Assembly (NCBI RefSeq): GCF_026242055.1
Contig: NZ_JAPJDL010000003.1
Span: forward strand, 258,796-322,795
Reading direction: 5' to 3'
DNA from: Lentzea sp. NEAU-D7
Lineage (GTDB): Bacteria > Actinomycetota > Actinomycetes > Mycobacteriales > Pseudonocardiaceae
DNA length: 64,000 nucleotides
Shown here piece by piece: positions 1 through 64,000 of the stretch. The notes under the pieces were generated by a model. It did not search any database, had not been told where the DNA came from, and saw only the letters and a list, made by a program, of their open reading frames with translations. How positions within the stretch are numbered: position 1 is the stretch's first letter; the number at the start of each line of letters is the position of its first letter. The position numbers and the translations under genes are program-made.

Positions 1-315
1 CGAGATGATCACGATCGACCCCAGCACCAGCTGGACCAGTGTCGACGCACTTTCCGGATACCAGACGCCGTCGATGTAGTGGTCGATGAAACCCGTCCCC
101 AGCGGCGGCATGCCCGCCTGCGCGCGGAGGTACTCCTCCGCGGTCGTCAGCGGACACGTCACCGGCATCAGCAGGCTCAGGACAGCCCACGCGCCGATCG
201 CCAGGTGCGGATAGATCACACCACGCCACCGCCATGCGATGAACCCGCCCACCAGCAGGAACGCCAGCACGGCGAAGTGCAGCAGCATGACCGCTTCGGC
301 GAAGACCCTGGCCAT
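1..315 (-). CDS. DUF2784 family membrane protein (partial, runs off the left edge)
   Basis: The first 105 residues are visible; the C-terminus lies outside the window. The N-terminus begins MARVFAEAVMLLHF and has two hydrophobic segments (about residues 8-24 and 35-50). These are followed by the CPLTTAEEYLR stretch and the GTGFIDHYI motif typical of DUF2784 proteins, small integral membrane proteins of unknown function. The start ATG at 315 follows a GGAGG ribosome site that lies in the loop of a hairpin (321-351). An in-frame GTG two codons upstream is an alternative start. pyrE lies just upstream on the same strand with 59 bp between, so read-through from pyrE is possible. Function is unknown. 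Confidence 0.8.
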   Translation of the reverse strand, partial: MARVFAEAVMLLHFAVLAFLLVGGFIAWRWRGVIYPHLAIGAWAVLSLLMPVTCPLTTAEEYLRAQAGMPPLGTGFIDHYIDGVWYPESASTLVQLVLGSIVIIS

Positions 316-320
316 TCGCA

Positions 321-351
321 CCACCCCGTCCTCCAGACTAAGACGGGGTGG
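321..351 (-). terminator. Hairpin between pyrE and the DUF2784 gene
   Basis: A 10-bp perfect stem (CCACCCCGTC / GACGGGGTGG) encloses an 11-nt loop. It sits 23 bp after the pyrE stop and has no U-tract. The loop and the edge of the stem carry the GGAGG ribosome site of the next gene, so it could act as a weak terminator or as a translational control hairpin. Confidence 0.5.
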
Positions 352-374
352 CTCGAAGCGCTCTCGATAAAACC

Positions 375-959
375 TCAGGCGAGCCCGAGATCGTTCAGGT
401 CGAGCAGGTAGCGGTACTGCAGACCCTCGGCCTCGATGGCCTCCTTGGCGCCGGTGCCGCGGTCGACGACCGTGGCGACGCCGATCACGTCGGCCCCGTG
501 CTCGCGCAGCGCGTTGACGGCCGTGAGCACCGAACCACCCGTGGTGGAGGTGTCCTCGACCGCGAGCACCCGCTGGCCGCGCACGTCGATGCCCTCGATC
601 TGGCGCTGCATGCCGTGGGCCTTGTTCGCCTTGCGCACGACGAACGCGTCGAGCACGTCACCGTCCGCGCCGGCGGAGTGCATCATGGCGTAGGCGACGG
701 GATCCGCGCCGAGGGTCAGACCGCCGACGGCGACGAAGTCCCAGTCCGACGTGAGCTGCCGCAGCAGCTTGCCGATCAGCGGTGCCGCCGCGTGGTGCAG
801 CGTCGCCCGCCGCAGGTCGACGTAGTAGTCGGCTTCCTTGCCGCTGGAGAGGGTCACCTTGCCGTGCACCACGGCCAATTCGCTCACGAGACGAGCGAGT
901 TCTGACTTAGCGTTCGCGTCCAAGACCACTTCAGTTCGCACGGGTCGCAAGCTTCGCAC
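375..959 (-). CDS. pyrE: Orotate phosphoribosyltransferase
   Basis: Catalyses orotate + PRPP to orotidine 5'-phosphate, the fifth step of UMP synthesis. The 194-aa reading has the type I PRTase PRPP-binding loop VEDTSTTGGS (about residues 134-143), an upstream SGKEADYYVDLR segment that fits the orotate/PRPP site, and the GLTLGADPVA flexible region. The longest reading starts at ATG 959. Many actinobacterial PyrE proteins start nearer VLDANAKSEL, so a GTG about 10 codons in is a credible alternative. The gene stands alone, without other pyr genes nearby. Length is normal for a monofunctional enzyme. Confidence 0.92.
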   Translation of the reverse strand: MRSLRPVRTEVVLDANAKSELARLVSELAVVHGKVTLSSGKEADYYVDLRRATLHHAAAPLIGKLLRQLTSDWDFVAVGGLTLGADPVAYAMMHSAGADGDVLDAFVVRKANKAHGMQRQIEGIDVRGQRVLAVEDTSTTGGSVLTAVNALREHGADVIGVATVVDRGTGAKEAIEAEGLQYRYLLDLNDLGLA

Positions 960-994
960 ACCCGCGCGTCCGACGCCTCGTACGCTGCATCACC

Positions 995-1546
995 GTGAGC
1001 ACCCTCTACGTCGAACAGCCGTGGACCGCGATGAGCCTGTTGTTCCGGCCGCACTACCGGGTGGAGGTGTTCGACGAGCACGGCGCTCCGGTGGCGGTGG
1101 TCAGGGAACGATCCGGCCCCGGCCTGCAGCGGCCCCTGCGGCACACCGGGTTCTCGGGCTGGACGACGTTCGAGCTCGACGTCGTCGCCCCGCACGGCCA
1201 GCCGATCATGCACATCAGCAGGGGATTCGGGCGGCGGTCGCAGGTCCGCGTCAGCACGCCGCAGGGCCAGGTGATCGGGACGATCAAGACCCACGGCGCG
1301 TGGCAGCAGTCGCTGCACGACGCGAGCGGTCAGCAGCTCTGCTTCTTCGGCGACGTCGCGCGGATCGAGACCGGTGGCCGTGCCAAGCGGGACGGCAGGC
1401 GCGTACGCCGCGACGTCGTCCGGATCAACCCGCAGGTGACCGAGCCGCTGCGGTCTCTGGCGACCGCCTGCGCGGTCGCCTTCGACGTCGTCCGGGGTAC
1501 CGGGACCAGCCACACGAGCAGCGGCGGGGTGGACTGGCCCGTCTAG
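995..1546 (+). CDS. Phospholipid scramblase/LURP-one-like protein
   Basis: A 183-aa protein, GTG start, divergent from pyrE with 35 bp between the start codons. The sequence has alternating beta-strand patterns (YRVEVFDEHGAPVAVV, IMHISRGFGRRSQVRV, GQVIGTIKTHG) that resemble the tubby C-terminal-like/scramblase fold. This fold turns up in many actinobacterial proteins of unknown role. There is no signal peptide, and membrane association is not obvious. The C-terminus is low complexity (GTGTSHTSSGG). The fold call rests on pattern recognition, and a biochemical role should not be assumed. Confidence 0.6.
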   Translation: MSTLYVEQPWTAMSLLFRPHYRVEVFDEHGAPVAVVRERSGPGLQRPLRHTGFSGWTTFELDVVAPHGQPIMHISRGFGRRSQVRVSTPQGQVIGTIKTHGAWQQSLHDASGQQLCFFGDVARIETGGRAKRDGRRVRRDVVRINPQVTEPLRSLATACAVAFDVVRGTGTSHTSSGGVDWPV

Positions 1547-1552
1547 GCCTGG

Positions 1553-2005
1553 CTACCAGGCGTCCTCGCGGAAGTGGCTCGGGCCGTCGCCCTCGTCGTC
1601 ATCACGGCGCGGGCGGGGCGGCGGCTGGTGGGCTGCCGGGTTGCCCGAGGTGATGATGTCGTCGATGTCCTGGCCCTCCTCGATCGCGCGGTAGGCGCGC
1701 TGGAGGTCGGGAACGCCGACCGCGAGCGCCTTCTGCACGCCCTCGTCGTTCACCGCGCGGCCGGACGCGACGTCGGCCCACGACATCTCGCCCGCGTCCA
1801 CGCGCCGCTGGAGGTCCTTGAGCTCCTTCGGCGCGCCCGGCGACTTCGCGAACCGCTCGATCTCGGCGAGGTCCTGCTCGGAGAGCCCGCGCGACCTGCG
1901 CTGCACCTGCGACGCGGCCGTCGCGACCTTCCCGAGGTCGTCAACCCTGGAGTCGACCTCGGAGAACAGGGCCTGCAGCCGCGCCTGGTCGTAGGGGAAC
2001 GTCAC
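1553..2005 (-). CDS. Hypothetical protein, third gene of a type VII-secretion-like triad
   Basis: A 150-aa charged protein, mostly helical, with a proline/arginine/aspartate-rich tail (residues about 125-150). It starts at GTG 2005, where the GTGA overlaps the TGA of the upstream gene by 4 nt, so translation is coupled. The middle (residues 40-100) is rich in Glu/Ala/Leu heptad-like patterns. There is no signal peptide or membrane segment. I recognise no family. Position and coupling suggest it serves the two secreted-type proteins encoded upstream, as chaperone, partner or immunity factor, but this is inference. Confidence 0.72.
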   Translation of the reverse strand: MTFPYDQARLQALFSEVDSRVDDLGKVATAASQVQRRSRGLSEQDLAEIERFAKSPGAPKELKDLQRRVDAGEMSWADVASGRAVNDEGVQKALAVGVPDLQRAYRAIEEGQDIDDIITSGNPAAHQPPPRPRRDDDEGDGPSHFREDAW

Positions 2006-2919
2006 TGCTGACCCCCGCCGGTGGGTGCCGGGGCGGGAGCGGGAGCGCCGCCACCGGCTCCGCCGCCGCTGCCCGAGCTCGGGGTGCTGTACCGGCCGGA
2101 GGCCGCGGAACCGGCCTTGCCGAGGCTGTAGGCACCGAGGCCGACACCGATCGCGCCGGACTTGGCCGCGGCCACGCCGTTGTCGTACTTCTGCTTGCCG
2201 TCCTGGACGCCGTCGACGACGTCCAGCGCGTCGTTCACGTCCCGCACGTCCTTGAGCTTCATCAGCGCCGTGCCCATGGCCACGATGCCGTCGACCATGC
2301 CCTGGACGCCCTCGATCAGCGTCATGATCGACTGGATGATCTTGCGGATCGCGTCGACGATCTGGATCGCGTCGTAGACCATCCACACCGCGCGGCCCCA
2401 GCCGACGACCGGGATCACCGCGGTCATCGCCGCCTCGAGCAGCATGGTGCAGAGCTTGTCGAGCAGGAACAGCGCGACCTTCGTGGCCGACCGGCACGCG
2501 GAGGCCATGGACTGGAACTTGTTGCCGATGATCCGGGCGACCTGGGAGTCCGCCTCGATCGCGATGACCCACATGGTGTCCATGCGGCGCTCGAACGCCT
2601 GCGCGGCACCACCGTTCCAGTGCGGGTTGAGCTGACCGACGCCGTCACCGACGTTGTGCCGGACGGCGTCGAGCGCCTTGGCGACCTGGTCCCACGCGTT
2701 GGCGTTGGCGTCGATCTTCTCGAAGTCGCCGACCAGCGGGCTGATCAGCGACTCGATCAGGTTCTCGCCGGTGACCTTCTCGTAGATCCAGTTGACGCCC
2801 TGCAGCTTCCACCCGGCGGCCTCGATCAGCTCCTTGGTGGTCTGCCGGCCAGGACGGTTCTCCGCGGCCGCGTTCAGCGCGACCGACGGGTCCTGGACGT
2901 CCGCGTACGCCGTGGTCAT
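2002..2919 (-). CDS. WXG100-type domain protein, putative type VII secretion substrate
   Basis: A 305-aa protein starting at ATG 2919 (ATGA overlap with the upstream gene). The N-terminal half is helical and carries the HWNGGAAQAFERRM stretch, a W-x-G turn between helices as in WXG100/PPE-like proteins. The next segment (about residues 150-215) is strongly hydrophobic (LLEAAMTAVIPVVGWG and QSIMTLIEGVQG). The C-terminal 40 residues are Gly/Pro/Ala/Ser-rich, typical of secreted actinobacterial linkers. It sits between an EspC-like gene and a small hypothetical gene. No recognisable toxin domain is present. Confidence 0.75.
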   Translation of the reverse strand: MTTAYADVQDPSVALNAAAENRPGRQTTKELIEAAGWKLQGVNWIYEKVTGENLIESLISPLVGDFEKIDANANAWDQVAKALDAVRHNVGDGVGQLNPHWNGGAAQAFERRMDTMWVIAIEADSQVARIIGNKFQSMASACRSATKVALFLLDKLCTMLLEAAMTAVIPVVGWGRAVWMVYDAIQIVDAIRKIIQSIMTLIEGVQGMVDGIVAMGTALMKLKDVRDVNDALDVVDGVQDGKQKYDNGVAAAKSGAIGVGLGAYSLGKAGSAASGRYSTPSSGSGGGAGGGAPAPAPAPTGGGQQ

Positions 2920-3230
2920 CGGCCACCCCCGGCCCGCTGCACCAGCTGGACGCCGTGCAGGTCGACCTTCTCGTAGGAGTCGGCCGTCTTCCGCAGCGCG
3001 TCGGCGTCCTTGAGCATCGTCTTGTTCGCGAAGTCCAGCGTCTCGCCGTAGAGGCGCGCGACGCCGGTCACGACGGGGTGCAGCAAGGTCAGCAGGCCGG
3101 TGAACCCGCTGGTGTCGCCGCCCTTGGAGATGGCGTGGTCTTTGATGGTCAGGAAGTGCTGGGCGTTGCGGTCCAGCAGCTCGCTGTACCCGCGCAGCTC
3201 GTCCGGTTCGACCTGGAACTGTTCGCTCAC
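2916..3230 (-). CDS. EspC/DUF2580-like type VII secretion target protein
   Basis: A 104-aa protein starting at GTG 3230, 7 nt after a GGAG site. It opens FQVEPDELRGYSELLDRNA, like the N-terminal helix of EspC-type ESX secretion-associated proteins. It ends with AD-SYEKVD, a match to the general type VII signal YxxxD/E after the second helix. It is the first gene of a coupled triad (4-nt overlaps with each follower). No ESX core gene (eccB-E, mycP) is in the window, so secretion would need a system encoded elsewhere. The family call is from motif and length. Confidence 0.72.
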   Translation of the reverse strand: MSEQFQVEPDELRGYSELLDRNAQHFLTIKDHAISKGGDTSGFTGLLTLLHPVVTGVARLYGETLDFANKTMLKDADALRKTADSYEKVDLHGVQLVQRAGGGR

Positions 3231-3267
3231 GACCGCTCCGACGCGCCGTTAGGCCGAACGGTTCCAA

Positions 3268-4041
3268 TCACGTGCGACCGCGGCCGCCCGCGAACCGGGA
3301 CGCCATCTTGCGCACGAGCGCGCGGGGCAGCAGCCCCGTGATGGTCACGATCGCCTTGTACTGCAGGCCGGGGATCGACAGCGGCTTGCCGCGGCGCAGG
3401 TCGCGCAGCGCCTCGTGGACGAGCTTGTCGACGTCGACGTAGAGCCAGTTCGGGGTCTTCGACATGTCGATCTTCGCGCGCTTGTGGAACTCGGTCCGCA
3501 CGAAACCGGGGGCCAGCGCCATGACCCGCACGCCGGTGCCCTCCGCCGCGAGGGACATGCCCTCGGAGAACATCGTCACCCACGCCTTGTCGGCGCTGTA
3601 GCTCGTCCCGCGGCCGGGCAGGAAGCTGGCGACGCTGGACACGTTGATCACGTCGCCCTTGCCGCGCGCGATCATCGCGGGGATGGCGGCCCTGGACAGC
3701 CGCAGCACCGTGGTGACGTTGACGTCGAGCTGGGCCTGCAGGTCGTCGACGTCCGCGGCGAAGAACTCGCCGGTGTTCGCGAAGCCCGCGTTGTTGACCA
3801 GCAGGTCGACGGCCGACTCGGCCAGTCGCTGCTCGACCTTCAGGCGGTCGTCGTGGTCGCTGAGGTCGGCCGGCAGGACGTCCACGTTCACGCCGTGGCG
3901 GTCGTGCAGCTGCTTCGCGAGTTCTTCGAGTGCGGACGCGGTGCGCGCGACCAGCACGAGGTCGTATCCCTCGGCCGCGAGCCTGCGGGCGAAGGCGGCC
4001 CCGATCCCGACGGTCGATCCGGTCACCAATGCGGTTGGCAT
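3268..4041 (-). CDS. Short-chain dehydrogenase/reductase (SDR)
   Basis: A 257-aa classical SDR. The N-terminus has the cofactor motif [12 protein letters not shown] (T-G-x3-G-x-G). NNAG lies near residue 85, the catalytic Ser in VSSVASF, and YSADK supplies the Tyr-x3-Lys pair. Substrate is not predictable. It resembles the actinobacterial DltE/oxidoreductase type that acts on lipid-like ketones. Start at ATG 4041 fits the conserved MPTALVTG opening; a longer upstream reading has no family support. The EspC-like gene follows 37 bp downstream on the same strand and may be cotranscribed. Confidence 0.88.
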
Positions 4042-4090
4042 GCCACCGAACGGTAGTCGGAAAGTCGCCGGGGCCGAAGGCCGCCGATGA

Positions 4091-4267
4091 TCACGCTTCG
4101 CGCTTCGCCGGACGGCGGAGCACGAACAGGCGAAGGGCGAGGCCGGAGACGACCAGCGCCACACCGCCGAACAGCATCCACCCGACAGACGCACCCGTGT
4201 TGGCCAGCGTCACGACGGACGCCGTACCGGCCACGGCTGCGGGCGGGACAATCTTTCCTCCGTACAT
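4091..4267 (-). CDS. Minimal LAXTG sortase substrate, 58 aa
   Basis: Starts at ATG 4267, 8 nt after GGAGGG. The protein has about 20 outer residues, then LANTG, one hydrophobic helix ([18 protein letters not shown]) and a basic tail (RRPAKREA). That order, a pentapeptide then membrane helix then positive tail, is a cell-wall sorting signal. LAXTG is the form preferred by class E sortases of actinobacteria. There is almost no exported domain and no ordinary signal peptide, so it may insert N-terminus-out through its single helix, or be a short membrane protein that only resembles a sorting signal. The SDR gene lies 49 bp downstream. Confidence 0.7.
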
Positions 4268-4483
4268 CGTGCTTCCCTCCGGGGGTTCGGGGACACGACG
4301 GACTTGCTGCACGGAGTATCTGAATCAAGCGCCGATGTTTTACACAGAGCGAAGTGTGATGTAGCTCACACTACTTTGGATGCGGTGTGGAATAGCGCTG
4401 GTCGAGGCGGCACGACAGGCGGTACGTAAATCTTGTTGATCACCCAACGTCACATGGTCCAGGCGTGCGCAGGCGACGAAAAA

Positions 4484-4509
4484 GCCGCTGCCGGGTGTTC
4501 GGCAGCGGC
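4484..4509 (-). terminator. Rho-independent terminator
   Basis: A 10-bp perfect stem (GCCGCTGCCG / CGGCAGCGGC) with a 6-nt loop, followed on the minus strand by TTTTTCG. It lies 17 bp after the stop of the gene at 4527-5261 and ends that transcript. The 216 bp from here to the LAXTG start at 4267 should hold the latter's promoter; I see no clear boxes. Confidence 0.92.
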
Positions 4510-4526
4510 TTCGGTGGAGGTTTTCG

Positions 4527-5261
4527 TCAGGGCTGCTTGCGGCCGAACGACGGGCGGTAGACCTCGCCGCCCTCGTTCTCTTCGGCCACCGGCTCCTCGC
4601 GCTCGGACGGGTCCGGGTCGAACGGGTCGATGACGTCCGCGAGCTCACCGACGTCGCGCAGCAGCCGTTCGAGGCGCGCGGGCGACGAGTTCGGCGGCGC
4701 GGCGGCCAGTACCCAGTCGTTCTCCATCCAGACGACGGTGACGTCGCCCCCGATCTCCTCGGCGGCGTCGATCAGGTCCGGTGTGATGATCTTGCGAGCC
4801 GCCGGCACGTCGGTGACGAACGCGTACCGCGACCCCACCGGCCCGAGCAGGTCGGGCATCGGCACCTTGTCGTTGTCGCGCTGGAACGGGACCGTCGACA
4901 GCCACAGTTCGATCACCACCGACAGCGCCCTGCGGCAGCGCACGCCGACCAGCACGGAGTTGACCTTGCCGCCTGTCTCGTGATCGAGCACGTAGACCTG
5001 CCTGCGCCCGTCGGCGGTGAAGGTGGAGCCCGCGACGACGTCACGGGCGAGACCCGTGCCGTAGTACGCGATGGCCCCGGCTTCCCACCGGGTCGGCAGC
5101 ACGTGGTCTGTCTCCTCGAACTGCCAGCCGCGCAGAGCAGCCCAACGGCGCCGTTCACGATTACGCGCGGTTCGTTGCGCCCGGTCGGTCGCGAGCAGGG
5201 CGAACCCCGCCACGCCCGCCACCGCGGCGACGGTGAACCAGACCCACGCCGGTATGCCCAC
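4527..5261 (-). CDS. Membrane-anchored conserved hypothetical protein
   Basis: 244 aa, GTG start at 5261. The N-terminal WVWFTVAAVAGVAGFALLA is one transmembrane helix followed by an arginine-rich cytoplasmic stretch (RAQRTARNRERRRW). The remaining about 200 residues look like a soluble alpha/beta domain on the cytoplasmic side and end in an acidic tail (DPDPSEREEP). This arrangement is common among uncharacterised actinobacterial proteins. I cannot assign a function. A strong terminator follows it, and clpB lies upstream on the same strand behind its own terminator-like hairpin, so it is probably monocistronic. Confidence 0.8.
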   Translation of the reverse strand: MGIPAWVWFTVAAVAGVAGFALLATDRAQRTARNRERRRWAALRGWQFEETDHVLPTRWEAGAIAYYGTGLARDVVAGSTFTADGRRQVYVLDHETGGKVNSVLVGVRCRRALSVVIELWLSTVPFQRDNDKVPMPDLLGPVGSRYAFVTDVPAARKIITPDLIDAAEEIGGDVTVVWMENDWVLAAAPPNSSPARLERLLRDVGELADVIDPFDPDPSEREEPVAEENEGGEVYRPSFGRKQP

Positions 5262-5372
5262 AGCCAGAGCCTAGTGGGTCGGAGGCGAGGAACGAAGATC
5301 ACTTCCGCGCGTCGTGACCTGCGTGTGCCGAATCGACGTACGCGAGCACACGAACGCCTGGTCAAACAGGTC

Positions 5373-5412
5373 GTGGGTGGTTTCCGCCCTGATAACGGCG
5401 GAAACCACCCAC
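5373..5412 (-). terminator. Terminator hairpin of clpB
   Basis: A 16-bp perfect inverted repeat (GTGGGTGGTTTCCGCC on the left arm) with an 8-nt loop starts 9 bp after the clpB stop. There is no U-tract, which is usual for many actinobacterial terminators. Confidence 0.85.
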
Positions 5413-5420
5413 TAGAGGCA

Positions 5421-8003
<2,583 letters not shown>

Positions 8004-8061
8004 TCCTCCACCTCGTGGTCAGCCTCAAGCATGGACCATCATCCCGCACAACGTCAGAAAA

Positions 8062-8082
8062 GTTGAGTGTGTTCCGCTCAAC
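8062..8082 (-). promoter_or_regulatory. HAIR element (HspR operator) upstream of clpB
   Basis: GTTGAGT-N7-GCTCAAC matches the HspR consensus CTTGAGT-N7-ACTCAAG in layout, with 6-nt complementary arms. It lies 59 bp before the clpB start. The same arrangement occurs twice upstream of dnaK in this window, and the hspR gene itself is at 15925-16362. Confidence 0.88.
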
Positions 8083-8159
8083 CTTGAACTCGTCGCAGAT
8101 CACACGTCCGCTCCGAAATTCAGGCCGCCGCTCGCACGGGTTGGGCGAGGATCAGCGCC

Positions 8160-8543
8160 ATGACCTCAATCATCCACAACATCACGGTGGACGCGCGTGA
8201 CTCGTACGGCATCGCGTCCTGGTGGGGCCAGGTCCTGGACCTGCCGCTCGACCCGGAGGACAACCCCGGCGACCCGGAGTGCCTGATCCACCTGCCGGGC
8301 GGCATCCGCTACCTGTTCATCAACGTGCCGGAGGACAAGGAGATCAAGAACCGCCTGCACATCGACCTGCAGCCGACCGACGGCACCCGCGACGAGGAGG
8401 TGGAACGCCTCGTCGGCATCGGCGCGACGATCTTCGACGATCAGCGCAGGCCGGACGGCACCGGCTGGGTCACGATGCGCGACCCGGAGGGCAACGAGTT
8501 CTGCGTGGAACGCAGCGCAGCCGAACGCGCCGCGACCTCCTGA
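8160..8543 (+). CDS. VOC/glyoxalase-like superfamily protein
   Basis: 127 aa, divergent from clpB. Starts IIHNITVDARDSYGIASWWGQVLDLPL and ends VTMRDPEGNEFCVE, the opening and closing signatures of one vicinal-oxygen-chelate module (glyoxalase_6 type, common in actinobacteria). VOC proteins bind metals or small hydrophobic ligands and include antibiotic-binding proteins. The substrate here is unknown. The 3' end overlaps the convergent MFS gene by about 103 bp. Confidence 0.85.
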   Translation: MTSIIHNITVDARDSYGIASWWGQVLDLPLDPEDNPGDPECLIHLPGGIRYLFINVPEDKEIKNRLHIDLQPTDGTRDEEVERLVGIGATIFDDQRRPDGTGWVTMRDPEGNEFCVERSAAERAATS

Positions 8544-10108
8544 TCGCTGTCACTCGAAAGCACCAACAGCTTGTCCACAGCGGATGCGGAGTTGTCCACA
8601 ACCCGCTGGTCAGTATCCACAGGTGAACCGATTTCAGTGGCGACCGTCTGTGCACCAGAACCCGTTGGAGTGACAATTTCGTCGTCCACCGAGTCCCGCA
8701 GCGGCTGCTCCTTGATCAGCAGGACCGCGATGACCGTGAACACGGCGAGACCAGCGGCGATCAGGAACAACTCACCCATCGCGTCGCCGTAGGAGTCCCG
8801 CACCACGGGGGAGAGGGAGCCGGAGTCGAGCGTCTTGGTGCTCACGGAGGCAGCGAGCACAGCCCCGAGCACCGAGACGCCGGCCGTCCCACCCAGCGAC
8901 CGCAGGAACGTGGCCGTGGAACTGGCGGCGCCGAGATCGGACATCGCGACCCCGTTCTGCACGGCCAGCACGAGGTTCTGCATGGTCAGCCCCACCCCGA
9001 CACCCACGAGCGCCAGGTAGGCACCCATCAGCACCAGGTTGGTCCGGTGGTCGATCGTCCCGAGCAGCGCAAGCCCCACGACCAGCGAGAACGACCCCCA
9101 CACCAGGTAGCTCTTCCACTTCCCGCTCCGGGCGATCAACTGCCCGCTGACCGTGGACGAGATGCTCAGCCCGAGCACCAACGGCACCGTCAACAGCCCG
9201 GCCTTGGTGGGCGAGAACCCCCGCGCGATCTGGAAGTACTGCCCCATGAACACCGAGGCACCGAACATCGCCGTACCGACCGCGACGCCCCCGAGCATCG
9301 CCAGCACCACGGTCCGGTTCTTGAACAGGTGCAACGGGATGACAGGCGCACTGGCCCGCCGCTCCACGAAGTAGGCCCCCACGATCGCCAGCAAGGCACC
9401 ACCGACGAACAGCGCGCTCTCCCCGCTGACCCAGGCGAAGTCCTTACCAGCGAACGACACCCACATCAGCACCAGGCTCACCCCACCGGTGATCAGCGTG
9501 GCACCGAGGTAGTCGATCTTCACGTGCTGCTTCTTGACCGGCAGGTGCAGCGTCTTGTGCAACACGGCCAGCGCCACCAGCGCCAACGGGACACAGACGA
9601 AGAAACACCACCGCCACCCGGGCCAGTCGACGAGGAACCCACCGACCAACGGCCCTCCAACGGTCCCGGCGGAGATCACCATCCCGGTGTACCCGCTGTA
9701 CCGCCCGCGCTCCCGCGGGCTGAGCAGCGCACCGACGACGACCTGCCCCAGAGCCTGCACACCACCCATCCCGAGCCCCTGTACGACCCGGAACGAGATG
9801 AGCTGCTCCATGTTCTGGCTGAACCCGGCCAACACCGACCCGACGACGAACAACACGATCGCCGCCTGCAACAACTTCTTCTTGTCGAAGAGGTCAGCGA
9901 GCTTCCCCCACAACGGCGTGCTGGCCGTGGACGCGAGCAACATCGCGGTGATGACCCACGTGTACTGGGTCTGCGTGCCCTTGAGCTCGGCGAGGATCGT
10001 CGGGAGAGCGTTCGAAACGATGGTGGAGCTGAGGATCGCGACCAGCAACGCCACCCAGATGCCGGACAGTGCTTCGAGGATCTCCCGATGCGACGAGGGC
10101 CGAGTCAA
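8441..10108 (-). CDS. DHA2-family MFS multidrug efflux transporter
   Basis: About 555 aa, 14 transmembrane helices expected, proton-driven drug export at the inner membrane. Visible family motifs include GKLADLFDKKKLL (motif A), RVVQGLGMGGVQAL (motif B), SAGTVGGPLVGGFL (motif C) and ALGQVVVGALLSPRERGRY. I chose the TTG start at 10108 because GGAGGT lies 8 nt upstream and homologues start TRPSSHREILEAL. An ATG 11 codons upstream (10141) lacks a ribosome site. The last 34 residues are antisense to the VOC gene. Upstream are four alternating TTAGTTG-type half-sites, so a repressor probably controls it. Confidence 0.9.
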   Translation of the reverse strand: MTRPSSHREILEALSGIWVALLVAILSSTIVSNALPTILAELKGTQTQYTWVITAMLLASTASTPLWGKLADLFDKKKLLQAAIVLFVVGSVLAGFSQNMEQLISFRVVQGLGMGGVQALGQVVVGALLSPRERGRYSGYTGMVISAGTVGGPLVGGFLVDWPGWRWCFFVCVPLALVALAVLHKTLHLPVKKQHVKIDYLGATLITGGVSLVLMWVSFAGKDFAWVSGESALFVGGALLAIVGAYFVERRASAPVIPLHLFKNRTVVLAMLGGVAVGTAMFGASVFMGQYFQIARGFSPTKAGLLTVPLVLGLSISSTVSGQLIARSGKWKSYLVWGSFSLVVGLALLGTIDHRTNLVLMGAYLALVGVGVGLTMQNLVLAVQNGVAMSDLGAASSTATFLRSLGGTAGVSVLGAVLAASVSTKTLDSGSLSPVVRDSYGDAMGELFLIAAGLAVFTVIAVLLIKEQPLRDSVDDEIVTPTGSGAQTVATEIGSPVDTDQRVVDNSASAVDKLLVLSSDSDQEVAARSAALRSTQNSLPSGSRIVTQPVPSGLR

Positions 10109-10127
10109 ACCGGCACACCTCCAGTGA

Positions 10128-10178
10128 TTAGTTGATGTCATACAACTATATCTGGAGATAGTTAGCTAGGCCAACTAA
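10128..10178 (-). promoter_or_regulatory. Alternating half-site operator array of the MFS gene
   Basis: Four copies of a 7-nt element in alternating orientation: TTAGTTG (10128), CAACTAT (10143), ATAGTTA (10158) and CAACTAA (10172). They are spaced 15, 15 and 14 bp apart. The pairs form perfect inverted repeats, TAGTTG-N8-CAACTA (10129-10148) and AACTAT-N8-ATAGTT (10144-10163). It sits 20 bp before the TTG start. The size and spacing suit a MarR- or TetR-type dimer. No such regulator gene is adjacent. Confidence 0.65.
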
Positions 10179-10486
10179 TTCGGTAGCTGATGCATCACAC
10201 CCAGGACAGGATCGGCCCACCCGCTGGAGCCCGGATCGCACGCGAAGCCGAAGGCGAGCAGCAGCCCACCCAAGCGATGCCGAGGGCGAGCCGTCCTTCC
10301 ACAAGGCAAGGGCGGTGGGGTCCCACCGCCAACGCACCCAGCAACGCAACAGGCGGCCGCCCAACGCAACAGGCGTGCCATCTACCCGCGCACGGCGCGG
10401 GCCCTCTGATCAGATTGCCGGGGGTCTGGGGGCAGAGCCCCCAGGGGAAGCACGCAAGGCGACCAGGCCGCCCGCAAGGCGACCCG
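10179..10486. other. Gene-free GC-rich spacer with hairpins
   Basis: No credible gene lies in this 308-bp stretch. It holds a hairpin at 10311-10330 (GGCGGTGGG / CCCACCGCC) and one at 10426-10444 (CTGGGGGC-AGA-GCCCCCAG). It also has short imperfect repeats (two copies of CCAACGCAACAGGCG-like sequence, two of GCAAGGCGACC). The second hairpin recurs at 31602-31620. One of these probably ends the transcript of the gene at 10487. Confidence 0.6.
10426..10444. repeat. GC-rich hairpin element, copy 1
   Basis: An 8-bp stem CTGGGGGC / GCCCCCAG with a 3-nt loop (AGA), preceded by GGGGT. The same stem with loop CGA recurs at 31602-31620. Elements of this form (GGGTCTGGGGGC...GCCCCCAG) are common in actinobacterial intergenic DNA; it is placed after the PNPOx gene and could terminate it. 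Confidence 0.6.
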
Positions 10487-11161
10487 TCACTCGCCGGCAC
10501 CACTCATCTTGTCGGCCTTCACCCCGAAGAAGTCGCCACCCTTCCTCTTGACGTCATCAGTCCCCCAATGCCGAACCCGGTCCACAGGCACCATCCGAGG
10601 GATGTGCTTGCGGCAGTGGATGTAGGCCTCCTGAACCTCCACCACCACCCACCGCTCAACCTTCTTCCCAGCACTCCCGGCACCCCCAGCGCCGGCGTCC
10701 TTCCCCCCAACGCCACTCTCCGCCTCGTCCTCGACAGCGAACTCCTCAACCGGAGCGATCCGGGCCCGCCCGTTCACGTGCAGCCCGATCAGATCGTCGG
10801 CGAAGTCGACCATCAGCATCCCGACGTGCGGGTTCTCCATGATGTTCCCGAGGGAGGCCATCACCCCGTTCCCCCGGTACTCGGGGTACACGAGGGTCCG
10901 CGAGTCGATCACCCGCAGGAACCCGGCCGGCCCGGCGCGCAGGGAGGAGTCGCACTCCCCGTCCGCGTCAGCGGTCGAGATGAAGGCCATCTCCATCCGG
11001 CCGACGAACTCGGCCATCGCGGGGTTGAGGTGATCGAGAACCTGGTCCGAGTAGAAGCGTGTAGCGCGGTCGGACGTCTCCAGGGCACATTGGAGGAAGT
11101 GCTCGCCGCGGGAGCCGGGGAGCTCGACACGGTCGGGTGAGGTGGTTTCAGGCAGGGACAC
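10487..11161 (-). CDS. Pyridoxamine 5'-phosphate oxidase-family flavin protein
   Basis: About 224 aa from GTG 11161 (VSLPETTSPDRVELPG); an earlier start reads an unconvincing basic leader. The core (FVGRMEMAFISTADADGECDSSLRAGPAGFLRV, then GNIMENPHVGMLMVDF and LHVNGRARI) is the split-barrel flavin-binding fold of the PNPOx-like family. A low-complexity Gly/Ala insert (about residues 150-170) precedes a YIHCRKHIPRM segment typical of this subgroup. Probably an FMN- or F420-using reductase, not the true PdxH. It is divergent from a flavohemoglobin gene, with 245 bp between, which hints at a shared redox stress role (inference). Confidence 0.82.
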   Translation of the reverse strand: MSLPETTSPDRVELPGSRGEHFLQCALETSDRATRFYSDQVLDHLNPAMAEFVGRMEMAFISTADADGECDSSLRAGPAGFLRVIDSRTLVYPEYRGNGVMASLGNIMENPHVGMLMVDFADDLIGLHVNGRARIAPVEEFAVEDEAESGVGGKDAGAGGAGSAGKKVERWVVVEVQEAYIHCRKHIPRMVPVDRVRHWGTDDVKRKGGDFFGVKADKMSGAGE

Positions 11162-11406
11162 GCGCCCAACCCAAGCACGCAAGCACGCAACCCGGTACAG
11201 ACGGACCCTCACATTCACACTGTTGCGGTAACAACTACTCACCTAGAGTGACCATGCTTCGCTCAAAGGTGGCATCAAGGAGTCAAAAGGCCCGATCAGG
11301 GGTTACTGTCCACCCTGTCGGGGGACGGATGCTTGACGAGGACGAACGGTGCCTTGCCGGCACCACTCAGAACGACGATGAAGAACGTGGAGACTGCGCG
11401 CGGACC

Positions 11407-12582
11407 ATGACTGCGAACGCTGTGCTGAGCCCCATCCCTACCCCGCCCCACCGAGAGCCCCCGCCTGGTGTCACCGCGATGGTGCGGATGATCCGGGAAA
11501 GCTTCGCGGTGGTGGAGCCGCACTCCGAAGAAGTGGCGAAGTTCTTCTACGGAATGCTCTTCTCGCTCTCGCCTGCCACACGCGAGATGTTCCCCGCGAA
11601 CATGGAGGTGCAACGCAGCCGTCTGCTGCGGGCCCTCGTGCACGTGGTGCAGATGGTCGACCGCCCGGACGACCTCATCCCCTTCCTGCGTCAGCTGGGC
11701 CGTGACCACCGGAAGTTCGGTGTCATCAACGTCCACTACGAGGCGGTCGGGACGGCACTGCTGTCCGCGGTGAAGAAGTTCGCCGGCGCCGCCTGGACGC
11801 CCAAGGTCGAGATGGCGTGGGCCGAGGCCTACACCCTCATGGCCAGGGCGATGCAGGAGGCGGCCGACGCCGACAACGGGCCCGCCTACTGGCACGCGAC
11901 GGTGCTGGAGCATCAGCGCGTCTCGTGGGACCTGGCCGTCGTGCGCCTGCAGCCGGACCACCCGGTGAGCTACAAGGCCGGTCAGTACGTCAGCGTGGAG
12001 ACGCCGCAGCGCAAGCGCCTGTGGCGGTACTACTCGCCGGCGAACGCACCGCGCGAGGACGGCGTCATCGAGTTCCACATCCGGTCCGTCGACGGCGGCT
12101 GGGTGTCCCGCTCGGTGGTCGGCCACACGCAGGCCGGTGACACGTGGCGCATCGGACCGCCCATGGGACGTCTCTCGGTCGACCGCACGGCCGGGACGGA
12201 CATCCTGATGGTGGCCGGTGGCACGGGTGTCGCGCCGATGCACGCGATCATCGACGAGATGGCGCAGTACGGCGAGAACCCGCGCGTGCACCTGTTCTAC
12301 GGCGGCCGCACCCGCGAGGACCTCTACGACCTGGACAACCTGCAGCGCATCGCGACCACGAACCCGTGGCTCACGGTCGTGCCGGTGCTGGAGTCCGACC
12401 CCGGCGTCCGAGGTGTCGAGCAGGGCAGCCTCGCCGACGTGGTCACCCGCTACGGCGCGTGGGAAGAGCGCGACGTCCTGGTCTGCGGCAGCCCGGCCAT
12501 GATCAGATCGACGGTGTCCCGCATGCTGGTCGCCGGAACCCCGCTCGACCGGATCAAGTACGACCCGTTCACGCTGGACTAA
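11407..12582 (+). CDS. Flavohemoglobin-type globin/FAD/NAD oxidoreductase
   Basis: 391 aa from ATG 11407. An N-terminal globin domain (residues about 20-150) has the proximal His101 in GRDHRKFG. It is fused to a ferredoxin-reductase module with the FAD motif RYYSPAN (R-x-Y-S), the NAD(P) glycine loop GGTGVAP and CGSPAMI near the end. Flavohemoglobins detoxify NO with O2 and NAD(P)H. The RYYS and FYGMLFSLSP context also fits actinobacterial type II-like forms, whose role may differ. The start is uncertain: a GGAG site lies 16 nt upstream, and an in-frame ATG at 11329 would add 26 residues. glyA follows 103 bp downstream. Confidence 0.88.
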   Translation: MTANAVLSPIPTPPHREPPPGVTAMVRMIRESFAVVEPHSEEVAKFFYGMLFSLSPATREMFPANMEVQRSRLLRALVHVVQMVDRPDDLIPFLRQLGRDHRKFGVINVHYEAVGTALLSAVKKFAGAAWTPKVEMAWAEAYTLMARAMQEAADADNGPAYWHATVLEHQRVSWDLAVVRLQPDHPVSYKAGQYVSVETPQRKRLWRYYSPANAPREDGVIEFHIRSVDGGWVSRSVVGHTQAGDTWRIGPPMGRLSVDRTAGTDILMVAGGTGVAPMHAIIDEMAQYGENPRVHLFYGGRTREDLYDLDNLQRIATTNPWLTVVPVLESDPGVRGVEQGSLADVVTRYGAWEERDVLVCGSPAMIRSTVSRMLVAGTPLDRIKYDPFTLD

Positions 12583-12586
12583 ACTC

Positions 12587-12671
12587 GGCACGTCGAAGCG
12601 ACTGGCGTGCCGAGGGTGGAAGTGACCACCGGGAAGCGACGGCCGAGCGCACCGAACGCCTGGGTGCCCGG
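12587..12671 (+). ncRNA. ZTP (pfl) riboswitch upstream of glyA
   Basis: The leader matches the ZTP/ZMP aptamer. P1 is CGTCG (12591-12595) with CGACG (12637-12641). ACTGGCG lies inside P1, then a GGTGG/CCACC stem (12615-12619, 12626-12630), CCGGGAAGCGAC, a linker, and the 3' pseudoknot segment CGCCTGGGTGC (12657-12667). ZTP riboswitches sense the purine precursor ZTP/ZMP, which rises in 10-formyl-THF shortage, and turn on one-carbon genes such as glyA and purH. The ribosome site GGAG (12675-12678) follows directly, so translational control is likely. An alternative 9-bp hairpin (12584-12592 with 12606-12614) competes with P1. Confidence 0.86.
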
Positions 12672-12685
12672 CACGGAGTGATGCC

Positions 12686-13906
12686 GTGCTGCGCGAAGTC
12701 GATCCCGAGATCGCCACCCTGATCCAGGCCGAGGAACACCGCCAGGCCCGCAAGCTGCGCATGATCGCGTCCGAGAACGACGTCTCGGCGGCCGTGCTCG
12801 AGGCAACGGGCTCGGTGCTGACGAACAAGTACTCCGAGGGCTACCCCGGCAAGCGGTACTACGAGGGCCAGCAGGTCATCGACCAGGTCGAGCTGCTGGC
12901 TCAGGAGCGCGCGAAGGCGCTCTTCGGCGTCGACCACGCGAACGTCCAGCCGTACTCGGGTTCCCCGGCGAACCTCGCCGTGTACCTGGCGTTCCTGCAG
13001 CCCGGCGACACCGTGATGGGCATGTCCCTGCCGATGGGCGGCCATCTCACGCACGGCTGGAGCGTCTCGGCCACCGGCAAGTGGTTCCGCAGCGTCCAGT
13101 ACGAGGTCCGCAAGGACACCGGCCGCGTCGACATGGACGAGGTCCGCGCGCTCGCACTCGCCGAACGCCCGAAGGTGATCTTCTGCGGCGGCACGGCGAT
13201 CCCGCGCACCATCGACTTCCCGGCGTTCGCGGACATCGCGAGGGAGGTCGACGCACTGCTCGTCGCCGACATCGCGCACATCGCGGGGCTAGTCGCCGGC
13301 GGAGCGCACCCGTCGCCGGTCGGACACGCGCCGGTGATCACCACGACCACGCACAAAACGCTCAGGGGCCCGCGCGGCGCCATGATCCTCACCGACGCCG
13401 CGCACGCGAAGGCGATCGACCGCGCTGTCTTCCCCGGCCTGCAGGGCGGCCCGCACAACCACACGACGGCCGCGATCGCCGTGGCGCTCAAGGAGGCCTC
13501 GCAGCCGGAGTTCCGCGACTACGCGCACATGATCGTGAAGAACGCGCAGGCGCTCGCGGAGGCGTTGCTGGAGCGCGGGTTCGACCTGGTGTCGGGCGGT
13601 ACGGACAACCACCTGGTGCTGATCGACCTGACGTCCAAGCTGATCGGTGGCAAGCCGGCCGCGCAGGCCCTCGACCGCGCGGGCATCGAGCTGAACTACA
13701 ACGCCGTCCCGTTCGACACCCGCAAGCCGTTCGACCCGTCCGGCATCCGGCTCGGCACGCCGGGCATCACCACGCGCGGCCTGAGGCCCGAGCAGATGCC
13801 GTTGGTCGCGGACTGGATGGACCGCGCGATCGCCGCCCACGACAACGACCAGGCGCTGGACCGCATCGCCGCCGAGGTCGAGGAGCTACTCGGCTCCCTC
13901 GAGTGA
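12686..13906 (+). CDS. glyA: Serine hydroxymethyltransferase
   Basis: 406 aa. Converts serine + THF to glycine + 5,10-methylene-THF using PLP. The PLP Lys224 lies in [20 protein letters not shown] (tetramer/PLP contact), [12 protein letters not shown] and the [10 protein letters not shown] motif near the C-terminus are all present. GTG start at 12686 is 7 nt after GGAG. The preceding ZTP riboswitch ties expression to one-carbon status. The first gene of the pair upstream (flavohemoglobin) ends 103 bp before, so transcription may begin within its 3' end or read through. The 3' end overlaps a convergent TetR gene by 21 bp. Confidence 0.97.
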
Positions 13907-14467
13907 GCCGACTGCCGCACGCACGTCGCTGAACGTCCGGCGGGTGACTTCCGCGAAGTCCCCGCCGGTCTCCAGCCAGCGCTCGTAGCCGTGGTTGAAC
14001 GCCAGCACGCCCAGCTCCGCGGCCACGGCGGCCTCCAGCTCCGGCACACCACGCCGCTTCAACGCGTCCGTCATCGCGACGGCGAACCCGACCATCTTCA
14101 ACGCGGCCCGCTCGCGCAGCTCGTCGTTGCCCGCGATCACCGCGAGCCGCTGCGGCCCGTGCGCCCGGCGTTCGTCGGTGAACGTCACGGCCGTCGCCAC
14201 CAGCGCCGCCTCGACCGCTTCCAGCGGCCCGGCCTCCTCAGGAGCGCCGGAGATCGCGCCGGTCATCAGTTCGGCCAGCACGTCCTGGCCACCGAAGAGC
14301 ACCTCGCGCTTGTCCCGGAAGTGCCGGAAGAACGTGCTCTTCGTGAGACCCGCGCGCTCGGCGATCTGCGCGACCGCGGTGTTCTCGTACCCCTGCTCGC
14401 TGAACAGGTCGAGTGCGGCGCGCACCAACCGCTCCCGCGCGTCCGGCTCCCATCGACCCATGCCCAC
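13886..14467 (-). CDS. TetR-family regulator of the divergent epimerase gene
   Basis: 193 aa. An N-terminal helix-turn-helix ([26 protein letters not shown], residues about 32-57) heads a variable helical ligand domain. It is divergent from an NAD(P)-binding epimerase gene with a 76-bp spacer containing two 21-bp operators, one next to each start. It therefore probably represses itself and that gene. Start at ATG 14467; a second ATG two codons later is equally possible. The ligand is unknown. Confidence 0.9.
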
Positions 14468-14475
14468 ATCCTAAG

Positions 14476-14496
14476 TGATGCGACTTGGTCCCATCA
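14476..14496. promoter_or_regulatory. TetR operator 1
   Basis: TGATG-N-GAC-N3-GTC-N-CATCA, an inverted repeat with 8 complementary positions per arm, 9 bp upstream of the TetR start. The identical pattern recurs at 14508-14528, with centres 32 bp apart (about three helical turns). Confidence 0.8.
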
Positions 14497-14507
14497 CTCT
14501 GCTACGG

Positions 14508-14528
14508 TGATGAGACCAAGTCCCATCA
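14508..14528. promoter_or_regulatory. TetR operator 2
   Basis: The second copy of TGATG-N-GAC-N3-GTC-N-CATCA, ending 16 bp before the epimerase start and just ahead of its GGAGG site. It would block transcription or elongation of the epimerase gene when bound. Confidence 0.8.
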
Positions 14529-14543
14529 CATGGAGGAAGTGCC

Positions 14544-15443
14544 ATGAAGGTCTTCGTCACGGGTGCCAGCGGCCACGTCGGCTCGGCGCTGGTCCCGGAA
14601 CTGCTGCGAGCGGGACACCAGGTCGTCGGACTGGCCCGTTCCGACGCCTCCGCCGCCAAGCTCGACGCCCAGGGCGCCGCGGTCCGGCTCGGCGACCTGG
14701 ACGACCTGGACGGGTTGCGCAAGGGCGCCGCCGAGGCGGACGCTGTGATCCACCTGGCGTTCAAGCACGACGAGATGTACGCGGGCGACTACCAGGGCGC
14801 CTCGGATGCCGATCTGGCCGTCGTCCGGGCGTTCCTCGACGAACTGTCCGGCACCGGCAAGGCGCTGATCGGCACGGCGGGCACGCTGGCCTACTCAGGT
14901 CTGGGCCGCACGGCCACCGAGGAGGAGAGGATCTCCAGCGAGGGCCCGCGAGGCGCCGCCCGCAACGCGATCATCGACGCCCGGGACGTCCGAGGAGCGG
15001 TCGTCGTGCTGCCGCCGACCGTCCACAGTGCACTGGACGTGGCCGGCTTCATCCCGATCCTGGTCAGGACCGCCCGCGCCACAGGCGTTTCCGGCTATCC
15101 CGGCGACGGCGCGAACCGCTGGTCCGCGACGCACACGCTGGACGCGGCACGGCTCTACTGGCTGGCCGCCGAGAAGGCGCCGGCGGGTTCGGTGCTGCAC
15201 GCGGTCGCCGAGGAGGCCGTCACGATGCGGGAGATCGCCGAGGTCATCGGCCGCAAGCTGAACGTGCCCGTCGAGAGCATTCCGGCCGAACGCGCCCAGG
15301 AGCACTTCGGCCCGCTCGCGTTCATGGTCTCGCGAGACGCTCCGACGTCCGGTGAGCGCACGAAGGCGTTGCTGGGCTGGGAACCGGAGGAACCCGGCGT
15401 CCTGGAAGACCTGGAGGCCGGGTTCTACTTCGAGGAGAGGTGA
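14544..15443 (+). CDS. NAD(P)-dependent epimerase/reductase (extended/atypical SDR)
   Basis: 299 aa with N-terminal VTGASGHVGSALVPEL (T-G-x2-G-x2-G), as in SDR_a5-like NAD(P)-binding proteins. VIHLAFKHDEMY follows at residue ~75, then GTAGTLAYSGLG. The conserved WSATHTLDAARLYWLA and WEPEEPGVLEDLEAG near the end are typical of this group, which includes reductases regulated by a divergent TetR. Substrate unknown. Good GGAGG site 7 nt upstream. Its 3' end overlaps the last gene of the dnaK operon by 19 bp (convergent). Confidence 0.88.
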   Translation: MKVFVTGASGHVGSALVPELLRAGHQVVGLARSDASAAKLDAQGAAVRLGDLDDLDGLRKGAAEADAVIHLAFKHDEMYAGDYQGASDADLAVVRAFLDELSGTGKALIGTAGTLAYSGLGRTATEEERISSEGPRGAARNAIIDARDVRGAVVVLPPTVHSALDVAGFIPILVRTARATGVSGYPGDGANRWSATHTLDAARLYWLAAEKAPAGSVLHAVAEEAVTMREIAEVIGRKLNVPVESIPAERAQEHFGPLAFMVSRDAPTSGERTKALLGWEPEEPGVLEDLEAGFYFEER

Positions 15444-15928
15444 GCTTCGAGCTCCGCGTGCGCGTCGGAGAGCACACCGCTGGAATCCGGCTCGCTCAAC
15501 GCCGCTTCCTCCAGCACGGCAAGCGTTTCCGGTGTCCGGGACCACGTGGTCAAAGGGCCTTCCTCCGGCCCTTCGCGCACGAGCCCGGCCAACGCGACCG
15601 GTGTGGCGAGGAAGTACTCGCGCACGACCGCCTGCTCACGCGGGTCGCCCTTCGCATAGGCCTCGGACACCAGGCGCAGCCAGAAGAAGTCCGCTTCCAG
15701 CTCCCCCGCCGCGATCAGCTCCATCACGCGCGGGAGCAGGTAGCGCACGAGGTCCTCGTCGCCGATCGTCCCCGACTTCAGCCAGAACCTCCCGACCTGG
15801 CCGGAGGTCAGCTCTCGCAGCGGAACGGTCGTGAACGGCGCCACGTCCTCCGCTGTGACGCAGTGGTCACAGAAGTCGACCACGCTGGGACGCGGCGTCG
15901 CGAAGACCTCGTAGAGTCGCTCGATCAT
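15425..15928 (-). CDS. Unknown protein, fifth gene of the dnaK-hspR operon
   Basis: 167 aa, start ATG 15928 overlapping the hspR stop by 4 nt (ATGA), so it is translationally coupled to hspR. Mostly helical. A Cys pair, VDFCDHCVT, lies near residue 20, and acidic patches (GEEDLV-like, EGPEEGP) follow. No signal peptide, membrane helix or recognised domain. Its place at the end of the chaperone operon implies heat-shock expression and a possible chaperone-linked or redox-sensing role (inference from context only). Confidence 0.8.
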   Translation of the reverse strand: MIERLYEVFATPRPSVVDFCDHCVTAEDVAPFTTVPLRELTSGQVGRFWLKSGTIGDEDLVRYLLPRVMELIAAGELEADFFWLRLVSEAYAKGDPREQAVVREYFLATPVALAGLVREGPEEGPLTTWSRTPETLAVLEEAALSEPDSSGVLSDAHAELEAHLSSK

Positions 15929-16362
15929 TTGCGGGGCTTCGGCTTCCAGACGACGAGGGCGGTCTCCTGCCGGATGGGCACGAGATCACGACGATAGGAC
16001 GCGTGCACGGCGGCGGCCGCGGAGTCCGCCGCCGCCATCGCCTGCGCGAGCTCCTGCTGGAGCTCGGCGACCCGCGACCGCAGCGCGTCCACCTGGTTCT
16101 CCAGGTCGATGATCCGCTTGATGCCGGCGAGGTTCACCCCCTCGTCCTGCGAGAGGCGCTGGACCTCCCGCAGCAGCACGATGTCGCGCATCGAGTACCG
16201 GCGGCCGCCGCCGGACGTGCGGCCCGGCGAGACCAGGCCCATCCGGTCGTAGGACCGCAGGGTCTGGGCGTGCAGGCCCGACAGCTGGGCCGCCACCGAG
16301 ATCACGAAGAACGGCGTGTCCTCATCGGTCCCCGGGGGGAACGGAAAACCCACCGAACTCAC
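15925..16362 (-). CDS. hspR: MerR-family heat-shock repressor HspR
   Basis: 145 aa, GTG start overlapping the dnaJ stop by 4 nt. The MerR helix-turn-helix (FVISVAAQLSGLHAQTLRSYDRMGLVSP) is followed by the winged GGGRRYS segment, a coiled coil (LENQVDALRSRVAELQQELAQ, written here in short) and a basic tail. HspR binds HAIR repeats, with DnaK as co-repressor, and represses dnaK and clpB operons. HAIR elements at 8062, 20052 and 20091 are its expected sites. It is the fourth gene of dnaK-grpE-dnaJ-hspR. Confidence 0.96.
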   Translation of the reverse strand: MSSVGFPFPPGTDEDTPFFVISVAAQLSGLHAQTLRSYDRMGLVSPGRTSGGGRRYSMRDIVLLREVQRLSQDEGVNLAGIKRIIDLENQVDALRSRVAELQQELAQAMAAADSAAAAVHASYRRDLVPIRQETALVVWKPKPRK

Positions 16363-17522
16363 CGCCCTTCAAGGAGTGCGTTCAGATCGCCGCGCGGGTC
16401 GTGGTCCTTAGTCGCGTCCGCGTAGGCCTCAAGAGCCTTGCGGGCCTCGGACGACAGGTTGTTCGGCACCGCGACCTCCAGGGTGATCAGGAGATCGCCC
16501 GCGGTCCCGTCCCGCTTCGTGATCCCCTTGCCCCGCGCCCGCAGCACCCGCCCGGAGGCGGTGCCGGCGGGCACCTTCAACGAGACCTTCCCGTCCAGCG
16601 TGGGCACGGTCAACGTGGTTCCGAGCGCGAGCTCGGAGAACGTCATCGGCGCCGTCAGCGTCAGGTCGTTGCCCTGACGGCCGAAGATGCCGTGCGGGTT
16701 GACGTGCACGCGCACGAACAGATCACCGTTCGGGCCACCGTTGCGGCCCGGTTCGCCCTGTCCCGCGAGGCGGATCCGCTGGCCGTCGGCGACCCCGGCG
16801 GGGATCCGGACGGTCAGCGTGCGGGTGCGGGTGCTGACGCCGTCGCCACCGCACTCGGGGCACGGGTCGTCGATGATCCGGCCGGTGCCGCGGCAGTCGC
16901 GGCACGGCTCGCTGAACGCGAACGCGCCCTGCGACCGCGTGACGAGACCGGAACCCGAACACGTCGCACAGGTGTGCGGCGTGGTGCCCGGCCTGGCACC
17001 GGAACCGCTGCACGTCGTGCAGGCGGCGGGGGACGACAGGCGCAGCGGCACCGTCGCGCCCTTCACCGCCTCGGTGAAGTCGATGCGGACGTCGGTCTCG
17101 ACGTCCTCACCACGGCGCGGACGCGTGGGCGAACCCGCCGCCGCGCCACCGCGCCGGTTGAACAGCCCGCCGAGCAGGTCACCGAGGCCACCGCCACCGG
17201 TGCCCTGCGCGGCGCGGCCGAACAGGTCGTTGACGTCGAACCCGCCGGAGCCGAAGCCACCGGAGCCGGGGAACCCGCCGCCGCCCGCGAACAGGCGACG
17301 GGCTTCGTCGTACTGCTTGCGCTTGGCCGGGTCCGACAGCACGCCGTAGGCCTCGGAGACCGCCTTGAAGCGGGCCTCGGCCTTGGCGTCACCGGGGTTC
17401 GCGTCCGGGTGCAGCTCGCGGGCGAGCTTGCGGTACGACTTCTTGATCTCGTCCGCGGTCGCCTCGGAGGAGACGCCCAGCTCGCGGTAGAAGTCCTTCT
17501 CGATCCAGTCCCTCTGACTCAC
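16359..17522 (-). CDS. dnaJ: Chaperone protein DnaJ
   Basis: 387 aa Hsp40. J-domain with HPD (RELHPDANPG, about residue 37), then a Gly/Phe-rich linker (GGGGFPGSGGFGSGGF). Four zinc-binding repeats of the C-x2-C-x-G-x-G type follow (CTTCSGSG, CATCSGSG, CRDCRGTG, CPECGGDG, about residues 170-230), then the C-terminal substrate-binding barrels. It stimulates DnaK ATPase and delivers clients. GTG start; the grpE stop is 17 bp upstream. This copy belongs to the hspR-linked operon; actinobacteria usually carry a second dnaJ elsewhere. Confidence 0.97.
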   Translation of the reverse strand: MSQRDWIEKDFYRELGVSSEATADEIKKSYRKLARELHPDANPGDAKAEARFKAVSEAYGVLSDPAKRKQYDEARRLFAGGGGFPGSGGFGSGGFDVNDLFGRAAQGTGGGGLGDLLGGLFNRRGGAAAGSPTRPRRGEDVETDVRIDFTEAVKGATVPLRLSSPAACTTCSGSGARPGTTPHTCATCSGSGLVTRSQGAFAFSEPCRDCRGTGRIIDDPCPECGGDGVSTRTRTLTVRIPAGVADGQRIRLAGQGEPGRNGGPNGDLFVRVHVNPHGIFGRQGNDLTLTAPMTFSELALGTTLTVPTLDGKVSLKVPAGTASGRVLRARGKGITKRDGTAGDLLITLEVAVPNNLSSEARKALEAYADATKDHDPRGDLNALLEGR

Positions 17523-17539
17523 CGGACGGCTCCTCCTCC

Positions 17540-18156
17540 CTAGGCTTCTTCGGACGACGCGGCGGGCTCGTGGTCGGTCACCGCGACGAGCGCGGGCCGG
17601 ACGAGCTTGTCGCCGAAGGTGTAGCCACGACGCAGAACGGCCGTGACGGTCGGGCCGTCGACGTCCGGGGACGTGCTGTGCTGCACGGCCTCGTGCACCG
17701 ACGGGTCGAACGCCTCGCCGTCGTGCGCGAACGGCTCCAGGCCGGTCTTCTGCAGCGCGGACACGAGCTTGTCCGCCACCGCCTTGAAGGCACCGGTCAG
17801 GTCGCCGTGCGCGGCGGCCCGCTCGATGTCGTCCAGCACCGAGAGCAGTTCGGAGGCGACGGACGCCTTCGCGTTGTTGATCACCGCTTCCCGGTCGCGT
17901 TCCACCCGCTTGCGGTAGTTCGCGTACTCGGCGGTGAGCCGCTGCAGGTCGGCGGTGCGCTCGTCGAGCTGGGTCTTCAGCTCGGCGGCCACCTCGTCCA
18001 CGACCTCGGCGACCAGAGGTTCGTCCGGAGCAGCACCTTCCTCGCCGGCAGCGTGGGCCGGCGCCCGGACCTCACCCGTTTCGGGGTCGATCCGGCGCCG
18101 GTCGTTCACGACTACCTGAGGCTGCTCCTCGTCAGGGGCGGCGTGCCTCGGTTCGG

Positions 18157-18160
<4 letters not shown>
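17540..18160 (-). CDS. grpE: Nucleotide exchange factor GrpE
   Basis: 206 aa. Releases ADP from DnaK. An acidic disordered N-terminus (about residues 1-55) precedes a long coiled-coil helix ([21 protein letters not shown]). The compact beta-wing domain has the family signature around [17 protein letters not shown] and [21 protein letters not shown] start overlaps the dnaK stop by 4 nt, giving coupled translation. Confidence 0.96.
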
Positions 18161-20028
<1,868 letters not shown>

Positions 20029-20051
20029 TGGAGTTCCTTCCGCTAGTACTT

Positions 20052-20072
20052 GTTGAGTGCTGCTGGCTCAAG
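20052..20072 (-). promoter_or_regulatory. HAIR element 1 of the dnaK operon
   Basis: GTTGAGT-N7-GCTCAAG, close to the HspR consensus CTTGAGT-N7-ACTCAAG. It lies 24 bp before the dnaK start and overlaps a candidate promoter (minus strand -35 TTGAGC, 17-bp spacer, -10 TACTAG). Confidence 0.88.
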
Positions 20073-20090
20073 TTTGCCACCCGACCCAAC

Positions 20091-20111
20091 CTTGAGCCTA
20101 CCCGACTCAAG
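20091..20111 (-). promoter_or_regulatory. HAIR element 2 of the dnaK operon
   Basis: CTTGAGC-N7-ACTCAAG, one mismatch from the HspR consensus, 39 bp from element 1 (centre to centre). Paired HAIR sites upstream of dnaK are known in streptomycetes. Confidence 0.9.
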
Positions 20112-20164
20112 CTTTCTGACTGTCCCAACGGCCGACAAGGTCTGGTTGTTCCCTCACAACGCAC

Positions 20165-20194
20165 CGAGGGCCACCCCTTGTGGAGTGGCCCTCG
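20165..20194 (-). terminator. Terminator of the DUF4097 gene
   Basis: A 10-bp perfect stem CGAGGGCCAC / GTGGCCCTCG with a 10-nt loop, 17 bp after the stop of the gene at 20211. It separates that transcript from the dnaK promoter. Confidence 0.82.
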
Positions 20195-20210
20195 ACACAG
20201 TCGCTCTGCT

Positions 20211-21053
20211 TCAGATGCCGACCACGCGGATGTCCCCCGACCCGGTGTCCAGCTTGAGCTCGGTCCTCGCGGCCGGATCGGTCGGCACGGTGATCCGGCG
20301 GTCACCGCTCCCGGACTGGCCGACGATCCTGAACGGGCCGCCGGGGATCCGCAGGTTGATGTCGCCGGACCCGGAGTTCGCCCGCACCGACCGCTCCGAC
20401 AGGAGCGTGAGCGAGACGTTGCCCGAGGACGCGTCCGCCGTGACCTCGTTGTCGATCCCCGTGCCGGTGACGTCGCCGGAGTGGGTGACGACCATCGTCT
20501 TGCCCTTGATCAGGTCGAGGATCACGTTCCCCGAGCCGACCTCGACCATCAGGCCACCGCCGATCCGGGCCGCCTCGAAGTCACCCGACCCCGAGGTCGA
20601 ACGGACGTCCCCCGCGACGTCGGTGACCTTCACCCTGCCGGACCCGGTCCGGTAGTCGACCGCGGCCACGCCCTCGAAGCTGGCGTCCCCGGAGCCGGTC
20701 TCGCCCTGGACCGTGATCTTGGCGTCCGGGACCAGGACGTCGTAGTTGATCTCGCAGTCGTCGCCGCAGCCTTCCAGCACCAGCGCGTCGCCCTCGACGC
20801 GGTGCGAGACGCCGGAGGGCTTGTTGTCCTTCGAGTGCTCGACCCTGCGGTGGATCTTCGTCTCGGTCAGCCCCTGCTGGTACCGGATCGTCAGGTCCCC
20901 GGCGTCGTTGCCGCCGCGCACCTTCACCGAAGCGAACTTCTCCGCCACGACGTGGTCGTCGGAGAACTCGTACTTCATGATGCGAATGCCACAGCCGGTC
21001 GACACTGCGAGCACCGCCCCCACCACCAACGCCACCAGCGCCGTCCTCATCAT
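20211..21053 (-). CDS. DUF4097 beta-repeat lipoprotein
   Basis: About 280 aa from ATG 21053 (the next codon is also ATG). The signal peptide is LVALVVGAVLAVSTGC with a lipobox-type cysteine, so it is probably a lipoprotein. The rest is a beta-helix of repeats carrying GSGD/GSGN/SSGN turns (TGSGRVKV, SGSGDFEA, VGSGNVIL, HSGDVTG, SSGNVSL, NSGSGDINL, TGSGDIRV), the DUF4097 signature. The fold resembles bactofilin-like or adhesin ladders. Function is unknown, and it is likely exposed outside the membrane. Confidence 0.87.
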   Translation of the reverse strand: MMRTALVALVVGAVLAVSTGCGIRIMKYEFSDDHVVAEKFASVKVRGGNDAGDLTIRYQQGLTETKIHRRVEHSKDNKPSGVSHRVEGDALVLEGCGDDCEINYDVLVPDAKITVQGETGSGDASFEGVAAVDYRTGSGRVKVTDVAGDVRSTSGSGDFEAARIGGGLMVEVGSGNVILDLIKGKTMVVTHSGDVTGTGIDNEVTADASSGNVSLTLLSERSVRANSGSGDINLRIPGGPFRIVGQSGSGDRRITVPTDPAARTELKLDTGSGDIRVVGI

Positions 21054-21134
21054 GAGCACAAAACTAGAGGTCGCGGCGCCCCGGTCACACGGCAGCAAGC
21101 CCCCGAAGCGGGGGTGGGGCTGGCCCTACCGTTC

Positions 21135-21689
21135 TCAGACCAGGTCTTCGAGCACCGCGCGCAACGCGGGAGCCGTGCGCGCCGGGTCGTTGAGGAACCT
21201 CGTCGACGCCAGCACGTGCGCGGGAGCGATCCGTTCCCACAGCAGGCCGTCGACCGGCACCTCGGCGATGTGCAGCTCGACGCTCTGCGCCCACCGGCCG
21301 ATGCGCGACTCGATGCCGCGCAGCACGTCGCCCATCGGCAACGCGGCAGGGCTCTGCACCTGGTGCAACCGCTCGATGCCCGGCTTCAGCGCCAGCACCG
21401 CGGCACGGCTGGCCGGGCGGGTCAGCAACGCCTCGGCGTCCTCGGCGGTCAGGGGCTCGGCTCCGCGGCGGCACGCGTCGAGCGCGTCGTTCCACCAGCC
21501 CGGCCACTCGGCGGTCACCGCGGCGCGGTCGGTGCCCAGCGGCACCTGCACCGGTAACGACGGGTCCAGGCCCGGCACGTGCGGCTCGACGTCGACCGAC
21601 AACGCCAGCGAGTCGCGCACGTAGAGCGCGGCGAGCAGCCCCAGGCTCACCCCGTGGCTGATGCCGGACACCTCTCGCGCGAACTTCAT
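21135..21689 (-). CDS. Hypothetical protein
   Basis: 184 aa from ATG 21689, only 4 bp after the TetR stop on the same strand, so it is probably cotranscribed with the SMR-TetR pair. Features: a Trp-rich EWPGWWNDALDACRRG segment, many Ala/Leu helices, and no signal peptide. I recognise no domain. Related-looking proteins occur as stand-alone actinobacterial hypotheticals. Confidence 0.7.
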   Translation of the reverse strand: MKFAREVSGISHGVSLGLLAALYVRDSLALSVDVEPHVPGLDPSLPVQVPLGTDRAAVTAEWPGWWNDALDACRRGAEPLTAEDAEALLTRPASRAAVLALKPGIERLHQVQSPAALPMGDVLRGIESRIGRWAQSVELHIAEVPVDGLLWERIAPAHVLASTRFLNDPARTAPALRAVLEDLV

Positions 21690-21693
21690 GGCC

Positions 21694-22284
21694 TCATTCT
21701 TCCCGCGGGGCGGGCGTGAAATCGTCGCAGCCGCGGATCAAGAAGGACACGATTGGCTCCAGCTCGTCCTCGTTCGGAGCAACGTCGGCGATCAGGCCCT
21801 GCATCAGCAGCCCGTCGACGGCCGCGAGGAACGCCCTGAAGGCGACGGGGTCCGCCGGCCGCACCACCTCCACGGCCAGGTCCAGCCACCGGCGGGCGGC
21901 GGGCTTCAGCTCGGGACGCCGGCCCGCCAGCAGGTACAGCTCGTACTCGGCGAGCGTGCGGCCGCGGTTCTCGTTGACCGCCTTCGCCAGGCTCTGCGCG
22001 ATCTCGCGGGCGCTGCCGCCGCTCGCGACGATCTTGAGCATCTCGTCGCACAGCTCTTCCGCCGACCACAGCAGGGTCGCGATCAGCAGGTCGTCGAGCG
22101 TCGCGAAGTAGTAGGTGGGTGCCGTCGTCGGCACGCCCGCCTCACGGGCGACGCTGCGGTGCGTCACGCCCGCGACGCCGTCGCGTTCGATCACGCGCAG
22201 GGTGGCCTCGACGATGGCGCGCCGTTTCTTCTCGCCGCGCGCCTTGCGGCCGTCGACCTTCTGCAACTCCGCTGTCGCGGTCAG
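21694..22284 (-). CDS. TetR-family regulator linked to an SMR exporter
   Basis: About 196 aa with the helix-turn-helix GVTHRSVAREAGVPTTAPTYYFATLDDL, as in TetR proteins that sense amphipathic drugs. The start is unusual. No ATG/GTG exists near the conserved N-terminus. The best choice is CTG 22284, which overlaps the SMR stop (CTGA) and has GGGAGGA 6 nt upstream. TTG 22266 is the alternative, without a ribosome site. It probably represses the SMR-TetR operon through the palindrome at 22636-22647. Confidence 0.82.
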   Translation of the reverse strand: MTATAELQKVDGRKARGEKKRRAIVEATLRVIERDGVAGVTHRSVAREAGVPTTAPTYYFATLDDLLIATLLWSAEELCDEMLKIVASGGSAREIAQSLAKAVNENRGRTLAEYELYLLAGRRPELKPAARRWLDLAVEVVRPADPVAFRAFLAAVDGLLMQGLIADVAPNEDELEPIVSFLIRGCDDFTPAPREE

Positions 22285-22604
22285 TGCGTCCTCCCGAGTT
22301 CGAGCGTCACCACGCCTCCGATGATCAGGACCAGTCCGATGACCATCGTGGGGTTGAGGGTTTCGCCGAGGAACTTCCAGCCGATGATCGCGACCGAGGC
22401 AACGCCGACAGCGGACCACACGGCGTAGGCGACGCCCACGGGCATACCCAACTTCAAAGCGCGCGAAAGCACGGTGAAGGCGACGGCGTAGCCGAGGACG
22501 ACGACCACGGACGGCCACAGTCGGGTGAACCCCTCGGACAGCTTCAACGAGACGGTGGCGGCGACCTCCGCCGCGATCGCCGCGGCGAGGTACAGGTACA
22601 ACAC
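22281..22604 (-). CDS. SMR-family small multidrug/guanidinium exporter
   Basis: 107 aa, four transmembrane helices. GTG start at 22604 lies 5 nt after GGAGG. Helix 1 has the essential Glu (LAAAIAAEVAATVSLKL), with AYAVWSAVG in helix 3 and LNPTMVIGLVLIIGGVV in helix 4, as in EmrE/SugE/QacE proteins. It works as an antiparallel dimer exchanging protons for cationic compounds. First gene of an SMR-TetR-hypothetical operon. Confidence 0.93.
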   Translation of the reverse strand: MLYLYLAAAIAAEVAATVSLKLSEGFTRLWPSVVVVLGYAVAFTVLSRALKLGMPVGVAYAVWSAVGVASVAIIGWKFLGETLNPTMVIGLVLIIGGVVTLELGRTH

Positions 22605-22635
22605 GGCGGCCTCCGGCTGCTCGGGACAACTACCT

Positions 22636-22647
22636 GAACAAGTGTTC
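22636..22647 (-). promoter_or_regulatory. Candidate TetR operator upstream of the SMR gene
   Basis: GAACA-AG-TGTTC, a perfect inverted repeat 32 bp before the SMR start. Its size and position suit the TetR regulator encoded in the same operon. Confidence 0.55.
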
Positions 22648-22714
22648 CACAAGTTTTTGATCAATTTCCGGATACTTGACCGGTACGTGAGGAGACACCG
22701 GCCACGTCCAAGTG

Positions 22715-22730
22715 GTTACTGATGAGTAAC
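22715..22730 (+). promoter_or_regulatory. Fatty-acid regulon operator upstream of etfD
   Basis: GTTACT-GATG-AGTAAC, a perfect 6+6 inverted repeat 18 bp before the etfD ATG. It shares the core TACT-N4-AGTA and an R-D-Y-G spacer with sites at 37115, 58318, 58334, 61032 and 61048, all next to beta-oxidation genes. Confidence 0.72.
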
Positions 22731-22748
22731 GTGGCCTAGAATCCCGCC

Positions 22749-25010
22749 ATGACCCTCCAGCTGGTTCTCGGACTCGTCGCCGTGGCGGTGAGCGTCGTCG
22801 CCTGGGGCGTGTTCGTCGCCGCCGTGCTGAAGCAGATCAAGATCATTCGGCTCGGCCAGCCGGACGGCACCCGCATGGGCCCGTTCGTGCCGCGCATGAA
22901 GACGATGATCGTCGAGTTCGTCGCGCACACCAGAATGGCGAAGTTCCGTTCGGTGGCGCCGTGGCACTGGATGGTGATGTGGGGCTTCCTCATCGGCTCC
23001 GCGGTGCTGTTCGAGGCGTACGGCGAGGTGTTCGACCCGCGCTTCCACTGGCCGATCATCGGCACGTGGTCGGTGTGGCTGCTGCTGATCGAGCTGCTGG
23101 GCCTGGGCACGGTCGTCGGTGGTGTGGCCCTGGCGGTCATCCGCCAGCGCAACCACCCCCGCCGCGCCGACCGGGTCTCCCGTTTCCAGGGCTCCGACTT
23201 CAAGTCCGCGTACTTCGTCGAGGCCGTCGTGATCATCGAGGGCGTCGGCATCCTGCTGGTCAAGGCGTTCAAGCAGTCGAGCGGCCTGGAGGTCGCCCCG
23301 CTGTGGACGTCGTTCGTGACGCAGCCGCTCGCGCAGATCCTCCCCGCCGCGCCCATCTGGGTCTCGGTGATGGCGCTGGTCAAGCTGCTGAGCGGCATGA
23401 TCTGGCTGATCGTGGTCGGCCGGAACCTCACGATGGGCGTCGCCTGGCACCGGTTCTCGGCGTTCTTCAACATCTACTTCAAGCGCGAGGACGACGGTGG
23501 CGTCGCCCTGGGCGCGCTGAAGCCGATGATGTCCGGCGGCAAGGTCCTGGACCTCGAGGAGGCCGACCCGGACAAGGACGTGTTCGGCGTCGGCAAGGTC
23601 GAGGACTTCAGCTGGAAGGGCTGGCTCGACTTCTCCACCTGCACCGAGTGCGGCCGCTGCCAGTCGCAGTGCCCCGCGTGGAACACCGCCAAGCCGCTGT
23701 CGCCCAAGCTGCTCATCACGCAGCTGCGCGACCACGCCTACGCCAAGGCTCCGTACCTGCTGGCCGGCGGCTCGCGCGACATGGCCGGCGACGAGGTCGG
23801 CCTGACCGAGGACAAGTACGAGGACTACAAGAAGCGCCTCGAGTCCATCGACGTGCTGGCGATGGCCGAGTCGGAGCGCCCGCTGGTCGGCGGCCCGGAC
23901 GAGCTGGGCGTCATCGACCCCGAGGTGCTGTGGTCCTGCACCACCTGCGGCGCGTGCGTCGAGCAGTGCCCCGTGGACATCGAGCACGTCGACCACATCG
24001 TCGACATGCGCCGCTACCAGGTGCTGATCGAGTCGAACTTCCCGAGCGAGCTCGGCGGCATGTTCAAGAACCTGGAGAACAAGGGCAACCCGTGGGGCCA
24101 GAACGCCAAGGACCGCCTGGCGTGGACCGAGGGCCTCGAGTTCGAGGTGCCGGTGTTCGAGGGCGAGCTGGGCGACGCGGAGTACCTGTTCTGGGTCGGC
24201 TGCGCCGGCGCGTTCGAGGACCGCGCGAAGAAGACCACGCGCGCCGTCGCCGAGCTTCTGCACACGGCGGGCGTCAAGTACACGGTGCTCGGCCCGGAGG
24301 AGACCTGCACCGGTGACCCGGCCCGCCGCGCCGGCAACGAGTTCCTGTTCCAGATGCTCGCGCAGCAGAACGTCGAGGTGCTCAACTCGGTGTTCGAGGA
24401 CCGGCCCGCCGGTCAGCGCAAGATCGTCGTGACGTGTGCGCACTGCTTCAACACGCTGGCGAACGAGTACCCGCAGGTCGGTGGCACGTACGAGGTCGTG
24501 CACCACACGCAGCTGCTGAACAAGCTGGTGCGCGAACGCCGCCTGGTGCCGGTCGCGCCGGTCACCGAGGACGTCACGTACCACGACCCGTGCTACCTGG
24601 GCCGTCACAACAAGGTCTACGAGGCACCGCGTGAGCTGATCGGGGCGTCGGGCGCGAAGTTGCGCGAGATGCCGCGGCACGAGGAGCGGTCCATGTGCTG
24701 CGGCGCCGGTGGCGCTCGCATGTGGATGGAGGAGCGGATCGGCAAGCGGATCAACGTCGACCGCGTGGACGAGGCGTTGTCCACCGCGCCGTCGAAGATC
24801 GCGACGGGCTGCCCGTTCTGCCGCGTGATGCTGACCGACGGCGTGACCGCACGCCAGTCCGACGGCCTGGCGGGTGCGCACGTCGAGGTCGTGGACGTGG
24901 CTCAGATGCTGCTCGAGTCCGTGAAGCGCGGTACGGAGAAGCCGGACACGCCGACCGACGAGGTCCCGACCGGCACGCCGCTGCCGGACGAGGACAAGGC
25001 GAAGGCCTAG
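22749..25010 (+). CDS. etfD: ETF:menaquinone oxidoreductase EtfD (Fe-S/CCG-domain membrane protein)
   Basis: 753 aa. The N-terminal membrane part (about residues 1-260, 5-6 helices, with His-containing segments such as APWHWMVMWGF and VAWHRFSAF) suits a haem/quinone module. It is followed by two 4Fe-4S motifs, CTECGRCQSQCP (from C298) and CTTCGACVEQCP (from C397), and two CCG domains (TCAHCFNTLANEYP; MCCGAGGARMW; ATGCPFC). The layout equals Mycobacterium tuberculosis Rv0338c/EtfD, which passes electrons from acyl-CoA dehydrogenases via ETF to menaquinone. A regulon operator lies 18 bp upstream. No etfAB in the window. Confidence 0.9.
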   Translation: MTLQLVLGLVAVAVSVVAWGVFVAAVLKQIKIIRLGQPDGTRMGPFVPRMKTMIVEFVAHTRMAKFRSVAPWHWMVMWGFLIGSAVLFEAYGEVFDPRFHWPIIGTWSVWLLLIELLGLGTVVGGVALAVIRQRNHPRRADRVSRFQGSDFKSAYFVEAVVIIEGVGILLVKAFKQSSGLEVAPLWTSFVTQPLAQILPAAPIWVSVMALVKLLSGMIWLIVVGRNLTMGVAWHRFSAFFNIYFKREDDGGVALGALKPMMSGGKVLDLEEADPDKDVFGVGKVEDFSWKGWLDFSTCTECGRCQSQCPAWNTAKPLSPKLLITQLRDHAYAKAPYLLAGGSRDMAGDEVGLTEDKYEDYKKRLESIDVLAMAESERPLVGGPDELGVIDPEVLWSCTTCGACVEQCPVDIEHVDHIVDMRRYQVLIESNFPSELGGMFKNLENKGNPWGQNAKDRLAWTEGLEFEVPVFEGELGDAEYLFWVGCAGAFEDRAKKTTRAVAELLHTAGVKYTVLGPEETCTGDPARRAGNEFLFQMLAQQNVEVLNSVFEDRPAGQRKIVVTCAHCFNTLANEYPQVGGTYEVVHHTQLLNKLVRERRLVPVAPVTEDVTYHDPCYLGRHNKVYEAPRELIGASGAKLREMPRHEERSMCCGAGGARMWMEERIGKRINVDRVDEALSTAPSKIATGCPFCRVMLTDGVTARQSDGLAGAHVEVVDVAQMLLESVKRGTEKPDTPTDEVPTGTPLPDEDKAKA

Positions 25011-25022
25011 TCAGGACAAGCG

Positions 25023-25057
25023 AAAGGCCCTCGGTCCGTTGTGGACCGAGGGCCTTT
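25023..25057. terminator. Bidirectional rho-independent terminator
   Basis: A 15-bp perfect stem (AAAGGCCCTCGGTCC left arm) with a 5-nt loop and T-runs on both strands, between the convergent etfD and 25070-25450 genes. Confidence 0.95.
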
Positions 25058-25069
25058 TTCGTTCGTGTG

Positions 25070-25450
25070 TCAGTCGCTGTCGGTGATCTTGTCGTAGACC
25101 ACGTTCAGCACCCAGCCGGTCAGCGCGACGATGATCGCGCCCCAGAACGCGGGCCAGAAGCCGTCGACGCGGAACGGCAGGTCGAACTGCTCGGCCAGCC
25201 ACCCGGTGAGCATGAACAGCAGCGCGTTCACCACGAGCCCGATGAGGCCGAGCGTGACCAGGTAGAACAGGCAGCCGAAGAACTTCACCAGCGGCTTCAC
25301 GACCGCGTTCACCAGGCCGAAGATCACCGCGACGCCGATCAGCGTGAGGATCCTCGACCCGGTGGAACCCTCGCCCAGGTCGATGCCGGGAAGGGCGGTC
25401 GACACCCACACCGCCACGGCGGTCAGCAGCACATGCACCAAGATGCCCAT
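25070..25450 (-). CDS. Phage holin-4-2-like small membrane protein
   Basis: 126 aa with four hydrophobic segments (ILVHVLLTAVAVWVS, ILTLIGVAVIFGLVN, CLFYLVTLGLIGLVV, FWPAFWGAIIVALTGW). The conserved AVVKPLVKFFGCLFYLVTLG motif belongs to the PF04020-type membrane family, often called holin-like but present in most bacteria without phage. Role unknown. Convergent with etfD. Confidence 0.85.
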   Translation of the reverse strand: MGILVHVLLTAVAVWVSTALPGIDLGEGSTGSRILTLIGVAVIFGLVNAVVKPLVKFFGCLFYLVTLGLIGLVVNALLFMLTGWLAEQFDLPFRVDGFWPAFWGAIIVALTGWVLNVVYDKITDSD

Positions 25451-25482
25451 GCCGCAGACTAACCGTGGCGGGTCCTAAGTGG

Positions 25483-26751
25483 TCAGGACCGGCGGCGGCG
25501 CGCCACGAAGAACGCGCTGGTGCCCGCCGCGAGCAGCAGGGCGCCGAGAGCCAGGAAGCCCAGCGGCGAGGCGCCGGTGGACGCGAGGCCGGACCTGGTG
25601 CCCGCCTGCGCGACGGCCGGAGCCGTCGTGGTGGTGGTCGTCGACGCCGGCGCGGTGGTGGTCGTGGTGGTCGGCGCGGTGCTCTCCCCGGCCTTCCCGA
25701 CGACCTTGATCAGCGTGCTGACGACGTTGTTCGTCGGATCGACGTCCTGGTAGCCGCCGGGGACGAAGCGCACCATCGCGTGCACCTCCGCGTACTCCAC
25801 GTCGTCCAACTCGATCTTCAGCGCGATCTCCGCCTGCTCGCCGGGCAGGATCTTGTCGACGGTGGTGAAGACGTCGTCGTCCTCCACGGTCACGTTGGGG
25901 CTGTGCGACAGGAGCTTCGCGGCGAACGATCCCAGGACGACGGTCGGTGCGACCGGCACGTTGCCCTTGTTGGACACCGCCAGCCTCAGCTCGATCTGGT
26001 CGCCGACGGTGTAGGTCTCCTTGAGCGGCGTGATCGTGGAGGCGAGCGCGAAATCGGCCTTGGCCTCGACGTAGCGCAGGTCGACCTGGAGCCGGCGGCT
26101 CGCCGGTTCCCCCACCGCGCGCGTGCCGGTCAGCCAGTCGATGTCGTTGGCGGACTTCGGTTCCGCGAGCGTGAGGCGGCTCTTCCTCAGATCCGGCGCG
26201 GTGATCGTCAGGTCGCCCAGGGGGAGGTCGAACAGGTAGGCGCCGTTCGCGTCGGCCTCGGTCTCGGCGGTGAAGCTGAGGTTGGCCCGAGTGACGCCGC
26301 TGACCTTCACCTTGCCGGTGTGAGGCTTCTCGTCGGCCTGCTTCACGCCGTCACCGTTGGAGTCGACGAAGGTGAAGCCGCTGAGGAAGGTGCCGGTGAA
26401 CGCGAAGTCGGCGTGGGCGTCGTCCTCGGAGACGATCAACTCGGTGCGCTCGGCCGTGTAGGCGCCGAGGTCCACGGTGATCGAGTACTTCGGTCCCTTC
26501 CGCAGCTCGACGTGGTAGCGACCGCCTCGGTTGGCGTGCGAGTCCCACACGATCTGGCGGGTCTCGAGGTCCTTCACCTGCATGCGGGTGTCCGGGCGCA
26601 GGGTCTCGCCCTCGTCGAACTTCCCGTTGGCGTTGCGGTCGAGGAAGTTCGCGCCCTCGATGGTGATGGTCTCGTTCTCGGCCGCCGCGGTGGTGGCCAC
26701 CGCGGGCAGCGCGAGAGCAGCCGTCATGGTGACGGCGAAGAGCTTTTTCAC
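25483..26751 (-). CDS. LAXTG-anchored SdrD B-like surface protein (paralogue A)
   Basis: 422 aa from GTG 26751, 6 nt after GGGGGA. A signal peptide (KKLFAVTMTAALALPAVATTAAA) precedes Sdr-type B repeats with calcium-like loops (FLDRNANGKFDEGE; FVDSNGDGVKQADE). A DUF11-like beta domain follows, then a Thr/Pro/Ala-rich wall spanner (runs of T) and LASTG-helix-RRRRS, a class E-type sorting signal. It is likely covalently attached to peptidoglycan. Tandem with a paralogue at 26777-28030 (same plan and near-identical C-terminus), 25 bp apart. No sortase gene is in the window. Confidence 0.85.
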   Translation of the reverse strand: MKKLFAVTMTAALALPAVATTAAAENETITIEGANFLDRNANGKFDEGETLRPDTRMQVKDLETRQIVWDSHANRGGRYHVELRKGPKYSITVDLGAYTAERTELIVSEDDAHADFAFTGTFLSGFTFVDSNGDGVKQADEKPHTGKVKVSGVTRANLSFTAETEADANGAYLFDLPLGDLTITAPDLRKSRLTLAEPKSANDIDWLTGTRAVGEPASRRLQVDLRYVEAKADFALASTITPLKETYTVGDQIELRLAVSNKGNVPVAPTVVLGSFAAKLLSHSPNVTVEDDDVFTTVDKILPGEQAEIALKIELDDVEYAEVHAMVRFVPGGYQDVDPTNNVVSTLIKVVGKAGESTAPTTTTTTAPASTTTTTTAPAVAQAGTRSGLASTGASPLGFLALGALLLAAGTSAFFVARRRRS

Positions 26752-26776
26752 TTGTCCCCCAGAAGAACTGCTGTGA

Positions 26777-28030
26777 TCAGGAGCGGCGGCGGCGTGCGAG
26801 GAAGAACGCGCTCGCACCTGCTGCGAGCAGCACGCTGCCGAGGGCCAGGAAGCCCAGCGGTGACGCACCGGTCGAGGCGAGCCCGGACTTGTTGCCCGCC
26901 TGCGCCACGGCCTGCGTGGTGGTCGTCGTGGCCGGAGCGACCGTGGTGGTCGTCGTGGCCGGGGCGGTGGTCTCCGCGCCCTTCTCGACGACCTTCGTGG
27001 AGATCAGCAGGACGTTGTCGGTGGTGTCGACGTCCTTCAGCGCGCGCATCGAGTCGAACACGACCAGGTTGAACGCGGTGAAGATCGTGCCGGTGGGCGT
27101 GAACGTCAGCTCGATCTCCTCGGTCGCACCGGGAACGATCCGGTGCTCGAGCTCGAACTGGGTGCTGCCCTCCGCCTCGAGGTTGTCGCTGTGCCGCAGC
27201 ACCTTCGCGTGGAACTGGCCCAGCCCGATGGTCGGCATGACCGGCGCGTTGCCGGTGTTGACGAGCCGCACCTTCGCGGTGATCTCCTCGCCGACCACGT
27301 AGGTGTCCTTGGCGGGCACGAGCGAACCCTTGACGGTGATGTTCGCCGCCGCGGTGATGTAGCGCAGGTCGACCTGCTCGGCCGGACCGGTGAGCTTGCG
27401 GATGCCGGTGGCCCAGTCGATGTCCGTGGCGGCGTTGGGCTTGCCGAGGACCAGGTTGTCGGCGTTGAGCAGCGGCGCCGTGAGCGTGTGGTCGCCGAGC
27501 GGCAGGTCGAACCGGTAAGCGCCGTCCGCGCCGGCGGTCCTGGTCACGTCGACCGGGGAGCCGTCCCTGGCGGTACCGGTGACCCTGATCCCCTCGGTGA
27601 CGGACTTCTCGTCCGCCTGCTTGGCGCCGTCGCCGTTGGCGTCGACGTACGCGATGCCCTTCGCGACCTGACCGACCAGTGCGAAGTCGCCGCCGGTCAC
27701 CGTCTCCGAGGTCGTGTAGGAGCTCTTGGCGGTGGTGTAGTTGACGACGTCGAGCGTCTCCACTTTGTACGTGGACTTGAGCAGCTTCTGGACCCGGTAC
27801 ATGCCGCTGGGACCGACCGGGAGGTCCGTCGTGCGCCCGTCCTCGTCGGTGATCCGGACGCCCGGCCCGCCGACCCGGACGCCGTCGCCCTCGTCGAAGG
27901 TGCCGTTGCCGTTGTGGTCGACGAAGACGCGGCCGGTGATGCTGATGGTCTCGTCCTGCGCGAGGGCGGGAGCGCCCGTCGCGGTCAGCACGAGGGCAGC
28001 CGTCGTCGCGACGGCGAAGGTGTTCCTCAC
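26777..28030 (-). CDS. LAXTG-anchored SdrD B-like surface protein (paralogue B)
   Basis: 417 aa from GTG 28030, with GGGGGA upstream. Signal peptide (RNTFAVATTAALVLTATGAPALA), first B-repeat FVDHNGNGTFDEGDG, second YVDANGDGAKQADE, a DUF11-like domain, a T-rich wall spanner, and LASTG followed by a helix and RRRRS. It shares domain order with the gene 25 bp downstream, and the last about 40 codons are almost identical, so the pair arose by tandem duplication. Both probably come from one transcript starting upstream of 28030. The function is likely surface adhesion or structure (inference). Confidence 0.86.
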   Translation of the reverse strand: MRNTFAVATTAALVLTATGAPALAQDETISITGRVFVDHNGNGTFDEGDGVRVGGPGVRITDEDGRTTDLPVGPSGMYRVQKLLKSTYKVETLDVVNYTTAKSSYTTSETVTGGDFALVGQVAKGIAYVDANGDGAKQADEKSVTEGIRVTGTARDGSPVDVTRTAGADGAYRFDLPLGDHTLTAPLLNADNLVLGKPNAATDIDWATGIRKLTGPAEQVDLRYITAAANITVKGSLVPAKDTYVVGEEITAKVRLVNTGNAPVMPTIGLGQFHAKVLRHSDNLEAEGSTQFELEHRIVPGATEEIELTFTPTGTIFTAFNLVVFDSMRALKDVDTTDNVLLISTKVVEKGAETTAPATTTTTVAPATTTTTQAVAQAGNKSGLASTGASPLGFLALGSVLLAAGASAFFLARRRRS

Positions 28031-28189
28031 TGACTCCCCCAGTGTCCGAATTGCTCCACTTAGGACATCGGTACACCGGGGGTCAGTGTTGCGTGTTCCA
28101 GGTCACTCCGACAACGGGTAGCCACCCATCTCGCACCCCTCCCTCTCATGCCAGTTAGCACGATATCGGATAGTACGAGTTCGCAGCAA

Positions 28190-28741
28190 TTACTCCTTGC
28201 TGTCGAGTGCGAGCCTGGTGCGACGGTGAGCCGGCCCGAGTTCGCCCGACAACACCTCCATCACCTGCCGCAACAGGTCGCGCAGGTGCTCCAGGTCGGC
28301 ACCGGGCAGCGCGGTGAAGAGGTCGCGCTCCCGTTCCGCCTGACCCGCGACGATCTGCAGGAAGATCTCGCGACCGGCGTCGGTCAGCGTCGCGGGCAAC
28401 GAGCGGCGGTCGCTCGGATCGAGCGCGCGGACCACGAGACCCGCCTTCTCCAGCCGGTCGAGGCGGCTCGTGATCGTGGTCGCCGGGCTCAACGTGCCGT
28501 TCGCGAGCTGCTTGGGCGTGAGCCGGTGCGGCGGCCCGATCCAGAAGAGCCGGGCGAGGATCTCGTAGTCCGCGCGGTTCAGCCCGTGCGGCGCCGCGAT
28601 CTCCGTGGCGAGGAAGTCGAGGTACTTGCTGATCTGGTGCACCCGGTCGACCACGCCTTCGACCACCGGATCGATCGCCGGAACCATGGCCCTCCACGAC
28701 TCGACCTCGGCATCGGTGTCGTCCGCACCACGGTTGCCCAT
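28190..28741 (-). CDS. MarR-family transcriptional regulator
   Basis: 183 aa. Winged helix-turn-helix with NRADYEILARLFWIG, LTPKQLANGTLSPATTITSRLDRLEKAGLV and the wing RALDPSDRRSLPATLT. It lies between two surface-protein genes on the same strand, so it may control them. It is 18 bp downstream of the gene at 28760. Ligand unknown. Confidence 0.9.
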   Translation of the reverse strand: MGNRGADDTDAEVESWRAMVPAIDPVVEGVVDRVHQISKYLDFLATEIAAPHGLNRADYEILARLFWIGPPHRLTPKQLANGTLSPATTITSRLDRLEKAGLVVRALDPSDRRSLPATLTDAGREIFLQIVAGQAERERDLFTALPGADLEHLRDLLRQVMEVLSGELGPAHRRTRLALDSKE

Positions 28742-28759
28742 CCCACGATGTTAGTTCCG

Positions 28760-29518
28760 TCAGCCGACGACGGTGACGTGCCCGTGGGCGACGTTGTTCG
28801 CCGGGTCGGAGTCGCCCTCGACGTCGGCGGGAACACCGAACTCCACGCTCGTCCCGCCCGGAGCGGTCGCGACGAACGTGGCCAGTGCGAAGGTCGCACC
28901 CGAACTCGGTGCGACCGCGCCGAGCAACGTGGAGGCCTCGGTGGCCCAGACGTGGTGGACGGCGCCGGAGATGCTCTCCAGCTTCAACCCGGCACCCCAG
29001 CGCGCGTCGAGCTGGATCTGGTCCGCGACGTTGCCGACGTTGGCGTAGAACACCTTGAACGTGACGCGCTCGCCGACCGCGATCGACTGCCGGTCCGCCT
29101 CCACCACGCCCACGCTCTTGTTGTGGTCGGCCCTGCGGTAACCGGCGTCCACGCGCTGCCGCGACCCGTGCCGCACGGTGACGGAGTGCCTGCCGCCGCT
29201 GAGCCAGTCGACGTCGGAGTCGATGCCGGGCTTGGTGAGACCGTGCCCCACCGGCCGGAAGAACTCGATGTCGTACGTGCCGTCGGCGAGGCCGGTGAAC
29301 CGGTACCGGCCGTGCTCGTCGGTGGTGGCGTTGGCGGGCTTGCCCGGCAGACCGACCCCGGCGCCCGCCAGCGGCGGCTCGCCGGCCTGACGAACGCCGT
29401 CCTCGTTGACGTCGAGCCAGATCTCGCCGTTGACGGTGTTGGGCCGCTCGGCGAGCGCCGGCGAACCGGCGAGCAGAACGGACGCGACCGCGACGAGACC
29501 AACGGTGAACTTGCGCAT
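28760..29518 (-). CDS. Secreted SdrD B-like/DUF11-like protein without wall anchor
   Basis: 252 aa from ATG 29518, with GGGGGAGA upstream. The signal peptide (RKFTVGLVAVASVLLAGSPALA) is followed by one B-repeat (WLDVNEDGVRQAGE ... DEHGRYRFTGLADGTYDIEF) and a DUF11-like immunoglobulin-type domain (VGNVADQIQLDARW, DPANNVAHGHVTVVG). It ends right after that domain: no LAXTG and no T-rich spacer, unlike the paralogues at 25483 and 26777. Probably released or held non-covalently. Confidence 0.82.
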   Translation of the reverse strand: MRKFTVGLVAVASVLLAGSPALAERPNTVNGEIWLDVNEDGVRQAGEPPLAGAGVGLPGKPANATTDEHGRYRFTGLADGTYDIEFFRPVGHGLTKPGIDSDVDWLSGGRHSVTVRHGSRQRVDAGYRRADHNKSVGVVEADRQSIAVGERVTFKVFYANVGNVADQIQLDARWGAGLKLESISGAVHHVWATEASTLLGAVAPSSGATFALATFVATAPGGTSVEFGVPADVEGDSDPANNVAHGHVTVVG

Positions 29519-29534
29519 TTCTCCCCCAGAGAAT

Positions 29535-29572
29535 CCATGTCCGCAAGCCCTCCCCAGGGCTTGCGGACATGG
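29535..29572 (-). other. Leader hairpin of the secreted SdrD B-like gene
   Basis: A 17-bp perfect stem with a CCCC loop, 17 bp upstream of the start codon on the minus strand and immediately before its ribosome site. There is no U-tract on either strand, so a terminator is unlikely. The arm sequence GCGGACATG recurs at 29632-29640. Confidence 0.7.
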
Positions 29573-29642
29573 GTCGCACGAGCCAGCCGGCCGGTTGCCA
29601 CAGTGATCGGATCGTGATTCCCCGACAAGAGGCGGACATGCA

Positions 29643-29677
29643 GAACGGCCCGCGTCTCTCCCGGACGCGGGCCGTTC
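29643..29677. terminator. Terminator-like hairpin in a divergent spacer
   Basis: A 13-bp perfect stem GAACGGCCCGCGT / ACGCGGGCCGTTC with a 9-nt loop. No annotated gene ends here, so it may belong to an untranslated RNA or insulate the divergent promoters. Confidence 0.55.
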
Positions 29678-29828
29678 CGTCTTACCCCCTGGTGATCAGC
29701 GTCCCCCCCGGTTGCGGATCCCGCCTGTAAGACACCTCAGCCGCGGCCGATGTTGCCCCCGGCGCCGAATGTCACTCGAATGCAGTAGTGGACGGGTGCT
29801 TCGCGGCCCGCCGCCTAGGCTGATCGAC

Positions 29829-30809
29829 ATGAGCGAGAAGCCGCAGGGCTCGGGCGAAAGCACGCTGACCGTCGTCCTCGCACTGCTGGTCAACCTGGCC
29901 ATCGCGGTCATGAAGGCCGTCGCGGGTGTTTTGACCGGATCGGCCGCGATCCTCTCCGAAGCCGCGCACTCGGTGGCCGACACGTTCACCGAGGCACTCC
30001 TGCTGACCGCCCTGCGCCGCTCGGACCGGCCGGCCGACCGCCGCCACCCGTTCGGCTACGGCAAGGAGCGCTACTTCTGGTCGTTGCTGGCCGCGGTCTC
30101 GATCTTCGCCTCGGGCGCGATGTTCGCGTTCTACGAGGGCTTCCGCACGGTCTTCGGCGAGCCGGAGGAGCAGACCCGGCCGCTGGTCGGCTACGTCGTG
30201 CTGGGCCTGGCGTTCGTCCTGGAGTCCATCTCGTGGACGCAGGCGTTCCGGCAGGTCCGCTCCGAGTCCGCCGCGCACGGCCGCGGCTTCTGGGACTTCC
30301 TGCGCGTCTCGGACGACCCGACCGTGAAGACGGTGTTCCTGGAGGACTCGGCCGCCCTGATCGGCCTGGTGCTGGCGTTCGCGGGCCTCGGCCTGCACCA
30401 GCTGACCGGCTCGTCGCTGTGGGACGGCCTCGCGTCGCTGGCGATCGGCGTGCTGCTCGCGCTGGTCGCCTACGTGCTGGCGCGCACCAACCGCGGCCTG
30501 CTGATCGGGCAGCAGGCGGACCCGGTGATGGTGAAGTCGATCTGGCGCCGGCTCACAGAGGTGACCGAGGTCGACGCCGTCGTGGACGTCCTGACGATGT
30601 CGATCGGCACCGACCGCGTGCTGCTGTGCGCACGACTCGACTTCGACGACGCGTTGACGGCACATCAGCTGGAAGACGCGTGCGTGCGCATCTCCGCGGA
30701 GTTGCGCACGCAGTTCCCGGACCTGGACGAGATCTTCCTCGAACCCGTCCCGCGCACCGACCCCGAACTGCGCCGGCGGGTGCTGGAGCGGTACGGCGAC
30801 CTGAGCTAG
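29829..30809 (+). CDS. Cation diffusion facilitator (CDF) transporter
   Basis: 326 aa from ATG 29829. Six helices and a cytoplasmic C-terminal domain. TM2 carries the metal-site motif [13 protein letters not shown]; the loop [14 protein letters not shown] and TM5 [18 protein letters not shown] complete the family pattern. It exports divalent cations (Zn2+, Mn2+, Fe2+ or Co2+) in exchange for protons; specificity is not readable. The stop overlaps the convergent dcd stop by 4 bp. Confidence 0.93.
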
Positions 30810-31387
30810 CGGCGGGTGTCGGTCTGGTGGAAGTTCAGGTAGGCGCGGCTCGGAGTCGGACCGCGCTGGCCCTGGTACCGGCTGCCGGCCTGCTTCGAGC
30901 CGTACGGGTGCTCCGCCGGGCTCGACAGCTTGAACAGGCACAGCTGCCCGATCTTCATGCCGGGGTGCAGCGTGATGGGCAGGTTCGCGACGTTCGACAG
31001 CTCCAGCGTGATGTGGCCGGAGAAGCCGGGGTCGATGAAGCCCGCGGTGGAGTGGGTGAGCAGACCGAGCCTGCCGAGGCTGGACTTGCCCTCGAGCCGC
31101 CCGGCCAGGTCGTCCGGCAGCGTCACCATCTCGTACGTCGACCCGAGCACGAACTCACCGGGGTGCAGCACGAACCGCTCACCCTCCGGCGTCTCGACCA
31201 GGCTCGTCAGCTCGTCCTGCTGCTGCGAGGGGTCGATGTGGGTGTACTTGGTGTTGTTGAAGACCCGGAAGAACCGGTCCAGCCGCACGTCGAAGCTCGA
31301 CGGCTGGAGCATCTCGACGTCGAAGGGGTCGAGGACGAGACGGCCTGACTCGACCTCTTTGCGCAGATCCTGGTCACTCAGCAGCAC
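30806..31387 (-). CDS. dcd: dCTP deaminase
   Basis: 193 aa. Converts dCTP to dUTP (or directly to dUMP in bifunctional forms). Family motifs: [16 protein letters not shown] near residue 30, [29 protein letters not shown] in pieces around 105-135 (catalytic Glu in the following LELSNVAN), and [17 protein letters not shown]. Whether it is the bifunctional DCD:DUT form cannot be decided by eye. Convergent with the CDF gene. Confidence 0.95.
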
Positions 31388-31471
31388 CGGGACAGGCTAA
31401 CCGAAGACGGGCGCACCGCAGGTTCCCGCTCTGTGTATGATCGGCGGCGAGCTTGCTCACGCGGTCTCATC

Positions 31472-31542
31472 GCGGGTGTAGTTCATTGGTAGAACGACAG
31501 CTTCCCAAGCTGTAGAGGCGGGTTCGATTCCCGTCACCCGCT
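31472..31542 (+). tRNA. tRNA-Gly (anticodon CCC)
   Basis: 71 nt. Acceptor stem GCGGGTG pairs with CACCCGC, discriminator T. The D-arm is GTTC-ATTGGTA-GAAC. The anticodon stem ACAGC/GCTGT holds loop TTCCCAA (CCC). The T-arm is GCGGG-TTCGATT-CCCGT. CCA is not encoded. It reads GGG codons. Confidence 0.97.
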
Positions 31543-31552
31543 CGAAACCGGC

Positions 31553-31590
31553 GCCGGTGTGTGCCTGCGGAAAACGCAGGCCGCACCGGC
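31553..31590 (+). terminator. Terminator hairpin after tRNA-Gly
   Basis: Arms GCCGGTG...GCCTGCG and CGCAGGC...CACCGGC (two bulged bases) enclose a GAAAA loop, 10 bp after the tRNA, and are followed by TTCGGTGTTTTCT. Confidence 0.75.
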
Positions 31591-31601
31591 TTCGGTGTTT
31601 T

Positions 31602-31620
31602 CTGGGGGCCGAGCCCCCAG
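31602..31620. repeat. GC-rich hairpin element, copy 2
   Basis: CTGGGGGC-CGA-GCCCCCAG, the same stem as 10426-10444, followed by further GC-rich inverted sequence (GGGCGGGCTCCGCCCCC) to about 31660. The 31543-31898 spacer holds no supported gene. Its AT-richer right half should carry the promoter of the roadblock operon. Confidence 0.6.
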
Positions 31621-31934
31621 ACCCCAGCCGGGCGGGCTCCGCCCCCGGACCCCCGGACCCCGTGACGTCGCAGCGGGGCACCCCTCTTACCGCTTGATTC
31701 ATTTATCGTGAATAAAACGTTCCCGTCTCAATTGGAATGTTTCACTCGATCAGGTGACGCATGGCATGGATTCGCGCTATCGGAAGGTAAGAAGTAGCCC
31801 TGGCTGTCGCTCTTTCGATTCGAGTACCGCACTCGATCGGATGATCACTTGGCCAGGCAGTCCCTCTCCGTAAGTTCGATTTAACCCGGAGTCACCCCCT
31901 GAGACGCGACAATCGAGCCGCATTCGACGTCCTC

Positions 31935-32678
31935 GTGCAGGCTTTGGCGCGGTGTCACGCGGATCGAGTCACCGGAACATTGCGCATTGCGGGCAACGCA
32001 GGCGGGCAGTTCCATTTCCGCGACGGCGCGGTGATCTCGGTGGACAGTCCCGGCTCGCCCGGAGCGGAGATGCTGCTGCTCAGTTCGGGCCGGATCGAGG
32101 AAGGGGACTGGACCGCGGCTCTGGTGGAAAGTGTCGAGACGCGGTCCCTGCAGGCGGCGCTCGTCGCCCGCGGGATCGCCGCCACCGAGATCCAGAGCCT
32201 TGTGATGGTCGCTGTGCAGGACGGGGCGTTCGCCACGGCCGCGGGCGAGATCGAGCGATACGTCTTCGACGAGTGCATCGATCCGCCGCTGCTACCTGCG
32301 GAGCAAGGCGTCGCGCCGGACGTGCTTCTGGCCGGGACCGCCCGCCGGTTGGACGCGATCGCCGCGTTCTCCCTGTCGCCGTACCGGGACCGGGTGATGC
32401 CCGGCCGCGTGACGGAGCCGGCCGGTCTGTCGGCGGAACGACGGGAGATCGTCGCGCTCGCCGACGGACGGCGCACCGCGCGGGACCTGGCGTTCGCGCT
32501 CGGCCGGAGTCTTCATCCGGTCACCGTCGAGATCGGCCGGATGCTCGAGGACGGACTGCTGGAAATCGCCCCGCCCGCGACGTCGTTCCGGTGTTCGCAC
32601 TGGGGGCTGGCCGCGTTGCGCCCGCGGACGCGCGCCGAACCGGATGTCGAAATCTCCCTGAGGTCTTCGGAGGTGTGA
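31935..32678 (+). CDS. DUF4388-like protein with C-terminal winged helix
   Basis: 247 aa from GTG 31935. The N-terminal domain (VTGTLRIAGNAGGQFHFRDGAVISVDSPG) is the DUF4388/PatA-N type, often paired with roadblock proteins and small GTPases. Residues about 175-225 (ADGRRTARDLAFALGRSLHPVTVEIGRMLEDGLL) look like a winged helix. The start may really be CTG 31899, which has GGAG 7 nt upstream and gives the more typical RRDNRAAFDVLVQALARC opening; the GTG has no ribosome site. Its stop overlaps the next start by 1 nt (TGATG). Confidence 0.8.
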   Translation: MQALARCHADRVTGTLRIAGNAGGQFHFRDGAVISVDSPGSPGAEMLLLSSGRIEEGDWTAALVESVETRSLQAALVARGIAATEIQSLVMVAVQDGAFATAAGEIERYVFDECIDPPLLPAEQGVAPDVLLAGTARRLDAIAAFSLSPYRDRVMPGRVTEPAGLSAERREIVALADGRRTARDLAFALGRSLHPVTVEIGRMLEDGLLEIAPPATSFRCSHWGLAALRPRTRAEPDVEISLRSSEV

Positions 32679-33094
32679 TGTTTGTCCTGAGCGGTTCGAC
32701 ATTTCCGATCCTGAAAGGGAGTGAATTGGACTACGACGCTCTGAGCGCCGAGCTGCGAAAGCTTCGAGAAAACGTCGCCGGAGTGACCGACACCGTCATC
32801 GCCGCGTCCGACGGCATCCCCATCGTCGCGGACGTGGCGAAGAACATCGACCCCGCCCACATCTCGGCCCTGGCCGCCGCCGACCTCGGCATCGCACGTC
32901 AGGCGGCTGAGGTGATCGGTCTGGGCACCCTCAGCCAGACCGTGGTGTTCGGCAGCGAGGGCTACATGGCCGTGTACGCCATCGGCAGGCTGTCCCTGAT
33001 GGTCGTGCTCGGGGACAAGGGTTTGAACCTCGGCCGTCTTCTGCACGAGACCCGGCCCGTCATCGAGCGAGTCGGCGTGATCCTTTCCTCGTAG
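32678..33094 (+). CDS. Roadblock/LC7 domain protein 1
   Basis: 138 aa from ATG 32678 (GGAGG 4 nt upstream, 1-nt overlap with the preceding stop). The core LDYDALSAELRKLRENVAGVTDTVIAASDGIPIVAD, then LGTLSQTVVFGSEGYMAVYAIGRLSLMVVLGDKGLNLGRL (in pieces), is the roadblock/MglB fold. These proteins dimerise and act as GTPase-activating or scaffold partners of Ras-like GTPases. In actinobacterial conservons they sit with a sensor kinase, DUF742 and a GTPase, none of which is here. Confidence 0.86.
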   Translation: MFVLSGSTFPILKGSELDYDALSAELRKLRENVAGVTDTVIAASDGIPIVADVAKNIDPAHISALAAADLGIARQAAEVIGLGTLSQTVVFGSEGYMAVYAIGRLSLMVVLGDKGLNLGRLLHETRPVIERVGVILSS

Positions 33095-33253
33095 AAGCAC
33101 CAGTGCGAAAAATGGTCGCCGCTCATGCCCACGCTCGGTTCACGGTTCTCGTCAATGATGTCTTCGTTCTGGAGACATGTCCGCACACGACCGAGTGACG
33201 GCAAATCGGATGCGCCGCCTCGATCACCAGTAGACATAGGGAAGTGGAGTTTG

Positions 33254-33625
33254 ATGAACATCGATACCGCGCTGAAAGAAGCCATGTCGATCTCCGGCGC
33301 TGTCGGTGTCGCACTGGTCGACTACGACAGCGGGATGTCGCTCGGCACCAGCGGCGGAGGTGACTGGCTGAACCTGGAGATCGCGGCGGCCGGGAACACC
33401 GAGGTCATTCGCTCGAAACTCCGGGTGATGCAGTCGCTCGGGCTCAGCGACAGCATCGAGGACATCCTGATCACGCTGCACCGGCAGTACCACCTGATCC
33501 GGTTGATGGGCGGCGTGAAGAACAGGGGGTCGCTGTTCCTGTACCTGGTGCTGGAAAGGGACAACGCGAACCTCGCGCTGGCCCGGCACCAGCTCAAGCG
33601 CATCGAGTCCGACCTGATCGTCTAG
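33254..33625 (+). CDS. Roadblock/LC7-like protein 2
   Basis: 123 aa from ATG 33254, after GTGGAG. IDTALKEAMSISGAVGVALVDYDSGMSLGTSGG, LNLEIAAAGNTEVIRSKLRVM and LFLYLVLERDNANLALARHQLKRIE fit the roadblock fold, more divergent than the neighbour at 32678. The 159-bp gap to that gene may carry its own promoter. A strong terminator follows. With its two neighbours it forms a module lacking any GTPase. Confidence 0.82.
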   Translation: MNIDTALKEAMSISGAVGVALVDYDSGMSLGTSGGGDWLNLEIAAAGNTEVIRSKLRVMQSLGLSDSIEDILITLHRQYHLIRLMGGVKNRGSLFLYLVLERDNANLALARHQLKRIESDLIV

Positions 33626-33640
33626 ACCGGATCAGCGCGC

Positions 33641-33685
33641 AGAAATGCCGAAAGCCCTCCACGCGTGAGGGCTTTCGGCATTTCT
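33641..33685. terminator. Rho-independent terminator, likely bidirectional
   Basis: A 19-bp perfect stem (AGAAATGCCGAAAGCCCTC left arm) with a 7-nt loop, between the convergent roadblock gene and the 33705 gene. Confidence 0.93.
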
Positions 33686-33704
33686 GGAACAAACCCGAAA
33701 AGCT

Positions 33705-34121
33705 TCAGTCGACCGGCAGGCCCCACGGCCGGCGGTCGAGCTCCACCCAGCCGCCACCGCGTGCGAGCGCAGCGCGCACACCGGCCACGTGCTCGGCGAA
33801 CGACGCCAGGTCCCCGTGCAGCAGCTCGGCTCGTTCGACGTCCAACGGGTGTGTGTCGTCGTGCCACAGGTCGACCGGGAACGAGGCGACGAACGACATC
33901 GACTGCAGGAGTTGCAGCAGAGCCACGGAAGGCCGCGAGGTCTCCGCGAGGTAGGAGAGGCGGATCTCCTCGCACACGGCGAGCAGCGATCGCACCTGAC
34001 GGATGGCGTCGGCCGGCGTGCCGTCCCACGACGGGTCCGGCCACACGCGGTCGCTCAGCTCCAGCCAGAGCCGCCAGCCCGTGGCGAGTTCCGCGTCGTC
34101 TGCGGGAGACCACTTACCCAT
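33705..34121 (-). CDS. DUF5063-like hypothetical protein
   Basis: 138 aa from ATG 34121; an ATG 5 codons upstream (34136) is possible. Helical, with WLELSDRVWPDPSWDG, VRSLLAVCEEIRLSYLAET and LHGDLASFAEHVAGVRAAL. Small soluble proteins of this kind are common in actinobacteria without known role. The family guess is weak. Confidence 0.6.
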   Translation of the reverse strand: MGKWSPADDAELATGWRLWLELSDRVWPDPSWDGTPADAIRQVRSLLAVCEEIRLSYLAETSRPSVALLQLLQSMSFVASFPVDLWHDDTHPLDVERAELLHGDLASFAEHVAGVRAALARGGGWVELDRRPWGLPVD

Positions 34122-34184
34122 GCATCCACTGTGCATGCGAGAGCAGGAAGAGTCTCGTGACGATGACGCACGCCACGGCAACCG

Positions 34185-34601
34185 ATGCGCCACACACGCG
34201 TCCTGAAGCGCATGACGCGTTCCTGGCAAGGGCAAAGCGTGAAGAGCCTCGCACGAGGGCTCGCTCTGGGCGTGGTCCTCACGATGCTCGCCCTCCCCGC
34301 GCTCAAGTACGAGATCGCCGATCACGCCAACCTGCTGACGCGCGTGCTGGCCTACGGTTTCCTGCTCGTGCCCGTCGCGGTCTTCACGGTGCTGAGGAGC
34401 GAGTTCCCGGTCACGCACACGACCGGGCTGGTCGCGGGTGCGACGGTCGTGCTGGCGAGCACGGCGCAGACCTACACCGGAACGCCGATGCCCTACGTGT
34501 GGCTCGCGGCGGCGACCCTGTTCGGGTGCGCCGCCGCGAGGATCATGCGGAACGAACGGCTTACGCCTTCACCCGCTCCGGCTCGGGCTCGTCGGAGTTG
34601 A
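34185..34601 (+). CDS. Small membrane protein
   Basis: 138 aa reading from ATG 34185; a GTG at 34239 would trim the basic leader. Four hydrophobic stretches (LARGLALGVVLTMLALPAL, LLTRVLAYGFLLVPVAVF, GLVAGATVVLASTA, YVWLAAATLFGCAAA). It overlaps the 3' end of the convergent symporter by about 40 bp. No family recognised. Confidence 0.68.
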   Translation: MRHTRVLKRMTRSWQGQSVKSLARGLALGVVLTMLALPALKYEIADHANLLTRVLAYGFLLVPVAVFTVLRSEFPVTHTTGLVAGATVVLASTAQTYTGTPMPYVWLAAATLFGCAAARIMRNERLTPSPAPARARRS

Positions 34602-36069
34602 GCGAGTCGAGCAGGACGTCGCGCTCGGTGGAGGGCTCCTTCTTCAGGAAGCCGATCGACAGGTAGAGCACCAGCGAGAGCAGCAGGGGCCACGACACGA
34701 GCACGCCCTTGGTGACCCAGGCGGCCTTGTTCATCTGCTCGACGTACAGGAACGCCCACATGCCCAGGCCGCCGACGACCGAGGCGATCGCCGCCGTCGA
34801 ACCGATCTTGCGGAACCACGGCAGCAGGCCGAGCATCAGCGGGATCGCGATCGGCCCCATCGTGGCGGCGACCAGGTCGACCACCACCTTGAGCACGAAG
34901 CCCTGGCCTCCGGAGGCGATGGCGATGATCATGCTCACGCCGATGAAGGTGAAGGTCGTGATGCGAGCCAGCTTCAGCTGGTTGTCCGCGGAGAACGTCT
35001 TCACCTTCTTCCACAGGTGGGGCAGCATGTCGCGGTTGATGACCGCGGCGATGACGTTCGCGTCCGACGACACCATGGCCATGGTGTGCGAGAAGAAGCC
35101 CGCCAGGACCAGGCCGATCATGCCCGCGGGCAGCATCTCCTTGCCCATCTCGATGTACGCGTTCTCCGCCTGGGCGCCTTCGAGGCCCGGCACGATCAGC
35201 GGGGCGGCCCACATCGGGAAGAACAGCACGAGCGGCCACACGAGCCACAGCGCGGACGAGAGCAGCGCGGACCGCTTGGCCGCGAAGCCGGACGGCGCGG
35301 CCATGTAGCGCTGCGCCAGGTTCCACATGCCGCCGTTGTACTCGAGCGTCTTGATGAGGAAGAGCGCCATCAGGAACGTCGACGTGTACGGGCCCGCCAG
35401 CGGGTCGCTGTGGCTGTCCGGGAGCTTGTCCCAGATCGTCACGGGGAAGTCCCAGCCGAGGGCGCCGGCGACGGCGAACAGCATCGCGAAGCCCGCGGCC
35501 GCCTGGATGATGAACTGGCCGAAGTCGGTGAGCGCGTCGGCCCAGAGGCCGCCGAGCACGGAGTAGATCATCGTGACCAGGCCGATGATGACGATGCCCC
35601 AGGTGATCGGGACACCCGCGAAGCCGCGGAGCAGGATCGAGACGGCCGCCCACTTGGCGGCGATGTCGACGACCTTGAGCAACGCACCCGCGTAGGCCAT
35701 GACCTGCTGGGTGGGCACGTTGTAGCGCTTCGCCAGGTACTCGAGCGGCGACTTGACGTCGTGCTTCGCGCGGAGCCGGTTCCACCGGGGCGCGAAGAGG
35801 AACGCACCGATGCCGACGCCGATGCCGATGGTCAGCGACCACCACACGTAGACGGTGAGTCCGAGCCGGTACGCCTCAGAGGCGAACGCGACGAACATGA
35901 CCGCGCTGTAGCCCGACATGTGGTGCGAGATGCCGGACAACCACCACGGCATCTTGCCGCCTGCCGTGAAGAAGTCGGCGATGTTGTGGACTCGCCCGCG
36001 CGACCAGAGCCCGATCCCGACCATCACGAAGAAATAGCCGACAACCACGATCCAATCGAGGGTGCCCAT
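34561..36069 (-). CDS. Sodium:solute symporter (SSS family)
   Basis: 502 aa, 13 helices expected. ATG 36069 follows a perfect AAGGAGGT site. N-terminal DWIVVVGYFFVMVGIGLWSRG, the DFFTAGGKMPWWLSGISHHMSGYSAVMFV region (substrate/Na+ site area) and the GGMWNLAQRYMAAP segment mark SSS family members related to sugar/organic acid transporters. The substrate is not predictable. A palindrome (36085-36098) lies between the promoter and the ribosome site, and a LuxR-type regulator gene is divergent 243 bp away. Confidence 0.9.
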   Translation of the reverse strand: MGTLDWIVVVGYFFVMVGIGLWSRGRVHNIADFFTAGGKMPWWLSGISHHMSGYSAVMFVAFASEAYRLGLTVYVWWSLTIGIGVGIGAFLFAPRWNRLRAKHDVKSPLEYLAKRYNVPTQQVMAYAGALLKVVDIAAKWAAVSILLRGFAGVPITWGIVIIGLVTMIYSVLGGLWADALTDFGQFIIQAAAGFAMLFAVAGALGWDFPVTIWDKLPDSHSDPLAGPYTSTFLMALFLIKTLEYNGGMWNLAQRYMAAPSGFAAKRSALLSSALWLVWPLVLFFPMWAAPLIVPGLEGAQAENAYIEMGKEMLPAGMIGLVLAGFFSHTMAMVSSDANVIAAVINRDMLPHLWKKVKTFSADNQLKLARITTFTFIGVSMIIAIASGGQGFVLKVVVDLVAATMGPIAIPLMLGLLPWFRKIGSTAAIASVVGGLGMWAFLYVEQMNKAAWVTKGVLVSWPLLLSLVLYLSIGFLKKEPSTERDVLLDSLNSDEPEPERVKA

Positions 36070-36084
36070 GTGACCTCCTTGCGT

Positions 36085-36098
36085 GCACACACGTGTGC
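36085..36098 (-). promoter_or_regulatory. Palindrome upstream of the symporter gene
   Basis: GCACAC-AC-GTGTGC, a perfect 6+6 inverted repeat 15 bp before the start codon, adjacent to the ribosome site. A likely operator, possibly for the divergent LuxR-type protein. Confidence 0.5.
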
Positions 36099-36311
36099 CC
36101 GCGAGAGCACCAGGCCTCATGGCGGCGGAACCTGGCACATCCGCACGGGATATGTGACGTAGGTCTTACGAGACTGTTGCGGTGGGATGGAAGACCTTCG
36201 GCCGTCTTGAATCACATTCGTGACCCTTGTTCATCCACGTGAACTGCCTATTCCGCGTCACACGTCCGAGGGAACGACGTCTCTCCTCCAGAAGCACGAA
36301 CGGAGGTGCTG

Positions 36312-36950
36312 ATGCTCCCGCCCGGCCGGCCTGCCCCCGGCGTCGCGCTGATCGATCCCGTGCCGCTCTACCGAGAAGGCCTGTCCGCCCTGATCAGACG
36401 GACCCCCGGCCTGCGCTGGCTCGGTTCGACGGGCGATCCGCACGCCGCCGTTCGCCTGCACGAACGACTGCGGCCCGACGTGCTCCTCATCGACTCCGTG
36501 CTCGACCCGGTGGGCCACGTGGCCCGGCTGCTGGCCGAGCGCGACCCGGCCCTGCTGGTCATCGGACTGGTCCGCGACGCGCACTCGCACGCGAACTACG
36601 TGACGTCCGCGCTGGAGGCAGGGGTCCGCGGGGTCGTGCCGCGCAGCGCCGAGTCCGGCCAGATCGCGCGGGTGATCGCGGAGACGGTCCGCTCGCGCGG
36701 GTACGTGCACCCCGACCTGCGACCGAAGGAGCGGCCGACGCTGAGCAGGCGCGAGTACGAGGTGCTCACGCTGATCGCGGACGGCCTCGAGAACCAGCAG
36801 GTCGCGAACGAGCTGATCGTGTCCGTGGAGACCGTGCGCACCCACGTCAAAGGCATCCTGCGCAAACTCAGCGCACGCGACCGGACGCACGCGGTGTCGC
36901 TCGCCTACCGGTCGGGCCTGCTGATCGGCTGTCCGGCCGCGTTCGAGTAG
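36312..36950 (+). CDS. LuxR/NarL-type regulator with atypical receiver
   Basis: 212 aa from ATG 36312 (GGAGG 5 nt upstream). The C-terminal GerE helix-turn-helix is complete (LSRREYEVLTLIADGLENQQVANELIVSVETVRTHVKGILRKL, in pieces). The N-terminal receiver-like domain keeps an acidic residue at VALIDPVPLYREGL and the phospho-acceptor-like Asp in DVLLIDS. It lacks the usual Thr/Ser (IGLVRD) and the conserved Lys (GVVPRSAE). It may be phosphorylation-independent. No histidine kinase nearby; the divergent symporter is a possible target. Confidence 0.87.
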   Translation: MLPPGRPAPGVALIDPVPLYREGLSALIRRTPGLRWLGSTGDPHAAVRLHERLRPDVLLIDSVLDPVGHVARLLAERDPALLVIGLVRDAHSHANYVTSALEAGVRGVVPRSAESGQIARVIAETVRSRGYVHPDLRPKERPTLSRREYEVLTLIADGLENQQVANELIVSVETVRTHVKGILRKLSARDRTHAVSLAYRSGLLIGCPAAFE

Positions 36951-37114
36951 CCCGAACACCCGCCTTCACCGAGCTTCGCGAGCAGACGAACCCGGCGCCG
37001 CCGAAAATTGGCCCCTCCAGCGGCCGGCACGCGTCTGACCGGCCCTCATGCCCGATTCAGGTGACGCGGAGGACTGTCTGGTTCGCCACCAGTGGGTGGT
37101 CGGCCTTGCCGGGG

Positions 37115-37128
37115 TTACTGTCGAGTAA
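37115..37128 (+). promoter_or_regulatory. Fatty-acid regulon operator upstream of fadE5-like gene
   Basis: TTACT-GTCG-AGTAA, 61 bp before the start of the acyl-CoA dehydrogenase gene. Same core TACT-N4-AGTA as the sites upstream of etfD and in the 58-61 kb lipid cluster. Confidence 0.7.
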
Positions 37129-37189
37129 TACCCTGTTGTTACCGGTCAGTAGGCGACCCCGCCGCGACCCTGAGGAGTGAGCTGACGAG

Positions 37190-39025
37190 ATGGGCCACTA
37201 CAAGAGCAACGTCCGGGATCTCGAGTTCAACCTGTTCGAGGTCTTCAACGTGCAGGACCACCTCGGCAAGGGGCCGTTCGAGCAGTCCGACGAGGACACT
37301 GCGCGCAGCGTGCTGGCCGAGGTGAAGAACCTCGCGGAGGGTGTCCTCGGGGACTCCTTCGTGGACGCCGACCGCAACCCGCCGGTGTTCGACCCGGCGA
37401 CGCACTCGGCGACCCTGCCCGAGTCGCTGAAGAAGTCGTACCAGGCGGTGTGGGACGGCGAGTGGTACCGCCTGTTCCTGCCGAACGAGCTGGGCGGTTT
37501 CGGCACCCCGCCGTCGGTCACGTGGGCCGCGTCCGAGCTGCTGCTCGGGGCGAACCCGGCCGTCTACATGTACCTGGCGGGCCCGAGCTTCGCGACGGTC
37601 GTCTACAACAACGGCACTGAGCGCGACAAGCAGTGGGCTCAGCTGATGATCGACCGCGGCTGGGGCGCCACGATGGTGCTGACCGAGCCGGACGCCGGTT
37701 CCGACGTCGGCGCCGGCCGCACCAAGGCCTTCAAGCAGGAGGACGGTTCCTGGCACATCGAGGGCGTGAAGCGGTTCATCACGTCCGCCGACCAGGACCT
37801 GACCGAGAACATCATGCACATGGTGCTCGCGCGTCCCGAGGGCGAAGGCATCGAGGCGAAGCCCGGTACCAAGGGCCTGTCGCTCTTCCTGGTGCCGAAG
37901 TTCCACTTCGACCCGGAGACCGGTGAGCTGGGCGAGCGCAACGGCGCCTTCGTCACCAACGTCGAGCACAAGATGGGCCTCAAGGCGTCCACCACGTGCG
38001 AGCTGACCTTCGGCCAGCACGGCGTGCCCGCCAAGGGCTGGCTGCTCGGCGAGGTGCACGACGGCATCGCGCAGATGTTCGACGTCATCGAGTACGCCCG
38101 CATGATGGTCGGCACCAAGGCCATCGCGACGCTGTCGACCGGCTACCTGAACGCGCTGTCCTACGCCAAGGAGCGCGTGCAGAGCGCCGACCTGACGCGC
38201 ATGACGGACAAGACCGCGCCCCGCGTCACCATCACCCACCACCCGGACGTCCGCCGCAGCCTGATGCTGCAGAAGGCGTACGCCGAGGGCCTGCGCGCCG
38301 TGTACCTGTACACCGCGACGCTGCAGGACAAGGTGATGCTCGGTGGCGACGACGCCGAGCTGGCGGCCAAGGTCAACGACCTGCTGCTGCCGATCGTCAA
38401 GGGTGTCGGCTCGGAACGCGCGTACGAGCAGCTGGCGCAGTCACTGCAGACGCTGGGCGGCTCGGGCTTCCTGCAGGAGTACCCGATCGAGCAGTACATC
38501 CGCGACGCGAAGATCGACTCGCTGTACGAGGGCACCACGGCCATCCAGTCGCTGGACTTCTTCTTCCGGAAGATCATCCGCGACAAGGGCCAGGCGCTCA
38601 CGTTCATCAACGGCGAGATCCAGTCCTTCCTCGACAACGAGGGCGGCAACGGTCGACTGAAGGAGGAGCGGGCGCTGCTCAAGCAGGGTCTCGAAGACCT
38701 GCAGGGCATGCTCGGCGCGCTGGTCGGGTTCCTGACCACCTCGCAGGAGGACGTCCGCAACCTCTACAAGGTCGGCCAGAACTCGGTCCGCCTGCTGATG
38801 ACCGCGGGTGACGTCCTCGTCGGCTGGCTGCTGCTGCGCCAGGCCGAGGTCGCGCTGGAGAAGCTCGGTGGCACGCCGTCCGCCAAGGACAAGGCGTTCT
38901 ACGAGGGCAAGATCGCGGTGGCGTCGTTCTTCGCGAAGACCGTGCTGCCGGAGCTCACCGCCCGCCGCAAGATCGCGGAGTCCACGGACAACGCGCTGAT
39001 GGACATCGACGAGAGCGTTTTCTAA
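37190..39025 (+). CDS. Acyl-CoA dehydrogenase, FadE5-like (long form)
   Basis: 611 aa. First step of beta-oxidation, FAD-dependent. Substrate/FAD loops [13 protein letters not shown] and [13 protein letters not shown] lead to the catalytic Glu in [15 protein letters not shown]. An extra C-terminal domain (about residues 460-611, [18 protein letters not shown]) typifies the FadE5 type with broad chain-length range in mycobacteria. It passes electrons to ETF and then EtfD. A regulon operator lies upstream and a strong terminator downstream, so it is monocistronic. Its mycobacterial partners (fadA2-fabG4-htdX) are encoded 20 kb away here. Confidence 0.93.
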
Positions 39026-39043
39026 AGCGCCTCGAGGGACTAC

Positions 39044-39079
39044 GGGTCCTCGCACCTCCTGCCCGAGGTGCGAGGACCC
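39044..39079 (+). terminator. Rho-independent terminator of fadE
   Basis: A 14-bp perfect stem (GGGTCCTCGCACCT left arm) with an 8-nt loop and GTTTTTC. The T-run abuts the stop of the convergent MFS gene. Confidence 0.95.
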
Positions 39080-39084
39080 GTTTT

Positions 39085-40125
39085 TCATTGCGCCACGAAG
39101 AGGAGCGGACCGGCCACGGCACCGATGTTGAGCGCGGCGGTCGCGTACGAGCCGGCCATCGTCGGCGCTCCCGCCGCGTGGTGCAGCACCCTCGCGATCA
39201 ACGTGCTGCCCACCGCGAACGACAGCGCACCGAGCACGAACACCAGCGGCAGCAACACGACCGGCTCACGGCCGAGCACGTCGAGGCTGAACCACCCGGC
39301 GAGCACCAGCACCCCGCCGACCGCGACGACCGGGCGTGCCGCGGAGCCGGACAGGCGTCCACCCGCGTTGACCCCCGCGAACGAGCCGACGCCGAACAGC
39401 ACCAGCACGACCGGCACCCACCACTCGCCCAGTCCGGCGACATCGGTGACGACCGGCGCCAGGAACGTGAAGTGGCCGAAGGTCACCGCGTTCACCAGCA
39501 CCGCGAGCACGATCACCAGCACCAGCCGCGGTTTCCGCAGCTCCGCCAACTCGGGTCGCAACGCGACGGCGGCGTGCTGCTGACGCGGTGGAGTCCCTTG
39601 GAGGACACCGACAGCGGCCGGCAGGCAGAGCACCGCGACGGCGAGGAACGTGGCACGCCAGCCGAGCGCGGTGCCGAGCAGCGATCCTCCCGGCACACCG
39701 GCGATCATGGCCACCGTCGTGCCGGACAGCAGCACGGCGAGCGCCCGTCCACGTTGACGTGGCGGTACCGACGCCGTGGCGGTCGTCAGCGCCACGGCGA
39801 GGAAACCGGCGTTCGCGAGCGCGGCCACCACCCTGGTCACGAGCAGCACGGCGAAGCTCTCGGTGACGGCCCCGACCAGGTGTGCCGTCAAGAAGACGGC
39901 GACGAACGCGAACAGGCTCAGCCTCGGTGGCCAGGCACGGGCCAGCGCGGCCATCAGCGGTGCGCCGACGACCATTCCCGCCGCGAAGGCCGAGGTGAGC
40001 GTGCCGGCGGTGCCCACGGAGACGTGGAAGTCGGCGGCGACGGCGGGCAACAGCCCGGAGAGCATGAACTCAGAGGTGCCCATGGCGAACACGGCCAGGG
40101 CAAGCAGGTACAGCGAAAAAGGCAC
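39085..40125 (-). CDS. MFS drug-efflux transporter (Cmx/CmrA-like), apparently C-terminally truncated
   Basis: 346 aa from GTG 40125 (GGAG 7 nt upstream). Motifs: FAMGTSEFMLSGLLPAVAADFHVSVG, RVVAALANAGFLAVAL and SGTTVAMIAGVPGGSLLGTALGWR are those of chloramphenicol-type efflux pumps. Such proteins normally reach about 390-400 aa. This one stops at GPLLFVAQ, in or before the last helix, right against the T-run of the fadE terminator. It could be non-functional or tolerate loss of helix 12. Substrate unknown. Confidence 0.82.
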   Translation of the reverse strand: MPFSLYLLALAVFAMGTSEFMLSGLLPAVAADFHVSVGTAGTLTSAFAAGMVVGAPLMAALARAWPPRLSLFAFVAVFLTAHLVGAVTESFAVLLVTRVVAALANAGFLAVALTTATASVPPRQRGRALAVLLSGTTVAMIAGVPGGSLLGTALGWRATFLAVAVLCLPAAVGVLQGTPPRQQHAAVALRPELAELRKPRLVLVIVLAVLVNAVTFGHFTFLAPVVTDVAGLGEWWVPVVLVLFGVGSFAGVNAGGRLSGSAARPVVAVGGVLVLAGWFSLDVLGREPVVLLPLVFVLGALSFAVGSTLIARVLHHAAGAPTMAGSYATAALNIGAVAGPLLFVAQ

Positions 40126-40246
40126 GGAGGAGCTCCGAGGACGAGGGGTTTACCGGGGCTGACGGTTCAGACCGCAGACCCGACCCTGGATGCCTCAGGA
40201 CTCGACATGATCGGCACGGTAGCGCGATCACCTCACACGGTGCAGC

Positions 40247-40744
40247 TTGATTTCGTTGTCAGTTGACAGGCCCTCGTTCGGAATCAAAGATTGGCCGGTG
40301 TTCCTGTACCTGCTGATGCTGTGCGCGGTCGTCGGCGTCGTGGCGCTGGCGACGATCGTCCTGCGACGCCTGAAGAACCGGCAGGTGCGCCAGGACGAGC
40401 TGTGGTTCGGGTACGAGCAGCACATGAACGCGCTGCGCGAGGTGTCACCGGAAGCGGAGCTGGCGAGGGTCGCGCAGGTGTACCAGCGAGCCAAGCGCGG
40501 CACGAAGGCCGTGATCGCGTGGGAGCGCACCGGAGTCGAGCAGGACTCCTGGTTCGAGGGGATGGACCCGAGTCCCGGCGACCTCCTGCTGCTGCGCGGC
40601 AGTCCCGGCTGGGGTCCGGACTCCGCCAGCCCCAACGTCCTCTACGTGGCGCCGGGACAGGTGCTGTCGTCCATGACGGTGGAAGCGCAGGCGGCCGCGG
40701 CCCGGCATCGGCACAGGCGCACGGCCACCTCCGTCACTCCTTGA
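40247..40744 (+). CDS. Membrane-anchored hypothetical protein
   Basis: 165 aa reading from TTG 40247; GTG 40298 is another option and no start has a good ribosome site. One N-terminal helix (FLYLLMLCAVVGVVALATIVLRRL), then a cytoplasmic soluble part (LWFGYEQHMNALREVSPEAELARVAQVYQRAKRGTK) and a basic tail (ARHRHRRTATS). It overlaps the convergent DUF1206 gene by 11 bp. No family recognised. Confidence 0.6.
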   Translation: MISLSVDRPSFGIKDWPVFLYLLMLCAVVGVVALATIVLRRLKNRQVRQDELWFGYEQHMNALREVSPEAELARVAQVYQRAKRGTKAVIAWERTGVEQDSWFEGMDPSPGDLLLLRGSPGWGPDSASPNVLYVAPGQVLSSMTVEAQAAAARHRHRRTATSVTP

Positions 40745-41525
40745 GAGCGCGTGCCGCCGCGAAGCAGTACACGCCGAAAGCGGCGATGCCGATCGCCACG
40801 GCGGACAGCAGGAACATGCCGTAAGGCTGTGCCGCCAGCGTCTTCAGCGCCTTGTCCATGCCGCCGGACTGCTGGGGGTCGGCGTTGACGGCGGCGAGTC
40901 CGACGAGGACACCGATCACGCCGTACGCGGTGCCCTTGCCGATCCAGCCGATCCTGCCGACCGGCTCGATCCAGCTCGGGGCGCGGCTCATGTCGAGGTC
41001 CTTCTCGAAGGACTTCTTGATGCCCTTGTAGATGATCACGCCGGCGATGCAGAGGATGCCGATCGCCACGGCGCCGACGAGGAACTGGCCGGCGGGGAGG
41101 GCGAGCACCTGCGCCGTGAGTTCTTGCTGCTGCTGGCTCTGGTCGCCGGAGCCACCCGAGCCCGTCGCGTACTTGAAGGCACCCAGCGCGATACCGGTCG
41201 CCGTGATGGCGCGTGCCGCGGAGCCGATGCGCTTGGAGATGCGCTTCCGCTTCTTGCTGATGTAGGTGTATCCGACGAAGGCGAGCAGCAGCTGCCACAG
41301 TGCGAAGCACACGAGCCCGATGGCGAGCGTCCACAGCAACCACGCGCCGCCCTGAGCGATGTCGCTCAGCGCGCCTTTCGAGTCGGCCTGTTCGGAACTG
41401 CCGAACGCGACCTGGATCGCGAGCCACGCCACAAGGACGTGCACGACCCCGTACAACACCATTCCCGCCCGTCCGAGCGTCTGGACGACGGGGTGTCTTC
41501 GCGCCTCTTGCGCAACAGTGGCCAC
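40734..41525 (-). CDS. DUF1206 membrane protein
   Basis: 263 aa, GTG start. Three repeats of a two-helix unit (GRAGMVLYGVVHVLVAWLAI; AARAITATGIALGAFKYATG; GRIGWIGKGTAYGVIGVLVGLAA) give about six membrane helices, the DUF1206 pattern. Each repeat opens with a basic/Gly helix start. Function unknown. Confidence 0.93.
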   Translation of the reverse strand: MATVAQEARRHPVVQTLGRAGMVLYGVVHVLVAWLAIQVAFGSSEQADSKGALSDIAQGGAWLLWTLAIGLVCFALWQLLLAFVGYTYISKKRKRISKRIGSAARAITATGIALGAFKYATGSGGSGDQSQQQQELTAQVLALPAGQFLVGAVAIGILCIAGVIIYKGIKKSFEKDLDMSRAPSWIEPVGRIGWIGKGTAYGVIGVLVGLAAVNADPQQSGGMDKALKTLAAQPYGMFLLSAVAIGIAAFGVYCFAAARALKE

Positions 41526-41571
41526 GAACGGGTGACTACCCGCGCGTGGCCACTGTCAACCTGAAATTTGC

Positions 41572-43563
41572 TCAGCCGCCGGGTGGCGGCTCACAGATGA
41601 TCTTGAATTGCGGGTCGTACCGGACCGTGCGCGACTCGCTGCGCGTCTGGCCCGTGCGACGGTCCGTGATCGTGCGGGTGTCCGTCACCGAGAAGCCCGG
41701 AGCGCCGTTGCTCGGCGCGCAACCGGCCTTGTTGACCTTCTTCTCCTGCGGCTGGGTGGGGTTGAAGTCACCGCTGGTGGAGCCCGTGACGTCGTAGTTC
41801 TTGGTGCCCCAGAGCACGATCTTGATGGACCCCGGGGTCCAGATCGTCTGGATGGCGACGCCCGTGTCGTCCGGGTTCGTGAAGGCGATGTCGATCAGGC
41901 TGTTGCCCGCGCCGTCCATGAACACGGTGGCCTCGCGGCCCTTCGGGTACCGCGTGATCCAGTAGCTGTGCTCCTTGTGGCCCGCGTCCTTCATGCCCGC
42001 GTAGTAGTACGCGTTGTAGAGCGTGGTCGCGAACTGCGAGATGCCGCCACCGACCGCCATGCCGGGGATGCCGTTCTCGATGATGCCCGCCTCGACGTAG
42101 CCCTGCGCGGTACCGCGGGGGCCGGTGTGCTTGTTGAGGCTGAACGTCTCCTTGGGCTTCACGATCGCGCCGTTGACCTTCTCGGCCACGACCCGGATGT
42201 TGACGCCCGAGGCGGGAGCGAAGCCACCGGTCTGGAACTCGCCGATGACCTCCTTGATGCCCATCTTGTTCGCCTGCTCGGTGGTGACCTTCGCGGGCGT
42301 GTGCTTGTACTCGAACTTGACCTCGCGCGCGTCGGTCTTCTTCAGCGTGTCGAAGTACGGCTGGAGGTTCTTGTCCCAGTCGAGGTCGAGGCCGTCCACC
42401 GACGGCTTGACGGTCGGCCTGCCGCCCTCGAAGACGATCGCGGCGTCCTTGCCCTGCTTGACCGTGTCCTTGAGCTGCGGCCCGGTCACCTCGGCGAGCT
42501 TGTCCTTGTTCGGCGTGACGTTCAGCGCGCCACCCTCACCGGGGGCGAAGGCCAGCGTGGTGCCGATCTGCTCGGGCGTGAGCGTCGCGTCCTTGCCCTC
42601 GCCCTTGATGACGACGGGACCGGACACCGCGGTCTTCACGATCTCGTTGAGCGCCTTCTCGACGCCCTCCTTGGTCGTCTTGACCGGGGTGAAGTCCATC
42701 GGGACCTCGACCGGGTTGCCGGAGGCCCAGTTCGCGACGACCGCGCTCACGGCCTCTTCCGCCTTGAGCTTCTGGCCGTCGTGCGGCTCGACGGCGACGG
42801 GGTTCGCGCCCTCGAACTTGATGGTGCCCTCGATCGGCTCGTGGTCGAGCTTGGGGCGCAGGGCCTCGAGCGCGCCGGAGACCTTCGCGTCGTCGGCCTT
42901 CGTCGCGACACCGACCTCACGGCTGGTGAAGAACGAGGTGACGCGCGTGAAGGGGCTCAGCGGCTGGCTGCCGGCACGTTCGATCGTGCCGTTCCAGTCG
43001 AGCTCCAGGCCGGCGGACTTCGGGTCGAGCTCGGACGTGACGTCGCCCGCCTTGAGCGCGACGGGCTTGTTCAGCCGCGGGCCGATCTCGTCGCGCAGCT
43101 TCTTCTCGGCCTCGTCGTGGCTCATGCCGCCGACGTCGACGCCCGCCACCGTCACACCGCGCGGCACGTTGCCGCTGGAGACGAGGATGTCGAGGCCGTA
43201 GAGCAGACCGAAGGCGCCGACCACGGCCGCGGCCACGATCAACGCCTTCTTCTTCGTGTTCTTCGGCTTGGCCTCGTCCTCGCCCGGCTCGATCATCACG
43301 GGCCCGTAGACGCCGGAGTCCTCTGGCTGCGGCTCGGGCGGCGCCACCGGCCTCATGTACTCCGTGGCGTCCTCGCCGGCCGGGAAGCCGACACCGGGCA
43401 CAGCCGCGGTGACCGTCGGCTCGTTCGAGTCCGGCTCCTCAGACGGCCACGCCTCGGTCGAGGCGTCCACCTGGACCGGAGCGATCTTGGTCGTCTGCTC
43501 CGAGGACGTGCCTCCGGGACCCACCGGAGGCATCGCTCTCGTCTTGTCAGCGTCGTACGGCAC
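41572..43563 (-). CDS. VanW-family cell-envelope protein
   Basis: 663 aa, GTG 43563 with GGGGAG upstream. The cytoplasmic acidic/Pro-rich N-terminus (about residues 1-115) is followed by one helix (KKALIVAAAVVGAFGLLYGL) and two or more peptidoglycan-binding-4-like repeats (GGMSHDEAEKKLRDEI ...). The VanW domain comes last (GFAPASGVNIRVVAEKVNGAIVKP; GGGISQFATTLYNAYYYAG; YPKGREATVF), with a C-terminal SRTVRYDPQFK segment. VanW is found in glycopeptide-resistance clusters and in many unlinked envelope proteins; its chemistry is unknown. No van resistance genes nearby. Confidence 0.9.
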   Translation of the reverse strand: MPYDADKTRAMPPVGPGGTSSEQTTKIAPVQVDASTEAWPSEEPDSNEPTVTAAVPGVGFPAGEDATEYMRPVAPPEPQPEDSGVYGPVMIEPGEDEAKPKNTKKKALIVAAAVVGAFGLLYGLDILVSSGNVPRGVTVAGVDVGGMSHDEAEKKLRDEIGPRLNKPVALKAGDVTSELDPKSAGLELDWNGTIERAGSQPLSPFTRVTSFFTSREVGVATKADDAKVSGALEALRPKLDHEPIEGTIKFEGANPVAVEPHDGQKLKAEEAVSAVVANWASGNPVEVPMDFTPVKTTKEGVEKALNEIVKTAVSGPVVIKGEGKDATLTPEQIGTTLAFAPGEGGALNVTPNKDKLAEVTGPQLKDTVKQGKDAAIVFEGGRPTVKPSVDGLDLDWDKNLQPYFDTLKKTDAREVKFEYKHTPAKVTTEQANKMGIKEVIGEFQTGGFAPASGVNIRVVAEKVNGAIVKPKETFSLNKHTGPRGTAQGYVEAGIIENGIPGMAVGGGISQFATTLYNAYYYAGMKDAGHKEHSYWITRYPKGREATVFMDGAGNSLIDIAFTNPDDTGVAIQTIWTPGSIKIVLWGTKNYDVTGSTSGDFNPTQPQEKKVNKAGCAPSNGAPGFSVTDTRTITDRRTGQTRSESRTVRYDPQFKIICEPPPGG

Positions 43564-43639
43564 AGCTCTCCCCGTTGCCCTGTCTCTCCTGAGGTGGCAT
43601 ATGTGTGCAGCTATCAGGCGTCGATCACGAACCGGCGGC

Positions 43640-43960
43640 TCATAGGTACAGACCAGTCCCGTGCTCGGTGAGCTCGGTGGCGACCGCGTGCAGATCGCGT
43701 TCCCTCATCACGAGATACGTGGTGCCGTGCACCTCGACCTCAAGCTGATCTTCCGGGTTGAACATCACCCGGTCACCGACCTTCACGTGGCGCACGCTGG
43801 TACCGACTCCGAACACATCACCCCACGCCAACCGCTTCGCCATCTGGGCCGTAGCGGGGATCACGATGCCTCCGCTGGAACGCCGCTCGCCGTCCTCGGG
43901 CGAGATGCGGACCATCACACGGTCGTACAGCATCTGGATCTCGAGCTTGACATCAGGCAC
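43640..43960 (-). CDS. GroES/Cpn10-like protein
   Basis: 106 aa, GTG start (MLYDRVMVRI is an inner alternative at codon 10). RVMVRISPEDGERRSSGGIVIPATAQ and KVGDRVMFNPEDQLEVEVHGTTYLVMRERDLHAV follow the Cpn10 pattern, including the mobile loop and the GD-V-F core. No groEL is nearby, and the loop (SSGGIVIP) is present, so it could be an accessory co-chaperonin. Actinobacteria often carry such a stand-alone copy. Downstream is the VanW gene. Confidence 0.82.
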   Translation of the reverse strand: MPDVKLEIQMLYDRVMVRISPEDGERRSSGGIVIPATAQMAKRLAWGDVFGVGTSVRHVKVGDRVMFNPEDQLEVEVHGTTYLVMRERDLHAVATELTEHGTGLYL

Positions 43961-43969
43961 CAGCAGAGT

Positions 43970-45829
43970 CTACGTGCCCTGCCGACCTTCCTCGTCCATG
44001 CCGCCCATCAGCAGCGGGAGACGGGTAGGTGCATCGGCAACAACTCGAACCGGAACCCCCCAGTCCTGCCTGGTCAGACGGCACACCGGGTGTTCGTCGG
44101 CAGGATCGTCACTGCAACTGGCCGCCTGCGCTACTACGTGCAGAACGCCGTTCGTGACCTGATCGTTGATCCGCAACGCCCGTACCAGTTCGGTTCCGAC
44201 GCCCGCACCCTCGACGATCAGCTCCGGAGGAGAGCTGGTGATCTCCAGACGGGTGGAGGGTCCGTACCTCTCGTCCAGTTTCGTCCCGGTCGGCGGCGTG
44301 AAGACGACCGCGAGCTCGAACTCGCCCGGCGCGATGTCGGTGGAGGGCCGCTTCACCTCGTGGGCAGCGCCGTCGATCTTCGTGGCGGCCGCCGCGAACC
44401 GTTCGAGCCGGTGGGCCGCGCTCGCGACGACGACGAGCTCCCCGTCGACGACGAGCGCGTCGGACGGCTCGGCGACGTCCGTGGCGATCGTGGTCAGCGT
44501 GTTCGTCTCGGGGTCGAAACGCCTGATCGCGTTGTTGTACGTGTCGCTGATGACGACCGAGTGGTCGTCGAGGACCGTGACACCCAGCGGGTGCTGCAGC
44601 AGTGCCTCGTCCGCGTCACCGTCCTTGTGCCCGAACGCGAACAGCCCCTTGCCGACGACGGTGTGGACCTCGCCGTCCTCGAGGTAGCGCAGCGCGCTCG
44701 TCTCGGAGTCGACCATCCACAGCCGGTCGCCGTCCGCCGCGAGCCCGGACGTCTGCGCGAAGAAGGCCCCTTCGGCCGGCCCGTCGTTGATGCCCTCGAC
44801 GGTGGTGCCGGCCAGCCTCTTGACGGTGTTGTTCCCGGGGTCGAAGAAGCCCAGCGTGTGGTTGCCGGCCATCGCGATCGCGACACCGCCGTTCCACCAC
44901 GCCACGTCCCACGGGCTCGTCAGGTCGATCTTGTCGGCCGGCCCGTCGGTCTCCCCGTCACGCCACTGCTCGCCGGTGCCCGCGAGCGTCGTGACCTCGC
45001 CGGTGTCGAGGTTCAGGTTGCGGAGGAGGTGGTTGACCGTGTCGGCGACGACGACGTCGTTGGTGCCGGGAACCAGCGCGAGACCCGCGGGCTCGGAGAA
45101 GGTGGGGTTCAGCCCGTCCCGCCGGCCGCGCTCGCCGGTGCCGATGCGGCGGATGACGGTCTCACCGTCCGGTTCGAGCTCCACGATGCTGTGGTGGGCC
45201 GAGTCGCTGACGAGGATCGTGCCGCTCGGCGTGACGACGGCCTTGGCGGGGAAGCGGAGCGTGGTGTTCTCCGGCTCCGGCGCCTGGTACGGACCGTGAC
45301 CGCGGTGCAGCGTGCCCTTCTCGTCGTGCTCCTCGACCAGCTCCCTGATGATGGTCCTGAGCGCCTCGACGTGCCCCTCACCAGCGGCGACGTGCACGAC
45401 GTAGCCCTCGGGGTCGACCAGGGTCAGCGTCGGCCACGCCTTCACGGCGTAGTTCTGCCAGGTGGTGAGCTCCGGGTCGTCCAGGACCGGGTGGTGCACC
45501 CCGTACCGCTCGACGGCGGCCTTGAGCGCCTCGGGGTCGGCCTCGTGCACGAACTTCGGCGAGTGCACGCCGATCGTGACGAGGACGTCCTCGAACTCCT
45601 TCTCCAGCGGGCGCAGCTCGTCGAGGACGTGCAGGCAGTTGATGCAGCAGAACGTCCAGAAGTCGAGCAGCACGATCTTGCCGCGCAGGTCCTTGAGGCT
45701 GACCGTGGCGTCACCGGTGTTCAGCCAGCCGCGTCCGACCAGCTCAGGGGCACGGACACGGGCACGGCGCTTCACAGTCGTCACGGCCGTATCCAACACT
45801 GTGGACGGTCGTCCTGTTCCGGCGTCCAT
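43970..45829 (-). CDS. Thioredoxin-like protein with NHL-repeat propeller
   Basis: 619 aa from ATG 45829, which shares 1 nt with the stop of the DUF4259 gene (TGATG). The N-terminal TlpA/thioredoxin domain (KIVLLDFWTFCCINCLHVLDEL, with a C-x2-C active site inside FCCINC) is followed by NHL repeats (about residues 180-450: SGTILVSDSAHHSIVEL, GTNDVVVADTVNHLLRNL, DHSVVISDTYNNAIRRF). No signal peptide is visible, so it is probably cytoplasmic. Resembles NHLRC2-type proteins. A GTG 15 codons in is an alternative start. Confidence 0.9.
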   Translation of the reverse strand: MDAGTGRPSTVLDTAVTTVKRRARVRAPELVGRGWLNTGDATVSLKDLRGKIVLLDFWTFCCINCLHVLDELRPLEKEFEDVLVTIGVHSPKFVHEADPEALKAAVERYGVHHPVLDDPELTTWQNYAVKAWPTLTLVDPEGYVVHVAAGEGHVEALRTIIRELVEEHDEKGTLHRGHGPYQAPEPENTTLRFPAKAVVTPSGTILVSDSAHHSIVELEPDGETVIRRIGTGERGRRDGLNPTFSEPAGLALVPGTNDVVVADTVNHLLRNLNLDTGEVTTLAGTGEQWRDGETDGPADKIDLTSPWDVAWWNGGVAIAMAGNHTLGFFDPGNNTVKRLAGTTVEGINDGPAEGAFFAQTSGLAADGDRLWMVDSETSALRYLEDGEVHTVVGKGLFAFGHKDGDADEALLQHPLGVTVLDDHSVVISDTYNNAIRRFDPETNTLTTIATDVAEPSDALVVDGELVVVASAAHRLERFAAAATKIDGAAHEVKRPSTDIAPGEFELAVVFTPPTGTKLDERYGPSTRLEITSSPPELIVEGAGVGTELVRALRINDQVTNGVLHVVAQAASCSDDPADEHPVCRLTRQDWGVPVRVVADAPTRLPLLMGGMDEEGRQGT

Positions 45830-46227
45830 CACGTGAGAAGGACGGCCTTGAGGTCGGTGATGCCCTGCCGGAACAGCGGGCCGTGCCCGGCGTCGTCCCA
45901 CAGCTCGGTGAGCTCCGACTCCGGTGCCAGCACGCGGTCCAGCGCCTGGACGGCGAGGGGCCGGAGATCAGTCGAGAACACCGGCAGCGGCTCGTGCGGG
46001 CCGTAGGCCGAGATCGGCTTGCCGCCCGGGCACTGCGCGGCGATCAGGGCGGCCGAGGCCACGGCCGTGCACGCGTCGTCGCTGTCGAGGTACTCCTCGG
46101 TCTCGATCGTGCGGGTCAGCGCGGTGCGGACGATGTCCTCGCGCTCGCTCTCGAGCGCTTTGTCAAGCGTGCCGGAGAAGTCCGCGGCGGTGTCGTTGTC
46201 GAAGTGTCCGATGTCCCAGGTTCCCAT
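45829..46227 (-). CDS. DUF4259 domain protein
   Basis: 132 aa from ATG 46227 (MGTWDIGHFDNDTAADF, the family opening). Acidic helices follow. Small proteins of this family occur widely beside unrelated genes. It is coupled by a 1-nt overlap to the thioredoxin-NHL gene. Confidence 0.85.
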   Translation of the reverse strand: MGTWDIGHFDNDTAADFSGTLDKALESEREDIVRTALTRTIETEEYLDSDDACTAVASAALIAAQCPGGKPISAYGPHEPLPVFSTDLRPLAVQALDRVLAPESELTELWDDAGHGPLFRQGITDLKAVLLT

Positions 46228-46257
46228 GGCGGTGATCATGGCAGCGACCACCGACAA

Positions 46258-47196
46258 TCACGGCAGCTTCAGGCCGGGCTTCTCTCCCTCGTCGAACACC
46301 GGCGCCACGGAGATGACCGCTTCGGACAGGTCCACCTCGCCGCCGGCGAACCGCGCACTGCGGAACGACACCTCGCCGCCGGTGAACTCCGCCCCCTCGA
46401 ACTTCACACGTCCGGCGCGAAACTCGGCGCCGTCGAACGTCACCCGTGCGCCGGTGAACGAGGCGCCGCCGAACCACACCTCGCCGCCGCTCACCACCAT
46501 CCCGTCGAACGAGATCCAGCCGGCGGGGAACTGCGCCAGGCTCAGGAGGAACTTGCCGGACGGCACCTGGACGCCGGAGAAGTCGGCTGAGCGCAGGACC
46601 GCGCGCACGAGGTCGAAGTCGTGGCCCTGCCAGCTGACCGGTGCGCCGTCGCGCAGGTGGCGGGAGATCACACTGGTGATCGCCAGGCGCACCTCGGACT
46701 CGGCGTCGAGGTACCACTCCGACTCCAGCGCCGGCTCGTACGGGATGCGCAGGTAGGCGCAGAGCACGTCGATGCACACCTGGCGTTGCGCGGTCCACTC
46801 GTCGGCCAGGGCGGCGAGGGCGTAGACGCCGGCAAGGCGGACCGTCGGCGACTCGTTGCCGATCTGGTTGCAGGCGGCGCCGAAGCGTTCGGTGCGCAGC
46901 TTCGTCAGTTCGCGGGTCTCGGCGGCCTCGCTGATGCGCTGCTTGCGGTAGGCGACGACGAGTGCCACGACGCCGCCGACGCCCGCCACGACGGTCAGGG
47001 AGACCTTGACGATGTCCAGCCTGGACGCCGCGGTCGCCGGAAAACCCAAGGCGGACCACAGAAGTACTGCGGACGCCCCAAAGACCACTAGGCCGATCAG
47101 CACGACCAGGCCGATGTGCCTCTTGACTGACCAGAGCAGGCCGGAATCCACGTGGTGGACGTTAGTTGACCCGAACCCACCGGTAGCCCTCATCAT
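46258..47196 (-). CDS. Membrane protein with tandem 12-residue pentapeptide-like repeats
   Basis: 312 aa from ATG 47196 (the next ATG 3 bp later). Two N-terminal helices (HIGLVVLIGLVVFGASAVLLW; SLTVVAGVGGVVALVVAY) and a helical middle (TKLRTERFGAACNQIGNESPTVRLAGVYALAALADEW) of the kind seen in actinobacterial pentapeptide proteins. At residues about 236-295 there are five 12-residue repeats of the form (T/S/R/A)-G/A-G/A-x-V-x-F-x-G/S-A-x-F, predicted to form a beta-helix ladder. Function unknown. Confidence 0.82.
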   Translation of the reverse strand: MMRATGGFGSTNVHHVDSGLLWSVKRHIGLVVLIGLVVFGASAVLLWSALGFPATAASRLDIVKVSLTVVAGVGGVVALVVAYRKQRISEAAETRELTKLRTERFGAACNQIGNESPTVRLAGVYALAALADEWTAQRQVCIDVLCAYLRIPYEPALESEWYLDAESEVRLAITSVISRHLRDGAPVSWQGHDFDLVRAVLRSADFSGVQVPSGKFLLSLAQFPAGWISFDGMVVSGGEVWFGGASFTGARVTFDGAEFRAGRVKFEGAEFTGGEVSFRSARFAGGEVDLSEAVISVAPVFDEGEKPGLKLP

Positions 47197-47262
47197 GGAA
47201 CTCAGACCGCCCGTCTGAACCTTTTCGCCGTGTTCGGCGTAGAGGACGCCGGGAGGTGCGTG

Positions 47263-48282
47263 ATGGTGGAGTACCTGGTGATCGGCGCGGGTCCGGCGGG
47301 CTTGCAGATGGGGCGCTTCCTGCACCGCGCGGGCCGCGACTACCTGATCGTCGAGAAGGAACCCGGGCCGGCGAGCTTCTTCCGGACGTTCCCGCGGCAC
47401 CGCGTGCTCTCGACGGACGACAACTCGCTGTTCGAGGGCGCGCCGTTCGCGCGCTACAGCAAGCGGTCCTTTCCCAGTGCGGACGATCTCGTGCGTTATC
47501 TGGAGGACTTCGCGCGGCCGTTGAACATCCGCTACCGCACGCCGGTCAGCGACCTGGGCTCGTACCAGGCGCGGCATGTCATCGTCGCGACCGGCAAGAA
47601 GCCCCACGTGCCAGGCGTTCCCGGCTTCGAGCACGCCGAGACGTACGCGAGCGCGAGCACCGATCCGACCGAGTACGCGGGCAAGCGCGTGCTGATCGTC
47701 GGGCGTGGACCCAGCGCGTTCGAGACGGCCGACAACATCGCTTCCACGGCGCGGCTCACGCACACCGTCGGGCGGTCCGTGCAGCGGATCGTCAAGGACG
47801 GCAACGAGTTCGTCGCGACGATCGACGGCACCGGCGAGCTGCGCTACGACAAGGTCGTGGTGTGCACCGGTTTCCGCAGGGACACCGCGCTGGACGGGCC
47901 CGGTGTGCACGTGCTCGGCGGCGACTCGATCAAGGCGATCCGGCACGCGGCCAGGGCGTTGCACCGGTCGCTGGAGGCCGAGCACCACGGGGTGCCGTGG
48001 CCGCACCGCCGGTTGCGCAGCCGGCCGGACGCGCTGGCGGCCACGATCGCGACGCGTGCGAGCGAGATCCCGGACGGACTGGCGGACGTCGTTGTGACAC
48101 AAGGACAGCACGCGCTGCTCTACGACGAGATGCCCACCACCGAACGGAACGGGTTCGTCGTCACGAGCACGCAGGTGAGGCACTACCGGCGCAACGAGCT
48201 GATCGCGGTCGAGCGCCGGTTGCACCGCAAGCCGCTGGAGAGGTTCTTCTCGCAGCAGCTCGCGGTGCCGTGCATCTCCTAG
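47263..48282 (+). CDS. FAD-dependent pyridine-nucleotide oxidoreductase (flavin monooxygenase-like)
   Basis: 339 aa from ATG 47263 (GGGAGG upstream). N-terminal FAD motif VIGAGPAGLQMGRFL, the VIVATGKKPHVPGVPG segment closing the FAD domain, and the second nucleotide loop VLIVGRGPSAFETADN. Resembles FMO/FOXRED2-like proteins, with a short C-terminus. Substrate unknown. The last 4 bp overlap the convergent dienelactone hydrolase. Confidence 0.85.
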   Translation: MVEYLVIGAGPAGLQMGRFLHRAGRDYLIVEKEPGPASFFRTFPRHRVLSTDDNSLFEGAPFARYSKRSFPSADDLVRYLEDFARPLNIRYRTPVSDLGSYQARHVIVATGKKPHVPGVPGFEHAETYASASTDPTEYAGKRVLIVGRGPSAFETADNIASTARLTHTVGRSVQRIVKDGNEFVATIDGTGELRYDKVVVCTGFRRDTALDGPGVHVLGGDSIKAIRHAARALHRSLEAEHHGVPWPHRRLRSRPDALAATIATRASEIPDGLADVVVTQGQHALLYDEMPTTERNGFVVTSTQVRHYRRNELIAVERRLHRKPLERFFSQQLAVPCIS

Positions 48283-48947
48283 ACGGGCAGGGTGCGCGCG
48301 AGGAACTGCGTGGCGACGCCCCACGCGCGGTCGGCGGCGGCCTCGTCGTACCAGGGGCCGAGGTGGTTGAGGAACGCGTGACCCGCGGCCTCCAGGTGGA
48401 TCTCGGCGCCCTCGTGCGCCGCCACCGCGTCCGCGACCTTCTGGTAGCCGGTGATGAACGAGTCCTCGGTGCCGAAGATGAACTGGATCGGGCACGACAC
48501 CTGGTCGAGCGCGCCGATCTGGTCCGGCACGCCCGAGCCGTAGAACGAGACGGCGGTGTCCGGGTCGGAGGCGGTGGCCGCGGCGTAGGCCAGGGTGCCG
48601 CCGAGGCAGAAGCCGAGCACGCCGACGCCGCCGGTGACCTCGGGCAGGCCTCGCAGGTACTGCACGGACCTGACGACGTCCTGCACGGCGAGCGGGAAGT
48701 CGAGGTTGCCGACGACCTCCATCGACTTCGCGATGCCCGCCTCGTCGTGCTCACCGACCCAGCCCGGCTGGAAGCGGTGGAAGAGCTCGGGCACGGCCAC
48801 GACGTAGCCGAGCGCGGCGAGCTTCTCCGCGATGCCGCGCAGGTACCCGTCCAGCCCGAAGATCTCCTGGATCAGCACGATGCCGGGGCCGGAGCCGGAC
48901 TCCGGGAGCCAGACCGGCAACGGCATGTCGTCAACACGATGGGTCAT
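48279..48947 (-). CDS. Dienelactone hydrolase-family alpha/beta hydrolase
   Basis: 222 aa from ATG 48947. Catalytic triad visible: nucleophile Cys in GFCLGGTLAY, Asp in FIFGTEDSFI and His in EAAGHAFLNHLG. PGIVLIQEIFGLDGYLRGIAEKLA is the family opening. It hydrolyses dienelactone or related esters; the natural substrate is unclear without neighbouring aromatic-degradation genes. The SDR at 48975 is 27 bp upstream on the same strand, so the two may share a transcript. Confidence 0.9.
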   Translation of the reverse strand: MTHRVDDMPLPVWLPESGSGPGIVLIQEIFGLDGYLRGIAEKLAALGYVVAVPELFHRFQPGWVGEHDEAGIAKSMEVVGNLDFPLAVQDVVRSVQYLRGLPEVTGGVGVLGFCLGGTLAYAAATASDPDTAVSFYGSGVPDQIGALDQVSCPIQFIFGTEDSFITGYQKVADAVAAHEGAEIHLEAAGHAFLNHLGPWYDEAAADRAWGVATQFLARTLPV

Positions 48948-48974
48948 GGACCGATCTTGCCCGAGCACCGGCGA

Positions 48975-49898
48975 TCAGCGCCCCACCACCTCCACCGGAG
49001 TGCCGGTGAGGCGTTCGGCCTCGGTCCAAAGACGAGCGGCCAGCGCCTTGTCCCTGGCGGCCCGCGGCATCGAGGCGGGCCTGGTCGGGCCGACGAGCGC
49101 CCAGCGCGGTCCGTAGTAGCCGCCGGGGACCGCCGCGGGGTCGGCGGCCGCGTACAGCAGGGGTTCGGAGCCCTGCTCGACGCCCTGGGACGGCACGATC
49201 CTGTACATCAACGCCTCGACGAGGCCGGGCCGTCCGCCGTTCAGGCGCGGACCGGAGGTCATCAGGTTGGTGCGGGTGTAGCCGGGGTGCGCGCCCACCG
49301 ACAGCAGCGGCCACCCCCGCTCCTCCGCGAGGTCCGCCAGGCGCACCGTCAGCAGCAGGTCGGCGAGCTTGGAGTGGGAGTAGGCCAGCGTCGGGCTGTA
49401 CCGGCGACGCGACTGCAGGTCGTCGAAGTCGATCTTGCCCCGGAACGCGGCCCCGCTGCTCATCGTGGCGACCCTGGGCGCGGGAGCGGCCAGCAGCAAC
49501 GGCAGCAGCCGGACGGTCAACGCGAACGGGCCCAGGAAGTTGCTGGCCAGCTGGAGCTCGAAGCCGTCGACGGTCTCGGTCCGCGCCGGCACGTTCATCA
49601 CGCCGGCGTTGTTCACCAGCACGTCCAGCGGGCGGCCGTCGGCGAACAGGCCGTCGGCGAACGCGCGCACCGACGCCTGGTCCGCCAGGTCGAGCCGACG
49701 GACCTCCAACCGGGCGCCGGGGTGTGCCGCGAGGATCTCCGCCTTCGCCTGCTCGCCCTTGGCCTCGGTGCGCACCGCGAGCACGACGTCGGCCCCGGCA
49801 CCGGCCAGTCGCTTGGCCGTCTCCTTGCCGGTCCCGCTGTTCGCGCCGGTGACGACGACGCGCTTACCCCGCTGGTCAGGAACCTGGTACACGGCCAC
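48975..49898 (-). CDS. SDR-family oxidoreductase (retinol dehydrogenase-like)
   Basis: 307 aa, GTG 49898. [16 protein letters not shown] (cofactor), [10 protein letters not shown], and the YSHSK catalytic pair in [23 protein letters not shown] is typical of the RDH/WWOX-like group that often acts on hydrophobic alcohols. Divergent from a TetR gene, with 82 bp between the starts. Three CGGTCTCTTA-like direct repeats lie between, so that TetR probably controls it. Confidence 0.88.
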
Positions 49899-49915
49899 AC
49901 CTCATTAGATACTGG

Positions 49916-49979
49916 CGGTCTCTTATATCGCCACCATAACGGACCAACGGTCTCTTAGTAAAGTACCGCCGGTCTGTAA
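49916..49979. promoter_or_regulatory. Direct-repeat operator region between SDR and TetR genes
   Basis: Three same-orientation copies: CGGTCTCTTA (49916-49925), CGGTCTCTTA (49948-49957) and CGGTCTGTAA (49970-49979). A likely binding region for the divergent TetR protein. Confidence 0.5.
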
Positions 49980-49980
49980 C

Positions 49981-50649
49981 ATGCGCGGCATGGGTTTCCA
50001 GCGAGCGCGCACCGAAGAGCAGCGCAACGAGCGCCGGCGGCAGATCCTCGGCGCCGCGGCCTCGATGCTCACCGAGATGCCGGTGTCGGAGCTGACGCTC
50101 AACGGCCTGAGCCGCAGGGTCTGCCTGGCCAAGGCCAACGTGCTGCGCTACTTCGAGTCCCGCGAAGCCGTGCTGCTGGAGCTGCTGGAAGCCGAGGGGG
50201 CGAGCTGGATAGCGGAGCTGGAACGCGAGGCGGTGCCCGGCGGCGGAGTCCGGGAGCGCGAGGACCGGCTGGCCGAGCTCCTCGCGTCCTCGCTGGCACG
50301 CCGGCCGGTGCTGTGCGACCTGGTCAGCGCGCAGGCCACCGTGCTGGAGCACAACATCTCGGTCGACACCGCGATCCGGCACAAGCACGCCGTCCGCGAG
50401 CAACTGGAGGCACTGGTCCGGCTCACCGCCCGGCACCTGCCGGAACTGGGCGACGAGGGGGCCTCCGCCCTCGTCCGGACGGTGTTGATCGTGGTGGGCT
50501 CCGCCTGGCCGAGCAGCCGTCCCCCGGAGGCGCTGCTCGCCGTGTACGCCGCGGACCCGTCGCTGGCTGCCCTGCAGATCGACTTCGAGGACGTCGTGCG
50601 CCGCACCGTCGAGGTCACGGCTTCCGGTCTTCTCGCCCGCGGCCGGTAG
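49981..50649 (+). CDS. TetR-family regulator
   Basis: 222 aa from ATG 49981 (ATG 49990 possible). Helix-turn-helix LTLNGLSRRVCLAKANVLRYFESREAVL near residues 38-65, followed by a helical ligand domain with a VRTVLIVVGSAWP core. Divergent from the SDR at 48975, its probable target. Repeats at 49916-49979 lie in the shared promoter; the last ends one base before the ATG, which may mean the true start is 49990. Confidence 0.9.
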   Translation: MRGMGFQRARTEEQRNERRRQILGAAASMLTEMPVSELTLNGLSRRVCLAKANVLRYFESREAVLLELLEAEGASWIAELEREAVPGGGVREREDRLAELLASSLARRPVLCDLVSAQATVLEHNISVDTAIRHKHAVREQLEALVRLTARHLPELGDEGASALVRTVLIVVGSAWPSSRPPEALLAVYAADPSLAALQIDFEDVVRRTVEVTASGLLARGR

Positions 50650-50670
50650 TCCCTGACCGATAATCAGCCG

Positions 50671-51444
50671 ATGATCAGGTTGATCGCGACGGACCTCGAC
50701 GGCACGCTGCTGCAACCGGGCGGGGTGCTGAGCGATCGGACCCGCGCCACGCTCCACGCCGTCGACGCGGACGTCGTGGTCGTCACGGCGCGTCCGCCGC
50801 GGTTCGTGCAGGACCTGGAGCTGACCGGCACCGCGATCTGCTCCAACGGCGCGATGATCTACGACCTGACGAACCGCGAGGTGACGCACGCGCAGACGGT
50901 GCCGCTCGACGTCGTGCGGAAGGTGTCCGAGGCGTTGGCCGAGGTGATCCCGAACGTCGGCATCGCGGTCGAGACCGGACTGGAAGTGCTGTCGGAGCCC
51001 GGTTTCCAGGGCTTCGGGCCGAAGAATCCACACAGGACGCTGGAGCTGCTCGACCACGTCTTCGACGAGGCGCACCAGGTCGTGCAGATGCTCGCGTGGG
51101 CACCGGACGCCGAGGCCGACCACATGATGGAGATCGCCAGGGAGGCCGTCGGGCAGCACGTCTCGGTCACGCACTCGGGCGGGCTCGGCCTGCTGGAGAT
51201 CAGCCCGCCGGGCGTCTCGAAGGCCGCCACGCTCGAATCCCTCTGCAACACCAGGGGAATCGGCAAGCACGAGGTCATCGCGTTCGGTGACATGCCGAAC
51301 GACCTGTCGGTGCTCGGCTGGGCCGGCACGGCGTATGCGATGGGCAACGCGCACCCGCTCGTGAAGCAGGCCTGCAGCAACCACGCTCCGCCGAACACCG
51401 AGGACGGCGTGGCGCAGGTCCTCGAAAGCCTCTTCGAGCTCTAA
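50671..51444 (+). CDS. HAD-superfamily Cof-type phosphatase
   Basis: 257 aa. Motif I DLDGTLL with the nucleophile Asp at TDLDG, motif II VVTARPPRF, motif III Lys region, and motif IV FGDMPNDLSVL (GD...ND). The C2B cap lies between (about residues 80-180). Acts on small sugar phosphates or cofactors; the substrate is unknown. The stop overlaps the convergent NYN gene by 4 bp. Confidence 0.92.
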   Translation: MIRLIATDLDGTLLQPGGVLSDRTRATLHAVDADVVVVTARPPRFVQDLELTGTAICSNGAMIYDLTNREVTHAQTVPLDVVRKVSEALAEVIPNVGIAVETGLEVLSEPGFQGFGPKNPHRTLELLDHVFDEAHQVVQMLAWAPDAEADHMMEIAREAVGQHVSVTHSGGLGLLEISPPGVSKAATLESLCNTRGIGKHEVIAFGDMPNDLSVLGWAGTAYAMGNAHPLVKQACSNHAPPNTEDGVAQVLESLFEL

Positions 51445-51785
51445 CCGCGCGGCACCGAGGTGGGGCCTGCCACCTCGGCTCCCAGCGCCATCACCCGCTG
51501 CCGCAACTCGCGGTCGGCGGTCACCACCGTCACCGGACGTCCTGTGCCTTCGGCGCGCACGACCTCGACGATCGTGTCGTCGCCATCGCCGGGAGCGGAG
51601 ACCACGCGGACGTCGTCGACGGAGGAGACGTTGCGCGCCTTGCCTTCCACGACCAGGACGACCTCCTCGTCACGGCCGCGCAGGGCGTCGCGGAGGCGTT
51701 CGGCCGCGCCCGCACGGTCGCGCCACCACCCGTCGGGGACCGACCCCACGACGTTGGCTGCGTCGACCACGAGCAACGGCTTCAC
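51441..51785 (-). CDS. NYN/PIN-like domain protein
   Basis: 114 aa from GTG 51785. VKPLLVVDAANVVGSVPDGWWRDR carries the acidic-Asn start of NYN/PIN nucleases (DAANVVG), followed by VVLVVEGKARN, DDTIVEVV and VTVVTADRELRQRVMALG (a second acidic cluster). A probable RNase or RNA-binding regulator. The S37 peptidase gene is 15 bp upstream. Confidence 0.8.
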   Translation of the reverse strand: MKPLLVVDAANVVGSVPDGWWRDRAGAAERLRDALRGRDEEVVLVVEGKARNVSSVDDVRVVSAPGDGDDTIVEVVRAEGTGRPVTVVTADRELRQRVMALGAEVAGPTSVPRG

Positions 51786-51799
51786 GCCTCCAGCGTGCC

Positions 51800-53170
51800 T
51801 CAGCCCCGGCGTGCCCGCAGCGCGTCCAGGGAGTCCGGGCCCTCGTCCACGGCAAGTGCCGCAACAGGAGCGGTCGCGACACCGGCCCACCGCAGGACGG
51901 CGGCCGTGGCGGCAGCGCGTTCCTCCTCGGGCAGCTTCGCGATGTTCGCGCCGTGGTTGCCGCCGGGCACGGTGAACGACAGCGAGTCGCGCGTGCCCCG
52001 GCCGAGGCGGAACGGTTCCGCGCTCCACGGGTCGTTCTCCCCGTTCACGAACAGCAGCCGCGAGCCCTGATGGCGCACCCACGAGTCCACGTCGCGCATC
52101 GCCGAGCGGTCGAACTGCGGGAACCTGATGTCCGGCGAGACCATCGAGCGCGGCACCGAGGAACCGGGGTGGCGCAGCAGGTCGCGCACGGCCGACTCGT
52201 CCGCTTCCGGCCAGCCGAGCTGCGTGCCCGCCTGGTAGTAGTACGCCGTGTAGGGCGCGACGCCGGCGTCGGTGTAGAAGTCCCAGCCCACGGTCGCGTC
52301 GATGAACTTCCAGAGGTCGTCCACCGAGGCACCCGCACCGGGGACGAGCGCGCACTGCGCCTGCGTGCCGTACTGCCAGAACGTGAACGGCGTGTCGAGC
52401 ACGAGGATCTCCAGCGCCTTGTGCGCGCTGCCGAACTGCTTGTAGGTGTAGCCCCTGGCCTCCAGCCGCGAGACGAACTCGTCGCGCTGCTGCAGGATCT
52501 GCCGCTGCACGCCTTCCAGGCGGCGGTTGCACGTCGGGTCGTCGCCGACCTCGCGGATGAACTCGCCGTAGACGTCGCGGTCGTTCACCACGTCGTTCGG
52601 CGCCACGTACGCGATGGTCGCGTCTACGTCGCGCGGGAAGAACCGGCGGTGGTAGATCGACGTCATGCCGCCCTTGCTGGCACCCGTCGACAGCCACTTC
52701 GCGCCGTAGATCTTCTTGAACGCGCCGACGATCCGGTGGTGGTCGCTCGCCGCCTGCCAGATGTTCAGGTCGTCCCAGTCGGCCGGGGCGGGCCGCGACG
52801 GCGTGAAGAACCGCTGTTCCACGCTGATCTGGTTGCCGTCGACGAGCCGGGCGGGCTCGGACGGGCTGATCGTGCCGGACAGGTTGTAGCCGCTGGTGTG
52901 CAGCACCATCGGCTTGGACTCCGCCTTGTGCAGCAACGAGAAGCGCTGCTCGAACGTCAGGCCGCGCGGTCTGCGGTGGTCCGCGGGCTGCTGGATGCCG
53001 AGGACGAACGTCCGCGCGGCGCCGGACGTCCCCTCGCTGATGATCCGCACGCCGGGGATGGCGGCGATGCGGTCCAAGATGTCGGGAGCGGCGGACACGA
53101 CTGCGGCGGCGGCCACGACCTGCGCCGATGCCAGGCCGAACGCCAGCAGGGAGCGTACGAGTCTGTTCAC
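51800..53170 (-). CDS. Peptidase S37-family secreted aminopeptidase
   Basis: 456 aa, GTG start, signal peptide NRLVRSLLAFGLASAQVVAAAAVV. Alpha/beta-hydrolase with Ser in STGASKGGMTS, Asp in NGENDPWS and His in PGGNHGANI. EQRFFTPSRP and YHRRFFPRDVDATIAYVAPND are S37/PS-10 family markers (Streptomyces tripeptidyl aminopeptidase type). Exported, probably feeding on external peptides. Confidence 0.88.
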   Translation of the reverse strand: MNRLVRSLLAFGLASAQVVAAAAVVSAAPDILDRIAAIPGVRIISEGTSGAARTFVLGIQQPADHRRPRGLTFEQRFSLLHKAESKPMVLHTSGYNLSGTISPSEPARLVDGNQISVEQRFFTPSRPAPADWDDLNIWQAASDHHRIVGAFKKIYGAKWLSTGASKGGMTSIYHRRFFPRDVDATIAYVAPNDVVNDRDVYGEFIREVGDDPTCNRRLEGVQRQILQQRDEFVSRLEARGYTYKQFGSAHKALEILVLDTPFTFWQYGTQAQCALVPGAGASVDDLWKFIDATVGWDFYTDAGVAPYTAYYYQAGTQLGWPEADESAVRDLLRHPGSSVPRSMVSPDIRFPQFDRSAMRDVDSWVRHQGSRLLFVNGENDPWSAEPFRLGRGTRDSLSFTVPGGNHGANIAKLPEEERAAATAAVLRWAGVATAPVAALAVDEGPDSLDALRARRG

Positions 53171-53222
53171 CAGGCCAAGCTATTGAGCCCGCACGCCCCG
53201 CAGGACCGGCCGATCGTCGGGC

Positions 53223-54074
53223 TTATTCGTAGCTCGCGTAGTAGGACGCGGCCATGTCCTCGCCGCCGTGGCCCTTGGTGACAGCGCGGTTCAGCCGCGC
53301 GCTCGACGCCTGCGCCACGTCCAGCCGCACGTTGGCGCGCACTGCGGCCTCGTTCACGAGCAGCGCGTCCTTCAGCGCGTTCTGCACGGTGAACGCGGGC
53401 GGGAAGGACCGCTCGATGATCGCGTTGCCCTTCATCTGCAGGTACGCGCAGTCCATGGCGCCGCCGGACACGGCTTCGAGGAACAGCTTCGGGTCGAGCC
53501 CGGACGCCTCGGCCAGCGACACGGCCTCACCGACGGCGGCGGTCAGCGCGAGCACCCAGCTGTTCGCGACCAGCTTCAGCTTCGACGACGCCCCGGCCTC
53601 GCCGACCCACATCGTGCGGGCGCCGATCACGTCGAACACGGGCTGCACGCGCTCGCGCAGTTCATCGGCTCCGGACGCGAGCACGACGAGCTTGCCCTCG
53701 GCGGCGGGTTTGGTGCTCCCGAGCACGGGCGCGTCGACGAACTCCAGGCCGAGCGACCGCGCCAGGGCGATGTGGTCCTCGGTGTACGCGACGCCGACCG
53801 TGGACGACTGGATCCACACGGCGTCGTGCGACAGGGAAGGCGCGGCGTCCTGCATGGCGGCCGTGACCGCGTCGCCGTCGTTCAGGACCGTCAGCACGAC
53901 CTCGGCGCCCTCGACCGCCTCAGCGGGGCTGCCGGTGACGGTCGCGCCCTTCTCGGCGAGAGGTTCGGCCTTGGCTCGCGTGCGGTTCCAGACGCGGACG
54001 GCGTGTCCGGCTGCGGCGAGGTTGGCTGCGATGGGGGCACCCATGAGGCCGGTGCCGAGCACGGCGATCTTCAT
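53223..54074 (-). CDS. 3-Hydroxyisobutyrate dehydrogenase-family oxidoreductase
   Basis: 283 aa from ATG 54074. NAD(P) motif VLGTGLMGAPIAANL, VWNRTRAKAEPL, ST-G motif in SSTVGVAYTEDH, the FVDAPVLGSTKPA substrate segment and catalytic Lys in SKLKLVANSW. Could act on hydroxyisobutyrate, tartronate semialdehyde or an imine; not decidable. A hairpin with a T-rich tail (54093-54137) lies in its leader. Confidence 0.9.
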   Translation of the reverse strand: MKIAVLGTGLMGAPIAANLAAAGHAVRVWNRTRAKAEPLAEKGATVTGSPAEAVEGAEVVLTVLNDGDAVTAAMQDAAPSLSHDAVWIQSSTVGVAYTEDHIALARSLGLEFVDAPVLGSTKPAAEGKLVVLASGADELRERVQPVFDVIGARTMWVGEAGASSKLKLVANSWVLALTAAVGEAVSLAEASGLDPKLFLEAVSGGAMDCAYLQMKGNAIIERSFPPAFTVQNALKDALLVNEAAVRANVRLDVAQASSARLNRAVTKGHGGEDMAASYYASYE

Positions 54075-54092
54075 GTCCCCAGCAAACAAGAA

Positions 54093-54137
54093 ACCTCGCG
54101 GTGCTGCCAGGTCGGGGGTCCGACAGCACCGCGAGGT
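54093..54137 (-). terminator. Terminator-like hairpin in the leader of the dehydrogenase gene
   Basis: A 14-bp stem ACCTCGCGGTGCTG / CAGCACCGCGAGGT, with a nested GTCGG/CCGAC, followed on the minus strand by TTTCTTGTTT. It lies 19 bp before the start at 54074 and downstream of a candidate -10 TATGAT near 54172, so it may end a short RNA or attenuate the gene. Confidence 0.65.
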
Positions 54138-54220
54138 CAACAGTGACATCGGCGGACCGACGTGCGCTGTTACAACGCCATCATAGTGTGGCGTGGATCA
54201 CGTTTAACAGAATGAATGAA

Positions 54221-54251
54221 ACCCCTGGAGCGCGGGAGGTGCTCCAGGGGT
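54221..54251 (-). terminator. Terminator of the 48-aa gene
   Basis: An 11-bp stem ACCCCTGGAGC / GCTCCAGGGGT with a 9-nt loop, followed on the minus strand by TTTCATTC. It ends the transcript from 54303-54449. Confidence 0.85.
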
Positions 54252-54302
54252 TCCCGTGGGGAGGCACTCGCGACGGGGCGCCGCGCGAGTGCCGGGTGGT
54301 GC

Positions 54303-54449
54303 TCAGCGGAGGGTGGTGACCTGAGCCTGGGCGATGGCCATGAGCTCGTGACGCATGGACGGGGTGGTCGCCATGTCGATCGCGCGAGCCACGGCCTTCC
54401 GGTTGCGCGCCTCGGCACGACGGGCGCGGAGCTTCGCTGCGAAGTTCAT
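54303..54449 (-). CDS. Small basic protein, 48 aa
   Basis: From ATG 54449: MNFAAKLRARRAEARNRKAV then ARAIDMATTPSMRHELMAIAQAQ. A strongly basic first helix and an amphipathic second helix. GAGGGA lies 14 nt upstream, rather far. A clean terminator follows. Small proteins of this pattern occur in actinobacteria, but I assign no function; nucleic-acid binding is possible from charge. Confidence 0.7.
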   Translation of the reverse strand: MNFAAKLRARRAEARNRKAVARAIDMATTPSMRHELMAIAQAQVTTLR

Positions 54450-54608
54450 CTCGGTCTGCACTTCCCTCTGTGAGGTCTGTTTGGTTGGTAACCCAAGTAT
54501 GCACCTACACGCGCGTGAAAGCACGCGATTATCCGGTGAGGTGGCGCACATGCCGATGAATCATCGGCAGACAACGTGAACAACCGGACAACGACAGGGT
54601 GCGTCAGG

Positions 54609-55802
54609 TCACTCCTCACGGCCGAGCAGGAACCGGCCGAAGTGCGGCACGGTGAAGGCGATCTGACCCCGTTCCGCGCTGTAGACCAGGCCTTTCTTGA
54701 TGAGCGAGTCCCGCGCGGGCGACAGCGACGAGGGCTTGCGGCCCAGGTGGTCGGCCACCTGGGCGGTGTTGACGCCCGCGTCCTTTCCGTCGGTCAACTC
54801 GGCCATCGACCGGAGATACTCGCGTTCAGCGGGCGTTGCACGCTCGTATCGGGAGCCGAAGAAGCCCACCGCGAGCTCCGCGTCGGCCTCGGGAGCGGCC
54901 ACGGACACGTCCGTCGCGGTGATCGGGTCGGCCGGCGCGGCGTCCCAGGCGGCCTTGCCGTAGGCCTGGATGAAGTACGGGTAGCCCCCGGACGCGTCGA
55001 ACAGGGCGTCGAGCGCCTCGTCGGTGATCCCCGCGTCCTCGCGTTCGACGGGAGCGAGCACGGCCCGGTCGGCGTCCTCGCGGCTGAGCCGGTCGATGCG
55101 CACGTAGCGGAAGAGGCGTTCCGAGTACGACTTGCTCGCGCTCAGCACCGCCGGCAGGTGCGGCAGGCCCGCGCCGACGACCACCAGCGGCGCGCCGATC
55201 TGCGACAGCTCGTGGCACGCCGCGCACAACGCGCTGATGTCGTCCGGCTTGAGGTCCTGCATCTCGTCGATGAGCAGCGCGACACCCGTGCCGACGTCCT
55301 GCGCGAGCTCCGCGACGTCGGTGAACAGCTCGACCAGGTCGATCTCGATGTCGCCGGAGTCCGCCCGTCCGGACGCCGCGGGCACGTCGATGCCGGGCTG
55401 CCAGCGGTCGCGCAGCTTGGCGCCGTCCGGGGCCGCTCTCAACGCGAACGCCTTGAGGATGCCGAGGATCGCCTCGACCCGGTCCGGCGCGCGGTGCCGG
55501 ACCGCGAGATCCCGGATCGCCCGGTGCAGCGCGGCCGACAGGGGCCTTCGGAGATCGGCGTCGGGCCTGGCCTCGACCTTGCCCGCTCCCCAGCCGCGCT
55601 TGACCGCCATCGACCGCAGCTCACCGAGCAGCACGGTCTTGCCGACGCCGCGCAGCCCCGTCAGCACGAGGCTGCGTTCGGGACGGCCGCGGGCCACGCG
55701 TTCGAGCACCACCTCGAACGCGCCGACCTCTTTGTCCCGGCCGGCGAGCTCAGGAGGCCGCTGGCCTGCACCGGGAGCGAACGGGTTGCGCACCGGGTCC
55801 AT
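54609..55802 (-). CDS. AAA ATPase with C-terminal winged helix (ORC/Cdc6-like)
   Basis: 397 aa. Walker A GLRGVGKTVLL (about residues 50-60), Walker B VALLIDEMQDL, sensor segment VVVGAGLPHLPAVL and a C-terminal winged helix (VNTAQVADHLGRKPSSLSPARDSLIKKGLV). Belongs to the archaeal/bacterial STAND-like AAA group often found beside toxins or mobile DNA, but it stands alone here. Start ATG 55802; an in-frame GTG 9 bp earlier is possible. Function unclear. Confidence 0.88.
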   Translation of the reverse strand: MDPVRNPFAPGAGQRPPELAGRDKEVGAFEVVLERVARGRPERSLVLTGLRGVGKTVLLGELRSMAVKRGWGAGKVEARPDADLRRPLSAALHRAIRDLAVRHRAPDRVEAILGILKAFALRAAPDGAKLRDRWQPGIDVPAASGRADSGDIEIDLVELFTDVAELAQDVGTGVALLIDEMQDLKPDDISALCAACHELSQIGAPLVVVGAGLPHLPAVLSASKSYSERLFRYVRIDRLSREDADRAVLAPVEREDAGITDEALDALFDASGGYPYFIQAYGKAAWDAAPADPITATDVSVAAPEADAELAVGFFGSRYERATPAEREYLRSMAELTDGKDAGVNTAQVADHLGRKPSSLSPARDSLIKKGLVYSAERGQIAFTVPHFGRFLLGREE

Positions 55803-55926
55803 GGCTCGCACCGTATCCGCGTTTCTAGTGCCCGCCGTAGAGACGCGCAGACCAACCTCGAAGTGCGGCCGGATGCCGCTGTATTCGTTTATCTAGTGAT
55901 AGAGCAATAGAGCCCAATAGTTGCGG

Positions 55927-56571
55927 ATGGACCTTCGTGCCGGTTGGCTGGCCGACGTGGCTGAAGTCGTGACGAAGGGAACGGGCGAGGTCGAGCGCAC
56001 TGCCGACCGCGCCCAGGTGGACGTGACGTTCGAGGCTCTCGGCGCTGAGCGCTCCGAGGCGGTGAGCATGCTCAACCAGCGCATTTCCGCCGTCGAGCCG
56101 TTGCTCGAGGAGTTCGAGGTGCGGTCGCGCCAGCTGTCCGTCCACGACAACTGGGACAACAACCAGCGCGTCGGCAGCCGCGCGTCCCAGCAGTACGTGA
56201 TCTGTGTGAAGAACCTGGACCGCCTCGACGCGCTGCTGGCCGAGCTCGTGCAGGCGGAGCCGTCCTGGATCAACGGCCCGTCGTGGACGCTCGTCGACGA
56301 CACCGAAGCGATCCGCGAGGCGCAGAAGGAAGCCGTGGCAGACGCACTGCGACGCGCCGAGGGGTACGCCACGGCGCTGGGGCGGCGACTCGGGCCGTTG
56401 CTGCGCATCGGCGACACCGAGGGTGGCTCGCACTACCAGCCGCGGATGATGAGCGGTGCCGCGTCATTCGAGATGGCGGGGCCGGCCGGGATGGTCGACC
56501 AGCTGAACCTGAAGGCGCAGCAGATCACCGTGTCGGCCTCGTGCACGGCCGCCTGGTCTCTGCTCGACTGA
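55927..56571 (+). CDS. SIMPL (DUF541) domain protein
   Basis: About 214 aa. VTKGTGEVERTADRAQVDVTFEALGAER is the SIMPL-domain opening; further strands (QQYVICVKNL, GRRLGPLLRIGD, QQITVSASCTAAW) match. Unlike many relatives it has no signal peptide. Start uncertain: ATG 55927 or GTG 55957, neither with a ribosome site. Next gene overlaps by 1 nt (TGATG). Confidence 0.8.
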   Translation: MDLRAGWLADVAEVVTKGTGEVERTADRAQVDVTFEALGAERSEAVSMLNQRISAVEPLLEEFEVRSRQLSVHDNWDNNQRVGSRASQQYVICVKNLDRLDALLAELVQAEPSWINGPSWTLVDDTEAIREAQKEAVADALRRAEGYATALGRRLGPLLRIGDTEGGSHYQPRMMSGAASFEMAGPAGMVDQLNLKAQQITVSASCTAAWSLLD

Positions 56572-56756
56572 TGCAGACAGCACTGGTCCTGCTCGTCTGC
56601 GGGGTGTCCGTGCTCTTCCTGGGCATCGTCGCCGTCATCGCCCTGTTCGCCCGCCGGGTGCGGCGCGGGCGCAAGCTCGGCCGCTACCCGTACCGGGCCA
56701 ACCCGAACGGCACCTCCGACAACTCGTCCTCGTGCGCGGCTGCCGGTGGCGGGTGA
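56571..56756 (+). CDS. Small single-pass membrane protein, 61 aa
   Basis: ATG 56571 shares one base with the SIMPL stop. One helix (ALVLLVCGVSVLFLGIVAVIALF), then a basic stretch (ARRVRRGRKLGRYPYR) and a Ser/Gly tail ending SSSCAAAGGG. The orientation is probably N-out. Coupled to the SIMPL gene; function unknown. Confidence 0.72.
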   Translation: MQTALVLLVCGVSVLFLGIVAVIALFARRVRRGRKLGRYPYRANPNGTSDNSSSCAAAGGG

Positions 56757-56761
56757 CACCA

Positions 56762-57022
56762 CTACTGCCCGTCCAGCGACTCCATCGCGTGGTGCACGGC
56801 GGTGGCGTCGGCGTCGCCCGGGCGGGCCTTCAGCCACTTCCTGAGCCACTCGACGCGGCGCCTGGCCGCCGCGGCCAGCGTCAGCGTGATGTAGGCGCGG
56901 CGCTCCCACTCGTGCGCCGACCGCATCGCGTCGGCGGCCGGCCGCCACTCGTCGCGGAGGGCGCCGACGAGCGCGCGTGCCAGCACCGGATCTTTCTCGG
57001 GATCAACCTGCAGGTCCTGCAT
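56762..57022 (-). CDS. Hypothetical protein, 86 aa
   Basis: From ATG 57022. Helical, Ala/Arg-rich (LARALVGALRDEWRPAADAM; AAAARRRVEWLRKWLKARPGDADAT). No signal or membrane helix, no known family. Convergent with the 61-aa gene (5-bp gap). Confidence 0.62.
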   Translation of the reverse strand: MQDLQVDPEKDPVLARALVGALRDEWRPAADAMRSAHEWERRAYITLTLAAAARRRVEWLRKWLKARPGDADATAVHHAMESLDGQ

Positions 57023-57098
57023 CCCACCCCCAGTGTCGCTGCGACGCGACACCGTGAGTGTGCATGAGGGACTGTCGAGTTCGGCAAGCCTAACTGCG

Positions 57099-58304
57099 TC
57101 ACCGTTCCAGAATCGCCGTGATCCCTTGACCTCCGGCTGCACAAATGGACACGAACCCGCGTCCACTTCCCCGCTGGTGCAACAACTTCGCCAGGGTCGC
57201 CACGATCCGGGCTCCGGTGGCGGCGAACGGGTGGCCTGCCGCGAGCGACGAGCCGTTGACGTTCAGCTTGGACCTGTCGATCTCGCCGAGCTCCTTCTCC
57301 CAGGCCTTCAGCGTGGCGAGGACCTGTGACGCGAACGCCTCGTGCACCTCGTAGAAGTCGAAGTCCTGCAGCGTGAGACCCGCCTTGTCGAGCATGCGCG
57401 GTGCGGCGTGCACGGGCGCCATGAGCAGGCCCTCGTCACCGTGCACGTAGTCGACGGCGGCGGTCTCGGCGAAGGTCAGGTACGCGAGCACGGGCAGTTT
57501 CCGCGCCGCGGCCCATTCCTCGGTGGCCAGCAGGACCGCGGAGGCGCCGTCGGAGAGCGGGGTCGAGTTGCCCGCGGTCATCGTGTCGCCGAAGACCGGC
57601 TTGAGCTTGGCGAGCTTCTCGGCGCTGCTGTCCGGGCGGAGGTTCTGGTCGCGGGTCAGGCCGAGGTAAGGCGTGACGAGGTCGTCGAAGAAGCCCTCGT
57701 CGTAGGCGCGGGCGAGGTTCTGGTGGCTGCGCGCGGTCAGCTCGTCCTGGTCCTCGCGCGTGATCTCGTACTGCGCGGCGGTGATGGCCGCGTGCTCGCC
57801 CATGGACATGCCCGTGCGCGGTTCGCCGTTGCGCGGCAGGTGCGGGACGACGTGGCTGGGACGCAACCGCGTGAGCAGGCTGATCTTGCGGGTGCGGTTG
57901 AACTCCAGCAGGAGCTTGCGGAAGTTCTCGTTCACGCCGATCGGGGCGTCGCTGGTGGTGTCGACGCCGCCCGCGATGCCCGCCTCGATCTGGCCGAGCG
58001 CGATCTTGTTGGCCACGGCGATGATCGCCTGCAGACCGGTGCCGCACGCCTGCTGGAGGTCGTACGCGGGGGTTTCCGGGCTGAGCCTGCTGCCCAGCAC
58101 CGACTCGCGGACGAGGTTGAAGTCGCGCGAGTGCTTGAGCACCGCTCCCGCGACCACCTCGCCGAGCCGCTCGCCCTGCAGGCCGAAGCGGCTGACCAGG
58201 CCGTCCAGCACCGCCGTGAACATGTCCTGGTTCGACGCGGTGGCGTACGGGCCGTTCGAGCGGGCGAACGGGATGCGGTTGCCGCCGATGATCGCTACTC
58301 GCAT
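57099..58304 (-). CDS. Acetyl-CoA acyltransferase (thiolase), FadA2-like
   Basis: 401 aa. Last step of beta-oxidation. Nucleophile Cys in QQACGTGLQAIIA, His in AGHPFAATGARIV and second Cys in SICAAGGQGITAI. GGNRIPFARSNGPY opening. Resembles mycobacterial FadA2, which neighbours FabG4, HtdX and FadE5. Divergent from the FabG4-like gene across a promoter with two TACT-N4-(A/G)GTA operators. Confidence 0.92.
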   Translation of the reverse strand: MRVAIIGGNRIPFARSNGPYATASNQDMFTAVLDGLVSRFGLQGERLGEVVAGAVLKHSRDFNLVRESVLGSRLSPETPAYDLQQACGTGLQAIIAVANKIALGQIEAGIAGGVDTTSDAPIGVNENFRKLLLEFNRTRKISLLTRLRPSHVVPHLPRNGEPRTGMSMGEHAAITAAQYEITREDQDELTARSHQNLARAYDEGFFDDLVTPYLGLTRDQNLRPDSSAEKLAKLKPVFGDTMTAGNSTPLSDGASAVLLATEEWAAARKLPVLAYLTFAETAAVDYVHGDEGLLMAPVHAAPRMLDKAGLTLQDFDFYEVHEAFASQVLATLKAWEKELGEIDRSKLNVNGSSLAAGHPFAATGARIVATLAKLLHQRGSGRGFVSICAAGGQGITAILER

Positions 58305-58317
58305 GCCGACATACTAC

Positions 58318-58331
58318 CTACTAGCGGGTAG
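58318..58331. promoter_or_regulatory. Fatty-acid regulon operator B1 (fadA/fabG4)
   Basis: CTACT-AGCG-GGTAG, 14 bp before the thiolase start; one mismatch from the core. It pairs with 58334-58347, 16 bp away. Confidence 0.68.
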
Positions 58332-58333
58332 AC

Positions 58334-58347
58334 TTACTAGCGAGTAG
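58334..58347. promoter_or_regulatory. Fatty-acid regulon operator B2 (fadA/fabG4)
   Basis: TTACT-AGCG-AGTAG, 10 bp before the FabG4-like start. Identical 16-bp spacing occurs at 61032/61048. Confidence 0.72.
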
Positions 58348-58357
58348 GTTGTGTGAC

Positions 58358-59593
58358 GTGGACAGGTACCAGAAGTTCGCAACGTCGGGGCTGGGGCGCC
58401 AGCTCGTGCGCAGGCTCGGCCTGCCGAACCCGCATCCACTGCGCCGCGACGCCGCAATGGCCACGCCGGTGCTGATCGGCGGCGCCTCCCGGCTGCCCTT
58501 TCTGAAGCAGCTGGAAACAGGCACCGCCCCGTACGGCGCGCTGGTGTTCGACGCGTCCGAGATCGCGACAGTCGCGGACCTGCGGCAGCTGCACGACTTC
58601 TTCCACCCGGCGATCACGCAGCTCGGGCCGTGCGGGCGGGTGATCGTCCTCGGGCGGTCACCGGACTCCGTGGCGCAGCGGGCTCTCGAAGGGTTCGTGC
58701 GTTCGGTCGGCAAGGAGCTGCGCCGCGGCGGCACGGCCAACCTCGTCTACGTGGCCGACGGCGCCGAAGAGGGCGTCGAGTCGACGCTGAGGTTCCTGCT
58801 GTCCGGGCGGTCCGCGTACGTGTCCGGGCAGGTCGTCCACGTGTCCGGGAACTCGGCGGCAGGAACGCTCGACGGCAAGGTCGCGCTGGTCACGGGCGCG
58901 TCGCGGGGCATCGGCGCGGCGATCGCGGCCACTCTCGCCCGCGACGGCGCGCACGTGGTGTGCCTCGACGTCCCCGCCGCCGGCGACGAGCTGTCGAAGG
59001 TCGCGAACTCCGCCGGAGGATCGGCGTTGCAGCTCGACATCACCGGCGATCCCGCGAAGCTGACCTCGTACCTGATGGAGCGGCACGGCGGCGTGGACGT
59101 CGTCGTGCACAACGCGGGCATCACGCGCGACAAGACGCTGGCGCGCATGGACTCCTCGCAGTGGGATTCGGTGCTGGAGGTCAACCTCGCGTGCCAGGAG
59201 CGGGTGAACGACGCGCTGCTGGACGGCGGCGTGCTGCGCACCGGCGGGCGGATCATCGGGGTGTCGTCGATCGCCGGCATCGCGGGCAACGTCGGCCAGA
59301 CCAACTACGCCACCTCGAAGGCCGGCGTGATCGGCATGGTGCAGACGCTCGCGCCCGTGCTGGCCGCTCGCGGGGCCACGATCAACGCCGTCGCACCCGG
59401 TTTCATCGAGACCAAGATGACCGCGGCGGTGCCGTTCGCGACGCGCGAGGTCGGGCGGCGGATGAACAGCCTGTCGCAGGGCGGGTTGCCCTCCGACGTC
59501 GCGGAGACCGTGGCGTGGTTCGCGTCGCCGGGATCCGGTGGTGTGAACGGGAACGTCGTGCGGGTGTGCGGCCAGATGCTCCTGGGGGCCTGA
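58358..59593 (+). CDS. 3-Oxoacyl-thioester reductase, FabG4-like (long form)
   Basis: 411 aa from GTG 58358. An N-terminal flavodoxin-like domain (about residues 35-165, e.g. PYGALVFDASEIATV) precedes an SDR domain: VTGASRGIGAAIAATL, VVHNAGITRDK, YATSKAG (catalytic Tyr/Lys), VAPGFIETKM. This layout is that of high-molecular-weight FabG (FabG4) of mycobacteria, NADH-dependent and acting on 3-hydroxyacyl-CoAs. TGATG overlap with the dehydratase gene. Confidence 0.9.
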   Translation: MDRYQKFATSGLGRQLVRRLGLPNPHPLRRDAAMATPVLIGGASRLPFLKQLETGTAPYGALVFDASEIATVADLRQLHDFFHPAITQLGPCGRVIVLGRSPDSVAQRALEGFVRSVGKELRRGGTANLVYVADGAEEGVESTLRFLLSGRSAYVSGQVVHVSGNSAAGTLDGKVALVTGASRGIGAAIAATLARDGAHVVCLDVPAAGDELSKVANSAGGSALQLDITGDPAKLTSYLMERHGGVDVVVHNAGITRDKTLARMDSSQWDSVLEVNLACQERVNDALLDGGVLRTGGRIIGVSSIAGIAGNVGQTNYATSKAGVIGMVQTLAPVLAARGATINAVAPGFIETKMTAAVPFATREVGRRMNSLSQGGLPSDVAETVAWFASPGSGGVNGNVVRVCGQMLLGA

Positions 59594-60354
59594 TGTTGCT
59601 GCGTGCCGCCCTGACGTCGTTCCGGCGAGGGGAAACGCTTGCCGCGCAACCGGTTTCGGCCGCGGTCGACGTGTCGCTGAAGCACCTGGCGGCCTACAAC
59701 GCGGTGTGCGGGTTCGGGTTGCGCGACGCGCTGCCGCTCACCTACCCGCACGTGCTGGGCTTTCCGCTGCAGATGAAGCTGATGTCCGGCGCCGGTTTCC
59801 CGTTCCCGCTGCCAGGCCTCGTGCACGTCGCGAACCGGATCACGCAGTCTCGTCCGCTGACGCTGGACGAGCCGCTGGAGATCACGGTGTCCGCGCGCGA
59901 CCTGCGGCCCCATCCGCAGGGCACCCAGGTCGACGTCGTCACGTCGGTTTCCGGTGTCTGGGAAGGCGTCTCGACCTACCTGCGGCGCACCGGCGGTGCT
60001 TCCGGCACGGGTGAGGAACTGCAGCGGCCGGTCGGGTCGGCCGTGTGGCGGGTGCCCGCGGACATCGGGCGGCGCTACGGCGCGGCGTCGGGCGACCGCA
60101 ACCCGATCCACCTGCACCCGCTGAGCGCCAGGTTGTTCGGCTTCAAGCGCGCGATCGCCCACGGGATGTGGACGAAGGCGCGCTGCCTCGCGGCCCTGGA
60201 GGGGCGGCTCCCCGAGGCCGTGACGGTCGCCGTCCGGTTCAAGAAGCCGCTGCTCATCCCCGGCCGCGTCGAGTTCTCGGCGGCCGAGAGCGCTACGGGC
60301 TGGGAGTTCGCCGTGTGGGGCAAGGGGCCCCACCTGGTCGGCTCAACGACGTGA
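59593..60354 (+). CDS. MaoC-like (R)-hydratase, HtdX-like
   Basis: 253 aa from ATG 59593. Double hot-dog protein; hydratase-2 motif GDRNPIHLHPLSARLFGFKRAIAHGMW with the catalytic Asp/His region in the second half. N-terminal half MLLRAALTSFRRGETLAAQPVSAAVDVS. Interconverts (R)-3-hydroxyacyl-CoA and enoyl-CoA. Coupled to the FabG4-like gene, as in the mycobacterial fabG4-htdX pair. Confidence 0.88.
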   Translation: MLLRAALTSFRRGETLAAQPVSAAVDVSLKHLAAYNAVCGFGLRDALPLTYPHVLGFPLQMKLMSGAGFPFPLPGLVHVANRITQSRPLTLDEPLEITVSARDLRPHPQGTQVDVVTSVSGVWEGVSTYLRRTGGASGTGEELQRPVGSAVWRVPADIGRRYGAASGDRNPIHLHPLSARLFGFKRAIAHGMWTKARCLAALEGRLPEAVTVAVRFKKPLLIPGRVEFSAAESATGWEFAVWGKGPHLVGSTT

Positions 60355-60981
60355 CGGCGGATGCCAGACGTTGCCGTCGACCAGGTCGCCGAAGCCCATC
60401 CAGACGAGGTTCATGAGGCGGGCCGCGACGACGCCGGCGGGTTCCTCCGGGTGGTCTAGCCACCAGTCCGCGAGCGACTCGCCGGCCCCGACCAGCGCGG
60501 CGGCCAGCGACTCGGCCTCCAGCTTGGTCGCCGGCGCCTTGGTGGACTGGGTGAGCAGCGCCGCGACCAGTGACACGGCCCGGCCGCGCATGTCCGTGAG
60601 CTCGATCGCGAACGGCCCGCCCTGCGTGGACGCCTGCCGGTGCAGCACCATCCAGCTCGCCCGGTTCTCGCCGACGAACCCGAAGAACGCCCGCAGGCCG
60701 CTCCACAGCTGGACGTCCGGCTCCTGGTCGGGCTCGACGCCCGTCGCGATGGCCTCCATCATGCGGGTGGCCTCGCGCCGGATGCACGTCGCGAACAGCT
60801 CCTCCTTCGAGCCGAGGTAGGCGTAGAGCATCGGCTTCGAAATGCCCGCGACCTCGGAGATCTCGTCCATGGAGGCCGAGTGGAAGCCGAGCCGCGAGAA
60901 CACGTCGATGGCGGCGTCCATGATCTGCCGCTCACGCACGGCGCGTGGCAAGCGCTTGGCTCGACCTTCTGTGCGCATCAT
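60343..60981 (-). CDS. TetR-family regulator, probable repressor of the fatty-acid regulon
   Basis: 212 aa. Helix-turn-helix ISEVAGISKPMLYAYLGSKEELF near residues 40-62, then an acyl-CoA-sized helical pocket domain (LWSGLRAFFGFVGENRASWMVLHRQ). It lies inside the lipid cluster. Two operators (61032, 61048) sit between it and the divergent SCP2 gene, and it overlaps the HtdX-like 3' end by 12 bp. It is the natural candidate to bind all TACT-N4-(A/G)GTA sites in the window, with acyl-CoA as ligand (inference). Mycobacterial FdmR is a precedent for a TetR repressor of beta-oxidation. Confidence 0.9.
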   Translation of the reverse strand: MMRTEGRAKRLPRAVRERQIMDAAIDVFSRLGFHSASMDEISEVAGISKPMLYAYLGSKEELFATCIRREATRMMEAIATGVEPDQEPDVQLWSGLRAFFGFVGENRASWMVLHRQASTQGGPFAIELTDMRGRAVSLVAALLTQSTKAPATKLEAESLAAALVGAGESLADWWLDHPEEPAGVVAARLMNLVWMGFGDLVDGNVWHPPSRR

Positions 60982-61031
60982 TACCCCTCGGTTCGGAGCG
61001 GCAAGATTATCCGATCGGCTTGCCGCCCTAT

Positions 61032-61045
61032 CTACTCACCAGTAG
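61032..61045. promoter_or_regulatory. Fatty-acid regulon operator C1 (tetR/SCP2)
   Basis: CTACT-CACC-AGTAG, a perfect 5+5 inverted repeat in the divergent promoter of the TetR and SCP2 genes. Confidence 0.75.
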
Positions 61046-61047
61046 TC

Positions 61048-61061
61048 TTACTCGCCAGTAG
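61048..61061. promoter_or_regulatory. Fatty-acid regulon operator C2 (tetR/SCP2)
   Basis: TTACT-CGCC-AGTAG, 16 bp from C1 and 18 bp before the SCP2 gene start. Confidence 0.75.
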
Positions 61062-61079
61062 GTACCAGGAGGTGTGTCC

Positions 61080-61709
61080 ATGACGCTCGACCTCACCACC
61101 GAGGCGATCGCGAAGCTCAGCCCGGCCGAGCTGATCAGCACGTTGCAGCAGATCTCGCCGGACGACCCGGCGCTGGCCGGGGTGAACATCGACGTCATCG
61201 CCCGCGGCATCGATCCGAAGAAGCTCGGCAAGGACGACTTCGCGGCGTTGCTGAACGCCCTGGGCGCGCTGGCCGACGGCGGCGCCGACCTCGACCTGTC
61301 GAAGATGGACCCGTCCAACTTCGCCCGCATCATCTCGCGCGCCTCGAAGGACCAGATCGAGGCCGTCGTCGCCGATCCCGCCCTGCGCACGCGCGTGCTG
61401 GACGAGGTGTTCCGCCGCATGGAGGTCCACTTCCGCGCGGACCGGGCCGGCGCGACCAAGGCCGTCGTGCACTTCCACGTGCTGGAAGACGTCTACGAGG
61501 CCATCATCGAGAACGCCGAGTGCACCATCAACAAGGGCGTGACGCGCGAGGCCCGCGCCATCGTGACGCTGACGCCCGCCGACTTCCTGAAGCTCGCGAC
61601 CGGCAACGCCTCCGCGCCCGTGCTGTTCATGACGGGCAAGCTGAAGGTGAAGGGCGACCTGGGGTTCGCGGCCGGGTTCATGAGCCTGTTCAACATCCCG
61701 AAGGCTTAG
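61080..61709 (+). CDS. SCP2 sterol-binding domain protein
   Basis: 209 aa from ATG 61080 (GGAGG 7 nt upstream). N-terminal helical part (about 1-100) and C-terminal SCP2 fold (KAVVHFHVLEDVYEAIIENAE, ARAIVTLTPADFLKLATGN, LFMTGKLKVKGDLGFA). It binds fatty acyl chains or sterols and probably serves the acyl-CoA dehydrogenase encoded 10 bp downstream. Confidence 0.85.
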   Translation: MTLDLTTEAIAKLSPAELISTLQQISPDDPALAGVNIDVIARGIDPKKLGKDDFAALLNALGALADGGADLDLSKMDPSNFARIISRASKDQIEAVVADPALRTRVLDEVFRRMEVHFRADRAGATKAVVHFHVLEDVYEAIIENAECTINKGVTREARAIVTLTPADFLKLATGNASAPVLFMTGKLKVKGDLGFAAGFMSLFNIPKA

Positions 61710-61719
61710 GAGACTTCCT

Positions 61720-62934
61720 GTGGGTGGCTTCTCGCTCGAACTGAACGAAGACCAGACCGACCTGCGCGACTGGGTGCACGGCTTCGCTCGTGACGTGATC
61801 AGGCCGGCGGCCTCCGAGTGGGACGAGCGCGAGGAGACGCCGTGGCCGGTGATCCAGGAGGCGGCGAAGATCGGCCTCTACGGCTTCGAAGCCCTCGCGA
61901 CCTGGTTCGCCGACCCCATCGGCCTCTCGCTGCCCATCGCCACCGAGGAGCTCTTCTGGGGTGACGCGGGCATCGCGCTGTCGCTGATGGGCACCGGCCT
62001 CGCCGTCGCGGGCATCTTCGCGGGCGGCGAACCGGAACAGCTCGCCGAATGGGTGCCGGAGTGCTTCGGCGACGAGTCGGACCCGAAACTGGCCGCCTTC
62101 TGCGCCTCAGAACCCCAGGCGGGCTCCGACGTGGCCGGCTACCGCACCCGCGCCCGTTACAACGAGGCCACCGACGAGTGGGTGCTGAACGGCCAGAAGG
62201 CCTGGGCCACCAACGGCGGCATCGCGAACGTGCACGTGGTCACGGCCGTGGTCGACCCCGCCCTGGGCTCCCGCGGCCAGGCCGGTTTCATCGTCCCGCC
62301 GGGAACCCCCGGCCTGTCGTCACCGGGCAAGATCAAGAAGCACGGCATGCGCGCCTCGCACACGGCCGACGTCTTCCTGGACGACGTGCGGGTGCCAGGC
62401 CGGTGCGTCCTGGGCGGCAAGGAGCGGCTGGAAGCTCGGCTCGCCCGTGCGCGCGAAGGCCTGAAGGCCGGCGGCCAGGCGGCGATGGCCACGTTCGAGA
62501 CCACGCGCCCGACCGTGGGCGCGATGGCCGTGGGCGTCGCCCGCGCCGCCTACGACTACGCGCTGGAGTACGCGAAGGACCGCGAGGCGTTCGGCCGCAA
62601 GATCATCGAGAACCAGTCGATCGCCTTCGACCTCGCGAACATGCGGATGGAGATCGACGCGTCGCGGCTGCTGGTGTGGCGGGCGGCCTGGATGGGGCGC
62701 AACAACGTCCCGTTCACCGCGGGCGAGGGGTCGATGTCGAAGCTCAAGGCGTCCGAGGTGTCGGTGTGGGCGACGGAGCGGGCGATCCACATCCTGGGTG
62801 GGGCCGGGTACACCCGTGAGCACCCCGTCGAGCGGATGCATCGCGACGCCAAGATCTTCACCATCTTCGAGGGGACTTCGGAGATCCAGCGGCTCGTGGT
62901 GTCGCGGATGATCTCCGGCATGCAGATCAAGTGA
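61720..62934 (+). CDS. Acyl-CoA dehydrogenase
   Basis: 404 aa, GTG start. FAD/substrate loops FCASEPQAGSDVAGY, WVLNGQKAWATNGG and catalytic Glu in FTIFEGTSEIQRLV. Shorter than the 37190 enzyme and of ordinary length. Electrons go to ETF and EtfD. Cotranscribed with the SCP2 gene. The 3' terminal 22 bp are repeated at 63452-63473, after a 539-bp insert. Confidence 0.94.
   Translation: MGGFSLELNEDQTDLRDWVHGFARDVIRPAASEWDEREETPWPVIQEAAKIGLYGFEALATWFADPIGLSLPIATEELFWGDAGIALSLMGTGLAVAGIFAGGEPEQLAEWVPECFGDESDPKLAAFCASEPQAGSDVAGYRTRARYNEATDEWVLNGQKAWATNGGIANVHVVTAVVDPALGSRGQAGFIVPPGTPGLSSPGKIKKHGMRASHTADVFLDDVRVPGRCVLGGKERLEARLARAREGLKAGGQAAMATFETTRPTVGAMAVGVARAAYDYALEYAKDREAFGRKIIENQSIAFDLANMRMEIDASRLLVWRAAWMGRNNVPFTAGEGSMSKLKASEVSVWATERAIHILGGAGYTREHPVERMHRDAKIFTIFEGTSEIQRLVVSRMISGMQIK
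62913..62934 (+). repeat. Direct repeat, left copy (end of acyl-CoA dehydrogenase)
   Basis: 22 bp encoding the last residues SGMQIK and stop, identical to 63452-63473. Resembles an attachment-site pair flanking integrated DNA. Confidence 0.85.
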
Positions 62935-63174
62935 GTTGATCACTCCAGGCCGTCCTCAGGCCGTCTGAGGGGACGGGGGTCTTGCGAGGCTCGAGGCGCG
63001 CCGCCGATGGCGGCGCGCTGTGCCCGTCACCTTGGCACCGCGCCCACATCCATCCCGGCACGCCAGGCTCCCAGCCAGCACCGGTCAGGCCGATCGCGCG
63101 CATGGTCACCCTGATCGAGCCGGGCACGGCGATCGACGCGCTGTCCCGGTCGACAGCGTCTCTATGGTTTCCCC

Positions 63175-63417
63175 ATGATCGAGCGCGGGGACATCGCGTC
63201 TGTACTCGTCCAGTTCCTCGAGGATCGAGGTGGACGAGCATTGGTGCGCCTACCCAACGGCTCCAAGACGAGCCTGCCCTACGAGTGCCTGGATCTGGTC
63301 GTCCGGATTGATGACCTGTCCAAACCAGTCAGCACGGATGAACTTCGCTCGGGCCCACTCCTCGCCCCTTACCGCAGGCAAAGCACCGTCGAAGACCACC
63401 ACCCCGACACGCCATGA
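63175..63417 (+). CDS. Hypothetical protein inside the insert, 80 aa
   Basis: ATG 63175. VLVQFLEDRGGRALVRLPNGSKTSLPYECLDLVVRI suggests a small beta-rich domain, acidic tail. No ribosome site of note. Unknown family; the only credible gene of the 539-bp insert. Confidence 0.45.
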   Translation: MIERGDIASVLVQFLEDRGGRALVRLPNGSKTSLPYECLDLVVRIDDLSKPVSTDELRSGPLLAPYRRQSTVEDHHPDTP

Positions 63418-63451
63418 TCAGCCACTGCCCGCGAGCTCAGCTTCGTGTGAA

Positions 63452-63473
63452 CTCCGGCATGCAGATCAAGTGA
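63452..63473 (+). repeat. Direct repeat, right copy
   Basis: Identical over 22 bp to 62913-62934; ends with the same TGA. Confidence 0.85.
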
Positions 63474-63579
63474 TGCCCCGGGGCGGGCCGGGTTGTGCGC
63501 CCCGGCCCGCCATCAGGGGCATTTGGTACCTTCTGGGCGCCCCGGTCGTCTGGGCGAACCCCCATCTTGGAGGAACGTC

Positions 63580-64000
63580 GTGCGCACGTTGACCCATGCC
63601 GAGTTCATGGAGATGCGGCGCTTTCCCGCGCTCGACGGGCTCCGGGCGTTCGCGGCCGTCATCGTGGTGGTCTTCCACTTCGGCGGTGCCGAGTGGAAGT
63701 GGCTCTCCGGCTGGGTCGGCGTCTACCTGTTCTTCGTGTTGTCCGGGTTCCTGATCACCACGCTGCTGTTGCGCGAACAGGACCTCAAGGGCCGGATCTC
63801 GCTCAAGAACTTCTACATCCGGCGTGTCTTCCGGATCATGCCGCCGTACTTCGTGATCTTCGCGTTCATCATGGCGTTCTTCTACCTGCGCGGCGACTTC
63901 TTCACGATCCGGTACCCGGAGACGCTGAAGTACTACCTGCCGTTCATGAACGAGTTCCTGCCCGCGGGCATGGCGGGCGCGCCGAACGACTACTTCTCGG
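63580..64000 (+). CDS. Acyltransferase-3 family membrane protein (partial, runs off the right edge)
   Basis: GTG 63580 after GGAGGA. First 140 residues: FPALDGLRAFAAVIVVVFHFGG with the family His, VGVYLFFVLSGFLITTLLL, NFYIRRVFRIMPPYF (R-x3-R motif). Ten-helix acyltransferases O-acetylate cell-surface polymers or antibiotics. The C-terminus is outside the window. Confidence 0.92.
   Translation, partial: MRTLTHAEFMEMRRFPALDGLRAFAAVIVVVFHFGGAEWKWLSGWVGVYLFFVLSGFLITTLLLREQDLKGRISLKNFYIRRVFRIMPPYFVIFAFIMAFFYLRGDFFTIRYPETLKYYLPFMNEFLPAGMAGAPNDYFS

Follow-up and report, generated by a model that had tools for sequence, protein, structure and literature searches.

The window, i.e., the whole stretch of DNA analysed, comprises 64,000 nt of Lentzea sp. 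NEAU-D7 (GCF_026242055.1, NZ_JAPJDL010000003.1, positions 258,796-322,795 of the forward strand). Copies of the motif TACT-N4-RGTA were located by pattern scan and divided into two classes according to their flanks: class A, with C[C/T]TAC..., in the TetR/SCP2 and fadA2/fabG4 promoters, and class B, with GTTAC..., at etfD and fadE5. The genes and sites are as follows.

22717..22728, +, class B site GTTACTGATGAGTAAC, upstream of etfD (pattern scan)
22749..25010, +, EtfD-like membrane Fe-S oxidoreductase (CCG, Fer4 domains; presumptive name)
37116..37127, +, class B site GTTACTGTCGAGTAAT, upstream of the fadE5-like gene (pattern scan)
37140..37151, -, second class B site of the fadE5-like gene, TACTGACCGGTA, 24 bp from the 37116 site (pattern scan)
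37190..39025, +, FadE5-like acyl-CoA dehydrogenase (domain search)
57099..58304, -, FadA2-like thiolase (NF006740, 718 bits vs cutoff 539)
58319..58330, +, predicted class A operator half TACTAGCGGGTA, fadA2/fabG4 intergenic (pattern scan, relatives)
58335..58346, +, predicted class A operator half TACTAGCGAGTA, fadA2/fabG4 intergenic (pattern scan, relatives)
58349..59593, +, FabG4-like 3-oxoacyl reductase (NF006110, 599 bits vs cutoff 410)
59593..60354, +, MaoC-type hydratase, HtdX-like by position (PF01575)
60343..60981, -, TetR-family repressor, FdmR ortholog, TetR_N + TetR_C_46 (PF00440, PF21943; helix; 3f1b; synteny)
61033..61044, +, predicted class A operator half TACTCACCAGTA, TetR/SCP2 intergenic (pattern scan, relatives)
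61049..61060, +, predicted class A operator half TACTCGCCAGTA, TetR/SCP2 intergenic, 16 bp from the 61033 half (pattern scan, relatives)
61074..61709, +, SCP2-family lipid-binding protein (PF02036)
61720..62934, +, acyl-CoA dehydrogenase, downstream of SCP2 (domain search)

The sites claimed by the sequence-only reading are real: the core was recovered at 22717, 37116, 58319, 58335, 61033 and 61049, with the 16-bp spacing, although their coordinates had been given 1-2 bp too low. The site before the FadE5-like gene, described there as single, has a companion on the minus strand at 37140-37151, which was absent from the earlier list. The window holds 12 strand-matches to TACT-N4-RGTA; shuffled versions average 0.13, and none of 100 reaches 12. 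If the core is widened to the self-complementary TACY-N4-RGTA, the 64 kb contain 7 copies, every one in one of the four named promoters. Judged by eye, the R-D-Y-G spacer pattern fits the six sites first claimed in the window, yet it fails in relatives (CATG, GGCC, TGCA); since their spacers drift, it was rejected as a specificity rule.

Across the whole genome (9.3 Mb), TACTN4RGTA was found 46 times on the forward and 50 times on the reverse strand, compared with 19 and 15 in the reversed control. Hence, the single core is only 2-3 times more frequent than in the control and it is the tandem that is specific: the exact 16-bp tandem occurs in two places, both within the window, and not at all in the backward control. 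Among the own-genome core sites examined, 55 of 61 are intergenic, as located with a crude gene caller and without a composition control. With this bias and the 19/15 control against 46/50, the idea that every match marks a regulon member was rejected. By a rough count, five acyl-CoA dehydrogenase genes (fadE5, L012, L018, L119 and L123) adjoin such sites, against about 0.45 expected (Poisson 1e-4) under assumed totals of ~35 such genes, ~8,500 genes and ~110 flanking genes.

The TetR gene encodes a protein with a TetR_N HTH (48.3 bits) and a TetR_C_46 domain (91.9 bits), both above cutoffs, and is clearly the best of four TetR_C_46 matches in its genome. Its AlphaFold2 model has a pLDDT of 84, and its helix SMDEISEVAGISKPMLYAYLGSKEELF is conserved in relatives. 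The closest solved chain is 3f1b (E 1.7e-49, 172 bits), a TetR-like regulator of Rhodococcus origin that was listed without a function. The mycobacterial-family protein L088 is 43% identical to the window TetR, with near-identical recognition helices. Mycobacterial genomes with a match contain one each at E<=1e-40, and the best match is the gene syntenic with htdX-fabG4-fadA2. MaoC, FabG4 and thiolase genes all neighbour TetR in 16 of 20 regions, drawn from mycobacterial as well as other families (the remaining four having a partial set), in eight of the nine loci L088-L096 (the ninth being incomplete), and in a larger mycobacterial set (68 of 80 loci). Against the FasR model NF053731 the protein scores 92.4 bits, below the cutoff of 330; thus it is not FasR. 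By sequence and by synteny with htdX-fabG4-fadA2, the window TetR is an ortholog of FdmR, so that the link to FdmR, proposed earlier as a comparison, is borne out and best read as orthology. FdmR was reportedly described by Dong and colleagues in 2021 as a TetR repressor of mycobacterial fatty-acid catabolism. In the part of PMC12403877 consulted, FdmR is Rv0238 and acyl-CoA-responsive, long-chain acyl-CoA releasing the repressor. We infer from orthology that long-chain acyl-CoA may likewise be the ligand of the window TetR.

The tandem accompanies this gene. A 16-bp TACYN4RGTA tandem is present at 26 of 30 TetR loci including the window's own, i.e., upstream of the TetR gene at 25 of the 29 relatives' loci. 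Of 200 family genomes, 54 have the exact AGTA tandem (control 0), and every one of them belongs to the group of 160 whose TetR match has E<=1e-60; the tandem occurs in 0 of 16 genomes at 1e-60 to 1e-35, and in 0 of the 24 scanned genomes without an FdmR ortholog, i.e., those with the weakest TetR matches (groups counted by hand; G042 was treated as ambiguous because of a 65-bit TetR_C_46 gene). Against this, the exact tandem is absent from 106 of the 160 ortholog-bearing genomes, so the operator there is degenerate, single or different. Among 80 mycobacterial loci, the core site is present in all 69 scorable fabG4 promoters, never with the GT flank, in only 9 of 32 scorable tetR promoters, and in all 42 scorable fadE5 promoters, mostly with the GT flank; the remaining matches are weak, of low identity, missing or cut. 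In genera g2 and g12, two paired acyl-CoA dehydrogenase genes carry a further, third class A tandem, and genome G005, which lacks an FdmR ortholog, retains one CCTACCGACGGGTAGC at fabG4. The fabG4 tables leave out L230 (partial FabG4, G034). The earlier claim that a TetR gene lies inside the cluster, with predicted tandem operators conserved in both its own and the fadA2/fabG4 promoter, is supported.

Class B behaves differently. Its pattern GTTACY-N4-RGTAAY is present in 198 of 200 genomes and in all 24 without an FdmR ortholog. In such genomes, core sites are found at fadE5 in 5/5 and at etfD in 5/5, the etfD site of G028 being GCTACTCATCAGTAGG, where the GT flank is missing. That table omits L204 (G030 etfD, site present), L207 (second EtfD paralog, G017, no site) and L177 (second FadE5 paralog, G302, no site), and the etfD tables omit L202 (split etfD, G001). 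Of 30 genomes searched, 29 have a counterpart of the FadE5-like protein at E<=1e-100, and the EtfD-like protein is 54% identical to its homolog in the mycobacterial-family genome G302. In other genera, class B sites accompany the orthologs of fadA, ccr, ETF genes and etfD; seven further places (L241, L244, L252, L255, L269, L270, L271) are without family or scan. The GT flank is found in 0 of 35 class A sites versus 56 of 59 class B sites (Fisher 1e-22), a descriptive figure given that the classes were defined on the same promoter groups; one genome per genus and promoter was compared, the tetR list comprising six genomes. Pairs at fadE5 are spaced 23-27 bp, against 16 bp in the class A tandem. 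From its recurrence at genes of other genera, class B seems to be a second and broader regulon of beta-oxidation that includes fadE5, etfD, fadA, ccr, ETF genes and others.

With a probability of about 0.7, the FdmR ortholog acts on the class A tandems, and class B forms a separate regulon, most likely under another, more widespread regulator. What the analysis itself establishes is the sites and how they are conserved, the FdmR orthology (sequence, synteny), and the division into two flank classes, which separate across genomes; that the protein binds and represses, what ligand it answers to and which regulator reads class B we infer. The earlier proposal of a single regulon stands for the conserved tandems of TetR/SCP2 and fadA2/fabG4, but that the shared core also brings etfD (22717) and fadE5 (37116/37140) into it is not supported, considering their flanks, the fadE5 spacing and their persistence in genomes without the ortholog.

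As for the reader of class B, FasR, a paralog of FdmR, is a plausible though tentative candidate. FasR (Rv3208) is a TetR activator of fas-acpS, and its HTH resembles that of FdmR. Genes of the FasR type, recognized by their HTH signature, are present in six of eight FdmR-weak or ambiguous genomes (G002, G004, G005, G023, G043, G050), as well as in G302 and, at C7:118508-119137, in the window's genome. Of 8 fasR loci, 7 have TACYN4RGTA ahead of the gene, against 4 sites in 74,776 bp of other TetR-paralog loci, and the 25-mer of the FasR-DNA crystal in the part of PMC7382501 consulted can be read by eye as two 12-mers, TACCCGTACGTA and AACTCGCCAGTA, that both depart from the core at a single position. 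However, the flanks of the fasR sites are mostly cTACC..GTAaGGT, unlike class B with its GT..AY; a site is missing from L291, the fasR locus of a mycobacterial-family genome that does have class B; no FasR-type locus was seen among the best matches in G028 or G042; the FasR-type genes of four FdmR-poor genomes and of the window's genome score 273-289 bits, below the curated 330; and the consulted part of PMC5541348 ties FasR to FAS I only. It is rather unlikely that class B is an ancient, order-wide, FdmR-independent regulon of beta-oxidation (fadE5, etfD, ETF genes, fadA, ccr) read by FasR as a single acyl-CoA sensor that turns synthesis on and degradation down, while FdmR adds a further layer for a narrower set via the tandems. 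Two other candidates were discarded. A MerR gene adjoins a class B site in one genome (L266), and had no match at E<=1e-12 in the class-B-bearing G302, G038, G002 and G028. For MadR, a paper on it that mentions Rv0472c too gave no support when searched for motif words alone.

Alternatively, the FdmR ortholog might read both flank classes, class B being weaker or differently tuned, with a paralog replacing it where it is missing. The core and half-site are identical, all four promoters lie within the same 40-kb neighbourhood, and FdmR is presented as a key regulator of fadE5, the gene with class B-type sites in all 42 scorable mycobacterial loci, in the part of PMC9262360 consulted, so cross-binding of class B by FdmR is possible. 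Yet the flank split, the persistence of class B in all 24 ortholog-less genomes, which have no exact class A tandem, and the presence of the single core before fasR and a further TetR gene, by which it cannot identify a regulator, make this a clearly less probable account. That the shared motif reflects chance or general intergenic AT-richness is highly improbable, for although the modest excess of the single core and its intergenic bias are what an AT-rich word in a GC-rich genome could give, the tandem is exclusive to two window promoters and position and spacing are conserved across genera while spacers drift, which counts against chance for the tandem and class B promoters, and isolated single sites elsewhere may be chance.

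In the preferred reading of two regulons, TetR dimers would bind a composite 28-bp class A operator, TACT-N4-AGTA-RNNY-TACT-N4-AGTA with flank C[C/T], in two divergent promoters, tetR / SCP2-fadE and fadA2 / fabG4-htdX. The 16-bp step (~1.5 turns) would set the two dimers on opposite helix faces, and long-chain acyl-CoA would release TetR and turn beta-oxidation on. The etfD and fadE5 sites, with the core in common, most likely have a different, more widespread reader. Beyond mycobacteria, the FdmR family thereby gains a specific candidate operator, and the two classes suggest that where TetR paralogs are closely related, a common core motif is insufficient to delimit a regulon. The class B genes (fadE5, etfD, ETF, fadA, ccr) encode the enzymes of fat oxidation and the path of its electrons; their regulator, once named, may indicate how fatty-acid synthesis and breakdown are kept in balance in actinobacteria.

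In comparison with known systems, the window TetR shares with FdmR a near-identical recognition helix, the MaoC (htdX)-fabG4-fadA2 synteny and, as predicted here, beta-oxidation targets. It differs in being divergent from an SCP2-acyl-CoA dehydrogenase operon and in appearing autoregulated via the 16-bp tandem, whereas most scorable mycobacterial tetR promoters are without a core site (9/32 with one). FasR and the window TetR are paralogs with similar HTHs, and the FasR 25-mer is made of the same kind of half-sites, but the window protein reaches only 92.4 against 330 with the FasR model. E. coli FadR, a GntR-family protein, activates synthesis and represses degradation; FasR would resemble it in the proposed logic, as its counterpart from a different protein family.

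The six operator sites from which the sequence-only reading had proposed a single TetR-controlled beta-oxidation regulon are all present, offset by 1-2 bp from where it placed them, and the 16-bp tandem spacing is exact at both pairs (58319/58335 and 61033/61049). A seventh site lies on the minus strand at 37140-37151. For TACT-N4-RGTA, the window holds 12 strand-matches versus a mean of 0.13 in shuffled sequence. In its wider form, TACY-N4-RGTA, the core has seven occurrences across the 64 kb, every one within the four promoters that the sequence-only reading had named. In the whole genome (9,315,492 bases), the TACTN4RGTA tandem is found in two places, both being the window pairs (control 0). 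The single core is far less specific, with 46 + 50 genome matches versus 19 + 15 in the control. The genes concerned, whose names are supported at domain level and putative in any finer detail, are as follows.

Genes of the window
22749-25010, CCG/Fe-S protein, EtfD type
37190-39025, FadE5-like dehydrogenase
57099-58304, thiolase
58349-59593, FabG4-type reductase
59593-60354, MaoC hydratase
60343-60981, TetR regulator
61074-61709, SCP2 protein
61720-62934, acyl-CoA dehydrogenase

The sites fall into two classes according to their flanks: C[C/T]...[A/G]G at the TetR/SCP2 and fadA2/fabG4 promoters (class A) versus GT...AY upstream of etfD and fadE5 (class B). With one genome taken per genus, a GT flank is present on at least one side in 56/59 fadE5/etfD sites versus 0/35 fabG4/tetR sites (Fisher 1e-22). 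In a second set of 80 loci, most of which carry the name of Mycobacterium or a close relative in their titles, it is present in 69/73 fadE5 sites, 41 of these 69 being identical GTTACTGGTGGGTAAC, and in 0/77 fabG4 sites; 59 of the 77 fabG4/fadA2 sites are identical CTTACTCTGGAGTAAG. The fadE5 site pair is spaced by 23-27 bp, versus 16 in the class A tandem.

The 16-bp TACYN4RGTA tandem was found in 26 of 30 TetR loci including the window's own (25 of 29 relatives), with drifting spacers; two of the other four have 15-bp spacing and two a single TACTN4RGTA site. The best match to the window TetR, counted by hand in 200 sampled family genomes, is at E<=1e-60 in 160, between 1e-60 and 1e-35 in 16, and weaker in 24, some match at E<=0.001 being present in all 200. 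The exact AGTA tandem occurs in 54 of the 200 (control 0), all inside the 160. At the FabG4/fadA2 promoter, a core site is present in 22/22 scored ortholog-bearing genomes and in 69/69 scorable loci of the 80-locus set. In two other genera, a third 16-bp class A tandem precedes a pair of neighbouring acyl-CoA dehydrogenase genes (L447-L450; domains confirmed for L447). In the window's genome, a single site that forms a perfect palindrome, CCTACTCGCAAGTAGG, also precedes an acyl-CoA ligase gene (L114), whose nearest models are FadD2 and FadD12, with scores below the curated cutoffs of both.

The class B pattern GTTACYNNNNRGTAAY occurs at four places in the window's genome (control 0): fadE5, etfD, a FadA-type thiolase (L110), whose site extends into the predicted end of the gene upstream of it, and a crotonyl-CoA carboxylase/reductase (L115; 607 bits versus a cutoff of 379). 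In 11 other genomes, where a gene was assigned to part of the places, it is found at orthologs of fadA (five genomes) and of ccr (three) and at ETF beta-subunit-type genes (three, PF01012), as well as at etfD, fadE5, 3-hydroxybutyryl-CoA dehydrogenase, acyl-CoA dehydrogenase, a thioesterase-type gene and an F420 oxidoreductase; genes without evident link, e.g., a solute-binding protein and a GMC oxidoreductase, have it too. Through the ccr orthologs, the beta-oxidation motif is linked to the ethylmalonyl-CoA route. An SPW-repeat gene is near two of these three orthologs (L263, L268, L272). DUF4442 genes have class B sites in two genera (L266, L256), in each case with a gene for a MerR or MarR regulator nearby. 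In the window, the site at 22717 is within the gap common to etfD and two divergent genes named by eye, at 21694-22266 (TetR-like) and 22281-22604 (small multidrug-type membrane protein), and hence could also act on these.

Among the 24 genomes whose TetR match is weakest, the class B pattern is present in 24/24 (the control matching too in three, G002, G061 and G168) and the exact class A tandem in 0/24. In such genomes core sites are kept at fadE5 (5/5) and etfD (5/5), with the GT flank in 5/5 and 4/5 promoters, respectively (exception G028, GCTACTCATCAGTAGG). A FabG4 match at E<=1e-100 is absent from 4/6 searched, and a core site was found at one of two fabG4 genes (G005, single CCTACCGACGGGTAGC). 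Hence the six sites are better taken as two sets than as the single regulon. What speaks most against this reading is the link of FdmR to fadE5 reported in PMC9262360.

MerR was rejected as a reader of class B, a search of four genomes that carry class B sites (G302, G038, G002 and G028) having given no match at E<=1e-12. FasR, a TetR regulator paralogous to FdmR, is the best candidate found so far: FasR-type genes occur in genomes without FdmR, a core site lies upstream of them in 7/8 loci examined, and the 25-mer on which FasR was crystallised (PMC7382501) can be read as two 12-mers close to the core. However, given these upstream sites mostly lack the GT flank, we propose this role as a hypothesis. 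In the window's genome, another TetR_C_46 paralog (L124/L289, own contig C2:258799), the neighbour of a flavin monooxygenase gene, is preceded by a core site, TACTTCGCAGTA, in the intergenic gap. Together with the sites at FasR-type genes, this suggests a core shared by a group of TetR paralogs, which flanks and spacing seem to distinguish. The genome's own FasR-type gene (L453:4509-5216, contig C7) has a TACCAGCGAGTA site upstream, resembling those at the FasR-type genes of other genera, roughly cTACCNNCGAGTAaGGT.

A literature search for the motif strings, with most subscription papers outside reach, returned only an unrelated match, LysX in Desulfovibrio, and no paper combining etfD, fadE5 and TetR was found in the literature covered; two papers came up for TetR together with fadA2 and fabG4. 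Since the search also ran without the FdmR paper, the mycobacterial literature may already contain the class A motif.

The closest solved structure to the window TetR is 3f1b (172 bits), followed by 6o6p (71 bits) and 6o6n (67 bits), which we take to be FasR chains; its score against the FasR model is 92 bits, below the cutoff of 330. The relatives found probably place the organism in the order Mycobacteriales, across which a match at E<=1e-40 is present in 112/249 genomes. MaoC, FabG4 and thiolase genes are near TetR in 16/20 regions examined, which span mycobacterial and other families; L090, L097, L098 and L106 have part of this set within the stretch covered. The full set is also near TetR in 68 of the 80 mostly mycobacterial loci, 51 of which also have a FadE5 match. 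The corresponding gene order at Rv0238 is Rv0241c-Rv0244c. We conclude that the window TetR gene is the ortholog of FdmR, the name given to Rv0238 in a 2025 paper (PMC12403877), which describes it as a long-chain acyl-CoA-responsive repressor.
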